Position numbers and translations under genes: made by a program
NCBI RefSeq assembly: GCF_022605165.1
Contig: NC_063073.1
Location: 1,922,001 to 1,986,000 of the forward strand
Length of the DNA: 64,000 bases
Origin: Purpureocillium takamizusanense
Lineage: Eukaryota > Ascomycota > Sordariomycetes > Hypocreales > Ophiocordycipitaceae
Reading direction: 5' to 3'
The notes under the pieces: model-generated
Database searches by the model: none
What the model was told of the DNA's origin: nothing
Seen by the model: only the letters and a program-made list of their open reading frames with translations
Shown here: positions 1 through 64,000 of the stretch, piece after piece
Position numbering within the stretch: position 1 is the stretch's first letter
Layout: each line of letters opens with the position of its first letter

Positions 1-1788
1 TGTAGAGATTCTCCTCCAGCTCGCTACGAGAGTCAGCGATGGCGACCATGCGAAATCTATGAGATACCACTCACCTCGGCTGCAGTCCGCGCAACCTCAT
101 CAGGTTCATAAATGCGCGAGCAGTACCTTGCGAATTTTTGGGTTCCGAGGGCAGCTTGTCGCGGCAGTACGGACAGCTGTCCGACTCTTCGAACCATTTT
201 TTGATGCAGTGGTCGCCGAACACATGCTTACATCGTGGTAAGCGAAGAGGTGCCTCTGAAACGCCCTCCGGGCTCATCTCGTTGTACTCGTTGTAGCATA
301 TGACGCATACTGGGTTGGCGAACAAACGGTCAGCATGATCCTACCCGCGTGGTCAGGTGTCGGCTACTTACCTTGCTCGCTCTTGGGCAGATCATTCTTA
401 TCCACGGATTGCAGAGTTCTCAGTGCCGCTCGAGAGGCGATCAACTTGACCTCTGCTCCGCGAGCGAGTTGGGCCTGTCGAACGGATGCTGCGTCGTCGA
501 ACATCGGATTGTTGCCGCCACGAGACAGCCCTGAGCTGCTAGACTCCGACAATGCCTGTCGTGAGTGGTCGGCCATTTCCACAAAGTCGGTGAGGTTCTG
601 GACAGGATCGGAAGCGGCGGCGTGTCGTGAGCTCATGTACCGGCGGGCTCGCGAATATCCCTGTCGACGCCGGTCTGAAACTGGCGATGGAAGGGCTGAC
701 GAGTTGCGTGGTGTCGAGAGCGATGTTGCGAGAACTGAGTACTTGTTAGCCAGGGCACACGAGATGACATGGCATTTACCATCCTAGAACAAGAATGTGC
801 AAAAACAAAAACAAAAGAAGCTTTGCTGATAAGTAGAGCTTCAAAACTGGGGTCCCAAGCGCTGCCGCTAACAACCGGGGCGGAAAGAAATTCATAACTT
901 ACATGTGGCTCGCCCCGAATGATGGGGACGTGGCGTGTTTGGCGACGGCGGCGTGGTAGGCGACGAGCTGCCGTGGGCAGTGGCGCGGCGCGGAGGAGTG
1001 GTTTGGTCGAAGGGTAAAGAGTGATGTTGGCGGTTGTGTAGACGTTGGCGTGGGGGGTGGTGAGGCTGGGGTTGGGGCAAAGCTTGGTGTTGATATTGAT
1101 GATTCACTACTTGCGTCGCCGACGCGGAGGATCCGTTTGCTATCAAGGGACGCTGGTGCCCGCCGGGGTTGAACTGCAGCGGCAGCCGCGCTTCCGGTGT
1201 CGCACCTTGCACAGCGCCTGCACTCGCGTTTGCAGCAGCAACTTCATCGCGCGATGCCGTCGTCTGCAACCGCTGCTGCATTGGCGCCGTAGGTACGGGG
1301 TTTGTGCCTGAAAGCACGTCCACGAAGCCCCGGTGCTCGTCTGCTGACAACGGCCCCGAGCCAGGCGGCCGGCCGCCCTCGGGTTCGGATCCGCCCATGC
1401 GGGCTATGAAGCCGACAGGTGGAAGTCCGTGGCCTGCCGTGCCTGCACTCGCGGGACCGCCGGGGTATGGAGGCGCCGCGGGGATCCACGTCTGGTTCTG
1501 CGACAGTGATGCCAGGCCAAGCAAGGTGTTGGGCAGCGGCATCGTCGTTGGCGTTCGAAGGCTGCGATCTGGATGAGGCAACGTCCCTTGCATGCCGACG
1601 TGGAAGGGATCCAAGCCAGGAAGTCCACGGCTCGGCTGCGGTGACGGTAGGTAATGAGGATTAGGAGGCGGCCACGGACCGCCCATGGAGTGGTGCGTCT
1701 GCGCTAACCAAGCACCATGGCCGTGGACCGGGTCGCTACGAGGCGACAGCTGTTGCGAGCTCTGCGACATGTAGTTGATGGGGTCCAT
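1..1788 (-). CDS. RING-finger domain protein, 5' part (runs off the window)
   Basis: Probable RING-type E3 ubiquitin ligase, judged from the domain only. Four exons on the minus strand close in phase: 1788-903, 734-372, 309-75 and 23 to beyond base 1. Donors are GTAAGT, GTAAGT and GTGAGT, and acceptors follow CTAAC/CTGAC branch points. Exon 1 encodes about 295 residues of low-complexity Pro/Gln/His/Ser-rich sequence starting MDPINYMSQSS. Exon 2 has a short charged and helical stretch. Exon 3 carries the RING: CVIC, then CKHVFGDHC, then CPYC. The usual H-x2-H ligand spacing is altered (see findings). The ATG at 1788 is the first Met of the long exon. The C-terminus is outside the window. Substrate and partners cannot be inferred. 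Confidence 0.88.
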
Positions 1789-4700
1789 CGCATCCGCACT
1801 TCAGGTCGGCCGACCGATATCTCACCCTATGAGGCGGCTGGGCACGCTTCCAGGAGGCTGACGGAGCTGTCGTGCTATCAATGAAGCTGGTCCTGCTGCC
1901 GCGCACTCGTCACTTGGCTGTGCTGCCGCCAGGTAACTCGGGTCGAGGGCGGATTGAATCGAGGTCAATCTTGTCCGTCCTTGCGCCACAAAATTTATGT
2001 CTAGAAATACTGGCTCTAGTTCTGTTGTCGTCGCTGGGAGGCCCTTGGTCACGTCTAAGGTCCGTCCGCGAGGCTAGTCAATATGATCTCCGGTAGGTAC
2101 GCTGCGGCCACAGGGTGAGAACGAGCCCCTCATGGGAATAACCAGGTGAGGGCAGCAGGGGTAACAGACGCACAAACGAGCGACGGAAAGGCGGCGTGGA
2201 GCAGGTGTCTCAACGGGATCGGGGGACTGACGACGTGACGCGAGGCCGCAGTTGAGAGGTGCGGGTGAAGTATTGGAGGGGGGGTCAAGATGGAGCTCTG
2301 GCGAAAGATAGAGATGACGCACAGAGGAGTAAGGTAGGGAGATCGGGAGGGAAGGAGGGACTCGAGGCAAATGTTGGCAAGAGCAAGACTTGGCACCTCG
2401 TAGCAGCGGAGGAACAGCCGTCAAGCAGCCGACGGGGCCGTGATGTCGCTGCCAGCAGCACACAGGGAACTGTCGTTGAAGTCTCCGCCACAGGCTGGCT
2501 CGTCGCTGCGAGCGTGGCGAGACCGTATCGTTCGCTCCTGAGGAGGATGTGCGGCAGCGTCACTGCTCGACCTTGGACATAAACGCAGGTTTGGGCATCG
2601 GTCCGTCCCGGGAGTCCTGGGTAGGGCCGCCTCTCTGGCTTGGTTTGCGCGGCACCGATGCCAGCTCGGAAAGGGTATCAAAGACAGCGCCGACGACAGC
2701 GAGGGCAGGAGTCCGACCGAGGGTGGAAGTGCCAGCAAAGGGCGCAGGTAAGGGCAGGGCGGACGAGTGAGGCGGCCAACGGTCCACCCAACAGGCAAAC
2801 AAGCGAGCCACTTGCTTTGGCGCAATCTCCTCGGAGCCCAAAGAGAAGCGAAGAGGCGGATAGGATAGCACCAGAGCCAAGCGGCGGTACAGACGGAAGA
2901 GAAAGAGAGGAAGACGAAGGAGAAGACGGGGGAGGAGATGTGGCGGGCAAAGGAGAATGCTGCGGAGAGGCTTCCAATCCGTGGCGGGCTGAATGTGACG
3001 GCCGAGCGATGGCGTACGGAGGACGAGGTGGAGGCGAGGTTGGTGCTGGTGCCGGAGCCGGTGCCGGTGACGATACGGATTCCAACGAGAATGTGGCAGT
3101 CCTGTGGAAGCCGCAGAGATGGACACGGTACGGTCAGCCGACCAGCTGGGCGATGTGACGACGACGGGGCAGATCGCGGGACAGACGGCCGACAAAGTAG
3201 TAGGAGATGGGCCCAGACGAGAATAGGTGGTGCGGCCGATACAACAATAAGAGGAGGGGAGCACAATAGCACGAGAGTCACCAACGGGGTAGCAGCATGA
3301 GGCGCAGGCGCAGGCGTATCAAGGTAGGCCCAAATGCGGATGCAGACGCCGAGGCGGAACAGGCAGAGCTTGCAGAGGCCCAGCCAAGGCCTTTGAGCTT
3401 CCAGATACGTACGCGGAGCCGTAACGACGCAATGACAATGAGTAGGCGCAGGCGATGGCGGAGGAACGGCGTCGTCGATTGTTGAGGCCAGACTACAGCG
3501 ACGATGGCGGGGAGGATGGCACTGGTGATGATGAAAAGGAGGAGGACAACCACGGCCAGCAGTGCGAGGAGGAGAAGGTAGAGCAACAGCTGGGAATGCT
3601 TGGGGCCCAGGCCAGCGGGATGCGGCGCAGATGAAGGGGCAGAGGGGCAAGTCTCATGGTGTCAGAAGGTCACCAAAAGAGGCACCACCGCCGCTTGCTC
3701 ACCTCTCCTCACTTGGGTTCGTTGCCAACGACCGACCGACCGGACGAGCCGACCAGGACGAGTGAGCGGATGGGGGGGTGTGGGCGGCGGGACCAGGCAG
3801 AGCGGTCGTGGAGGCAATCAAAAGTCACAGGACGGACGGAGGACGACCTCAGACAGGACCGGACTGGACAGGCCGTGAGAAAGCCTGCCCGAGCGAGCCT
3901 CACAAGAATGCCATTCACCCCTCTCCTCGCGCTGCCGTGCTGTGCTGCTGGGCTGTGTACCGCTCCTCCACCTCACCTGGTGGTGGTGCTCGAATCCATG
4001 ACCGCCAGCCCCGGGCAGCATGGTGGGAACGGGCTGCGGTGGCGCCAACATGCAAAGGCAGCCTGAAATGGCTGGGCCGACGTCTGTGACCTGTCCACTG
4101 TCTCGCCTTGGCTGCCCGGCTCGGCTGGAGAGACGACTCGAGGTGGGCTGCCGGACTTGCGAGGTCAAGGTGTTCCTAGTTGGGCGCGAAAGGGAGAGAG
4201 GGTGCGGGCACGGGACCAAGTGACACAATACGCCAATGCCCAGTGTGTGCACCATCGTAAGTAGTACGTGCGTGCGTGCGGCAGTGGGCAGGCGTGCTGG
4301 ATCCGTCCGTTCGTTCCATCAGCTCCAAAGGCAAATCGAAAGGTAAGTAGGTACCCCCACAAGCAAGATGATTGCGCTAATAAACCCCGCCAACCTCGAG
4401 CACTGCACCTCAACCTCTCGACCATCAATGCGGCGAGCGGGAGGGAGGGGGGAAAGTTGGCCAGAATGCTGGACCGGCGGCTGGGGCTGGACTGACCATG
4501 CACGTCGGCAATCACATCGCCATGCTTTTGGGCTTCTGATAGCGTTTCTCTTGAGCTGCCCAGTTGTGCGTTGCTTTGCTCGCTGGAGGCGCTCCCTAGG
4601 TATCGAGCCAAACACTCGATGCCGCGGCCGCCACCACGACACGCACCACGAAGCGGGGCCGACCTTGTCAGTCCATCTAGGCGGGAGCGGGCAGTGGTGC

Positions 4701-5185
4701 TGGCAGGCCGACAGGCCGACAGGCCCAGGAGGCCAGGAAACACCTGGTTCATATTTAGGTTGGTAGGTAACTTAGTAGCAATGAGATGCCAGGCGCCGAG
4801 CGAGGTGCATTGATGAGTTGCGCTGCCGTGCCCGCTGCCCGTACGAGGACGGCGCGGGCGGCACGAACGGACGAACGGACGGAACGAGGGGCAATGCCAC
4901 ACAGCACGCAATGGCCGGCCTGGTAACAGAGAAAATGTCACAGATTAGTACAGATCACTATCGCACGCAGTGGAGCGAACAAAGGCGTGGGAGACGAGGC
5001 CGAGAGGACATTTCGGCACACCTGGGCCGGCAGCTGATAGCCAACGACGACAACGACAACGACCGTACAATGCGCCTTCCCGCCGAGCAATGAAGACGGA
5101 CGAGATGCCATCTGTGATTCGCCCACCCCGTGGCTCACCTGACGATGACACCAGACTGACAGACTTTTGGCAGGTGCGGTGCGCC

Positions 5186-5258
5186 CTAGATACCTTACCT
5201 ACCTCCGACCCTAGGTACTTACCTAAGTACCTTAATAGTAGGTACCTAGGTACTTCGT
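5186..5258. repeat. GTACC/TAGGTA-rich palindromic low-complexity patch
   Basis: Dense overlapping copies of TACCTA, TAGGTAC and GGTACCTAGG on both strands, so the sequence is locally self-complementary. The same words recur at 5582-5641 and near 36.51-36.65 kb. Function is unknown; it may be only a composition bias of the genome. Confidence 0.6.
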
Positions 5259-5581
5259 AGTGAGTGTCATGGCGTCATGGCACTGGCTGGCGGGGCAGGC
5301 GCCGCCCGCCTGTCGAGCATGCATGGCGCCAACAGTGTCCTCCCATCATCACTTTGTTCTCAGGGCCTCGTGTCTGCTGCCCAAGGCATGGCTCGTGAAG
5401 ACAAGATGGGTCAAAGCCCCGGCGCGGTGCGAGGTGCGACAATGCGGCACTAGGCCGCATTGTGCAGCGCCCTGCAAGTAAGGCAGTGAGTGAGTGAGGT
5501 GGTGAGTGGTGCAGCGCAGCAGCGCACAAGGCCCAGCGTGTGCCCGGGTACGGCACTCAGGGTACGAGGCACGGGCAAGTA

Positions 5582-5641
5582 TGGTACCTAGTAGGTACTA
5601 AGGTAGGTACTGTACGTGTAGTAACAAGGGAAGTAGGTACC
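5582..5641. repeat. second GTACC/TAGGTA-rich palindromic patch
   Basis: Repeated GGTACCTAGTAGGTAC-like words with several overlapping hexamer palindromes, matching the patch about 350 bp upstream. No coding signal. Confidence 0.6.
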
Positions 5642-7515
5642 ACCTCAGCGTCTCGCAAAACCACCCGCCCGAGCCAGATATTGAAGCAATCCATGGATGC
5701 AATGCCTCCCTCGCAGACGCCGCTGACTGCGTCGTGTCGTGTCGTGTCGTCTCATGTCGGGTACACGGCAAATCCCCTGCCTCCTCCACCCCCCTTGTTT
5801 TCCATAACACAAGTGTCTTCGTCAGGTAATCTACAACACCTAAAAAGGTACCTACTCTGTCACGATGGCTTCGCCCCGACCAGCTTGTCTCATCATCCGG
5901 GCGCCGTCTCGCGCACCGTGGCAGGCCGCCCTCCTCATAACCGCGGCTGTCGGCATTTGCCACAGACCGATGGCGGACAATGGTGCCTTCACGATATTTG
6001 CGTATCGGCCCCAGGCAAGCTAAGGCGCCGCCAACTCACACAGTGCAATCGCCTTGGGACGACGACCAGGTTCCGAGCATGTCGCACCCGCGGGACGTCG
6101 GCCTGCACACACGGAAACGGTATCCCGGCTCATCAGGGGGAAGCACTGACTCTGATGATAAGGAAGAGACGCCGTGCAGAACGAGAGAGGCCCCGGGGTT
6201 CGTCATGTGAGCCAGCACGCGGCATTGCCCTGGTCCCCTGTCCGACTTCCGTTCCTGGGCATCATCCGCCACCCGATGCGCGCGCATTCGTCGTCTCTGG
6301 CCTTGCATCACCACAAGGTACGAAGTATACGGACTCTTAAAACGAGGCCCCTGCTGCCGAATCAACGTTGCACGGCATCTTGTGCTCCTCCGCGTCGCCC
6401 GTGCTGCACGTCTTTTCGGGCGGTTTCCCCCGTCCTCGTCTGTCTGGTCCAGATCGGCAAAAAGAAAAAGGGCAACCCCCCCCCTTCCACACGGCGCCAG
6501 CGACATTGAGCCTTGGATGTGGTCTGGGTTGCCATATCCAGACGGACCAACCTGGAAACTTAGTTCGCACCAGTCAGCGGTCGCACCTCTATCCCCTCGA
6601 GTCGCCGCCGAGCTCCAGCCTCACCATGATCCCCGCACGGGCCCGACGACGACGACGATAGCTCGTACGGCACTACATGTCGACTGTCTGTTTTCAGCTT
6701 CGGCGCAAAGACGCCCCAGGCCTGAGCTAAATGTTTCTGCGCAGCGGAGACCATCCAAACGCTCCGCACGACAGTGCCTCGCCCCGGGAACGAGCATGCC
6801 AGCATGACCGCTGCAGCGTGACTCCTCGCGACAAATAATGGATAAATGGCCGCCTCCTGGTTGCTTTGTTAGCTGTGAGCCATGGCCCGCACCTGTCCAT
6901 TCCTGGATCATTGTGCCAAGTACAGCACAACGCGACACATTGACTTCGACGCCCACAGCAGCCCAGCGGAGTCGACCATTTTGTTTCGTACGTCCATCCA
7001 CGGCGCGCTTTCTCGCCCCAGCGAGCAACGCCATCAATGCACCACCACGTACTTCGACACCATGAGTCGCATCCCAGACTATTGAGCCAGCCCCCCCGCC
7101 CCATCGCTGACCTCGTAGCGGCCGCAGCACAGGCGCATGCGATGACGGCGCCATGTTGATCTCTCCGCACGACGCACGACTCCTCACATGGTGGTCCCTC
7201 AGCCCCTTGGCGGGCGCTGACTTGGCTGGGGGCTCCCTTAAACCGGGGCCCCATCACACACGAGGCGTCATCTCATCACGCCTCCCCGTTTCGTGCCGTG
7301 GATAGAAAAGAAGGGGGATGAAGGACCATGCACTTGGTAGTACACATGGCACGACGACCACGACGGCAGCGATGGATGGTGGACGATGGCTTTCCAGCGT
7401 GAGGCTACCGCCAGTGTGTTGGCCAATACCACAGCAATGCACGAACCGGTCGACCCATCGTTGGCTTTGCCCGCTCCGGCGACAAGTCCCCGCGCGCGCA
7501 AGCCTGCATCAGCTA

Positions 7516-7558
7516 ACGTGGGCCCCCCAATTTCGGGCACACCCACTTTCGGGCATCC
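7516..7558 (+). repeat. left terminal inverted repeat of the pogo-like element
   Basis: About 43 bp matching the reverse complement of 16419-16461 with two visible C/T differences. It contains two copies of TTTCGGGCA separated by CACCCA-type sequence, plausible transposase-binding subrepeats. TA precedes it at 7514-7515. Confidence 0.9.
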
Positions 7559-8536
7559 CTTTTCAACACCAATACCGTCTCCACGCCACGCGTCGCGACC
7601 GCGTTTTCTACACCACAACAAGCGGCTTTTTTCAAACAAGTTGATGAGGCTATTCACGATGCCTAGGAAGACCGAATACAGCGAAGAAAACCTACAATTA
7701 GCCGTCGCAGCGGTTCGGAACGGCGCCTCGCAGCTACAGGCTGCCCGGGACTATAGGGTTCCAAGGGTCACGCTCCAAGGTCGTCTCAAAGGCGCGTCTT
7801 CGAGCGAAGTAGCTTTTTAAAAGCATCAACGTCTCTCTACTGACTAGGAAAGGCACCTTCGAGACTAGATCTTAGCCTAAGATGCCCTCGGGCTGCCACC
7901 AACATATCTATAAGTCAGGATCTTCGCAAGTAGGATCCTTTAAGCCGGAGGGGACCTCTCTACCCTTAGTAAGAACTAGATGACGGGCTTCTTACGCCGC
8001 AACCTAGAAGTCAAGACGATTAAAGGCAGGACTATTAATTCCGTACGGCTCAATAGTACGTCAATATTACGGATCAAGGAATAGTTCTAGTTACTAAGCC
8101 TCCCCGTAATTAAGGCCATCAAACTAGAAGACCGATATAATATAGATAAAATAGGGATACTAAAAGGTCTCGGAGTAAATGGCCTCGTACTTAAAAGAGC
8201 GGAAAAGTCATAGACCTTACGGAAACGTATTAAATTACGCTATTAGACTACTATCGTCGAATACGTCTCTATAACCGGCCGAGCCCTAACGCCGCTCGTA
8301 ATCTTTAAGGGCCAAGACCTCTAATAGCAGTAGTTTCCTTAAGAGGTAGCCTCTTTAGCTAACTAGAAGTTCGCGGCCACGGTAAAGGGCTAGACTAACG
8401 ATTTAATTGCCCTAGCCTAGCTCAAAGAGATCTTTATACCATAGACGAAGCCTTCCTTTAATAATAAGAGGCTACTTATATTAGATAGGTACGGAAGCTA
8501 TTAAACCGACGATTTTATATATAAGTGCTTTAAAGC

Positions 8537-8541
8537 CGGCG
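8537..8541 (+). repeat. target-site duplication, left copy (CGGCG)
   Basis: CGGCG lies immediately before the 5' LTR and is repeated exactly at 15629-15633 immediately after the 3' LTR. Five bases is the usual Ty3/gypsy duplication length. Confidence 0.92.
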
Positions 8542-8773
8542 TATAAAGGGCTTAGCCCAATGAGAAGCCCGGGGCGCAGCCCCGGGCGTAGCAACGCTAC
8601 GTATGGCTACGGCCTACGCTAACTCATGCCCGCAGCTAGTTACGTAGGCCCGCACGTAGCGGGCGCCGCGCGTATAGGGGCTACTCGGCATATAACCCCT
8701 ATTTCCCTCCTCTATAGCACGTAAATATTAATAACCCGACCGGCTCCTGCTATATAGCGCCGGCCCCGTTATA
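8542..8773 (+). repeat. 5' LTR (heavily RIP-mutated)
   Basis: 232 bp with no indels against the 3' LTR. It begins TATAA and ends TTATA where the 3' copy has TGTAA and TTACA, so the original termini were TG..CA within a 5-bp inverted repeat. By hand count there are 17 differences from the 3' LTR, all transitions; in 14 this copy has TA where the other keeps CA or TG. Confidence 0.93.
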
Positions 8774-8840
8774 ATATATGCTATCTACGATAGTAAACCA
8801 AGCAATAGAGATAGACCCGGCGGTAGCCTATAGGCTCTCG

Positions 8841-9003
8841 ATGGAATAGCGGGCGCAGTAGTAGGCGCAATAGCAGGCGCAATAGTAGGCGCAATAGCAG
8901 GCGGAATAATAAGCGCAATAATAGGCGCAATAGTAGGCGCTATAATAAGCGCAATAGTAGGCATAATAGCTAGCGTAATAGTAGGCGCTCTAATAAGCGG
9001 AAC
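8841..9003 (+). repeat. 12-bp tandem repeat in gag (Gln/Ala repeat)
   Basis: About thirteen imperfect copies of a 12-bp unit of the type GGCGCAATAGTA. In the gag frame this encodes Ala-Gln plus two positions that are now TAG/TAA stops and were most simply Gln codons. It is a coding repeat, not a CRISPR: unit spacing is zero and there are no unique spacers. Confidence 0.8.
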
Positions 9004-10030
9004 TTAAATATCTAAGGGCGTAGCTATAGTCTACGCTCAACCTAGCAGCCCCTAGCGGAGCGGCGCCTAAGCCTAGGAAGCGGAAGCCGCTCGAATAGCT
9101 AACGTAGGACGGCAAGACGGAATACTTTTACTTCTTCTTATATCGACTAAAGAGTAAATATAAGACTAACGAAGCGGAAGGCCTCAATAGGGAAAGCGGA
9201 GCTACTTAGTATTAGCTCCTTAATACGCTACCTACCCGGCTATAGCCCTATATAGAGGGATTTTAGACCTAGGGAGGACCTAGGGGCAATAAGGAACTAT
9301 AGGCCTTCTTTAACTATATCGAACGCCTCTTTAGTAGCGAGCGGGTTAAGGAAGGAGCGCTCGATAAGCTATAGGGCCTACGCTAGAGAGACGGGTAGCC
9401 CTTTAGTACCTTCTTCTCCGACTTCGAGAGTACCCTTATAAATATAGGTAGGTCTACCTAGATAGAAGATACCTAGATCTCGGTACTGCGGAATGCTATA
9501 TCCGACGCCTTAAAGGAATAGCTTATTACGGTATGGATACCGGTCGTCTTTTACGAATATACCCGGCGCCTTTAGGAAATCGCTTAGAACTTCGAGAGGA
9601 CCCCGCGCTTTAAGGAGCTCTAGAAGAGGGGCCGGGGCCGGTTCGAACGCCGGCCCGCGCCCCTAAGAGCGGACCGAGCCTACTCCCCCGCGGCTATCCC
9701 GACCGTCGACTATTATAGCGACGTTATAATATCGGCTACCCGCCCTAAAAGGCGCGGGACTAGCCTAAATAGAGGGGGCCCTTAAAGAGACTCGACTAAA
9801 GAGGGCGATAAGCCCCGTCGAGCTAAGTAAGCTACCGAAGACAAGAGGGAAAGAAGGAAGAGCGAAGGGCTATACCTTCGCTATAGAGGGAGCGGCTACC
9901 TTATAGCGCGCTACCCCTATGCCCTAGCGAAGCGGCCCGTAACGTCGAGCTCGGTCGGGCTACGCTATATAGTCTTCGTTAAGCTAGAGCTTAAGAGCGA
10001 GGTTAATAAAGAGAACGGAAGCGAAGAAGC
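8841..10030 (+). pseudogene. gag polyprotein remnant with CCHC zinc knuckle
   Basis: Capsid-type structural protein of the retrotransposon. From ATG 8841 the frame shows a Gln/Ala repeat domain (8841-9003), a capsid-like segment beginning near LRAxL at 9.02 kb, then a basic linker and a CCHC-type knuckle at 9873-9914. Knuckle ligand codons appear as TAT/TAC where Cys or His would stand, consistent with TG-to-TA and CA-to-TA change; the C-x2-C-x4-H-x4-C spacing is preserved. Stops are nearly all TAG. The end is approximate, because the following pol frame differs, implying frameshifting or a separate initiation in the intact element. Confidence 0.75.
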
Positions 10031-10079
10031 GGCGCCTACATAAGGAAAAGCGCTACCCTAGAGCGAAGCCGTACTCTAG

Positions 10080-13000
10080 GGCCTATAGTAATATAAGTAG
10101 AGAAAATAAAGCTTAAGGGACGCTTAGAGACGACCCCATCGGTAGTAATAGTATCGATTAATAAGAGTCCTCTTTATTCCGTACTTATCGATAAGGGATA
10201 CGAGTATTATATAGCTATAAACGAGGAAGTAGCCCGAGACCTTAAGGTCTTAATAGAGAAGATCCCTTCCCGTAAGGTAAGGGGTATATTAGGCATTATA
10301 GACGGGGTAGCTATTAAAGGGCTAGTATAGCTAGTCGCGGACATAGAGGGCCACCTATAGCCTATCTACGCCTATATAGTGCCCTAACTAGAGTTCCCCC
10401 TTATCCTAGGGAAGCCCTAAATATAATATACGAAGTCTTACTCGGTTCCGCACGAGGGTAGGCTATAATATAGGCTATCGCAAATATAGGTATAGCACTA
10501 TTAAGGGCCGCCCCTCGATAGCCCGCTCTCGAGGGATATAGAAGACGCCTATTACGTTATAGTATCGATATTCGTAAGGTATATACGGCGGATTAGGAAG
10601 CAAGAGGGTAGCGACGTAGCTAGGGCAACTATCTTCGCCGTTAGCATAAAGGATATCGAAAAAGCGCTTACGCCTAAGCGGCCTAAGTCAAGAGAGGAAC
10701 TCTAAAAGGTTATCCCGCCGCGCTTCTACGACCTACTTCTACTCTTCGAGAAGCAGGAAGTAAATAAGCTCAACCCCTATAAGCCCGGTATAGACTACTA
10801 GATCCCCCTTAAGAAGGGCCTAGACGGCTAGGACCTACCTATGCCCTATAGTACGCTTTATAGTATATCGCGCGAGGAAGTACTAGTCTTATGAAAGACC
10901 CTTAACGACCTTCTCGATAAGGGGTTTATTAAAGCTAGTAGCTTAGAGGCGGCGGCGCCTATCCTCTTCGTATAGAAGCTAGGGGGCGGGCTCCGCTTCT
11001 ATTATGACTACCGCGCCCTTAACGCTATTATAAAGGCGGACCGCTACCCTATCCCCCTTATCGGTAATACCCTCCGTAACCTAGTAGGCGCCCGTTAGTT
11101 TATTAAGCTCGATATAGTATAGGCGTTCTATAAGGTATAGGTAGTAGTAAGAGAGGAGTAAAAGACCGCCTTCCGTACGAGGTATAGTCTCTTTAAGTAG
11201 ATAGTTACCCCGTTTAGCCTTAGCGGCGCCTTAGCGACCTTCTAACGCTATATTAATAGCGTACTACGGGACTTCCTAGACGACTTCTACTCCGCCTATA
11301 TAGACGATATCCTTATCTATACGAGCGGCACCCTCGAGGAATACTACGTAAAGGTACGGTAAGTACTCGAGCGGCTACGAGACTATAGCCTATATCTTAA
11401 CCTAGATAAGTGCGAGTTTAGGGTTAAGACCGTTAAATACCTCGGTTTCGTTATCTACGTAGGTAAGGGTATCGAAGCGGACCCCGCGAAGATAAAAGCG
11501 GTCGTCGAATAGCTAGCCCTAACGACGTAAAAGGGGGTGCGGAGCTTCCTTAGGTTTATTAACTACTATTAGGTCTTTATACTTAAGTTCTCGGATATAG
11601 CGGCGCCGCTTATAGCTCTAACGGGGAAGCGGGTTCCATTCGTATAGGAGCGAGAGCACTAAGTAGCGTTCGAAGCCCTTAAGGAATTCTTTACGAAAGC
11701 CCCGATCCTCTCGCAATAGGACCCCGACTTACCTACCTTCTTAGAAGCGGACTATAGCGGGACCGCCCTAGGGGGAACGCTCTTATAGGATATAAATAGC
11801 TAACGGAAGCTAGTAGCCTTCTACTTATAGAAGCTATCCCCCGCCGAGCGGAACTACCCTATCTACGATAAGGAGATACTAGCGATTATCCGCTACCTAA
11901 AATAATAGTCGGCGGAGCTCTATAGCTACGAGAGCTTTACGGTATTTACGGACTATAAAAACCTAGAATATTTTATGACCCGTTAGCGCTTATCGGAGCG
12001 GTAGGCGCGCTAAGTAAAGCTACTCTCGAGGTTTAACTTCTCTTTAAAATATAGGCCGGGTAGGCTAGCTATAGTGCCTAACGCACTCTCTCGTAGGGAC
12101 TAAGATCGGGAGACCTAAGAAGACCGCGAGGCTAGAGACCTATAACTTATCCCTTAGAGCGCCCTCCGTATATATATCGGCGCTACCTCGACTATACCGA
12201 CGACCCTATTCTCCGACCCTTAATTAAGCTCCTTATAGTAGCGAGAGGTAGGGCGGGATACGATATACTAAAGCGCCTTTCGCGCGGTTAAGAGCGGCGC
12301 CTATGCCTTCGACCTAAAGCTCGGTCTTAAAGTATAAATCGTAGAGTATAGCCTCGATACAATAGGGAACCTCTACTATAGGGACCGCCTCTAGGTACCT
12401 AGCGCCCCCTAGGTAACGGAGGTAGAGGCGAAGTCCGCTCCTAAAGGAATAGACTCGTAAAACGAACTTAAGGGTCGGCTAATATAGCAGGCCTATAATT
12501 CGCCCCTCTCTAGGCACCCTAGTAAAGAGGGCATAGTAGCTATATTACTACGTAAGCTCTATTAGCCCCTAATATAGCAATACGTTAGGAGGTTCCTCCG
12601 CAACTATAATACCTATAGCCGCATAAAGATATAGAGGGAGTATAAAAAGGGCCTATTGCGGCCTCTACTTATACCCGACTAATTCTATAGGCAGATCTAA
12701 ATAGACTTTATTATAGACCTCCCCCCTATAAGCAGAAGCCGCTTCCTTTAGGTTATCCGGGATAGGCTTAGTAAGGAAGTTATACTAGAGCTAATAGCTA
12801 CTATAAATACTATTATATATATAGAGCGCTTCCTTTAATACTACTTCCGTTAATATAGCTAGCCCGCCGCTATTACGAGCGACTAAGGAATAAACTAAAT
12901 AAGTAACTTCTAGCAATACCTCTATAAGCTAATAGGCATCGAGTAGTAACTTAATACGGCATACTACCCTTAGATAGATAGGGGCATAGAGAGGATTAAC

Positions 13001-13830
13001 TAAGAAATACAAGTATACCTTAAGGCCTATATTAACTATAACTAAGACGACTAGGACCGATAGCTACCCATAGCCTAGCTTGCGCTTAATAGCTAAATAA
13101 GTATCTCGATCGGTATATCCCCTTTCTTCGCGCTCTATAGCTACTACCCCTAACCTATTATAAGCGGCCCCCTTACCCCTACGAGGGAAATAGGCTAGCG
13201 CGCTATACTAGAGAGTAAGGTATAGGCCTTCATAACGAAGCTTAAGTAAGTTATAAAGCTCTATAGCTCCGCGATAGTAGCGGCCTCGCTTAAGTAAGAG
13301 CGATAGGCTAACTATACGCGCGGCCCCATAGATAAGTATAAGGTAGGGGATAAAATCTAGCTCGACCTCTATAACTATACCTCTATAAGACCGAAGAAGA
13401 AGCTCGACTAACTATACTCGAAATATATAGTCAATAGGGTAGTAGGCCCGTATATAGTCGAGCTAACGGGCCTGCCCTCGGGCATATATAACCGTTTCTA
13501 TATAGACTAGCTACGGCGCGTAAGTAACGACCTTATACCCGGCTAGGCCGTTTTAGATAGTTAGCCCGTATTAATACGAGCGGGCGACGATACATTCTAT
13601 AAAGTAGAAGAGATCTCCGCGGTCTATTAGAAGCCCTATAGCCGGGGAGCTAGGGAAGAAGCCCTAGTTAAATAGAACGGATATCTCGAGCCAATATAGG
13701 AGCCGCTCGAAGAGGTAAGGCATACTAAGGCATATAAACGTTTTACGAGATAAGCTAATAAGGAGCGCTAAAAAGAAACGTCAGTATTAACTTTACCCCC
13801 CCCCGAGAGGGGGGGGCTACCCTACGGGGC
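10080..13830 (+). pseudogene. pol polyprotein remnant (PR-RT-RNaseH-IN-chromodomain)
   Basis: Retroelement replication polyprotein, riddled with TAG/TAA. Approximate domains: protease 10.13-10.44 kb (SVLIDKG replaces the family's usual D-S/T-G); reverse transcriptase 10.78-11.50 kb with YIDD at 11297-11308; RNase H from about 11.64 kb with EADYSG at 11.744 kb; integrase 12.64-13.48 kb. Integrase keeps Asp at 12704-12706, Asp at 12881-12883 and Glu at 12989-12991, i.e. D-58-D-35-E spacing. A chromodomain lies at 13595-13730, recognisable from VEEI and LVK-NGYLEP with aromatic Trp positions turned into TAG. The C-terminus is uncertain; it lies tail to tail with the antisense gene ending at 13835. 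Confidence 0.88.
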
Positions 13831-13834
13831 GCGG

Positions 13835-14705
13835 TTACTCCTCCTCCTCGTCCTCTTCCTCGTCCTCCTTATCTTCCTCCTCCTCCTCCTCCTTAGCGGC
13901 GGCAATAGCGGCAATAGCGGCGGGGGGAGCCCTAGCGAGGGCGGTAATAGCGGTCTCGACCGCTACGAGGCGGTCCTTAAGGGCACCTACCTCGGCAAAT
14001 AGCTAGGCATTACTGCCTAAGGTAGTAGCTAGGGCGGCGGGGACGGGGGCGGGGGCGGGGGCACTAAGGTTATCGGCGCTACCTCTATATAGGGGTTAGT
14101 AGCTATATCATCGGTACCGCATAGGGATAAAGGGAGGGGACTTACTTAGGCACGAGGCCTATACGCTTTAGTTCCTAAAGGTACCGGGTCGCCGCGTAAG
14201 CGGCGCTTAGTACCTTCTTCGCCTTAGCCTCTGCCTTCTCGGCGGCGGCGGCAATAGCGGCAGCGGCGTCGGCGGTAGCGGGGGGGGTAGCGGTAGTAGC
14301 GGCGGTAGCGGCGGTAGCGGTATCGGCGGCGGAGATTCGGCCGCGTAAGGCGGTAAGGAGGGCCGGGCCCGACTAACGGCACGCGCGGTTAGCTATATAG
14401 CAGCTATAATAGCTACCCTACGACTAACCGGCGCGGGCCGCGTAGTCGGCCTCTAGCCCGGCGTAATATACGTAAGGGTAGGAGCGGAGCTCCCCGATAG
14501 GAGCGTTAAGTCTTGCCCTCTTCTATCCTAAGTTAGCGATACCCGCACGAGGAGAGGCGGGTATACTTATAGAGGGCGATACCGGGGGCGGCGACGAGCG
14601 GCTATAGCGGGTGCCCCGAGGGGCAGCGGCAAGGCAGGCGGCGGGGGGGGGGGAGGCTAGGATAGCGACGGCGGCGGCCCGGAGCGTAGTAGAGGGGCCG
14701 GGCAT
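13835..14705 (-). pseudogene. antisense intron-containing gene inside the retrotransposon, function unknown
   Basis: Minus-strand reading frame of 269 codons in two exons: 14705-14146 and 14084-13835. The 61-bp intron has a GTAAGT donor, a perfect CTACTAAC branch site and a TAG acceptor, and the frame is kept across it (560 + 250 = 810 nt). Six in-frame stops occur, all TAG, as expected from RIP of CAG or TGG. Visible parts: an Ala/Pro/Ser-rich N-terminus; a Cys/His-cluster candidate near 14.40-14.48 kb in which several positions read Tyr (TAC/TAT, the RIP product of TGC/CAC); an Ala/Lys-rich helix; after the intron a coiled-coil-like segment (VGALKDRLVAVETAI) and an acidic tail ending at TAA 13835-13837. 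The ATG at 14705 is provisional because the frame stays open upstream. No family is assigned. Confidence 0.7.
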
Positions 14706-14888
14706 AGCTACCGCGAGGCGGGGGGGGCGACGGACCCGCGGCGGCGGCGGCGACGGCGACGGCGATAAGGGCTCCGAGAGCCCAGCCTAGGAGGACTCCG
14801 ACGATATCTATCCCTAACGTTAGCTCGGATCGGCACGCCCCCGCGCCCCGTAGGGCAGGGGAGCACGGGGAAGGAGGGACGAGCGGGC

Positions 14889-14952
14889 TTACTATTATTG
14901 CTATTGCTAGTATTATTGTTATTATTATTATTATTATTACTGCTATTATTAC
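14889..14952. repeat. (ATT)n trinucleotide microsatellite
   Basis: Imperfect TTA/ATT run between the antisense gene and the 3' LTR. On the minus strand it would read as poly-Asn in one frame, but that frame shows no other protein signal. Confidence 0.75.
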
Positions 14953-15365
14953 GGCAGCGGCGGCGACGGCGCGGCGGCGGCGGCAATAGTAAGGATATAA
15001 GAAGAAGGAAGGAAGCCCGCCGGGCCTAGGGGAAAGAGGTCCTTTTATAGTTATGCCGCATTAGTAGTTACGTAACGCTCGGAGGGCAACTTAGGGCGAA
15101 CGGCCGTTACGAAGTCGTTAACCCGGCCGGCCGTAAGTACGCGCGGGCCGGCGGGTAGGGCCCGCGCCGAGGGGGGTAGAGACGCCCAGTTAAAGGAAGT
15201 AGGGCCCCCACGAACGGACCTACGCACCATATAGCCGGCAGCAATAAAGGCTAGCCGCGCGCGCCCACTTACAGGCCGCCAGGCATAAAGGAAAAGGAGC
15301 CCCCAATTAAGGGGCCCGAGCAAGGGACCATCGCGAGCCCCCTCATAGCAGCCGGGGCCAGCCCC

Positions 15366-15393
15366 GGGGGGGGGGGAAGAGGGAGCGGGGGGG
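15366..15393 (+). promoter_or_regulatory. polypurine tract of the LTR retrotransposon
   Basis: A 28-base purine run (G-rich, one C at 15386) ends three bases before the 3' LTR. By position and composition it is the plus-strand primer site for reverse transcription. Confidence 0.7.
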
Positions 15394-15396
15394 TAA

Positions 15397-15628
15397 TGTA
15401 AAGGGCTTGGCCTAATAAGAAGCCCGGGGCGCAGCCCCGGGCGCAGCAACGCTACGTATGGCTACGGCCCACGCTGACTCATGCCCGCAGCCAGTCACGT
15501 AGGCCCGCACGTAGCGGGCGCCGCGCGTATAGGGGCTACTCGGCATACAACCCCTATTTCCCTCCTCTATAGCACGTAAATATCAACAACCCGACCGGCT
15601 CCTGCCACACAGCGCCGGCCCCATTACA
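15397..15628 (+). repeat. 3' LTR (nearly intact)
   Basis: 232 bp beginning TGTAA and ending TTACA. It retains most CA/TG dinucleotides that are TA in the 5' copy; only two differences from the 5' LTR show RIP-type change in this copy. Confidence 0.93.
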
Positions 15629-15633
15629 CGGCG
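15629..15633 (+). repeat. target-site duplication, right copy (CGGCG)
   Basis: Exact copy of 8537-8541. After it the transposase reading frame of the host DNA transposon resumes. Confidence 0.92.
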
Positions 15634-16418
15634 TTTTCCTACTTTTCCTACCGCTATATATATTATATATCCTCTAGCCTCTTAACGTCTCTTACTTTAC
15701 GCCGCTTAAGGCAGCCTATCGTCATGCCCTCGAGACCTTCATTATCTATAATGATACGAGCCCAATTAGAAAGGCTATATTTCTCAAGACTTATTATAAT
15801 GCCCGGAAGCTTACTCTAACGGTTAGGAATATATAAGGAGGCTGGCGAGGGTCGGGCTTATAGCTAGTCAATATAGCTAAGCCCCTTATAAGCCAGCTCG
15901 TCTTATAAGACTACGATCTAGCCTAATAGGTCTCTAAGACGCTAAAAAGGAAGCCGAGCCTAGAGATATATCTATTATATACACCACGGCGGTTATAAGA
16001 GGTACGTAACTTCGTTATTAGGCTCGTCAAGGAAGGAGAGGCAACCCAGACGATAAGGCGCTTATTTTGCAAGGTCGGCCGCGGGCTTAACAAGCAGAAT
16101 ATTGCTCTCGCTAAGGCCAATATAAAGATATAGAAATTGGAGTATCAATTAGAGCGTCTTCGGCCTCCAAAGAGATAGAAAATTAAACTCGATTCGAATC
16201 ACCGGTTTAGTAACATCAAGCAGGTCATTAAGACAAGGGAAAAGATAGCACGAATGCTTAACCCAGCGATACACGCCCGAGTCAACCAACAGCGCGAATT
16301 TAAGTCCCTATGCAATGAATGGCAGCTTTAATAGTCACGATAATATAAAAATCGGTCAAATTGGCCGCATTTTAATGTTGCAATCGAAAGTCACGATGCA
16401 TGCATTATGGTGTTGTGA

Positions 16419-16461
16419 GGGTGCCCGAAAATGGGTGTGCCCGAAATTGGGGGGCCCACGT
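16419..16461 (-). repeat. right terminal inverted repeat of the pogo-like element
   Basis: Reverse complement of 7516-7558 apart from two C/T differences, followed by TA at 16462-16463. Confidence 0.9.
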
Positions 16462-16463
16462 TA

Positions 16464-17700
16464 GGCCCGCAGTCCAGCCCGGTTTCGTCGCCGCGATCTT
16501 TGTGCCCCCTCACGACCGCGACGTCGTTCGATTGACTCGTCACTTACGTACCGCCTACTACAGTCTCGCCGTCGCCAAAGGAGCCCCAGCGATAGAGACC
16601 AAGGCAGAGCCAGCCAGCTGCTCGTGTGTTACGACGCCCGCAAGGAAGAGCCTCCTCGCGTCGTGCAGAGGCCAGGCCAAGCTCGGCGCGCCGTGTCAGC
16701 TGTCTGTCCCTCCTCCCTCTTGTCCATCTTCTTGTTCGTCTTTGGAGATTCCAGCTGCAGTGTCAGCTCCCCTTGCCTCGCACCACTTCTTCACACTGCC
16801 CGCCTGGGAACCCAGTCGCAACGCAGTCCTGGCCCAACCCCGGGCCACCCGTGCCACCCGCAAGCCCCCGCCGGCATTTGCCCCGCCGCCCGATGGACCC
16901 GGCCCCTTCGGAGCTCCAATGGGCCACAGATCCGGAACTTTGCCCCGCCTGGCCAGCCGGCTCCTCGCTTGCGGTGCCCCGGCTGCCGTCGACGCTCGCC
17001 AGGCCGATGCGTGATTCGTCCGAGCGCGACAAGCTTTGGCCCAGCATATGACACTTCCTCGTTCACCCACGTACGTATACTGTACGTACGTATGGGCGTA
17101 AGGGCGCGGCACCCGGATGAACGTGGATGCACATGCCGATGCAGTCGAGAAGGTGCGCCAACGGCATGTTTGAGACTGTCTACGAGCCACAGGCCCTGGC
17201 CCGGCAGGATCCCAGGTGCTGACGCCCTTGGTATTCTTCGTTTTGCCTGCTACGAAGTACTAACGTAGTATGATATAACAAGCGTCTTATGCTTGCTCCC
17301 ATGCTTGGGGCCTGCAACGTCCCGCGTAGTAGACAAGGCAAACGCAGGATAAGCCGCCCCTTGTAGCCGACGGGCCTTGTTTCAGCAATCGCGGCTACGC
17401 TTCGTCAGCCCGAAGCCCACCTCGTGCTCGAACAAGGCCCTCCCTTCGCGCAACAGGACATGTTCCAAGGCCGGCATCGCTCCGGCGCAGGCATGGCCCT
17501 TGTAAGTGCTGCAGCCGAAAGCGTCGGCAGATGGATGGGCTCCTCGCCATCTGGTTGATCAATGTCCGATGCTGCTCCATGTCGGTTGTTATCGCCAGTT
17601 ATGCACGCACGGACAGGTGTGTCCCGTGCGCCTCTAGCGATCGCACTGCAGTAATTCCTAAGAGATGCTCCCATCTCCTCATCTCGAATTCCTTCCTCGG
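16464..17700. other. intergenic, transposon to APC2 3' end
   Basis: Only overlapping composition-driven ORFs in several frames, with no domain. It contains the self-complementary words GTACGTATACTGTACGTACG at about 17.07-17.09 kb. The part next to 17.70 kb is presumably the APC2 3' UTR. Confidence 0.6.
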
Positions 17701-20274
17701 TCACTTCTTGGGCAGCTTGTACTTGCCGCCTCCCAGCTCCAGGTCGCCCGCGGCCACCTTCTCGCCGAGAAACTCCTGCAGCTCCTCGTTGCTCCAGGGG
17801 CAGCCGTCGGCAATGAGCATCTTCATCATCATTGAAATCTGCCCGAGCGGCATTGCCGGACTCGAGTTGGTCAGCATACCCACGATGAACTGCCAGTAAA
17901 TCGTGCGACGCTCCTGCTCCTTGGGATCCATCGTCTTAGCCTTGCGCGGCGAAGGCCGGACGACCTCATCCTCGCTCTGCGCGGCTGCCTCATCGCCTTC
18001 GTTGTTTGGTGCCGCGTTGGCGCCGTCATCGAGGCGTTCAACGACAGTATACGTCTGGTTTCCGACATCGCGCAATACCTTCTTCGACACCCAAAACTTG
18101 AGGGCAAGCTGCAGCAAGTCCTCATCAATCATGATTTTCTGCCATATCTCGTTGAACGTGCGCTGCTGGGGACCAGGCGGCCCCGATCCGTCGTCCTGAA
18201 AAGCATATATGACAGCAGCCTCGTACGTCTTGCACTCGAGCTCAACGGAGCGATCCTCCAGATCCAGCTGCACGGTAGCTGAGCCGAGCTGGTCTAGCCA
18301 GCTTAGCTTGCGAGACGACTTGAGCTGTTCGAACCCGGATTCGTAGCTTTCCTGGATCGCGGCAATTGGAGGCGGCACTTTGAATCCCTCCTTTGGGAGA
18401 CTGGGCCAGAACAGCCGGGACAAGATCTTAGAGTGATAAGTCAGCGCGTCTTCCTTCGCGCCATCTCCGGCCCGAAGGCCTTTGCGCAGTGTAGCGTCGA
18501 CGCGTCTGGAATCGTGTATATCCTTGATCATGACATCGCAGTTCTGTAGAGCATTCTCGCCGTATCTCTTCTTCAGCAGGCCGAGAACCTTGATCTCCTG
18601 TTGGAAGCCAGTTTGGCTCGACAGCAGACGCTCGGCGATGATGAGCTGGAACTCCTTGATAAAGATGTCCTGTGATCCGAGGGCGTTGATGAGCGTGCCG
18701 ATGACGTCTTCGTTCCTGGGTCTCTTGTAGTTGACGCCAGCATCGACAGGATCTGGCACCCACGACATGTCGTTCCAGTCAAGGTCATAGTCGTCGCTAT
18801 GAGCCCGCTGCTGCTGCGACGTGTCATTGAGCATCACTGCCAACTCGACGAGCCTGCGCTTGCCCTCGTCGGTGTCGGCGGCACGGGGGTCAGAGAGCAA
18901 GCCTGTGACGACGATGCGGATAGCGTCATCTCTCTGACACAAGTAGAGCTGCAAAGCGTGGACCACTCGGTCAAGTAGGACTTTCGAAGCATCAAGCGCA
19001 TGGAATGTGCGGATCATCGAGATATAGGTCTGCAGTATGTCCGACGTGGAACAGCCTGGATGCAGCAAGCGCCTTTGAAGTGAGGCGGAGAAGGTGTCTG
19101 TCAGTTGCAGGCGTCGTTGAGGGGTAGCAACCGCGGAGCGAAGGTCATCGAGGCCGCCCTTGCTGTCAGGCCAGTGCAGGACAATGTCAAAGAGCTCCTC
19201 CATGCGCAGTGTTGCCAGCCGTCCGATGGCGACGTCTTTCCACTGACTGACGTCGCTCCACGAAACACGGCCGCCTATGCGACTGAAGACCTCAACGGCC
19301 AGGCGACCGTAGCAGCGCTCGACCCAGTCGCACAGATGCTCCAGGCAACCAGATGTCACTGGTCCGTCAGGACTATGCAAAGGCTCTCGGGCCGTCCACA
19401 CGCGCGAGTACGTATCTTGGACAAACTTGCGCATGCAACTGTCCATGACTTCGGCGATCAGGACGTGGAACTTGTCCCCCGCCAGGCCAACCGTTTTGAG
19501 AGACTCGAGAAGACTCAGAAGCTCCTCGCGGGCAGCGGCCGATTCGCGGGCGTCCTGGCTAGAGGGTGGCTCGGAGCCCGATTGCCTTCGGCCGACATGC
19601 AGGTTACTGGCCAGGAGGCGGTAGAGAACGCCGCGTAGCGCATTTGTCAGACCCGGTGCCCAAGAACTTCCAATAACGGCGTGAAGATCTCGTCTGAATT
19701 TGGCCACGGCAGCAGCACGGGCGGCGTCATCATCGATGCCTCGGACTATCAGCGTCAGCCCATATAGGTACTGGCGGTGGGCGGCCTCGAGGGTCTGTAT
19801 GCTGCCGAGCAGAATCTGCTGCTGACCCCCCTGGGCACAGCAGGCAGCCAGAAGAGGCAAGACATGGTGCACAAAGTGCTGCCGCACCTGCTGCGTATGC
19901 CAGTGAAGAATGTCCTCGGTGTGCGCGGCGCCAGGGACGCTGGTGCCGGGGTTTAGCAGCAGGGCCAGGGAGTCGTGAAAGATGTGGTCAAAGTCTTGGG
20001 ACTCTGGGGCGAGAGTGCCGAAGGAGTCCTCGACGGCGACCGAGGAAGGAAGATGGATGCGCGAGGTGACAACGTGCCAGGCGCGATCCCAGCGAACCTG
20101 ATCGCTGATGGGAGGCAGAGGCACAGGCGGCGGTGCATGTGCGTGAGCTGGTGGGCCGCCAAAGGGCTCTCCGGGCGCCGACGAGGCGAGCAGAGGTGTG
20201 GGTTGGGAGACGTCGGCCTGGAAGACGGAGCGGAGCACCTTGCGCCTGCGGGCGCGCATCGTGGACGCGGTCAT
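17701..20274 (-). CDS. apc2: anaphase-promoting complex subunit 2 (cullin family)
   Basis: Cullin scaffold of the APC/C ubiquitin ligase, acting in the nucleus to drive mitotic exit. It pairs with the RING subunit Apc11. Single exon of 857 residues, starting at ATG 20274 (MTASTMRARRR); the in-frame codon at 20283 is GTG and is not used. The N-terminal half is helical and diverged. The cullin homology region lies at about residues 520-690: DIFIKEFQLIIAERLL, then LSRLFWPSLP and FEQLKSSRKLSWLDQLGSA. It is followed by a winged-helix segment (FWVSKKVLRDV) and a C-terminal APC2 WHB-type domain (about 790-857, ending GGGKYKLPKK). The linker between them is acidic and Asn-rich. Length fits fungal Apc2. 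No introns or breaks. Confidence 0.95.
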   Translation of the reverse strand: MTASTMRARRRKVLRSVFQADVSQPTPLLASSAPGEPFGGPPAHAHAPPPVPLPPISDQVRWDRAWHVVTSRIHLPSSVAVEDSFGTLAPESQDFDHIFHDSLALLLNPGTSVPGAAHTEDILHWHTQQVRQHFVHHVLPLLAACCAQGGQQQILLGSIQTLEAAHRQYLYGLTLIVRGIDDDAARAAAVAKFRRDLHAVIGSSWAPGLTNALRGVLYRLLASNLHVGRRQSGSEPPSSQDARESAAAREELLSLLESLKTVGLAGDKFHVLIAEVMDSCMRKFVQDTYSRVWTAREPLHSPDGPVTSGCLEHLCDWVERCYGRLAVEVFSRIGGRVSWSDVSQWKDVAIGRLATLRMEELFDIVLHWPDSKGGLDDLRSAVATPQRRLQLTDTFSASLQRRLLHPGCSTSDILQTYISMIRTFHALDASKVLLDRVVHALQLYLCQRDDAIRIVVTGLLSDPRAADTDEGKRRLVELAVMLNDTSQQQRAHSDDYDLDWNDMSWVPDPVDAGVNYKRPRNEDVIGTLINALGSQDIFIKEFQLIIAERLLSSQTGFQQEIKVLGLLKKRYGENALQNCDVMIKDIHDSRRVDATLRKGLRAGDGAKEDALTYHSKILSRLFWPSLPKEGFKVPPPIAAIQESYESGFEQLKSSRKLSWLDQLGSATVQLDLEDRSVELECKTYEAAVIYAFQDDGSGPPGPQQRTFNEIWQKIMIDEDLLQLALKFWVSKKVLRDVGNQTYTVVERLDDGANAAPNNEGDEAAAQSEDEVVRPSPRKAKTMDPKEQERRTIYWQFIVGMLTNSSPAMPLGQISMMMKMLIADGCPWSNEELQEFLGEKVAAGDLELGGGKYKLPKK

Positions 20275-23200
20275 GGTCGCCACGGCTGGCGATGTTGATG
20301 GAGGGAGGGGTCGAGGGGACTCGGTCCCTCCACTAACCTAAGGAGTGACGGGAGCACCGCACACCTCAGTCGAGGCCGCGGCGGCGAACTGTTAATGGCT
20401 TTGACGAAGCCGGGCTGCCGGTCTCCGTCGCAGAGCGCTTCTCCTGGCTCTGTCCGACCTGGCGTCGGGTACGGTCGGTCTGGACGCCTTTGATGCGCTG
20501 CAAACCAAACATAACAAACGGCGTCTGCCAGAGAGAGGTTGAGGTGGGTGCGTGATGTGTGTGGAGCGGCGGCACCCAATAGGTAACGTTAGCTGGATCC
20601 CTGGGAGAAGGTACGGGCTGGTGTGGAGCCGCGCCGCAGCGGGTTGGGCGGGCGGTCCTGTCGGTCGGCAACATCCATAGTAGGAGGTACTATCTCGAAG
20701 CGCCCCAGGCGAGCAATTCCCTGCAGCTCGGGCAGAACACGGCTGACGGCACCCAACACCTTCACGCACAGTGGCGGCGCTAAGCGAGCTCCAGCGCTTG
20801 GTACGCCTGTTACAGGGGGTCGTTGACGCGACACGCGCCGGGGCGCTGCGCTGTCGCGTCCGGTGGCCCTTGAGCGCCAATGAATGCCCCTTGTGTGACC
20901 GTGCTACAGCTCCATCAACCGCATGTCAACTTTGCCCTGCCCTGTCCTGTCCTGCCCTGCCCTGCAGGACGGGCGGCTGGCCGGCCCTGGGGGAACTGCA
21001 GACACCCCAGGCGCGGGCCAGGGCTAAATCCTGCGAGGGGTGGAGGTGCTATCCACGGGTACGGCATGTTTGGTACATGCCTGTGCCGCCCCAGGAAATC
21101 TCGGGTCGCTAAGGCAGGCCTGCCCTGTACGTAAGGTACTACTAGGTACGCATTGCGGGCTGCATTGTCCGGTGCAGCACGCCCGGGCGACGGACCAGCG
21201 CTCCCGTCCCTCCCGGGGGGTCGGAACCGCCACCACGGTCAAATCAGTCCACTTTCCCGTCACTGCGAGACGTGCATCGTACCCCCCCGGCCTACCTTGC
21301 CCCTGCTGGCGCTGGACCTGGCGCTGGCATGGCATGGCACTGAAGCCCAGCCAGGACGGGTACCTTAGTACTGCACATGCCCAAAGTGCACAGACCCTGG
21401 GCTGCCTGCCTGCCTGCCTGCCCAAGCGACTTGCCTTAGATTGCACGGAGCCGGTATTAGCTGGGCTCCAGTCTGTCCATCATCTCCCTCGGGCTTCCTG
21501 GCCACCACCACCCCTTCCCTTCTCCCCTTCCCAAACCTAGCATCCCAGGCCTCAGACTCGCATGACACCACCACACGCGGCCTGGCCCCGCGTGCATGAC
21601 GACGGCCCATGGCCACTCGTGGCCGTCATAATAGTATCTGCAGGCCAGCGACCGAGCACAGCCCCTTTTCGCTGCTATTGCAGGGAGGTCATATCAAAGG
21701 CAAGCTGCGGTCCCCTAACTAACTACTGGCGCTTCTCTCTCGGTCGTCGACCCTACCGTACCCCTACCGTTCCTCCCAAGGCGACGTCGACTCAAGCACG
21801 CCGACACGTGCGTGCTCCCCCAGACCGTGGGCGTCGAGGCATGGCAGCGTTGCACTCGCTCCGTGTCATGAACAGTGGAGAGGCAATGGCTGCATGATCG
21901 TGAACTCTCGCCTGCCTGGTGTAGTTGAGACATCGTCTGTTCCTGCACCGCTCGCCTCCACGAACCTCTCTCTGCACGCAGCACACCGCATCGACGGTCC
22001 TGGTGCGGTACTGTCGCAGTTTACCAATGCTGCAAGCCAGCTCCGGACAGATGCCCCGTCACCAGAACGACTACGATCAGCACGTCACCCCAGTCGTCGT
22101 CGGCAGAGTCTCGGCGGGAGCGTCTGCGCCAAAGAGCCAGCGCCAGACTACCCCAAGGCACGGAGGCATCAGTCTCCCCGTTGCGTCGGCGTCCCCGTGG
22201 GCAGGGATGCAACCCCCCAGCACGCCCTGGAGCTTCTTGCTTCCCTCGACGACCGAGAGCGCCCGTGTACGACGAGGACGCACATCAACGCAACCAGGCG
22301 GGCGTGCCCTGGCAAGACACGCGGGCCCAGTCACACACGGCACTGGCCGGGGGGGGATGTTGCGGGAATCCATCCCGTTCCCCTGGGCCCAGACGAGCCC
22401 CTCCTCTTCCTCCTGGACCTTTCCGGCACTCGGGGGACCATGCGAGTCCCGGGCGAGCCAGCGCACACGAGTCGTGTGGTTTCCATCTCCTGTCTGCGAC
22501 GCTCTCGGGAAGATTGATGGACCCGAGACGATGGGGCGTCGTCGGTGCCACCGGGCGAGTGGGCTTGCCCTGCTGTCAAGCCAGATTGGCAGCCCACTTG
22601 TTCACTGTCGGGGCCAAAAGATGTCATGGATCCTCGCTTCGTCAACCAGATACTGAACCGCAGCGCTGCCCACCCTCTGTCCCGCCGGCCCCACTGACCA
22701 AACCCCCCTTAGGCTTCCCGCCTGTGCCATCCGACATCCCACTCACGCCCCCCCCCCTTTCTCCCCCCGTTCCCCTGGAGCGACGTCAGGGGATGTATTG
22801 AGGCTCGCGCCACTCACCGTGTACTTGCGAGCAGTTCGCAAGCTCTTCACAAGCAAGCTCCCTTCCCGGACTGGCATAGGCGACGATTCGACAACCGTGG
22901 GGGTAGCTGCCCTCCATCTTCCCACTTTCCTGTCTGACCTAGCGCTGGCCGCAAAGACGAAGCACCACCGCCTGTGCTCCGGCTCTTGAGGCTGGCCGGA
23001 CTGACTGGCCAGCGCGCGGCCCCCAAAAGCCGTCGACATGATGCATCCAGGCCTGAGACGGTCGAATTACGACAGTGGGTGAGATTTGGTAGCACCCGAG
23101 TCACGAATTGCCCAATACAGCGGATCATTCTGACTGACTGATCTGGCAACGCTGGTGTCGTTACCGCGGCGTAAGCTGTGGCGCGTGGCAAAACAAAGCG

Positions 23201-24754
23201 GCATAAATTCATACCTCACCTTGAGCAGCATCTGCGATACTCTAGAGCGCAGCGCATGGGACTAATGTGGCACGCCGTAGACCGCGGGCAGCGCCATCGT
23301 GTGGTCCTCGAGGCCAGGGGGCGACTTCTTGTTTCACGGCAGTTGTGTGGGATCAGAATCATGCGCCGCGAGATTCGGGCGGTCCCAAGCTTTTGCGCCC
23401 ATGGAAGGTCGCTGTGCCTGGCTGGCCCCCCCAGGATCCGTCAGATCTTTGATGCTACCAGTACGTACCTCGTGGATGAGGTGCTCCGTTTGATGCGCTT
23501 GCTCTCATTGCAGGAATAATATTTGGCTTGTCCGTCCGCGCTCTGGGGACGTGTCTCACTCACCTCATGGGCGTTTCCCTCTCAGCTGTCCTTGACGAGG
23601 CGCGCACCTCAGGGTCGCACAGGGAAGGCGCTGTCTCAGGCTCACGTCTCGCACAGGAAGGCCTTGGCTTCCAGAACGTTTTGACCGCCCGCGGCGGCGG
23701 TGGCGGCGCGCCACACTCTTGCACCTACGTAGTAGTGCTGACGACGGCTGATGTAGAAGCTTCCTTTGCTTCGTCCATGGCGCCCGCGATCACCCTCCGT
23801 CCGCGATCGCCCCCAAACAGCCTTGGCCCTCCGCGTGAGCCTTTTCTTGACCTGGGGTCGATGGCACCGAGGTTTGTCATACTAGTCCGGCATCTGGCTT
23901 TCTTTGTTTCTCGACGGACGCAGACAGTGAACGCCATCCGAACCTGCACATATGTCTCTGGCACGCGCTGATTGATGTACTTATCCAGGCATTCATCCGT
24001 CGAGCCGAGCCGGTCAGTGCTGAAAAGGTCAGTCTCGCCGCATTCTCCTCCATGAGGCGAATGGTATTCTTGCATCCGGCACGCCGAGGAGGGTCGGGAG
24101 CTTGAGCTTGCGGGCCACGAGTGATCGACGGGAATATGGGACCACAAATCGCGCCTCTGCTCGGGATGCCCTGTCTTAGTCAATCGTCCACACCATCAAC
24201 CCCGTGGCCCGTCCCCTGGCCTCGCCTGGCCTCGCCTGGCTTGGGATAGTATCGCGCCACGCTTGCCATCCACCTTGCTGGACAATCGACATCTTGATTA
24301 GCGGGCTCAGTCTTTTGGCCCCCCTCACGGGCAGGCAAGGCCCAGGGCAGGGCCGGGCAAACCCTGGGCGTGCGAGTAGCAACCTCCCCCCATGCTATTT
24401 GCGTGTGGGCTGTGCCGCCCTTGGACGTCGATCGACCTGGGGAGCCAGCCGTGCCTCTTGCGCCAACGGATGATGCCATGCGTCCGGAGCAGCGCCCGTG
24501 TCGACCGGACGTCAAATGGTCCATTACTTGACCATTTGGCACGTCTTGCAAACTATCTGGGGCATCGGACCACGGGCACACCCCTCATTCTGGCCTTGGC
24601 CGGGCTGCTCACCCATCCCACCCCGTGGCCCCCGTCCGCCGTCCTCCCTCCCGTCTCCGCTTCCGCCTGGATCCCGTCCTCGGCATGTTTCCGACACACG
24701 CCCAACCCGGCGCCCATCCTCAGGCTACTAGCCCGATGCTCAATGCTGGCTGGG

Positions 24755-24796
24755 CCTGCGCCTGCGCCTACTCCTGCGCCTACTCCTGCGCCTGGC
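24755..24796. repeat. CCTGCGCCTACT minisatellite
   Basis: About three copies of a 12-bp unit (CCTGCGCCTACT and variants) in gene-free sequence. Confidence 0.6.
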
Positions 24797-25163
24797 CTGA
24801 CTGGTTTTGGTCTGATATGGGATCCATCAGAGCAAATGCACTTGCTGTATGAGGGGACTGGACTCGCACCTCCACCACCACCACCATCACCGCCGCCACC
24901 CTGCCAGACGTCATGCGTCTATGTATGCCCGCCGCGTCCTGCTCTGTTGGGCCAACCCGTCGTGGCCCTCACAAGGTTGTACACGCTCATGCTATTCGCA
25001 GACTAGGCCGCGCGAGTATGACGCCCACCAATGGCGCAGGCTGTGCTGGGCGTTGGGCCGTCGTACAACATGGCAGAATACCCGCCGCTACGGGCGCCGT
25101 ACCTAGTCTCGGCGGCTGTCTGAAATCCAGAGGCATGTTGTTCGTTGGCCTGACATCCGCCGG

Positions 25164-25243
25164 AGCAGCGCAGCGTAGCGCAGCGCAGCGCAGCACAGCA
25201 CAGCACCGCATAGCACAGCACAGCACAGCGTAGCGTAGCGCAG
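25164..25243. repeat. AGCGC/AGCAC pentanucleotide array
   Basis: About 15 contiguous units alternating between GCAGC, ACAGC and GTAGC-type pentamers. No coding or structural role is apparent. Confidence 0.75.
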
Positions 25244-26094
25244 GTGATGCTTGGCAGCGAGCTCACCGTGCGTTCCCGTTTCGCGCGCGTCCGTGGGTCG
25301 TGCGACCACTAGGTGTCCGAAGACCCCATGTGGGGATCAGTCGCTGCAGACGTACTTCGTACTAGCCACCGCTATTAGCCCACGATCGAATACAGTTGTG
25401 GCATCCATCGCAGCGTAGTATTCCAGCGTACGACTAGCCATTATTGCCAGCCGGGATCACAACACTGTGAAAGCCCCAAGAATGTCGGTCGTCTCGGCAC
25501 CGGCAAAGAAGAAACTATCGAGAATTTGGTTTGCGACCCTATCCCGAAGGGGCCAAAAAAAGAACTCCAACGCCTCCCATACCCCGCCGTCGTCGAGTCG
25601 TCTCTGCTGTCAGCATACAGTTGGGTAGGTAGAAGAACACCAGCTCGCTTCGCACAAAGAAATCAAAGGATCCACTCCGTCCACCTGCCCTTGCTGGGGA
25701 CCGCTCCCTCTAACCATATTCAGGCGGCGCGCGACGACCGCATCGTATGTTCTGTCTCGGCCCGATGCCACTCTGAAAGCAATGCGCCATTCCGTGGAAC
25801 TCCCAAGGTCCCTAATGATGATGTTGATACAGTGCCCATATCTTGTCGGACTCAAAGCAGCTCAAGACCATGGGCAAGATGAAGCCCTCGTGACATGGAT
25901 GGGCTGAATGGAACGTAGTTCGGTCAGCAAGACCGAGACCGCTGCTGCCGATCCTAAGGCTTGCGAAAACGACCCTGGTCCCCGTCCCCGTCGGGACCGA
26001 ATGCATGGCGGCTGTGCCGCATCGATGTCTGAGGCTGACAACCGCGCGCGCGCGCGCGAGCGCATGTGGGCTCCCCTCGTGCTGCAGTGTCTCA

Positions 26095-27155
26095 TCACGT
26101 CTTTCGGCGCTGCTTGCACTTGTCGTGTAACAAGTGCCCGTTGCGCGCCGTCGTTCTCGTAAACTCGGCACCGCAATTCGGGCACGATGCTTTTGCGGCC
26201 TGTCCTGACTTCTCGCGCTGGTGTCGTAGCAGATTGCTGAATGTAGAGAATTGCCGTCCATTGCATCCATGTTCCCAACAACGAGGCTTTGGTCGGCTCT
26301 GCACAACCCGAACGTGACCACCCTCCTGGCTAGCTTGGGTTGTGGTGGGCGGCACCGCGACTGATTGCATCGGATATAGCATCCCAGCATCTTGGGGTAC
26401 CGTTATCGAAGAAGCTCGGGGGCTAAGTACCATTCATGTTAGGCAAGTGACGAAGGAAATCTGCACTTTCATTCTACTCACGCAAACTCTCCCGCGTAGC
26501 TAGGCGGGTACTCCATTGCAACGCCGTAGCCGTGTTGTCTGTTCACAGCTTGTTAGCTTTGAAGGTGGCCGCGAAGATGTTTGGCTTGCGAGTCGCCTTA
26601 CAGAGGCTGATACGCTGATGAAAACATTCCGCTACTCTGAGACTGGTCCGCCAGGTTCGGGTTGTACGGTTGCAAAAATGGCGCACTCCCAAGCGCTCCC
26701 GCTGGTGCTGCCATCAAGGGCACCGACGACGGGGCTGTGGTGTACACGGGAAGGCTGATGGTATTGGACACCTCGCCCATAGACATTGGCGGCGACGTTG
26801 TGTACGAGTTGCTTTCAGCCCGCCGGAATCGAGCAGACATTTTTGAATCTCGTCGGACCTGGTCCCTTTGGCGTTTCAGCTCCTGCAGTTCTGGAGTCAT
26901 GGTTGTCCGAGGAGGACTCGAGGCGAGTGACTTTGTTTCGCTCGGAGGAGTCATGCTGGGCTCAGATCCACTGATGATCGAATTCAGATCCGTGCCGAGA
27001 ATGCTGTTGCTGCTCGTTGAGCCAGTGTCGAGGGGACCTGCCACCGTCGTCAACATTCGTTGCTGCGAGGCTCTTGAGAGACGCTGATAGGAACTCCTAC
27101 CTGGCCAAGTAAACGTCGGCCTTGGACCCATGGTAAACGTCGAATCAAATGGCAT
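26095..27155 (-). CDS. C2H2-type zinc-finger protein (putative transcription factor)
   Basis: Three exons close in phase: 27155-26602, 26538-26482 (57 nt) and 26422-26095. Intron donors are GTAAGG and GTGAGT, with GCTAACA and CCTAAC branch points. The product is about 312 residues. The N-terminal two thirds is Ser/Thr/Pro-rich with a short basic helix ([19 protein letters not shown]) that could be a nuclear signal or weak coiled coil. The C-terminus carries two fingers: [20 protein letters not shown], with C-x4-C spacing, and [23 protein letters not shown]. It ends CKQRRKT. ATG 27155 is the first Met of exon 1; a further upstream exon is not excluded. Sequence-specific DNA binding is inferred from the fingers; targets are unknown. 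Confidence 0.88.
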
Positions 27156-30100
27156 AGCGACGGCACTAAGATCTGGTCAGTCAATACGATCAGGGTTAGC
27201 TTTGCAAGTACGATGCTATCGTACCTCATGCTTGCAGCTAGTAGGAGCTGGCCACCTAGGAGCAATCTGTTCGTCCAGAGTCCAGGATCTAGTGAGGCCC
27301 GAAAGTTGGCGCCAAACTTCTTTATGTTGGACGTCTCTATCAACGACCACGGAACTTCGCCTTAAAATAGTCAAGCACAGCCTGATGACTGAGAAAAGTG
27401 GTGTGGGTAGGTAAGCAGCCAGCGCTGATGATAGGCGGCAAGCTGGGGACGGCTTTTGGCGGCGGGAACTGTATCAGACTTGGGCACAAGGTGCTGAGTA
27501 TGCAAACCACTGTCGATGTCGCGGCAGTCCAATGCTAGAGAGCCACGATACCCAACGACCGGCCTATCAGAACGTGAGCAAATCCGGTCATACTCCGTTG
27601 CCAGCAATCACGCCCAAAATGCGTCCCATAGATATGTGGTGGACTTACGGGGCGGTAGGGATAGAAAGGCGTACGGTCGCGGGTGTGGCTTCCTTGTAAT
27701 GACCGAAGCTTTCAGGACCAGACTTGGTTGGGACGAAGGAGATACGGCCGTTATTTGTATGGCACGTTCTGCCTGGGGAACAAGAGAGGCTACACGCCGC
27801 TGAAGATGTGTTCAAGTCCCGAGAGAACAATCTGTGAAGATGTTCACCAGAGCCGCAATCCGGAACAGGGCAGCCCAACTTATATGAGGTAAAGATGGCA
27901 AGGAACAGGTGGAGTTCTTCACAGCTTAGTCTTGCACATGTACAAGTAGACGCCAGGACCATGACGAAGGGGCAGCGGGATGAAGAGGGACTAAAACTGC
28001 CGCCCGAGAAAGTGAGATACAACGACAGGAGGGTATGGGTCGAGCAGGCTAGGCAGAGTGCGGTTGGGACGGTGGGCAAGGGACTGGTATGAACGAGACC
28101 AAGCACAGGCTGGACAGGGCCTGTTGACTGCATGCTGGGAGACTGGCGGCAGGGTTGCAGGGGAAGCAATACCCACACCAGCGATGAAGCCACTGGAGAA
28201 GTAAAGGAGGGCCGGGGGTATCGTCTCTTGGGGCATGTCGTCAGCGAGAGTGGGCACGGGGTGGAGGTACGATACAGTATAACAAGGCCGTCTCCCTGCG
28301 TCTCTGGCCTCGTGTGCGTGGCGTGAGCGTGATGAAAGTTACCCGGCACGGAGGGTCGCCGGAATCCAAAGCCCTGGGCCCGTTGTACCGTCCTTGTCGT
28401 CTTCCGGGAAATCATCAGCGCGCAACCGCAGGGAGCAGAAGCGGCTAGCACATGCCACTTGACACTTCGGCCTGCCTGTCTTGTCTGGACGACGTCCACG
28501 ATGGTGCGGCCGGGGGGAGGGATCGATAGGCTCCAGGCTCCAGGCTCCAGCATTTCCGGCCCACCATAGCCCGCGCTTCTGACGACAAGGGCGGTGCCAA
28601 GGGCATGGTGCTCCAGGAAAACCCAGGAGACCCACGGCGCCGTCCGGCTCGACTAGGGAAAAGTCGAAGAGGCACAGCAGAAGCGTGAGCTCGCTCAGTG
28701 GAGAGTCGAGCACGAAAGCCTCAGGTAGGGTGGGTGTGTGCAGTAAGGGGGTGCGACATTCATTGTGGCCCCGAGGTGCGTGAGACGACGAGAGCCGAAA
28801 GCTCGACTTCAAACCAAGGCTGGGCTAGTCGGCGCCTCCGCGGGAGGCTAATGTGGTGGCCACACCCGGGACCACTTCCCAATTCCACGCTGGGGAGTGA
28901 GCTGAGCCACTGAAAATCGGTCAGCTCGCCTTACCTCTCTCTCTCTTTGTGCTCTCCACTGTCGCTCTCTCGTGTGCCACGTCTATTTGAGTTTCTTTAT
29001 GGTCGAGCCGCGGGGGTCATGGGTATGATGCGAACAACATCGGGGGGCTTCGGCAACGACTTCGTGCTGTTGCTGCAGCTGTTTGGCAACGTTTCTGGCA
29101 AGTTTGGTGTTTGGCGGCCGTACGGGACCGATGGTTTTTTTTTTTTTGGCACATGGGAATCGTGCTTGCTGCGATGAAGAACACCCAGGTTGTTGTGCTT
29201 CTGTCCTGGCCCCGGAACGTGCGCAAACGCTGCTTGTCACGAACAAAGGATTCGGATCCCTGCCACCTGGTGGATGTTTAGCGCCCCTCTTTGGTGGGAG
29301 GGGATGACGACGAAGTGCTGCCACGACCGCTGTCGCTGGTGCTCGTAGTGGTGGTGTTCCTGCCTCCCTCCTTGCCGAAGGCCACAGCTGGCGTTGCACT
29401 GTCTCTGACAGTTCAAGCGAACGGCCGCAGTGACGGAAGTGTTGGGTAGTCTTCCTCGACGGGGGCGTTGCAACCACATCAAACGACTTATCAATCCGCT
29501 GTGGGAAGGGTGGCCTGTGACGAGTCGGCGGTGTTGGTCAACATTGACGCCCCATCCCGCGCGTAGTTGGCCACACTGACCCGAGGTATAGGTAGGCTAG
29601 GTCGAGCGCGCCGTTGCCGGCCAGTATTTCTTCAGCATGCCCTGGAGGGCCGGCGTGGGATCTGTGCGTACGCTTCCGACCCCGCGCCTACTAGTACCAC
29701 AGCGGACCGGTACGCGAATCTAGTGGTTGCAATCTGTGGCACGCCTTCTCTGCTGGTCCCTGACGGCGGGCCCAAAGGCTGTGGGGTTTGGCTGGCAGTC
29801 TTGAGTTGATGGCAGCAGGGTCAGGTCAGAGCGAGACCAGGTTGGCTGATGCGGGCAGCCAGTCCAGGGACCATGCTCGTGGGTGCCATGCCATCGTCGA
29901 GCGAGGAACGGATGGACTGTCGTTCGTTTCCAGATACATACTGACCTCGTGGCAAGTTCCCCACCAAGGCCCAGCATGCGTATGTATCTGGTGGCCTGCA
30001 GCACCCAAGCATCCAAGGTGGGTGGTATCGCGTCGCGAGGACACGCTCTCTCGTCCGAGCTGGTGGTCCCAAGGTGACACAGAGAAAGCAATTTGTGGAA

Positions 30101-30784
30101 CCCGTGCATCGGCGGGCGTTTGATACCAGGAGGCAAGAGTCGGCGTATCCGAGAGCTCGCGTGGCCGTTAGCTTGGCCTGCCGGCCGTCTGTAGCAGCCC
30201 AGGCCGCTTACTGAACGGCCGGCCGCGCTTTTGCGTCGACCTGACGAGACGAGCCGTTCGGCGCGCCGCCATGTGGCGATGAGCGCCGCATAGGGAGGTA
30301 AGGTAAAATACGTTGCGAAAGAAGGGGCAAACTCAAGTTGGGATTGTGAGGCACTGGCAGGCTCATCAGGACTTTCTTCTGCCCGGCTGGGGCCCTGCAC
30401 CTCATGGAACTCAACACAAGCGGATGGGGAAACATGTCCGTGGAAGCTTGTGTGGCGGTTGCGCCTGCCTCCTCCTTCTCCTGCCTGCCTCCCTCCCTGT
30501 CCATCGTTGGCCCATGCAGGAAAGCGCGACCTGCTGCGGCCTCACTCACTCACTCCCTCTCCATCCCCCTCCCCAATTCCGGACACGTCCCCCCTCCCTC
30601 TCTCTCTCCCCTCTCATACACCTATGAGGTAGTTACTCCCTACCCCTTGAGGTGCGCTATGGTCCATGCTCCGGATGCCGTTATGTCTTCTACAGGTACT
30701 ATCACCAACACCCCGCTTCGTTGACATGCACGCGATTGACGGCCCAACCACCTCTCTGACCTCATTCTTCTTGACCACTACCAA

Positions 30785-31780
30785 TCATAAGCCGAGGCCC
30801 TGCAGCACCCTCTGACATATGTTCAGCATTGGCTCGTCTACTTGGCACCAACCGCACCGAGCCCGGCCCGGCTCATGCATACGTAGCGACCGCGACTGGG
30901 ATGCCGACACACATAATAATCGTCTCCGCATTGCCACGGCCCAACGAGGCCTGTCACACTGGCGACACCCGCGGGCTGGCGGCGTCTCGTTGTTGGAGGT
31001 GAAATGGTCCACATCGTGCAACAACGCTCGAGCCCGGGTTCGGGACTTTGCTGATGAGCCCCTCGGCTGTTGAAGATCTTCTTCAACCCGCCCGACTATT
31101 GCCTCAAGACTCGTGGGACTTTCTAGGCAAGCTGTCCGATGGAATGACCAGCTGAAGGTACGTAGGTACAGGAGGAGTCCGAGGAAGAGAGCAACAACGA
31201 ATAGCCAGAGCAATGCCCTGCTGGGTCGAGGCGCAGGAGAATATGCCGTCAGCAGGTGACCATTACCACAATGACTTCATTGTACGTCTGTGTCACCATG
31301 CAGGCAGTGTTATTCCTCAATACCTGGAAAGCGATGAGAGAGACGGCGTCTAATCGATCCAATGTAGGCATCAAATCGAAGTAAACGCGGCAGAGGTTTG
31401 TCCGCAGTGGTGGGTGGGGGGCGAGCTGCCAGGATCAGAGAAAGCTCTGACAAAAGGTCATTGGCGTGGATCAATGGCCCTTGGAGTACTTCATACAGCA
31501 TGGCGCCGCACGACAGCCCCAATCGGAAGATACCAAGCCTATCCACGTCGGCTCGCCCGGCTGTCGCTAGCAACCTATTTACGCTGGAAGGGGCGCCCTC
31601 CCCCCCTCCTGGACTTGGACCTCTGGTCGAGTCTGGGCTGTCTTCAAGCACACGGTCCCTAAAAGGCCTTGGGGGTGCAGGGACAAAGCTGTCGACACGG
31701 CACTCCGAAGCGCGTGTACGATGCCTGGATCCGCGAATGCAGTTCCAGCCCCGGAACGCGGCCCCTCCGCCAATAGCCAT
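30785..31780 (-). CDS. possible small membrane protein gene, weakly supported
   Basis: Two minus-strand open stretches in the same frame: 31780 down to a TAA near 31.31 kb, then about 31.25-30.785 kb. The first ends in a helical segment (LYEVLQGPLIHANDLLSEL and RRRLSHRFPG). The second begins with a strongly hydrophobic stretch (LLWLFVVALFLGLLLYL), a likely membrane helix, followed by a charged helix (PTSLEAIVGRVEEDLQQ). A phase-multiple-of-three intron between them is plausible: a CTGAC branch point and CCCAG acceptor are visible. However, I could not find a donor that closes in phase without the intervening stop. It could be a real gene with a mis-seen boundary, a decayed gene or chance. Confidence 0.25.
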
Positions 31781-34700
31781 GACAACGAACCACACGCCTA
31801 TGGGACAAGGATCTACACGTTGCTCGACGCCATGTGGTTGTCCACGGCGAATTGCTTCCTTCCTCGGCTGGGGGCTCTTATAGTGTTATGAAGATGCAGC
31901 GGGCGTTTGCGAAAGACACCGTCGACGGGTTTTACTGACGGTGGCCTTGTCTCGACAGAAGCCGGCACGAATCAAAATTGGCAATTCGACTGTTAGTACT
32001 GCTGACTGGTCTTCAGGCGCTGATGAGAGTCGCATGCTTCGTCCAAGCCAGAGTGAAGTCCGATGCAAGTCGGACAGTCAGATGTGCCCCCCATCGGAAG
32101 TTCAGCGAGGCCGTCCCTTCGACGGCTCAATAGTTGTGGTCACGCTGGCTCGCCTGGACGAGAACCACGACGCGCTTTCATGAGCTCTCGGCGAGCCAAC
32201 GCAGGAAAGGGTCGGGATCGTGCTGTCCAAGACTTGCTCACCCCGACGTGGGCCCGTCGGTCCGCGCTTCTCGGCAGCGAGGTGCTCTGGTTGTCGGGCC
32301 TCCGATGGTGTCTGTATGAGCATCGTTCATACAGAGGTAGCCGCGCGGCACTTGCTGTGTCCCCGTCACGGGCCCATCGAGGACTCGTGTCTGACGATAC
32401 CCCGCGGCTGGTTGACAGCCTTCACGCTGGGGAAATCCATCCCAGGCCCGCACTAGACACACGGGAGCGCTGAATCCTGAAGATCCTCACAAGGACACCG
32501 ATTCTAGCGTAGCCCTACGGGAGGAACCCCCACCCAAAGTGTCCACCCTGCACTCTCCGGGTGCAGGTATATCGTGTGGTAGGATGGTAGGGTAGGCAGG
32601 CCAGGCGTGTTCTGGCCCACCCGAGACTAACTAATTAGCCCATGTGCGCGCCACCCCACGCCAGGCCAGAAAAGACACTCCTCGATGCCCAGCACAGCAG
32701 CGCCAGCAACAAGCAGGGCCGAAACCCATCACTGCCGAATTCGAACGTGCCAAGAGAAGCGAAGGTTCACACTCTGCTTGGCCAGAGATGGCTTCGAGTA
32801 ACCCCCACACGCCCCAGCAACCCGCAATGCTTGCCTGTCGCCCACCCACCGATGGCGATTACGCTTAGGTATTAGCGTACAACCCTGGCCCTTTGGTCGA
32901 TGCCACGCTTCGGCTCCGAGTGCCCGAGCCTGGGACGTGGCTCCCCTCTGGCGTCCACCCCTGTGTCTGTCCAGAGAGAGTCTCTTCTCGAGACCGCAAG
33001 GCGTATGTGCGTGGTTGGGCCCACTCCAACCCGGCGCAGGTAGATTCAGGTGAAGCCTTCGGCAAGGTCCCGCCACCCCAAACTTCGCGCAACCCAAGTC
33101 TGATGTCCTGCTCGACCTGCCTCGAATGTTCGCACTAATATCGTGCGCCGAATATGCCTTCTCCGTATCTCTCTTTCTCCCTCGAAGCGAACCAAAAAGA
33201 GTCTCGCCTCTTCGTGGTGGGGGTTACCCGCTTCGCGGCAAAGGTACGAAGTACGTTGAAGACGAATCCGTGACACGAATTTCCTGTACTGTTTCTGACG
33301 TGCTCACAGTGCCACGAGCTTCTAGAGTAGGTACGTCCAAAGCAAGGCCGAAACCTGCGGCAAAAGAAAACCGCTGGCTGTGGATTCACTGGATTGCGAC
33401 AAAAGTGATAGCAGTGACCCGCTTTCCAACTTCTTCAGCCAAGCTATGGCATCCGCCAGTACCCATGACTGGCCACTCTAGGCAACAGAAGTCTTTGGTC
33501 GATGTCTCGGTTCGATCTACTAGAAGCTCTCGTCATGTCATCTTCCTAGTAGGGGAGCGGGTATACGCGGGTGTTAGCCAAGTCACCCTGAACGGCATAT
33601 GGCGTCTTGGTGGCAACATGCTCCGTACATCAAGGCGACGGGGACGGACAGCAATTCAGTTTGCCACAGTGATTCCGCTCTCTGCGCACAGCGGAAGACA
33701 TCTTCTCTCGTGGCTCTGCTCTGTCTGACTACGAGGTGGTAGCCAGGGATGCCAATCCTTCAGGTACTACCGTGGTGCCCTAGAAGGACGATTTGCTGGT
33801 GTGCTCACCACACCGCTACCCAGCCATCCAACCTGGAGCTGGAGAAGCTCGCCCCCAACTTCTGACGCTTGAGTCTAGCTACCCAAGCCGCCCTCGGAAG
33901 CTCCTTGACCGAGGCTGCATAACTTCGGGCAGCACCAGCTTCGGCATCAGGGATCGGAGGGCTCGAGCCTTAGGCTTGGAATGTTCACCCCATCGTGCAT
34001 CCATGCTCCCTCGCATCACATGTTCCTCGAGCGCCGCCCGGAGCGGCATCAGAAGGTGCGCCACTTCTGTTTGGTGGCGAGACCAGGCGATCTACTCTAG
34101 TTCCGTTCAGGCTGCCTACACGGCGGGATCGGGGAGGTATCTTGTCTCGTGAGGCCATCGAATGCTGCTCCGTTCAGCCAAGGGGCAGGCTGGGGAGTTG
34201 ACCGTTGCGCGATTGTGTTGGGAAGAAAGGCGGGACCCGGCTTCATACGCACCGACCTCTCGGAGGAGTGTCCCAAACCGCTCTCAGGTCTCAGAAAAGC
34301 ACAAGGAGAGCTCGACACATTGTTAAGCGCTCTGGGCTTTACCGATGGAAAGCTGCTCCGCCGATCTTCCTCACGGCGCATAGTTCACGAACGGTACGAG
34401 TATGGTTTGCTTCCTAGGACTGTCGAGAACCATACAGAGTTACAGACTCTGAGTGGCTGCTAATATGAGCTCCGCGGTGTCAGCTCAGCCGTCAGGAGCC
34501 AGGAACATGGGAGCCTGCGTTGAACCGCAGCGACTTGTGCGGGTGCCCCCAGAAGTTTGCATGAGCGCTGAAGGCGCGGGTGACCATGTTGGGCGTCCGC
34601 TCGCGATGGATAGATGGAAGCGATGCACGTCTCGGGCTCATTGGGGTTGGCTAGTGAGCAAGTTCTCGGTATGCGTCAGACTCGGCTGAAGGTTACGCGA

Positions 34701-36174
34701 TTTCGTACATTGATGGATACAGTGCGGCGACGTGGGGACGTGGAACGAACGCCCTGGGGCGCATCCAAAGACGGCTTATTCGCGTCGCCGTATCTTGGAG
34801 GAAAGATGGACGCTCAGCGACTCGCTACAGCACGACGGCGACGGCTGCGCCCGCAGCTCACTTGACCATACTGCTTCACGCTCCTTCATGGTTCGCAGAA
34901 GACTGGCCTTGATGGCAGTGCTGTTGCTGACTGCAATCCGAAATGGAACGACCTGGAAGACTCGACTTGGACCTTGGAGAGGTGGTGAGCGGACACGAAG
35001 GACACGATCCAGCGGCCCCTGTCGTAGCGTCAGACGGATTAGGTTTCAAGCTCGGTCGCTATTCAGCTGAGAGGTCTGCTGAGCAAACCAAAGCAGGTAT
35101 GCGCTCTCACGACGCGGCCTGCAGGTCCCCGATGGGCGCTAGAATCTCACCCTGCCCCCAACAACTTGAGCTGATGCAAGAAGCGGGGCCAAGTATTCGT
35201 TCTCCAGCAAGAAGGAGACGCAGACGGTGAGAATGGCACACATGGCACGCGCGTGGGCGCAAGGTTCACCTCGACCAGGGGGAAGCATGCGGCTCAACGC
35301 ACTCGAAAAGCTCAGATCGGCAGTGAGACAGGTGACGATGCTGCACCTGGAAAGCACAGCCCGTACCGAGGACCCGCCGCCCTCCACAGCGAGACGGAGA
35401 TCGACCGGCAAGACGGATGTATCAGCACTGACAAATTGTCTTGTAACGGTTCTGATGGGCGCGAGCCTTGCCGCAACTACAACAGACGATGACTGCTCGA
35501 CGTGATATAGTGCGTGAGAGTTATCGCGCCTCTTGTCCCGTCATGCCTTCGAGGCCACCCCTGAAGCAAACTACGCGGATCTTCTGGCGAGTAGGGACGG
35601 CATCTCTTGTCGCGGAGTCGCTGTTTCGGATAAGATTGGTTCGCACTGGTGCTGCAAGCCAGAAACCGAACGTTTGTGAGTGCGATGAAGGCCAGTCTTT
35701 GTCAAGGAGTTCCGCTGCGGACCAGTTGCTCGAATGGCCCGGCCGGGTATGAGCGAACAACCAGGCAGCCGCAGAGGCACCGCCTCTGCTTCAAGGTGGG
35801 AAAGTGTGACATGGCCAACGGATTCGATGGGCCATGGTGTAAGGGCGGCCACTGCCTTCATGGGGCACGTTGTTCCTGATGTGCGCTTCTAAAGCACACA
35901 ACTCCGCTTTCAGATGCCTCTGACGAGTTTGGACCCATGGCAAAGACAGGCTCTGGCAGCCGTTGATGCCTGGTGACTGTTGACCGAGGACCCGCGCGTG
36001 ATGTTTTGCGACGGATCCAGCTATTCATGAGGGACATTGGAGGGAGGACAACTCGTCGCAGGCTGCGGCATTGTATCTTACTATGTAGGAAAAGGCTCTC
36101 GTGGCTGCCCGAGTACCATGTCGACATCGTTGTGCCTGGATAATCCGTGCGTCCAACCCACCTACCCTACACCC

Positions 36175-36197
36175 ATTTATTATTTATTTATTTATTT
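36175..36197. repeat. TTTA tetranucleotide microsatellite
   Basis: About five contiguous TTTA units in otherwise GC-rich intergenic sequence. Confidence 0.75.
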
Positions 36198-37230
36198 TCG
36201 CCACCACCACTACGCCCTCGTACCAAATACCTCCCACACAGCGATACCGACGTGTAGTGCTAGTAAATAAAATTTCCTTTGCCTGGAAAAGCCAACGTGG
36301 TCCCAGCGTGCCGTCCAGTTCTCTTACCTCTTTGTGTTCGTCGTGGGGCTTTCTTTGGCTTTGGCGGCAGTCGCGGCCCGCGCCGGCTGACGACTGATAG
36401 CTTTCCTGATGACGTGGGGTCCCGCTCCATTATGCGAAGCACAGTGGGGGCAATGTACATTCACACCTTGTCCTCAGCGGCCACTACCTTCCTTGCCTAC
36501 TGTACTTGCGCCTGGTAGGTAGCGTTAGTACCCAGGTACCAGTACAGTGGAACGCCAGGCGCGAGCAGGCAGCTCGGGCGCCCACCCAGCGCGGAAAAGG
36601 CTACTATAAGGCGCCAACGACGTTCCTCACTACTAGTAGGTACGAAGTACCTAACGGCGGGAAGAGGCGCGGACCCGGACCTCAGGCTGTTTTCCCTCCT
36701 TTACAACGAAACGACCAGCTGTCGTCGTCGTCGCTGTCGTCTGGCCAGAGCGACGCCGCCGCCCGTCATCGTCGCAGGCACATATTCGTCTTCCCATCCA
36801 ACCTCGTGCATCTGCAACTCTTTTGCGACCTCCCGATCTTGCGTCCCCTCAGTCCGTCCTCGAGCCGCCGCCGACCCGAGTCTGAGCCGAGCAAGAGCGC
36901 ACGGCGCCTCCGTCACCAACGCGCGCGCGCGCGCTATTAACCGCCCCAAATCACGACCGACGAACCACGCCCAGCGTGTTGCGCGACGAACAGAAACGAC
37001 GAAGAGCAACAGCGCCCACAGGTGCAAAGACCGGCGGAAACCCCACTCCCACAAGGAACGACTACTATCCGAAAACAACACCTTCACCACCAACCACTAC
37101 CACTACCAACAGCAACAGTAACAGCAAGAAAGACACGTTGCGAGCGCAAGCGCAAAAAGAAAGCGAGGGAAAAAAATATATATAAAATACGCAAAAGAGG
37201 GCCAAGCCAACCCGCAGCAACACAGCCGTC

Positions 37231-37848
37231 ATGGCGTCCTCCTTCGTTACCGACCTGTGGGAGTCCATCTTCACCCCAGGCCCCACGCCGCCCCTCCTCC
37301 GCGCCGCAAACGCCTCCTTCGCCGCGCTGCAGCTCGTCCTCGCCGCCATGCTCTACGCCACCGGCAGCCTGCACTGCGTCGTCCTGTCCGTCCTCTGCGC
37401 GGGCCTCTGGTGGGCCGTCAACTGGTTCGCCGCGGAGCTGGCCGTCGTGCAGCGCGAGCAGAAGCGCCGCCAGGACGACGAGGGGGAGAAAAAGGAGAAG
37501 AAGAAGGACGGCGACAAGGATAAGAGGTGGCGCGGCGGCGGCGGCGGCAGCAACGACGACAGGACGGACAGGAAGAGGGACGCCGGCGCCGGCGGCGTGG
37601 ACGATAGCAGCGACACAGAGGTCGAGACGGGGAGGGCGCGCACGAGGGGCGGCACCAAGGCTGCCGCCAGTGCCGCCGCCGCAAGCCCCAGGAGGGATCA
37701 GCAGACGAGCGCGGAGCTCAGGCAGAGGGTCCCGGCCCCCGTGGCGGGCGGCGTGTCGCCCTCGGGGACGCAGTCGAGCGCGAGCACCGAGGATGAGTGG
37801 GAGAAGGTGTCTGGGAGCGAGCGCGAGGGCAAGAGCCAGGATGAATAA
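37231..37848 (+). CDS. pkr1: Pkr1-type V-ATPase assembly factor
   Basis: Small ER membrane protein that in yeast assists assembly of the V-ATPase Vo sector. 205 residues, single exon, ATG 37231 (MASSFVTDLWESIFTPGPTP). The N-terminal 70 residues are the Pkr1 domain: the WESIFTPG motif, then two hydrophobic helices (ASFAALQLVLAAMLYATG and CVVLSVLCAGLWWAVNWFAAEL). The rest is a long charged tail (Lys/Glu/Asp, Gly-rich, then Ala/Ser-rich, ending EDEWEKVSG...), longer than in yeast but usual for filamentous fungi. An A-rich leader precedes the start. It converges with the transporter gene on the minus strand, 441 bp apart. Confidence 0.9.
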   Translation: MASSFVTDLWESIFTPGPTPPLLRAANASFAALQLVLAAMLYATGSLHCVVLSVLCAGLWWAVNWFAAELAVVQREQKRRQDDEGEKKEKKKDGDKDKRWRGGGGGSNDDRTDRKRDAGAGGVDDSSDTEVETGRARTRGGTKAAASAAAASPRRDQQTSAELRQRVPAPVAGGVSPSGTQSSASTEDEWEKVSGSEREGKSQDE

Positions 37849-38289
37849 AGTAGAGTACAGTATGTATATAGAGCAAGGAGAGGTCGGCGCGCAGAACTAA
37901 GCTACCGTCAAGGCCAAGTCGTTTGGAGATGCACGCGGAAAACAGAGGCGCGGAGATACCCCTGAATGCTTGGAGCGCGTACCTGCGTCGAAGCGTGGGA
38001 GCACACGTGGGTGCCGCATCTGCACATGGCTGTCACAGGCGCGAGTTCAGTAGTGCCCGATATCAGACCGTGATCATCAAGAGACTCTCGCGTCTCGTCA
38101 CATTATCCCCCCGTATCCAAGATGAACACGCAGCGAAGCCGCGCTACACGGGAACAAATGTCGCAAATCCCCAAACGCCCCCTTGACCCGGCCCGACCGG
38201 GCTCTGATCTAGACCGAGATTTCCCGTGTCCGCAACAATCTATTCTAACACACCACGCTGTTCCGTAGCAAACCCCCCTCCCTCCCTTC
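37849..38289. other. convergent 3' intergenic spacer
   Basis: 441 bp between the Pkr1 stop and the transporter stop on the opposite strand. It presumably holds both 3' UTRs. No other feature seen. Confidence 0.6.
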
Positions 38290-40262
38290 TCATAGATGCC
38301 TGAGCTTGTGAGTGGCAAAGGCCGCCACCACTGTGCTCATGGCGCCGATGAACAGGCACACGGCGATGGCGTTGGGGCCGCTCGCCTCCCGTCCCGAGTC
38401 TGCAGAGCCGCCGCCGCCGTCGCCTGACAGCTCAGGGCTCTTCCCCGGCTCCAGCAGCGAGAACACTATGGTCGCAATAAAGGTGCCGCAGAACTGCGGC
38501 AGCGTGGTGTAGATGTTGAGGATGCCAAAGTAGACGCCCGATAGCTCCGCCGTGGACGCGACGTCGGCGGCGTCTGCACCGGCCATCGGGTCCTCCAGGA
38601 GCACAGCGGCGTCGCCGGTGTTGGGGAGTTCTATGCCCGGCTCGTCCGACAGTCGGCGGTACGCGGCGCCGTCCTCACCTCCACCGCTGAGCCGGTTGAC
38701 TTCGACGCCGAGGAGGGCTGATGGCGCCCACATGGCGATAGTCCATGGCCTTTCCGCATGCCCAACATATTAGCTCTGGGCGACCAAATCAAGAGATGTT
38801 CGGAACTTACAGTCCGCAAAGGCACACAAGAAACGTCGCAAAGCGGAAGCTCCTCGCAAACGGCGCAAACGACATGGCGGCGGCGAAGAGCAGGTGGCCG
38901 CATATCCACGTCGTCAGGAGATCGGGCTTCTTCTCGTTGAGCTTCTTGACGAACCCTGCAATCGCCTGCGGTGGACGTTGCGTGAAGCCCCCCTCGTCAG
39001 GGGACCTGACCAGCAGTGGCAGCGCAAATGCGCCGATAAAGGTGACGCACGAGTAGACGAACAGCGACGTGCTGCCGATGCGGCCCATGTCGCCGAGCGC
39101 GTCCTTGGACTGTCGGGCCTCGGGCGGCGCGTCGTAGCGGAAGTACGTCTCACCTAGCCACGTCGTGTTGTAGAAGAGAAAGGGGAACCAGCCGATCCAG
39201 GACCAGAACTGGGCCCAGCAGATGGCCTGCACGCGCGGCGGGAGGTGCCGCACCGTGGACCAGATCTGCCTCAGCACCTGCATGATGCCCTTGGCCTGAG
39301 TGGCCCCTTTGGGCATGACGAGCACCTTCTCCGTTACGGCCCAGCAGGTAACGGCCGTGGAGCCGAGGATGGCGAGGGCGGCGATGACAGTGAGCTGCTG
39401 GAACTGGGAACTGCCCAAGGTGGTGCCCAGCATCTGGACGAGGTCGATGGATCCGGCTGCATAGCCGATCATATGGCCGATGGAAGACATGCGGCTGGCT
39501 GCACGAAACATCAAAGTCAGCACTCCAATACGCATGATGACGACGCAGGACCCTGGCGCTACACATACCCCATGCCGCGCCTGTCTGTTGCATCTCGAGT
39601 GGGAGCGTGTCGACAATGAGGCTCCTGGAGCACGACATGACTAGGAAGCCTGTTTAGCGCGAGAGACAGAGAGCCATCTCGAGGGTCAGGCAGGGCTCAA
39701 CGCACCGACGTTGATGGCAAAGTCGACGACGTATAAGGCTACCACGGCCAAGAATATGGTCGGCCTACTCGCGTTCTCGCCGCCGGCAAAGACGAGACCC
39801 ACGAGCTCGCGCGTGAATCCAAGCACCAGCAGACTCAAAGCGACGATGACGGCGCTGACAACCATGAGCGGCCTCCTGCGGCCCCATTTAGACGTGTTCT
39901 CGTCGGCGATGACGCCCGCGATGGGCTGGACAACTAGGCCCGACAGCGGGCCGGCGATCCATATCAGGGATGTGTTGCTCTTGGTCAGCCCGAGATTCAA
40001 GAGGTACGGCGTGCAGTCTGGACTTGACTCAATCAGCAGCCATCCTTTCGTAGCACATGTTCTCGGGGGGACAGGTCCACGTACACGTCATCTCAATGCC
40101 CCATGTGAAGCTGTGAGCACCCCTCGCGGTCAATATACAACCGTGTCACATCATGGCCAGCTGGAATACGCACGTGATGCCAATCGTCGCAAAGGTCAGC
40201 AGCACCATGCGCACCGTCTCGGTGCTGCCCTTGATGGACGCCGACCCCACGAGCGTCGCCAT
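38290..40262 (-). CDS. MFS sugar transporter, sucrose/alpha-glucoside (Sut1-like) type
   Basis: Proton-coupled sugar carrier of the glycoside-pentoside-hexuronide/SUC type in the plasma membrane, by family resemblance. Six exons close in phase: 40262-40150, 40110-40085 (26 nt), 40017-39706, 39640-39569, 39498-38811 and 38749-38290, giving 556 residues. Landmarks: FTWGIEMTYCTPYLL spanning exons 1-3; GPLSGLVVQPIAGVIAD; the loop SKWGRRRPLM, typical of this family; VDTLPLEMQQTGAAW; WIGWFPFLFYNTTWLGE. About 12 membrane helices are expected. The long loop near the C-terminus (about 38.56-38.70 kb) is acidic. The start at ATG 40262 begins MATLVGSASIKG, giving a short cytoplasmic N-tail; an upstream exon cannot be excluded. 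Substrate specificity is inferred only. Confidence 0.9.
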
Positions 40263-41623
40263 GGCGAAGGGGGGAATACCCCGAGGGCAGGTCCGGCTCC
40301 GCCGCGGGTTCGCGCCTATCGTTCGAGAAGCCGATTGTGATGTTGCATGCGTCGATCGGCACGGTGCTCGTATCGTACGTGTCTTGGCGGGAACTGCCTC
40401 TGCGTCGGGAAACAGGGCGTCGCGTCGTGAGGGTGGAGGAGCGGGCAGCGAGCTGAGGTGTCGAGAATGCGCAACGTTTCGGGCCAGAGGGAGGCTTCCT
40501 CACTTGCCGACTGCCTTTTGGGAGTGCGAAGAGGGGCAATTGATGCCGGAGGCGACAATCTGACGGCTATGAAGGGGCCTTTAGGCAATGATGAGCTGGT
40601 GAAACCACATTAATTGGGAACGTCATGCGTTGTAGGAGGAGCACTGTCGCGTCTTGCTCGACGTGAGGTGGGATAGGTGTACAGTGTACAGTATAGGCGT
40701 CTTAATGGAGGAGCGTGATGAGTGACGGAGGCCAGCTGGAGCTATGGTGGGTCCCTGCGCTTTGGGGGGCCCCTTGCTTGCTCTGCAGCGTCCATTCATG
40801 CATGGAGACCTAAACTCGGGACAGCCACTGCCCTCCACATGGGTGGGTGGGGCCTGTATGTACCTGGCTGGAGTCGCGACTGTAGATCCGGCCTCACCTC
40901 CAACACGCACTCTCAAACTCAAGGAAAGAGGCACGTATGTACGTTATTTTGTATACAATATACGGGGCTACTTGCAAAACGTTGCAATGCAGAGCACGAC
41001 TGTCTCGCGCGGCTACACGTCAATAGATAAATGAAGTGGCTCGTCTACAGCACCACCGCGTTGCAACACTCCTATCAACCAGCGCTCTGCTGCTGTACAA
41101 AATTGGTGGTATCTTGAACAAGAAAAAGGAAATAAAAGGGGGCAAAGACCTGGCTAGCGTCTCCTCCTCTCGTGTAGGGACGCCGCAGCCGTGATGTTTT
41201 TCGCCATCGCCTGCTGTCGTCAACGCCCGCAACCATGTCCCTCGTGTCCTGAGTCTCCTTAAACCGGTTGCGTATCAGCCTCGCGGAGAGACCAACACCC
41301 GTATCGAGCAACATTTGAAGCGGCCGGGACGCGGGCAAAGTCTCCTCCGTGCGAGGCACCGTCAACAAATCCTTGCCGCTCGAAGCAAAGCAGTCAGTCC
41401 TCGCTCGCCCGCCAGTCCGTCATGCCTCCTGGGCAGAAGCCAAATTGGGGCTCGAAATCCCGCTCATTGCCATCTCAACGCCGAGCTCCCTCCCCCCTGC
41501 TGCTGTTTGTACAATCATCTTTGTATGATGCCTTGACCTGCTCGGTCTCTCTGTCTTTGTCTTTGTGGTACTTTTTCCCGTCCAAGCGCCAACGCCCGTC
41601 GTGTCAAGTTTCAAGTCGCGCTG
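40263..41623. other. intergenic, transporter promoter and RhoGEF 3' end
   Basis: Upstream of the transporter and downstream of the RhoGEF gene, both on the minus strand. ORFs here are short and without motifs; a 447-bp minus ORF at 40093-40539 overlaps transporter exon 1 in another frame and is judged chance. Confidence 0.55.
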
Positions 41624-44600
41624 TCATGAATCGGCTAGCTTTGCAAAGTGCTTGGACCAGATCCATCCAACTTGGTCCATCGGGTCGTCCTGGTTCTTCG
41701 CCAACCAGAGCTCACCCTTTTCCGCAATCACGTCGAATATCTGCCTTTTGTCAGCAAACATGCAACCATCGCCAGCTTGGATCCATTCCCTTGGCTACTC
41801 ACCTCGCCCGCCTGATACGTCAGGTAGGGATACCCCGCCTCGTGCTTGGTCGTCGCAATATTGAACTCGAAGAGCGACGCCGCCAGCCAGAGGATATTAT
41901 ATCCATCCGACGCACGCCTCCTCTCGCGCGATGACGCCCTTGATGACCGCTGGCTCTCCTCGGCCCCGTCCGGTAGCGGCAGAGCCGAGTGGAAGAGATT
42001 GGAGAACCTACGACTCTCTTGCGGTTGGTGGCTCGAGTTGTACGTCGTTGTCGAGTCTCGTCTGGGCGCCTGGCTCGACTCCAAGCTCTGCCTCTGCACC
42101 CCCGCCGAGTCGAAGCTGCGGCCCGTGCTTGGTCGCGTCGACGTCGCCCCCGTTCCTCCCGCCGACCGCGAGCTGCCCGCCAACTCCGGAGACTTGGGTG
42201 AGGCGAAGCTCCCTTGCTGTGACTGGAGACCAGAGTAGTAGTCGCGATAGTAATATTGGTGCGGATTAGGCATCGAGCCGTTTCCGAGCCCTGTGCTGCC
42301 CGTCAGCGACCCGCTTCGGCGCCGGCCAAAGTCGGTCGAAGGCAAGCTCGGTGCCGTGTCACTGATCGTCGAGACCTCCCCATCGCGCGTCTCAACGTCC
42401 GAGGGTCGGGATCGCGACCTGAGCGTCGAGTCATCCAGGCTTGTCGTCGTTGATTGGGAGTTCCTGGCCCAAATACCCCATTTCGCGGGATTCAGGATGC
42501 TAATACTTGTCACCTGCTCGTGGGCATAGGGGAAGTCGCGCTGAAACGTCGCCACCACCTCGTCGAGCTCGGGCATCTCAGGACTGTCGCTGAGCACCGT
42601 CTTCATCTTGTCCCTCCACGTTCCGTACCAGCTGGCCTGGATGTTGACAAAGTTTCCGAGGCAGATGTTCCCAACCCGCTCAGTAAGAGAGGAAAGCATT
42701 GGCAGCTCCTTCTTGAGCGTGTCATTGAGGGCCTCATATTGCTCCACGAGCTCCTTTAGCTTGGGGTCGACTGATTTTCCTGCCCGCTTTAGTAGCTCGG
42801 AGCGCTCGTAGTCCAGACGGCGCTTCTGGCGCTTCTTCATGGCCAACGACGGGTTGCCATAGGCCTTGATAACGTGCTCAAACGGCTCAATGACGTGCTT
42901 GCGGACTTGGGCGAGCTTCGGCAGTCAGCATGGAAAATGGACGTAGCAGCGTTGCAGTCATGACTTACATGGTCTTCTAGTGCAACCTTCTCCAAGTCGC
43001 GGACCGAGATGTTGAATTGCACCCATTTGCTCTCCAGCTCGGGATAGCTGCCGGGTTGCAGTCGCATGACGAGCTCGATCGATGACATGTACTGAAGGAA
43101 CTCGTGCACGTACGCCGATACCTGTCTCGTGTAGAATTCCACGTCGCGGAGGACAACCTGTAGACGTAAATAGTCGTCGCCGAATCTTTCGTTTAGCTTC
43201 GCATACTCGACATCCTCCGGCACGCGGCTATTCGGTGCTTGAAGCTTGTCGACCTTCTTGCCAAAGGCTCTTGCGAATCCCGCTCTGACGTCCGACTCCT
43301 TCCTCTTCCTGCCGACGATCTGTCCGACCAACTCAAAGTTCTTCTTGGTCTTGTTGATCTCAATGATGGCTGTTTCCAGTGCGTCTTTGGCAGCCATGAG
43401 CGACTCTCTATCGGGATGGTCTTGCGGGGTGTGCTGCAGCAAGGTGATAATGAGGTTTGGATACTTGGTGATGCGCTGCATGGGCTTGATGAGGAGCGAG
43501 TCCAAGTCCCACGCCGCCGTCAAGTCCTTTGCTACTTCGTTACACTCGTTCAACCACACCTTGACGGTTGCGTCCTGCTGAATCTGTATCAAGCGCTTGG
43601 CGGCTTGATCGCTGTTGCGTAGGAAGCCCTCGTGAGCAGCCTTCATTTTCTCCAGGTTGGTCTGGAACGCAGACCCGAGCAATGTCGCACGGTCCTTGAC
43701 ATCGCTGGGGTCTGTAGAGTTCCGCTGGCTATTGTCCGACAATATGCTGGAGTCTTCCCTCAGCGTAGGCGTCCGCCCACCCTTGGGCATGTATACAGGC
43801 GCGACGGCATCCTTGAGCTGTGCGAGAAAAGCCGTGTGAAAATCGATAATCTCGTCGCTGTTGCGAAATATGAGCTTGACAGTCTTGCTGTCCAGCTTCG
43901 GACAAGCCTCTGCAGTGCCTTTGTATATCTCTTCGACGATGTTCATATCGCGAACGAAGACGGCCTCGGTGTCGACCAGCTCTTTGATGACGTTTCGCCG
44001 TTGTACGAGTCGGTGACGCTCCTTGCCGCTGGGCTCGTCTGGTTCTTGGAGTGAAGATTTGACGTCGCTCTCGACGGTTGTGCGGCTACCGAAGAGTTGT
44101 TCTGCAGGCTCCATGGACTGCGGGGTTTCCGTTTGGGCCAGATACTCGTCACTCCCTCGCTCAGAGTTGATCAGTGTGCTGCTGAACTGCGACTGATCGT
44201 AGAATACACTCGACGTTCTCGAATTGAGCGCCGAGCCAAGCGCCGAGCTCGGTACTGCCGGGGGCTCATGGCTTGGCGATGGAAGATATGTCAACGCTGG
44301 GTCAGGCGTAGTAGACAGGTAAGGGATAGAGAATCCCCCTCCGGTGTCCAGCTCTGGAAGCTGGTGATTACCGAAATGCAACGAAGACCTCGTTGAGTCA
44401 GCGGCATCCCGCGTGTCCGACACGTACTGGTTGGCGCGATAGGATGAGAGGCTCTCGCGCGCAGTCGTCATGGACTCGAAGATGGTGACGTGACCAAAAA
44501 CAGGAGACTCTTCCTGGCTGTGCATCGTGGATCTTGCGACATCTGAAGGGTCCGTGCTGCCAACGGAGTAGTCTGTCCACGCAGACTGCCGGCTCAGCCT

Positions 44601-47438
44601 GTCGTGTTGCGTGCTCGATTGAGGTACCGTCAGGTTGGACGAGTTGATCTCATTTGACGACATATCGTCGTCGAACTGGCCGACGTCTGCGTCCGACGAG
44701 GCACATGTGGACGTGCGATGCGACGAGAGCTGATCCACATACCCAAAGTCCGGGCGAAGCAATGCGACCCTGTCATGTTCGTCGGTTTCCTCGGTGCAAG
44801 CATCCGTCGCCGCGTCGTCATCAGGCGGAGCGCTGTAGACTCCACGAGCTCCATCCGATTCGGACTGACAGTCCGAATCATCCTGCACGTCCATCCGGGG
44901 AAAGGGCACAGTATCGGCCACGGGGTCGACTGCCTCTGCTTCATCAGTTGCTGGTACCACTGTGACCGTCGTGCCATGAGAGGCTAGCGTGTGAAGTGTC
45001 AAATTGGTATTCTCAGCCTCGTCCGTAAACGCACCAGGGACGATGTGCTCGTTGGCCTCCACAATATCAGACACATTGTCACTGGCTGAAACGGTCGGCT
45101 CTGGGGCAACGGGTGTGTCGTGGAAGTCCGCGTCATCTTCGAAGGGAGAATGGTATTCCGCACGGGCCTTAGGGAGGGAGGGCTCTGGTTCCAAAGCCGC
45201 GGCAGAAACCTCGAGTGGAGACTGCGCTTGGGTTGGTGGAGTAGTCTGAGGCTCCCCATCGAACTCGGTTGTCTCTGATGTTGCCGATAGAATGGAAAGT
45301 GGTCGTTTCTCTGTGCGCTGAGGAGGGCTGAGTGAGGGGAAGCTACCAGGGACCCCCAGTGTAGGCGAATCGATGTCGGGAGTTGCAGGCTCAGCGGGAG
45401 CCGACTCCAGGGATTCGGCCGTGGATACGACCAGGGGTGGGATAGGGGCGTGGGCAGACGTCTCCGCAGTCTGCTTCGCAGGCGGTGTTGTTGCCGACCC
45501 AATCTCGGGGCCGTGATCTGGGACTCCGTCCTGTGGGCTCTCGTGTAGTTCGGAAATGCTGTGAGGTCTCGAGCTGCCTGATGGCTCTGCCCTTCGAGCA
45601 TCCCCTTCAGCCTTGGGTTTGGCTTTTGCCGCACTCTCCATATCTTTTTGCCTCCGTTCGGCAGCTTCTCTTCTCGCCTCGTGTGCTTGGCTCTCACGAA
45701 TCGACTTGCTATAAGCAAGTCTGATGTGTTCCCGCCGCTGCTCAAAGTCTATAGGCCCGATCGAGATCTTACGGCGCCTAGCCGTCTCGCCACCGCCTTT
45801 TGCCGTTCCATTAGGATTGAAGCGGTCCCGAGCCTTAGCCCCGCCCGCTTCCTTCTCCCGGGAGCCCGAACCCGTGGCCGCAGAGACGGTTTGCCGGGGC
45901 CGCGAGCTCCGCAGCGGTGGAGACAGTGCTGGCGGGGGGGCTGCTATATATGCCTGAAGTCGTGAGCTGTTAGGAACACCGAGGCTTGGTGGAGGTGGCC
46001 TTCGACCCGTGGCACGTTGCGTCGGTGTCTTGGCGCGAGAGGTCCTTGCAGCGACATGTGAGCGCTTCACTGCGGTGGGGGAGCTAGAACGAGTCGAAGT
46101 AGGGCTGGAAGGGGAAGGGCTGTTTGGCTTCCGAATCGAGACGGGCAATTTGGAGGTGGTGCTGGGTTGACCCAGACCAGCGGGCACGGTGATAGACTGG
46201 GCGAGCGGCTGCCGGAGGTTGAGAGTTGGAGCATCGGAGTGAGAGGCAGCCGCATCGCTTTGCGAACGGCTGTGGCCGGCTGGAGGGACTCTTGGCGCGT
46301 CTATGACGTTTTGTTCCGTCGCGTTTTGACGATACCAGGTACTCGGGGAGGGCGGCTCGAGTTCGGGATCCGAGAAGCTGCGGTTATGAGCTGCGGCCGA
46401 GCATCTCGAATCTGGGGTCCGCTGTGGCCGTACTCGATCAATTCCGAAGCCGAGAGCAGCTGTATCTGGCTCGTCGGGGAGAATCTCGCCGAAGAGAAGG
46501 CCGTGTGACCGCGCGTTCGCGGGCGGAGACGGTGGCTGTGGTGGCTGCTGCAGCAGTTGAGGTTGTCGGTGCGGGTCTTCATGAGACAGTTGTGTCATGG
46601 ATTTGGAAGCGGGCATCTTGCCGTTGGCTAAGCTTCGAGGCTTGCCGATACGGCTAGCGAAAGATTGTGAATTGCTCGAGACGGCATCCTCGGCGACGAA
46701 CCGCGACCGTTGACCCCGCGCTGCTGCATGCTCGTTACGGCCTTGCGTAGACGACACTCTTGCACTCGCCCCAGTCCGCAGCTCCGAATACGCGGTCGCA
46801 ACGGCGTTGGCCTTGCCAGTCGGCGCATGGTGTGGCGGTGTTGCCCCCGGACGCAGTGGCGCTCGCGGTATGGATGACACGCCGCCGTTTTGGTCAAACT
46901 TCTTCTTCAGATCTTTGACGCTGGGCTTGCCCTTTGGTGTCGCCCAGGCGCTCGAACCTGGTTGGCGAGAGTCGACGGGACTCGAGACAGCGCGGACGTT
47001 GTTTGATCGAGGAAGCGTGCGGTTGGCGGCGAGGGTTGGATGACGAGGGGTGGTGCCGTCGCCGTTTGAGCGCAGCGAAGGGCGGACAACGGTAGATGAG
47101 GCCATGGGGATGGCGTCAGGATCGCTGTCTGGGGAATGACTCCTGTAAAAGTGGTCGGGGCTCAGACGGTCGGTGTCATGGTGGAACTCGTTCGGTTCGT
47201 CGTCGTAGTAGGCGACGCCAAGGTCGTGGCGATGACCCTGGGGGTAGTCTTGATGTTCGAGGTTGAAGTGGCGGTGATTGAAAGTATGGAGGAGGTGGTG
47301 GTGGTGGTGAGGGGAGGCGTGGTGAGTGCGACTATGGGTGTCAAACGATGGAGTAACACCGCCTGCAGCATCCGCAGCGACGACAGCGGCGTGGACGGCG
47401 TCGTGGGTCAAGAGGTCAACATCCGGGTCCGGATCCAT
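41624..47438 (-). CDS. Rho guanine-nucleotide exchange factor with DH, BAR and SH3 domains
   Basis: Activates a Rho/Cdc42-type GTPase at membranes, by domain content; the arrangement resembles dynamin-binding protein and the fission-yeast Gef1 class (DH-BAR). Three exons close in phase: 47438-42969 (1,490 codons), 42915-41803 and 41740-41624, giving 1,899 residues. Residues 1 to about 1130 are disordered, rich in Ser/Pro/Thr and acidic. The DH domain is at about 1140-1370 (RRNVIKELVDTEAVFVRDMN; WDLDSLLIKPMQRITKYPNL). The BAR region is at about 1395-1625 (RLQPGSYPELESKWVQF; RKHVIEPFEHVIKAYGNP). A Ser/Arg-rich linker follows, then a C-terminal SH3 straddling the exon 2/3 junction (PYLTYQAGE + IFDVIAEKGELWLAKNQDD). 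There is no PH domain: BAR follows DH directly. ATG 47438 begins MDPDPDVDLL. Confidence 0.92.
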
Positions 47439-50400
47439 GGTGACGACCTGGCCACGACGGGGTGCCAGACGAACATGCGTCAGGCTGCTCGTCGGGCGTC
47501 GCGACGGGGCGGGACTCGACCAAGGGCCCCAACCGCAGCAGCGAGCATGGATGCGTTAATGCGTTGGCGGATGCAGGAGAGCGAGCGGCGGTGCGGGCGG
47601 ACGGCCAGACGAGGGTCGGGAGAGGGCGAGGGCGGATGATTGGAGTCGGGGCCTCGAGGGGTTCTGGTTGCACGACGAGGTTGCGACAGCCGGGGGATGG
47701 GATTGGGCGAGACGGGGCAGACCAAGGTCGCGCGGGTGCTTTGTGGTTTGTTGGAGGAGAGGAACTCCAGAGGTCCCGATGGAAGAGGAGGACCGATGGA
47801 CTGGAGGAGGGTCGGACGGGAGGAGGGGGGGGGGGGGGGGGTGTGCTCCGCGCCGCCTTGGAAGGGGGGGGGGGGGCGCGTTTTAGTGCCCGAGGTGTGC
47901 CTGTTCCTGTTTCTGTGGCCTGCCTACGGTGGTGGATGTGTGCCTCCATGTGTTGCGCGCTGCTGTGCCAGGTGCGATTGTGCTGTGCTGCCCTGCCCGC
48001 GCTGTGCCGTGCGGCGCGCTGCTGTGCCTCTGGCAGAAGAAATGGAAGGCCAAGTGCCAGTGGATCCGCAACTGAGGTTGAAAGCACGCATGAGGGGCGG
48101 CGTCTGCCTTTCCAACGGACGGAGACGAGGGTTCGGCCACGCGCAGGAACTCAACTTTAGTAGTTAAAATACTACATAGGGTGGTCAATCAAAGCGCAAG
48201 CACTGGACGGCCTGCTGGCAAGCTTTGGTAGGCACAAGCAACGCGACCAGCCTTCTGGTGCTGCTTATTCTGTTGTTAGTGGGCGCCCGGCGCGCCGGCG
48301 GGCAGGCGTTGATGCACGCTAACACGGCGGCGCGCAGCCGGTAAGGCCCCAACGTCGCATGGCGTCCGGTACCTTCGGCCCCAGGCTACCTTAGCTGCAA
48401 AGCAAGCTGCGGCATCAGCAGCACCCTGCTCTCCTGGCCAGAATGCCTGGGCCTCGCACAAAGAAGAAAAATGCACAAGGGGAAAATTTAGAATTCCTAA
48501 TGCTAGCTACAGGCACAAGGCGGACTACAGCTGCAACCCCCCTGCCCTCGAACCAAACTTTGAACGTGATGAGGTTACGCGGGAGCTTGGAAAGCATCGG
48601 CAGCGGCAGCGGCAGCGGCTGGGGCAGGGAGGCCAGGGACCCCCCGGTGCGCTCCAAGATCAGCGATGAGAGTGCGACAGCTCATCGGAAGCCGTGCGCT
48701 GCCTGCTCCGTACTAACTTACCCAGTCAAGCCAGTACGTACTTATAGGTAAGGTAGCTGGCTGGGCTGGGCCACAGTGAGGAGGTGGGCATGTGGGCACC
48801 ACGCCTCCCCTCCCCCGGCGGATGCCGTGGCCTGTCAGTGGCCCCGACCCCTTCCACTTCCATTTCGAAGCCCACCTGCCTTTATCCATTGAGCGCACCT
48901 CAAATCACCGGCCGGGCGTCCAAGGTAGGCGGCGGCGTCAAGCCACCCGAGCGACATGTCCTGCCCGTCCTCCTCGTCGTCCATTGATGAAGTTTGTCTC
49001 CATACAGCGCAGCGCAGCGCACCATGGCCCATGCCCCGTGGGAGGCGGGAATTGGCGAGTAGAAGCCACCTTTTTGCTCGTGCTACGGTGCAATTTTATC
49101 AATCGCCAGGAACCGCATCCCTCTCCGCTGCGGGTGTCACCGTCGCACGCTCCCTCATCCCCGCCCGCCTCTGGCCCTCGTGTGCGTTGGCTGTGCGTTG
49201 GGCCACATCGTCAGTCATGCATGTCCTTGGAAAGTGCTGTAGCGAGCGAGCGAGCGAGCGAAAGCGACCAGGGGGGGTGTAAGGGTCCCTCAAACACGGA
49301 GCCTGGTCCGATTTGTGAGATGGGCTGCGACCCTTGCGAAACCCTCACTTGATTACGAGGTACTTCGTATGGGGCATTGAGGAGCTCGCATGAGGTGTTG
49401 TTTGCCTCCTCATTGCCTCACTCATCAAAGAGCGTCGCCGACCTCGTATACTAACTAACTTATGGTACATGTGCATGTGCTTATTCTTAGCAGCCGGGAC
49501 GCGCGCGAGCATGTGCGTACAGCACATCATCTATACGTATGTGCAGAGCGCGCCCGAAGGGGTCCGTCCCGCTTCCTTTTGCAGACGTGTCGTTGCTTTG
49601 CGCGCGACGGCACAAGCCGCTCACCCGTCCACGGCGGACGTTCCGCGGTGAAGGTCGTTGCTTCTCCTGCGGCCGCCAGCAAGAAATTTCTGCCGCTGTC
49701 CCGCCATCCGCGGCCCCGACAGGCCGCGACGAACAGGGGCAAAAACAAATTCGAGAACAGAACAGTAGTACTGTACTGTAGTAGAAAAAGTAAAAATCAA
49801 ACGCTTGCAGGCCTCGGCTTGGACGCCTTGACTCGACCAGCCCGCCCGCCCCCGGGGAAATGAGACGGGCGCGGGGGGGGTGCTAGCACTACTGCTCAGG
49901 TCACGCAGGCACCTGAATCTGCTCCCAGCGTGCTTCACCTGTCAGGTACCCGGGGCGCCGTGGTTTCAGCCCGCTGTTTTGTGTTGGCTGGCTGCTTGGG
50001 CTTCGCCGACCGATGAAGTCGTCGACCAGGAGAGAGAGGAGACAGACCAGCGTGGCACGGCCAAGACAGGCTAGACGCCGGATCCACCGCCTCTCTCCTG
50101 GTCGGGGGGGATGTGATGCAAAGAGTGGGCGACGACGGCAAGACGAATTCCATCGACTCCACTGCCGCAATTGTGGCCCCCCCCCCCCCTCTCTCCCCTG
50201 GGCCGCTCCTCATCGAGCATTGATGAACCTTGAAGCCGGCTGCGTCGCTGTGCAGTGCGTTGCGTTGCGTTGCGTTGGGTCGCTTCCTGTGAGGTGCGGT
50301 GCGGTGCGGTGCTGTGGCCATGTCGCCCTCGCCTGGGGCATCTATTGCTGCTGCACGCACTGTATCGCGATTCAGCATGGCGTGCACCCCGCAGCCCCAG

Positions 50401-51215
50401 GCTCGAGGTGCCACCCTCTCGGAGCCGACCTGATACTGCCCGAGCACGGCCTTGAGAGATGCATCCTCTCAACGGCCTCCCGCTGCCGGCACTCAGCCCC
50501 ATGCCGTCGTGCGAACGAGCCTTGCCATCTCGGCCTTGTGGCCTTCCTGGGCTGGGGCAGCAGGGGTGGTTGGTGATCGCTGGGACCCGACGCCAGCTGT
50601 CGTCCCGCTTTGATCGGTTTGTTGTGGGCCAGGGACCAGCTACGGTCGCGTGTGCGCACGAACGCCAGATGGGCAACGATCCCCTGCCCCCCTCAGAGAA
50701 CTGAGAACTCCAAGAGGCATCCCATCCCAGCCATGCGGCATCGGGCCAATGGCCATCGATGCGGCTGAGCAAGGAATTCCATAACAACATCGAGTGTCTG
50801 TCTGGCCTGGCGGTGGGCGCCCCGAGTTGGTTGGCAACTGCATTGCAAAGCTCGCACTGGCTCCGACAACAGCAACAACAATTATTGGCTGTCTTGTATT
50901 ACTCAGCACGACCCGCACCAGGAGCGGGAGCGCCAGGAACAGGCTTTGTGATTGCCCTGTCCTGCTCTCTTTTTGACAATACGTATTCCTGCGCCCCAGT
51001 CCGTGCCCCGTCCGATCTGTGGCTTGCCCGGTCCTTAGCCACACCTTAGCAGGGCGGGCGCGACACCACACCAGCACTCCTTCCTGCTTGTTGCGAACCA
51101 TGTCGGTGTTAGTGGTTTGCGACCAGAGACATCGACCCAAACCGTGCTCAGACGGCTCTGCTCCCTAGAAGAACGCGCGACCCTTCACAAACATGGTCCC
51201 TTTCGTATCAGCAAC
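47439..51215. other. 3.8-kb divergent intergenic region between the RhoGEF gene and TERT
   Basis: Both flanking genes point away from this region, so it should contain both promoters. It holds long G-runs near 47.82-47.88 kb, GAGC repeats near 49.24 kb, GCGTT and GCGGT repeats near 50.25-50.31 kb, and overlapping chance ORFs. No domain-bearing ORF was found. Confidence 0.55.
47825..47876 (+). repeat. paired long G tracts upstream of the RhoGEF gene
   Basis: A run of 17 G (47825-47841) and a run of 13 G (47864-47876) about 390-440 bp upstream of the RhoGEF start, on the template side of that minus-strand gene. They could form quadruplex-like structure; length may be subject to sequencing error. 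Confidence 0.7.
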
Positions 51216-54200
51216 ATGAGCAGAGGCATGAAGCGGAAGCGTGCCCACCATGAAGCCGAACACGAAAACAACAAGAAGGAAAACGGCCGTGGCGCCAACG
51301 ACGCGTCTCGCAACGCCCATTCTCAGCGTCCACACGCCGAGTCACCTGTCAGCAGAGATTTGCTGAAGCAGTACTATCCCAAAGTTCAAACACTGAGAGA
51401 CTATGTGCTCTGCAGGCTTCCTGGGACCTCTCGGCTTCGCCGCAAAAAGATTACCTCCCTCGGCAATGGTCCACAATGCGGCGAGGTAGAGCCTCGTCTG
51501 GCCGGCGTCCTGGACTCGACCCTGGTCTGTTCCCGGGATGAACAGGCTGGCTCTAAGGATGAGAAAGACAGCGCGTATAAGCAGTACCTCTCTTTCTCGC
51601 AGCGCGGAGATGAGTCTTGTGTGACTCTCACGGATGCGACGGCGGGAGCCTACTCCGTCCAGGCCGAGGTTTGCATCCGCAAACGCCCTCGATGCTCACA
51701 CCGCGCCACGAGGCTAATAGCAAGAAGATAGTCGACTTCGTGATATGGCTGCTATTTCGCAGGCAAGGCACCGGCGCGGACCGCCCGAAGCATATCCTCT
51801 GTGATGGCTACATCAAAGGAGCCAACGCACGCGAGGCCGCAGACTCTGGCATCCACAACATCTGCCGCCGCCACCCCAACTCTCACGTTGACACACTCAA
51901 GCAAGCGCCGTGGACTCATCTGCTGGTCTTGCTCGGCAAGTCTGGAGAGGAGATCATGGTCAATCTGCTTGTTGGCTGCTCTGTGTTTTCCGCTGTTGAG
52001 GCGGGTCTCGGCAATTATTACCAGCTCAGTGGTACAGTTATCTCTCCGGAGGTGCAATCCCGTCTCGCAGACCATTGACCACCTGCAGGACTTCCGCTGT
52101 CTGAGCTGGATTTGTCCAAGCCCGCATCTGCCCTGGCAGCCGCGGCCCAGACCGAGGCAAAACGCGCATCCGATATCATCTTTGTCAGAAGTCGCATCTT
52201 CTATGCCAAGCCCGCAATCACAGCTCAGGGCCGTGTACACATCGGCTTCAAGCATATTCGTTCGTGCTGCATGACAAGCCCCCACGCTTTGATCTCCTGT
52301 CTGACAAAGCACAGACGTGCTGAACCGCTGCCGTTACGCGCGACCATTGTCTCGACCTGGAGACGGCCCGTCGCCTAGTGACGTGGAGCGGACCAAGCAC
52401 AACGATGCCAAGGCCATCAAAGTCATGATGTACATGTTTCCTCGGCAATTCGGGCTTCACAATGTCTTCACCAGCGACACAAATCGGTGGGAGACGACGC
52501 AGAGGTTCCAAGATTACACGTTACGAGAAACCGAGATTGCCGGTTTACTGGAGAAGCACCCGAAGCACCCGAGTCTTCAAGGTAGCCCACACCCCAAGAT
52601 CCCCAAGCGGCTCCGAGGCGCGCCGTTGGGACTTGTGCGGAAACTCCAGGTTCTGCATCACCGCTGTTCGTACACAGAGCTCCTAAGACATCACTGCCCG
52701 ACGTTTCTGGACGGCCGCCGCAGATCGAGGGGAGACAACTCACAGTTTGGGGCTGCGATGCACGGCACATTGCGACCTTCACACTCGGCAGATCGTCTCG
52801 CATGTCAGGCTGGACGGCGAGCAAAGCGACGGACGCGCAACGCACAGCCGAGCTCGCAGGTACATTTGCCTTCAAGCATCACTTCGTTCGTAGAATTAGC
52901 TTCCCCAGTCCCCCAAGTGTCGGCATTTTGTCAAGCCGCACTTTCCAAGCTCATACCCAGTGGGTTCTGGGGAGAGGGTGATACCATGTATCACAATAAG
53001 ACGACATTTCTGCGCAGTGTGGATCGCTTCATTAAACTGCGGCGGTTTGAATCCATGACGTTGCACGACATCGCCCAGGGCCTGAGAGTAAGTCATCAAA
53101 CCACATTAAACCAAGTGGTTGGCCTTTATTCGCTACCTTGTTGAACAAGAGTTGACATTGCGTTCTAAGGTAGCAGATTTGGATTGGCTTCAACCGCCGG
53201 GACAACAAGGCCGGAGACAATGCCAAAGCGACACAAACAAACGATTGGAAATTTTCCTCGAATTCCTCTACTACGTGTTCGACTCCCTCCTTATTCCGCT
53301 GATTCGGACCAATTTTTACGTGACCGAATCAAACACGCACCGATATCAAGTTTTCTATTTCCGCCATGACGTGTGGAGACTTGTCGCAGAGCCAGCCATG
53401 GCGGGCCTCAAGAGAGCCATGTTTGAGGAGTTACCGACAGCCGAAGCGCGGCAACTTCTCGATGTGCGTAAGCTGGGGTTCAGCCAGATCAGGCTGCTGC
53501 CAAAGGGAAAGAAAATGCGTCCGATCATGAACCTCCGGCGGAAGCAGCTGAGCAGGACCTCCTCGAAAATTCTCGGCCCCAGCATCAATTCGGTGCTCGG
53601 TCCCGTTCACACCGTACTCAAGTTTGAAAAGGTATGCCGTATTTCATGTTGGGCTGCCGCACTTGCCGTACTGATAAGGCTAGGACACAAACCCGCTCAA
53701 ACTTGGCTCAACGCTCTTTTCAGTCAGTGACATGTATACACGACTCAAACGTTTCAAGAAGTTGCTTGGCTGCGGTCAGAGGCAACTGTATTTTGCCAAG
53801 GTTGATGTCCGCGCTGCCTTCGACACCATTCCACAGGCTGCCGTCGTTAACCTCATGTCAACGGTCCCACTGGCGTCTCAGTACAACATAATGAAGCATG
53901 CAGAGGTCCTCCCAGGCGAGCGCACCATGGCGCAGCCAGACAAGCCTGCAACAAAGCCTATGAAACGTTGGCGAGCCGTCGCAAGCCCTAGTGGCGCCTT
54001 CAAGCCTTTCTCAGAACGTGTCGAGGACGATCTTGCGCGAGCCAAGAAGCATACGGTATTTGTGGACACCGTTTTCAGGAAGTCCTGGAATGCTCAGACC
54101 GTTTTGCAGCTCCTCACGCAACACGTGGAGCAAAATGTTGTGAAGGTTGGCAAGAAGTTCTACAGACAGAAGACCGGCATACCTCAAGGGTCTGTCCTGT

Positions 54201-55291
54201 CGTCATTCCTCTGCAACTACTTTTACGCCGACCTGGAAGCTCAGCACTTGGGTTTCCTCGACACTCCAGACTGCCTAGTCATGAGGCTCATTGACGACTT
54301 TTTGGTAATAACGCTCGACAAGAGCAAGGCCATCAGATTTGTCGAAGTGATGCATCGAGGACTGCCCGAGTATGGAGTCGGGGTCAGCAGGGAAAAGACG
54401 CTGGTCAACTTCGACGTGACGCTTGCCGACGGGGCTGTCGCTCGGGTCAGTGACGGGGCTGGCTTCCCGTATTGCGGCACAAGAATAGACTGCCGGACGC
54501 TGGACATCACCAAGGACAGAAGTAGGGACGAAGCAGCTGGTAAAGGAACCGTGGGGATCCCCTTTACCGGGACGTGAGGAAACTGACTTATCAAGGTATT
54601 GTCAACTCGCTGACAGTCGAGTACGGCCGGTCACCGGGTCAGAACTTCCAGCGCAAGATTCTCAGTAAGTTTTCACCTCCTCTCACCTCCTCTCCCCCCC
54701 CTCTTTCTCGGAGACGCGTGAGGACATGGATGCTCACGATCCCGACCAGACGCCTTCAAGATCCAGTCCCACCTCATGTTCTACGACACGGCGCACAACT
54801 CCACCGCCACGGTGCTGCAGTCACTGCACGATGCGTTCCGCGGGACCGCCCGCAAGATGTGGGCGTACGTTCGCTGCCTGCCGCGGCACCAGCAGCCCAA
54901 CGCCGGCCTGATAATGCGTGAGTCGGGTTCCATTGGGAATGCTTTGATATGTGGAGAGCTTCCTTTCCTCGACTAACCTACCGCCGGCAGGGACCATCAC
55001 CAAGGTCGCCGAGGTTGCTTTCCTTATTCTCTCGAGCAAGACGCGGAAAATGAGGTACCCGCAGTACATTTGCGAGATCCGCAAGGGCGAGGTCACTGCG
55101 TACGTGCCATGCCCATCGTACTATCACGAGGAGATGATGTTTGCTGACACGAATCAAGGACCGCGTATGGGGCATTCCAAGAGATACTAGAGCGGAAGCA
55201 AGCTGGCTATGGTGAGGTCCTTGAGTGGCTACGGAGCCAGAAAACAAGAGACTGGCTCAGAAGTAATAGTAGCGTCGGTGCAAGGCATTAA
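51216..55291 (+). CDS. TERT: telomerase reverse transcriptase, catalytic subunit
   Basis: Adds telomeric DNA to chromosome ends using the telomerase RNA as template. Ten exons close in phase: 51216-51668, 51728-52031, 52089-52259, 52315-53087, 53170-53631, 53684-54539, 54596-54664, 54750-54917, 54991-55099 and 55159-55291, giving 1,165 residues. The N-terminal region includes RDLLKQYYPKVQTLRDYVL. The RNA-binding domain includes FPRQFGLHNVFTS and GFWGEGDTMYHNK. The telomerase-specific T motif contains NFYVTES. The RT core has motif A AKVDVRAAFD (Asp at 53804-53806, about residue 762), motif B' KTGIPQGSVLSS and motif C RLIDDFLVIT (Asp pair at 54293-54298, about residues 925-926). The C-terminal extension follows (QSHLMFYDTAHNSTATVLQ). 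All catalytic residues are present. Introns 1 and 3 use weak donors (GTTTGC, GTTCGT). ATG 51216 is followed by a second in-frame Met at 51228. Confidence 0.95.
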
Positions 55292-55405
55292 GTCTATTGG
55301 TGCCAACGATTGGCTTTCATTAAGTGAAAGTGCGACTTGCAAGGCAAATACATATCGTCCAAACTCCTTGAATGCATGCACTCCAAGTCTATCTATATGA
55401 ACATT
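55292..55405. other. short tail-to-tail spacer
   Basis: 114 bp between the TERT stop and the wax-synthase-domain stop on the other strand. The two 3' UTRs are likely to overlap. Confidence 0.6.
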
Positions 55406-57036
55406 TCACAATGCGAGGCCCGTGTCCCACCAATGCCTTCCGACGTGCCATTTGGGCAGCTGGTCTCGGTCCCATCGCCACCAGTGATCCGAAGGATGCC
55501 CCAACCCCATCCAGCGCAGGGGAGATATCGGCACAGGCTCCACCAGCCACAGCCCACTCGAAGCAATATCGTCGATGAAGAGCCACGCCGTGGCGTACAT
55601 CCACGCGGCGGTAAAGACCACGTTTGCCATGCGGATCTGCGCAAGCGAGGGATCCGGAACATGCCGCTTTGCCAGCCTGGCCAAATTTTCTTGGGTGAGC
55701 ACGCCCACGCCTTGGAGCAGGAAGAAGGCAGGCGAGCGCCAGAGCTTGGTAGCGGGGATGGCGGACATGCTGCCAGAGGCGTGGAGGAAGCCGGACAGGG
55801 CAAACGAAATGAACATAGTGATGGCCTTTGACGTCTCCGACTTCTTGTTGAGATAGCCATGCTGTAGCAGGTAGGAGGCCGGACCCATAAACTGCTGGCG
55901 AAACGTCTGATGCCAACACGCCCCCCACCAGCCTGCCAATCCGCGATCGAGCACCTGGTCGAAGGACCCAAAGGTAGTACTGTAAAACCACAACGCCGAG
56001 CGAGATGGGCAAAGCGCCTTGAAGGACCAGTACTGTACCAGGTCGGCGAGGCTGAACATGGCGCCGATGGCGCCCACGATCCCGGCAAGTGAGAAGAACT
56101 CTCTATATAGCAGCAGAAGCCAGCGGGGCAGGCGATCGAGATGCGGCGGCAGGTCGTGTGGCTGGTCGGGGCCGAGAATGAAGTATGGATCTCTCATCAT
56201 GAAGATGGAAAGAAAGTCGAGAACTAGATACAAAAGGGCCAGCTTCACCAGTCGGTCACGCGTGAAAGCCGCCTCCGAGCTGTGTCGCTTGTAGCCGCTG
56301 TCCGAGACGACGGGCATGGAATCTATGTTGACGGGCTCCCCTGAGGAAACCACGGGAGGCATCTGAGGTCTAGGGATGGACGAGATTGAATGGTTCCAGC
56401 CTGAGGCGCTAGGTCAGTATCAAGTTGACAAGGGCGCATATAGACAGACACACCAGATCCGCGAAAGCTGGAGGCCAAGTCCCAAGCCCAGCCAATGCGC
56501 TCCCACAAGCTGCCATCTTCAGGGAACGTCTGCCACACAAATTCGCTGTTTTTAGATGCCGCTTGTGGTTTGTCCTGTGATGATGCCGACTCTGCGGCTT
56601 TGCGTCTTCGCAAACCGTCCTGACTCGAAGCGTCCGGGTTAATGGCGGCGGCGGCATCCCCATTTGCGCGACGAGAAAGCACCCTCACGGCTCTGGCAGC
56701 GACAAACTGCGGTCGTTTCCATATGAGAAGGTCCATGGTCAAGATGATCCCCCAAGCAGCGTGCAACCCGGCCGCATACGAGCAGGCCATGTTAGTGCTG
56801 GACAATTCGCGGGCTACACGCCAGTTAAAGACGACGACGAATGCCACGACGAGCCACCTTGTCTGGTAGAGCCATGGCCGCCGCGTGTGCGGAATCGCCA
56901 GCCACAGGACGAGGACGACGGGGACTCCGAGAAGGCTGTACGGCATCACCAACGGTTTAGCTCGGCCTTGGGCCACGGCCTGCGTGAAAGCGGAGCGATA
57001 TGCGTGGCGCACGGCATCATCGATGCGGACGTCCAT
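55406..57036 (-). CDS. wax-synthase-domain acyltransferase (MBOAT-like membrane protein)
   Basis: Membrane-bound O-acyltransferase of the wax-synthase-domain family. In fungi, members acetylate or acylate alcohols, including secondary metabolites; the substrate here is unknown. Two exons close in phase: 57036-56454 and 56400-55406, with donor GTGTGT, a CTGAC branch point and acceptor CTCAG, giving 525 residues. The N-terminal half has several hydrophobic helices (LLGVPVVLVLWLAI; WLVVAFVVVFNW), then a charged loop. The C-terminal wax-synthase region carries the family signatures ACWHQTFRQQF and FALSGFLHA with the conserved His, and more helices. No biosynthetic genes adjoin it, so the context gives no substrate clue. 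ATG 57036 starts MDVRIDDAVRHAYRS. Confidence 0.88.
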
Positions 57037-59908
57037 GATGCCCGACTATCGGAGGCGCAACGTCTGCCAGGCAGGCAGCGAAAGAGAGAAAAGACGTGAA
57101 AAAAAAAAAGAAAATAAAGCTTGATATTGCTGTCGCCTGCTTACACCACTGCGCTGTGGGGTCGGCGGGTATCGACTTGGTAGCGTCAGCTGACAGACGG
57201 CATCACGGTGTGCCATGTGCGGTTTCGAGACACAAACCGCCAGGCTGCCCGACCGACTCTTTTGCGGCTTGTCGTACGAGTGAGTGGTGGTGGATGACCA
57301 AGGCTGTGAGACACGAACAGGCGGTCCATTCATGACGCGTGGAGGCGCCGCGCCGTGCGGAGTGGATATCGGCTGATCGAGGTGCTGTGTGGCTCGGGAC
57401 GGCAGCCGCTATAATAAGGCGAGGCGTCCAGTACCGCTGCCCGCGCAGGGCAGTGCCGACGGGGCGACCAGGGGGTCACGAGCCGCTGCAGATCGCAAGC
57501 AAGCCCACGACTCCACTGGCTGATAGTAACACAGTAGGGCACGGTTCACGCTATTTCAACCGTCGGTGTAAGACTGTACGTGGGAACAAGGAGACTGTAT
57601 GCGTATCGAAGGTGAGGTTGCGCGGGCCCGGATCCCAGGGGATTGCCGTCTGCAAGACGCTCGCTGCCACATATGTCGGAAGTGACGAAACTTGTGTGAA
57701 CGTTTCATTTTTTCTCTCTCTCACGGATGAAGTGCTGCACGATCACGAATGCGCAACCTCCAAGAGGATAGTGGTGGTGAGTGGTGTGGAAGGTCGCGTG
57801 ATTCGAGGGTAGGGCAGGCAGGGGCAAGAAGAGCAGGAGCAGAGCAGGAGTGGGAAGGAGCAGGATAGAGGCTGTGACATCTCCGCTTCCCGAGCCTCAA
57901 GCGGAAGGATGGCCTCACCACCAGCCTCCCAGGCGTCTCGAGAGAGACAAACCCGGCTTTTTGCTTCCACACTGTGACACCTGGCATGGCCAGAAGCATT
58001 CATTGACCACCTGGGCTCATCAAACGCAAGCCGATGCTCTCCCTCTTTACGGCACAGCAGGAAAAGCGCAAAAAGGCGCAAAAAAAAAAAGATGGCTCAG
58101 TGCCAGTTCGAACGCCGGGATTTGCACCCAGGCTGCAACAACCTCGTCAGCAAACGTCTCCGGAGCCGTTAACGACTGCGTCACTTACTCTCTTCCTTGG
58201 GAGGGAAGCGGGTTAAACTACTACCCCACGTCCGAGTTGCAAGATGCTGCCATTATTATTGCTTAAGAAGGATGTGAAGCGAGTCGGTCAGTGAATCGAC
58301 GTCCGGGAGGGTCCCAGGGCCGGCCGTCCACGCGTGGCTGGGGCAACGCAGCGGCGCGGGAGGCTGCAGGAGCATGAGATGAAAGGTGACAGACCAGATA
58401 AGCTACCCTCGAGAGCCGCATGCTGTGCTGTCTGTGGGCAAGTCAGCAACGACGAAGCCGATACGAGCTGGGGCACCGGGAGCGATGCATCGGACCAGCT
58501 TGGATGCCTGAGGCTTGCCTCTGAGGTCCCGTCACCAGGGATGTTCGACAACGATAGGGAATACTGCACTTTACCCTGGCTCGAGCTGTCGACTGGGATC
58601 ATCTCCAGGTGCAAGACTGAGCCGGAATCATCCATCAGACGCCAGAAAACCCCCGACTGGTTGAAGCAGGCCGGCATGCGTTGATGTGATGTGCGACTCT
58701 GTGTTCTGTATCAAAGTGCGCATATATCTCACTCTCGAAACAGCCACCATGCTTGGCCCTGGACTGCTCCAAGCTCGAAGCAGCGAGTCGGCTATCCGTG
58801 TTTCGACGATGGGTGGTCAGGACTCAGAAATGTCCAGCCAACCCACGTTCAGGGGTCGCCGACGCTTCAGGCCGAGGCTCGGCAAGCTTAGCCTCATGAA
58901 ATAATGGACGAGTGAGGTAAATGCGGCCTCACGTTAGCGGCGTGGTGTGGCCCAGCGTTCGAGTGCCGGTGGAACGCGATCCGTCCATCGGGCATGTTGA
59001 CAACCCCGAAGACGACGACAATGACGACGACCCGCCGTGAATGATTCACCTTGACTACTAACTGTTCGTCCGCCAAGAGTCACTCACGGCTAGACCTTGG
59101 AAAAGCTGCTCGTTGCTTTCAGAACCAGCTTCGTCGACAATGCCGACACACCGGAGCCGATTGTCTTCGCACGACCAGCCCCGGACCGAGCGGGAGATGG
59201 GACCCTCACGAGTCGAAGCATCAAAACAGGCTTGCGAATGCGAAGGCCGGGTCCTGGTTCTTGTCCAGTCCGGGGCCCCAAAACGTGCTCTGGTTGACCC
59301 CACCTGGGTGATCCTTCGCCGCACTGGGGGCCCATCACCATCCAGGCCTACGCCGCCCTTGGAGTGACTCGCCCAGACGACTGATTGTTAGTCAGGTGGG
59401 ACCCGTGCTCTTTGGCTGCCGTCTCACAGGGCTGAGAGCAGTGGATTGCTTACGAGTTGCGACCGACAAGGTTGCCCCCCCCCCCCGCGCCTCTCGCTTT
59501 CGCGACTCAATATCGGGTTAGTACGGTAGTTACGCAGCGACAAGGAAGCTAATAAACTGCTGTTACCGGCGGCGGCCGGCGCTCAAAGGTAGTGCTGACC
59601 CTGCATTCAAAGAGGTGTCGTGTCGCTCACCTCGTCTACCGGCTGCCTGCTCTTCTTTCATCATTTGCGGTTTCAATCTCACGAAAAACGATGCTCACTC
59701 CCTTGAGGCGAGATTGATCAAGGACAAAGTCAAGCTGGGTGTGACGTTTGGCCGCATTTGGAGTCTTTCTGGCCGCTCGGAGACTTTTCTCGGCTGCCTG
59801 ACAGCGCCGACCTCGACCACAAACGCTCGTATTTCGCACTCATCACGGCCCCCCGACCTACATCCGTTCCGTCTTCGATAACCCGCAGCAATCGCCAGCC
59901 TCTTCGTC
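57037..59908. other. intergenic between the wax-synthase and Zn2Cys6 genes (divergent)
   Basis: Should contain both promoters. No domain-bearing ORF was found. A tRNA-like segment lies at 58.09-58.19 kb. C-runs at about 59.47 kb. Confidence 0.55.
58090..58190 (-). ncRNA. tRNA-derived Pol III remnant (SINE-like or tRNA pseudogene)
   Basis: Read on the minus strand, 58183-58166 resembles an A box (TGACGCAGTCGTTAACGG; a tRNA D-arm usually has TGGCGCAGT-GGTTAGCG). 58128-58118 resembles a B box (GGTGCAAATCC against GGTTCGANTCC), set in a T-arm with a CTGGG/CCCGG stem. A T-run of about 11 follows at 58090-58080, where a Pol III terminator would lie. I cannot fold a full acceptor stem, so it is not called a functional tRNA. 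Confidence 0.4.
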
Positions 59909-61414
59909 ATGGCATCCGAAACCATCAAGAGCCCTTCATCAAGCAGCGCCCCGAAGCATCGGGCCTGTGACGAGTGCCGTAAGTGACGCCGTCCTCAACC
60001 CGGCCCCCCCGCCGCCCTCTCGGAGACTTTTTGCTCAACCACGTCTGCAGGCACGCGAAAACTCGCCTGCTCCAAGGAGCCCGATGGCTGTGCCAGGTGC
60101 AAACGAGAGGGCATCCAGTGCCACTACTCACCCCAGAAGCCCATGGGACGCCCTCGGAAACGTCGACACATCGAGGATGCGGAGTCGGATGTCGTCGCTC
60201 AGCCTCCCCAGGCGGCCGCTGTCAAAGGAGATGCGCTCGTCACGCCGCCGCAGTTTGCAGACTTCGATACGCCAGCGGCGCTTTCGCTGAATTCGGGCTT
60301 GGACTTCCTAGGCCCCCAAGCTACGCCATCCGACTTGACATTCCTCGACTTATTGCCGACCAACTACGGTGACGATGACGGCAACGGCCTGTATGGCCAC
60401 AACCCGTACGCGCAATCGCAAGCCCCCGGCCAGGATGTTCTGCCCCTCAATGCTTCGGCGCTCCACATGCAATGCGCCGCAGGGGACCTGTTTCAGGGCA
60501 TCAGTTTCGATGAGCCCGACCCCACAGACACGGCAGTGTCCAAGGACATCAGTGATTCCTTGCAGCGCTTCATGGAATCGCAGTGGCCGTCGCCTCCAGA
60601 GGATACACCCCAATCCTGCTCGAGTGACATGTCGAGCGCGGTGGACTCCCCGGACCCCCTTCCCGACACACCGATTCCTCCGATCCGGGCGATGCCGAGC
60701 ACCACGTGCGGCTGTTTGTCTGCGCTGTACCTGGCGTTGGAGTCGCTCTCACACCTTCCTCCCGACGTCACTACGGCCATGCGTGTGGCCAGAGGCGCGT
60801 GCAAAGTAGCGCAGGAAGTCATCGACTGCAGAATGTGCTCCAATGCCTTCTTCGACGACCCTCTGAAGCCGCCACCGATTCAGGCGTTTCAGAACCTCAT
60901 GTGTCTGGGTGCCCTCGTACCGTCGGCCTGCAACGCCTACGCTTCGATCCTGGAGATGGTGGACAACGAAACTGCGCTGGCCAAGAAGGAGAGCCGGACC
61001 ATTTACTTTTCATTCAAGGAAGTCGGCGGACTTTGGGGCAATGTCGTCAACGAGCACAGCGGTTGTTCAGCCATTCAAGGCCTGAACAACAACCATCTAG
61101 CGCCAGACGTGTGGCGAACGACCATTCGCGCCATCTTGAAGCTGGACATCTACGGCGTGGGCGGATCTCAGGGCGGCCCATCGCACGCGCCAAGACGACA
61201 AAAGGGATTGAAGGACGTGCTCGCGCAGCTAGACGAGACGTCAAGGAGGCGACACGAAATCATGGACGAAATCGCCGCGTCCGGGCAGGCGCCGACCAAC
61301 GCCCGGTACATCATGAGCCACATGACACAACCGCCATGTCCGCCAGAGCAGAGGAACTGCGTCAGGATCCTAGACACGGCGAGGATCGCCCTTGAGAACC
61401 TTGCCATTACGTGA
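59909..61414 (+). CDS. Zn2Cys6 fungal transcription factor
   Basis: Nuclear DNA-binding regulator. Two exons close in phase: 59909-59978 and 60051-61414, giving 477 residues. The intron (GTAAGT..CTGCAG) interrupts the zinc cluster itself. The six Cys are C-DE-C-RTRKLA-C-SKEPDG-C-AR-C-KREGIQ-C, at about residues 18-45. Directly after it, MGRPRKRR is an AT-hook-like basic segment and probable nuclear signal. The middle is acidic and Ser/Pro-rich. A C-terminal helical region (CLSALYLALESLSHLP; MRVARGACKVAQEVIDC) resembles the regulatory part of AflR-like factors, but I cannot assign that with certainty. No secondary-metabolite genes adjoin it. ATG 59909 gives a short N-tail before the cluster, usual for the family. 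Confidence 0.9.
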
Positions 61415-62271
61415 TGAATCCTGATACGTAGCTTTTGCGCTGACAGACACGATGTTATGATGTAAAACATGAATTGACGCAAGTCCGATATGGCTGATCC
61501 GCAACATTGGGGATTGGGATGATGGAGTAAGGTGTGTGTGTCTTGGAGAGTCCTGGATCTGGCGCACAAACAAGAGGGCAGGCGCAAACTTGGCGGCGAT
61601 GGGTCGGTAATTTCTCTACTACACTACATGGTGCTTTTCTGCCCTTTGGGGACCTGAGGAACGCTATTCCACCAACGGCCCTGTTTCAACAGCGGCGTTT
61701 CGCGCTTGCACGAGATGCACAAATGGCTGCCGGTGACAGTCTGCTGCATTGTTGCTGCTTTGACAGGTAGATGGTAGGCAAATGATACTATTACTAGTAC
61801 CGCTATGGTTGGCTACTGCGTATGAACAGGCCAGATGAGCGGCATACGGTGTGGCGAGGTCGCCCAAGACTCCCCTTTCCAATGCAATGATGCTGATACA
61901 AAGTCCAAGTTTCAGACCCCAAATGCAGAAAATCCAGAAAAATGCCCAACAAGACGCCGTGCTTGTGCAATGCCCGTCCCTCACCCTGTGCGGACTGGTA
62001 TAAATAAAAAAATTGATATGCTTCATGCCTGTTTCCCTCCATTCATTGTCTGCCAACCGTGCCGGATACAACATGCAGGAGCTACGCCATGAGAAGGGGT
62101 GCTGGAGGCGATACGGTAAACTTGGATGATGGATGAGGTGATGAGATGGGGAAAAGCGTGGATATATGGATGTATGGATGGGGAGGAGGGAGGAGGGAAG
62201 AGGGAGCGCGCCGATGGGCGCGCAAGGGGGAACAGATCAGATCAGATCAGATCGGACGGACGGACAGTGTT
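61415..62271. other. convergent intergenic spacer
   Basis: 857 bp between two converging stops. AT-richer than the genes, with a few CA/TG-normal words and no domain-bearing ORF. Probably the 3' UTRs of both neighbours. Confidence 0.55.
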
Positions 62272-63573
62272 TCAGTCCTCATCCTCCATCATGCCGAGGA
62301 CGTCGAGCTCCGTCTTGACGATGCGCTCAAACTCGTCGCGGTCGATGCCCGAGGCGCGGGACAGCATGTACAGGCTCCTGATGCTGCGGGAGACGTGCTG
62401 CTTGACGCCGAACTCGCTGGCCTCGCGCCGGCCGGCCGTCTCCTCGAGGCGGGCGACGGTGTGCGAGCCGTTGGAGCTGGCGCTCGAGTCTGGGCGCGGG
62501 TGGAGGAGCCGAGCGGCGGCGGGCTCGCCGTCGTCGTCGGCCGGGTTGGTGGGCAGCAGGAGGCCGGAGCGCTGGGTCGGCTCGCTGGGCCGGGGGTGGG
62601 CGAGGGTGCCATTGGCGCCTGCTGATGCTGATGCTGCTGCTGGGCCGGCCGTGGAGGTGGTGCCCATGCCGAGGGGCGGAATGACGTGTGCTGCGGCGGC
62701 GGCGGCCTCCTCGTCCGGGTCGTGGTTGTCCATGGCGGGCTGGACCTGGTCGTACTGCGCAAAGTACTCGTCTTCTGCGGAGGCAGAGCGGTAGGGATCG
62801 GACCGGCTGTTGTGAGAGACGGAGGAGGCGCCGGCCGGGCCTGGAGCTGGCGAGCGCTTGTCTCCGGCCGGCGTCCGAGCCGGTGTGGCATCGTACCGCC
62901 CCCAGTAGTCATCGTCGTCATCGTCATCATCTTCTTGGTTGACGGCCAGTTGAGCGCGACTGCTGGTGCCACCGTTGAGATGGATCGTGGCCGTCTTGCC
63001 CTCCCTGAACTGCCTCTCCGCCTCGGCAATGGTGGAGGCGCCTTCAAAGTCGGAAAACGGCGAGGGCTGGTTGTCCGCCGCCACGGTGACCTCGCCGACC
63101 CTCCACCCGTCGCCGCCCCCTTCCTGGTCGTTGACGCAGTACACCAGGCGGAAGGCGATTCCGAGCTCCGTCAGGGCGACGAGGGCCTGGAGCGTCTCCT
63201 GGTCGAGGCGGCGGAAGCGCGTCTCAGCGTCGTAGTCCCAGTCGACCTCGACCTCGCCGGACACGGGGTGCGGCTCGAGGCTCGGGCTGCGGACGAGCTC
63301 GGCGAGGCGAGCGGCCTTGGAGGCATCGTAGCAGAGCAGCCGCAGCCAAGGTTCCGCGGAAGAAGAGGGCGAGGAGGAAGACGAAGGCGAGGAGGCGAGG
63401 AGCCGGACGCGCTGGCGGAGGATGGGCGATAGCAGCGGGAGGACCTTTGTGGCGGGCTGAGTGGAGGCAGCGGCGGCGGGCAAGGCCGGGAGGAGAGGCG
63501 TGAGGAGGCTGTGGTAGTCTGGAGCGGGGAGCGCGGTGGTCATGGCCGTGGTGGTTGTCGTTGCGGTTGTCAT
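62272..63573 (-). CDS. conserved fungal protein of unknown function
   Basis: Single-exon ORF of 433 residues from ATG 63573; the in-frame GTG further upstream is not used, and a second Met at 63543 (MTTALPAPDYHSLL) is an alternative start. The N-terminal third looks structured: LTPLLPALPAAA, WLRLLCYDASKAARLAELV, and a beta-rich stretch EVEVDWDYDAETRFRRLDQETLQALVALTELGIAF. The middle is disordered with poly-Ser and poly-Asp runs and the short words YWGRYD and DEYFAQYDQVQP. The C-terminus is a predicted helix (HVSRSIRSLYMLSRASGI) followed by DRDEFERIVKTELDVLGMMEDED. No signal peptide or membrane segment. I recognise no named family and do not assign a function; codon use and the conserved-looking C-terminus argue that it is real. 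Confidence 0.8.
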   Translation of the reverse strand: MTTATTTTTAMTTALPAPDYHSLLTPLLPALPAAAASTQPATKVLPLLSPILRQRVRLLASSPSSSSSPSSSAEPWLRLLCYDASKAARLAELVRSPSLEPHPVSGEVEVDWDYDAETRFRRLDQETLQALVALTELGIAFRLVYCVNDQEGGGDGWRVGEVTVAADNQPSPFSDFEGASTIAEAERQFREGKTATIHLNGGTSSRAQLAVNQEDDDDDDDDYWGRYDATPARTPAGDKRSPAPGPAGASSVSHNSRSDPYRSASAEDEYFAQYDQVQPAMDNHDPDEEAAAAAAHVIPPLGMGTTSTAGPAAASASAGANGTLAHPRPSEPTQRSGLLLPTNPADDDGEPAAARLLHPRPDSSASSNGSHTVARLEETAGRREASEFGVKQHVSRSIRSLYMLSRASGIDRDEFERIVKTELDVLGMMEDED

Positions 63574-64000
63574 GATGAGGGTGACGATGAGGTGTGGTTG
63601 AGGTGGTTGTGCGCCTGGTCGGGGCGGCGGGTGTTGGAGGAAGGGTTGTGAGGATTCGGGACTCGTTGCACGAAAGGCATTCACACGAGACGGCTTGTGT
63701 TGCTATATTTTTCTTGTATTTGTTTTTCGGTCCCTTCCTTTTTCACGTGCCTGCCCGCCGGATGGACAGTCAGAACGACGGACTGAAGCGTGATGATGGA
63801 GACTGTGCTGAAGATTTGACGATGGCGACGCCACCAATGAGTCAACGCAACAGGGGAAAAAAAATTCGTGGTGAAGGAGAAGACGAATGGAAGAAAGACA
63901 AGATGGTGACGCAGAGGGAGGGATGAGGCGGAAAGAAGAATGAGGAAGAGTAGCATTGGAGGTCAGTCGAAGAGAGAGAGAGAGAGAAAAGGCAGCAGCA
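63574..64000. other. upstream region of the unknown-function gene
   Basis: About 430 bp with a GAGA-rich purine run at the window end (63.97-63.99 kb). Probably promoter and 5' leader of the gene at 62272-63573. No ORF can be supported. Confidence 0.5.

What the first reader, a model, noticed from the sequence alone, without database searches (positions are those of the whole stretch)
13835..14705. Antisense, intron-containing gene carried between pol and the 3' LTR of a fungal chromovirus
On the strand opposite gag-pol, a 269-codon frame is kept through a 61-bp intron with GTAAGT, a perfect CTACTAAC branch site and a TAG acceptor. The phase closes exactly. All six in-frame stops are TAG, the RIP product of CAG/TGG. 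Cys/His-cluster, helical and acidic-tail segments follow one another sensibly. Antisense extra ORFs are known in some plant gypsy elements; I know of none characterised in fungal chromoviruses. A spliced gene antisense to the element's own RNA cannot travel as a cDNA of its spliced message, so its intron survives retrotransposition. It could be a captured host gene or an element-encoded regulator. Convergence with pol also allows sense-antisense RNA.
Basis: partly seen in the sequence, partly recalled or inferred. Interest (0 to 1): 0.82.

Follow-up and report, generated by a model that had tools for sequence, protein, structure and literature searches.

The report
Spliced antisense gene in fungal retrotransposon
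A decayed fungal retrotransposon family carries, backwards behind its usual genes, an extra gene with its own intron that looks like a real protein gene, an arrangement known from few fungi and of unknown function.

Summary
A minus-strand frame at 13835-14705 closes in phase across a 61-nt intron (14085-14145) whose signal pattern is found at no other donor in the window. It lies inside an LTR element (8542-15628, 5-bp target duplication), in the same antisense place in 13 further aligned copies and in nine of nine distinct LTR pairs among 40 LTR hits. In two diverged copies the intron gathers transversions five to seven times faster than the exons; other copies show no such contrast. The exon-1 core has no gaps in 14 copies, the acidic tail only 3- and 6-nt gaps. 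Two corrections: the ATG at 14705 is probably not the start, since codon constraint continues upstream; and an antisense gene in chromodomain elements of a fungus is already known (brtn of Boty-like elements). Every copy seen is RIP-degraded; no protein relative was found. Six Tyr/Cys positions with Zn2Cys6 spacing, a likely helix and an acidic tail suggest, without proof, a nuclear regulator. Verdict: probably a real, spliced antisense accessory gene; a new variant of a known kind.

The parts
8542..15628 (+). whole LTR retrotransposon; 5' LTR 8542-8773, 3' LTR 15397-15628 (232 bp each, 17 differences, all transitions); 5-bp target duplication CGGCG at 8537-8541 and 15629-15633
10976..11455 (+). 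reverse transcriptase region of pol, RIP-degraded
   Evidence: RVT_1 84.7 bits at G000:C6:1932976-1933455; piece 11363-11509 matches RVT_1 below the cut-off
13562..13773 (+). C-terminal end of pol, chromodomain-like by eye
   Evidence: translation; Pfam scan of this piece found nothing
13796..13816 (.). C9-GAGA-G8 palindrome between the convergent ends of pol and the antisense gene
   Evidence: sequence
13835..14084 (-). antisense gene, exon 2; ends in an acidic tail (17 of 20 last residues D or E) at 13838-13897 and TAA at 13835-13837
   Evidence: only 3- and 6-nt gaps among 14 copies
14085..14145 (-). spliceosomal intron, 61 nt here, 67 nt in L013 and L039, 58 nt in L023 and 60 nt in L022 as read from the alignment
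14379..14474 (-). six Tyr/Cys-only codons (78, 81, 88, 99, 102, 109 counted from the ATG) at the spacing CX2CX6CX10CX2CX6C; Cys actually seen at 88 (L013), 102 (window, L009) and 109 (window)
   Evidence: chance of the spacing among 8 such positions in 32 about 0.2%
14148..14240 (-). Lys/Ala/Glu-rich stretch before the intron, likely helical (by eye)
   Evidence: sequence; no profile match
14706..14804 (-). upstream extension of the same reading frame, Ser/Pro-rich, under third-position constraint in L013 against group A
   Evidence: in 14708-14830, 13 of 16 L013 transversions at third positions, 12 of 16 synonymous

Best explanation
The region is the RIP-ruined copy of a genuine, element-borne accessory gene of a Ty3/gypsy-type (probably chromovirus) LTR retrotransposon. 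It is read antisense to gag-pol from a start probably near 14800, spliced at 14085-14145, and ends convergently with pol. SUPPORTED by comparison of copies: it belongs to the element, is in the same place in all nine LTR-paired copies seen, keeps its intron, and in two diverged copies its exons changed less than the intron. INFERRED: because the intron lies on the strand opposite the genomic RNA, it is not removed when the element is reverse transcribed and so persists. INFERRED, weaker: the protein has a Cys cluster, a helical stretch and an acidic tail, and works in the nucleus as a regulator of the element or its chromatin, in the manner proposed for Grande GENE23, Retand TRP28 proteins and HTLV HBZ.
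For: Same antisense place in 14 aligned copies and in nine of nine distinct same-strand LTR pairs. Transversions, intron against exons: L039 9 of 61 against 13 of 570 (Fisher p 8e-5); L013 8 of 62 against 10 of 385 in the exon-1 core (p 0.001). Gaps among 14 copies: none in 14540-14146, none in 14084-13900, 3- and 6-nt gaps only in the acidic tail, 4- and 2-nt insertions in the intron, 1-nt gaps just beyond the stop. Upstream part in L013: codon phases 13, 0, 3 with the excess at third positions (p 0.0002), 12 of 16 changes synonymous in the antisense frame, the best of six frames. Over 14146-14830 the L013 phases are 21, 3, 9 (p 0.0005). The pol frame behaves as it should in the same alignment (3, 28, 7). 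Intron pattern at one donor only in the window.
Against: Subfamilies A and B show no contrast: 0 of 62 intron sites and 3 of 631 exon sites differ, phases 6, 6, 4 are flat, and 4 of 9 upstream changes are synonymous in the gene frame against 5 of 9 in two others. L022 and L023, which keep only the 3' half, show none either (intron 2 of 59 and 2 of 58; exon 2 each 2 of 185; last 100 nt of exon 1 5 and 2 of 100). Taken alone, the exon-1 core in L013 is not significantly periodic (5, 1, 4; p 0.27), and L039 has 2 of 8 core and 2 of 5 exon-2 changes at third positions. Upstream of the ATG L013 changes as fast overall as its intron (15 of 119). L013 is a mosaic whose patch of 44 transversions runs from 14090 to 14872, with 5 elsewhere in the element, so its figures describe one recombined block and its exon 2 lies outside it. 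L013 also has two gaps (2 and 1 nt, net minus 3) that shift the frame between about 14740 and 14560. One sense frame is nearly as open in the core (7.0 against 6.1 stops per copy) and one in exon 2 (1.6 against 1.0); 10 of 16 upstream changes are also synonymous in a sense frame. No transcript data; no protein relative. Three of the six Cys positions are Tyr in all 14 copies and may never have been Cys. No Pfam match above a cut-off, Zn_clus included. Another chromodomain element of the genome (L042) shows no match to the gene.
Confidence: 0.6

Rival explanations
1. No protein gene: the stretch is a structured or regulatory 3' region of the element, and its GC-rich, Ala-codon-like composition leaves long frames on both strands by chance.
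For: A sense frame is almost as open in the exon-1 core, and 4 antisense codons there are stops in all 14 copies. A versus B gives no codon signal.
Against: Intron/exon contrast in two diverged copies, absence of gaps in the core exon and of non-triplet gaps in exon 2, splice signals recognisable in 17 of 17 copies aligned across them, rarity of the pattern, and third-position excess upstream.
Confidence: 0.12
2. The antisense RNA itself is the product: it pairs with the genomic RNA and feeds RNA silencing or lowers retrotransposition, and the protein is minor or absent.
For: Convergent arrangement with pol; suggested for such elements in the review PMC7264820 (passages read). Antisense transposon-derived RNAs are reported for Blumeria (PMC10648671, title and start of abstract seen in the listing).
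Against: Does not explain synonymous bias, triplet gaps or an intron kept in phase. It can be true together with a protein.
Confidence: 0.15
3. A host gene captured recently by the element with its intron.
For: An intron of ordinary fungal type would fit capture of genomic DNA.
Against: No relative outside the element family in the host genome: 16 of 16 matches of the exon-1 protein piece lie in element copies (14) or diverged remnants of them (2). It is already in diverged lineages such as L039, L022 and L023, so it is old. The search is weakened by RIP changes in the query.
Confidence: 0.08
4. A sense-strand (env-like) reading frame occupies the region and the antisense frame is its shadow.
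For: A sense frame with its third position in the same column is 10 of 16 synonymous upstream; one sense frame is fairly open in the core and in exon 2.
Against: In 14803-14541 the sense frames carry 7.6 to 13.7 stops per copy against 3.2 in the antisense gene frame (the other antisense frames 3.1 and 6.9); the intron pattern is on the minus strand only.
Confidence: 0.05

Closest known systems
brtn, antisense gene of Boty-like retrotransposons (Botrytis cinerea; Zhao et al. 2011, Virology 417:248; paper not held, known here from passages in PMC7264820, PMC4227169, PMC8365987, PMC5987419)
   Same: Fungal gypsy element (BcGypsy1 in PMC8365987) whose gag-pol carries a CHROMO domain (PMC4227169), extra gene antisense between pol and 3' LTR (PMC7264820).
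   Different: Sequence relationship could not be tested: no BRTN sequence was at hand. Whether brtn has an intron or a Cys cluster is unknown to me.
Antisense additional ORFs (aORF-3R) of plant LTR retrotransposons: Grande gene23, RIRE2, Retand TRP28, PvRetro13
   Same: Place and orientation; kept in most copies; GENE23 is nuclear and TRP28 is predicted to bind DNA (PMC7264820, PMC11963269, passages read).
   Different: Plant elements; the word 'intron' does not occur in the main text of either paper; no TRP28 match here.
HBZ of HTLV-1 (named in PMC11963269; its structure recalled)
   Same: Antisense, spliced, nuclear regulator with an acidic region and a dimerising helix (splicing and structure recalled).
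   Different: Virus of people, bZIP protein, promoter in the 3' LTR; no sequence relation expected.
Antisense homing endonuclease gene with a small spliceosomal intron in a nuclear group I intron (I-DsqI, PMC9548176, passages read)
   Same: A gene on the strand opposite the mobile element's own RNA that keeps a 47-nt spliceosomal intron and was shown to be spliced.
   Different: Different kind of mobile element and protein.
Fungal Zn2Cys6 proteins (PF00172)
   Same: Spacing of six Tyr/Cys-only positions (motif recalled).
   Different: No profile match; the first loop lacks the basic residues of the GAL4 type (recalled); only three positions are seen as Cys.

Membership tests
Antisense additional ORF between pol and 3' LTR (aORF-3R) | Frame on the strand opposite gag-pol, between pol and 3' LTR | tested here: met
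Antisense additional ORF between pol and 3' LTR (aORF-3R) | Present in all or most copies of the family, not a one-off transduction | tested here: met
   14 aligned copies; nine of nine distinct LTR pairs
Antisense additional ORF between pol and 3' LTR (aORF-3R) | Transcribed antisense | not testable with these tools
   no RNA data
brtn of Boty-like elements | Protein sequence similarity to BRTN | not tested
   no BRTN sequence at hand; general protein searches found nothing
Ty3/gypsy LTR retrotransposon | Paired LTRs, target duplication, reverse transcriptase | tested here: met
Ty3/gypsy LTR retrotransposon | Integrase after the reverse transcriptase (gypsy domain order) | tested here: inconclusive
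   rve profile gave 3 hits in the genome, none in the window; the copy is RIP-degraded
Chromovirus | Chromodomain at the C-terminus of pol | tested here: inconclusive
   no Pfam match in the window piece and none of the 12 Chromo hits of the genome lies in the window; resemblance by eye
Zn2Cys6 domain (PF00172) | Six Cys at CX2CX6CX5-12CX2CX6-8C | tested here: inconclusive
   spacing fits, 3 of 6 positions seen as Cys in some copy, the other 3 Tyr in 14 of 14 copies
Zn2Cys6 domain (PF00172) | Profile match | tested here: not met
   (queries RIP-altered)
Spliceosomal intron | Donor, branch, acceptor and phase | tested here: met
Spliceosomal intron | Faster change than flanking exons | tested here: inconclusive
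   met in L013 and L039, no contrast in subfamily B, L022 and L023
Spliceosomal intron | Splice junction in RNA | not testable with these tools
   no RNA data

The most novel reading that the evidence does not exclude
A fungal retrotransposon lineage encodes its own spliced, antisense, zinc-cluster regulator: a Zn2Cys6-type nucleic-acid-binding domain with a dimerising helix and an acidic tail. That would be a retrotransposon counterpart of HBZ built from the most typical fungal transcription-factor module, whose 5' half can be exchanged between element lineages by recombination ending inside the intron (as in the one mosaic, L013).
Probability: 0.2. Interest if true: 0.75.

Novelty: new variant of a known kind. 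Interest (0 to 1): 0.5.

Why it matters
Antisense accessory genes of LTR retrotransposons are widespread in plants, recorded in few fungi, and of unknown function. Here many copies in one genome allow gene and intron to be judged by substitution and gap patterns despite heavy RIP. An intron that sits antisense to the genomic RNA is a natural test of the idea that such genes run on their own transcript. The Cys-cluster pattern gives a concrete hypothesis for what this one does.

Tried and rejected
Protein relatives: exon-1 piece of 131 residues with X at stops (2440 candidates, none at E 0.01; by its length rule this search could not see relatives above about 229 residues), and an alignment of five of the 14 copies over 219 residues (the 7992 candidates sharing most words, none). 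The database does hold Hypocreales (control with the APC2 gene of the window: 575 proteins, best 120 listed; best hit 90% unnamed, best named Purpureocillium lavendulum 84%), so absence may mean that RIP and missing annotation hide relatives. Pfam and PDB: nothing above cut-off (weak LPD30, E 0.02-0.03, dismissed). Plasmid records: no match. The stop-free RT hits of this genome were considered as possible undegraded elements with the same gene: the one fetched (L040) is LINE-like by its protein (by eye) and has no match to the gene; the others were not fetched. L042, a stretch with RT and Chromo hits of another element, gave no match. A second intron ending near 14525 was considered because of a CTAAC-GATAG pair, and dropped for want of a conserved donor (by eye). 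An upstream hydrophobic frame at about 14810-14730 was considered and dropped because changes there fall at its first codon positions (by eye). The regular-expression listing of intron lengths gave wrong values (43) for L014, L018 and L020 and (40, 41) for L023 and L022 by stopping at an earlier motif; the alignments were used instead. Window coordinates printed are off by 129 and were not used.

Papers: PMC7264820 (passages, sections 3 and 5), PMC11963269, PMC8365987, PMC4227169, PMC5987419, PMC9548176 (passages), PMC9409477 (a false hit on an author name), PMC3248453 and PMC2864245 (word finds only: no 'antisense' in either main text), PMC10648671 (listing only). Zhao et al. 2011 is not held. 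Whether other fungal antisense genes with introns are in print was looked for only with the searches.

Full report
WHAT WAS CHECKED. The intron pattern is found at no other donor on either strand of the 64-kb window (expected 0.16, or 0.00 with the full TACTAAC). Dinucleotides show strong RIP over the element (TpA 2.1-2.9, TpG 0.06-0.21 of expectation from 8500 to 15700; outside it 0.6-0.8 and 1.1-1.2, except 15700-16400 with 1.33 and 0.41).

THE ELEMENT. LTRs of 232 bp at 8542-8773 and 15397-15628 differ at 17 places, all transitions, and are flanked by the duplication CGGCG. A reverse transcriptase lies at 10976-11455. The end of pol looks like a chromodomain by eye, but no profile confirmed it, and no integrase profile matched in the window. 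The genome is probably that of a hypocrealean fungus near Purpureocillium, judged by the neighbouring APC2 gene (84% to P. lavendulum, the best named hit).

SISTER COPIES. The antisense stretch has 23 matching places in the own genome, short fragments included. Fifteen loci were fetched. Fourteen copies (window plus L009-L021) cover the whole gene and were aligned. L022 and L023 keep only its 3' half, L038 only part, and L039 is a diverged copy. Of 40 LTR hits, ten same-strand pairs lie 3-9 kb apart; one shares an LTR with another, so nine distinct elements, and nine of nine contain the gene in antisense (gene places). So the gene belongs to the element family.

INTRON. In 17 of 17 copies aligned across it (14 plus L039, L022, L023) donor, branch and acceptor are recognisable. 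The first donor base is A instead of G in five (L010, L016, L017, L018, L039) and the last acceptor base is A instead of G in six (L014, L018, L020, L021, L022, L023), as RIP would do. Length is 61 nt in subfamilies A and B, 67 nt in L013 and L039, and 58 and 60 nt in L023 and L022 as read from the alignment. Counting only transversions, which RIP does not make, L039 differs at 9 of 61 intron sites but 13 of 570 exon sites (14530-14146 plus 14084-13900; Fisher p 8e-5). L013 differs at 8 of 62 intron sites but 10 of 385 in the exon-1 core (p 0.001); its exon 2 (0 of 185) lies outside its recombined patch and is left out here (with it p is 1e-4). No contrast is seen in L022 and L023 (2 of 59 and 2 of 58 intron sites; 2 of 185 in exon 2 each; 5 and 2 of 100 in the end of exon 1) nor in subfamily B (0 of 62 in the intron, 3 of 631 in the exons). 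The contrast therefore rests on two copies.

GAPS. Among the 13 other copies relative to the window there are no gaps in 14540-14146 and none in 14084-13900; the acidic tail has only 6-nt (two copies) and 3-nt (one) insertions; the intron has a 4- and a 2-nt insertion (L013); 14803-14541 has 6-nt deletions in both B copies, and 1- or 2-nt gaps in three copies (L013, L018, L020); just beyond the stop are 1-nt gaps in all 13.

FRAME. For L013 against group A the transversions of 14708-14830 fall 13, 0, 3 over codon positions with the excess at the third position of the antisense frame (p 0.0002), and 12 of 16 are synonymous in it (10 of 16 in the best sense frame). Over 14146-14830 the split is 21, 3, 9 (p 0.0005), while the exon-1 core alone is 5, 1, 4 (p 0.27); in 14146-14707 7 of 17 are synonymous, against 3 to 6 of 17 in the other five frames. 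Subfamily B gives 6, 6, 4 (p 0.78) and L039 no excess. The pol frame in the same alignment gives 3, 28, 7, a fair positive control. Since the signal is strongest upstream of the ATG at 14705, and that codon is ATG in 2 of 14 copies, ATA in 10, ATC and GTC in the two B copies, the coding region probably starts higher, near 14800. Stops alone do not decide: 6.1 per copy in the antisense core frame (4 fixed in all 14), 11.3 and 11.7 in the other antisense frames, 7.0, 15.2 and 28.9 in the sense frames; in exon 2 1.0 against 1.6 in the most open sense frame.

MOSAIC. L013 has 44 transversions against group A between 14090 and 14872 and 5 in the rest of the element. It is a recombinant whose patch carries most of the intron and the 5' part of the antisense gene from another lineage. 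L039 has an intron of the same length but is close to group A upstream (2 of 118 against 15 of 119 for L013), so it is not simply the donor.

PROTEIN. Codons 78, 81, 88, 99, 102 and 109 hold only Tyr or Cys in all 14 copies, with Cys seen at 88 (L013), 102 (window, L009) and 109 (window). Their spacing is that of a Zn2Cys6 cluster (motif recalled); with eight such positions in 32 residues (counted by eye) the chance of the pattern is about 0.2%, but the motif was chosen after seeing it, RIP also turns Arg codons into Tyr codons, and no profile matched. A Lys/Glu/Ala-rich stretch precedes the intron and the protein ends in 17 acidic residues of 20. No relatives were found.

READING. The most economical account is an accessory protein gene of the element, expressed from its own antisense transcript and spliced. 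The intron survives retrotransposition because the genomic RNA carries it in reverse. What the protein does is inferred from its parts and from proposals made for similar genes: the Grande protein is nuclear, the Retand TRP28 domain is predicted to bind DNA, and regulatory roles have been suggested (PMC7264820, PMC11963269). The claim that nothing of the sort was known in fungal chromoviruses is wrong: Boty-like elements with a CHROMO domain carry brtn antisense between pol and 3' LTR (PMC7264820 section 5; PMC4227169; also PMC8365987 and PMC5987419). For antisense genes of mobile elements with small spliceosomal introns there is a tested parallel in I-DsqI (PMC9548176).

JUDGEMENT. Gene real and spliced: about 0.8. 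Element-encoded regulator rather than something else: about 0.4. Zinc-cluster regulator: about 0.2.

Noticed in passing
window 7513-7558 and 16419-16464: 46-bp inverted repeats (96%) and a transposase start with an HTH_psq domain at 7650-7817: the LTR element seems inserted in a roughly 1.86-kb Fot1/pogo-like DNA transposon (family name recalled).
   Followed up: partly
L013 (G000:C1:4473809-4482647): Mosaic element: a patch corresponding to window 14090-14872 comes from another lineage while the rest is like group A.
   Followed up: partly
G000:C1:4605918, C2:182294, C5:2023922, C6:1371633, C8:185286: Five reverse-transcriptase hits with equal scores and no stops in the same genome that has heavily RIP-mutated the LTR family; the one fetched (L040) is LINE-like by its protein, by eye.
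   Followed up: partly
window 54122-54400: A further RVT_1 hit (42 bits, open frame of 297 codons, no stops) elsewhere in the window, G000:C6:1976122-1976400.
   Followed up: no
window 8821-9012: Array of 12-nt tandem repeats just behind the 5' LTR, in the leader or start of gag.
   Followed up: no
window 13796-13816: C9-GAGA-G8 palindrome between the convergent ends of pol and the antisense gene; a C-run and a G-run remain there in most other copies (by eye).
   Followed up: no
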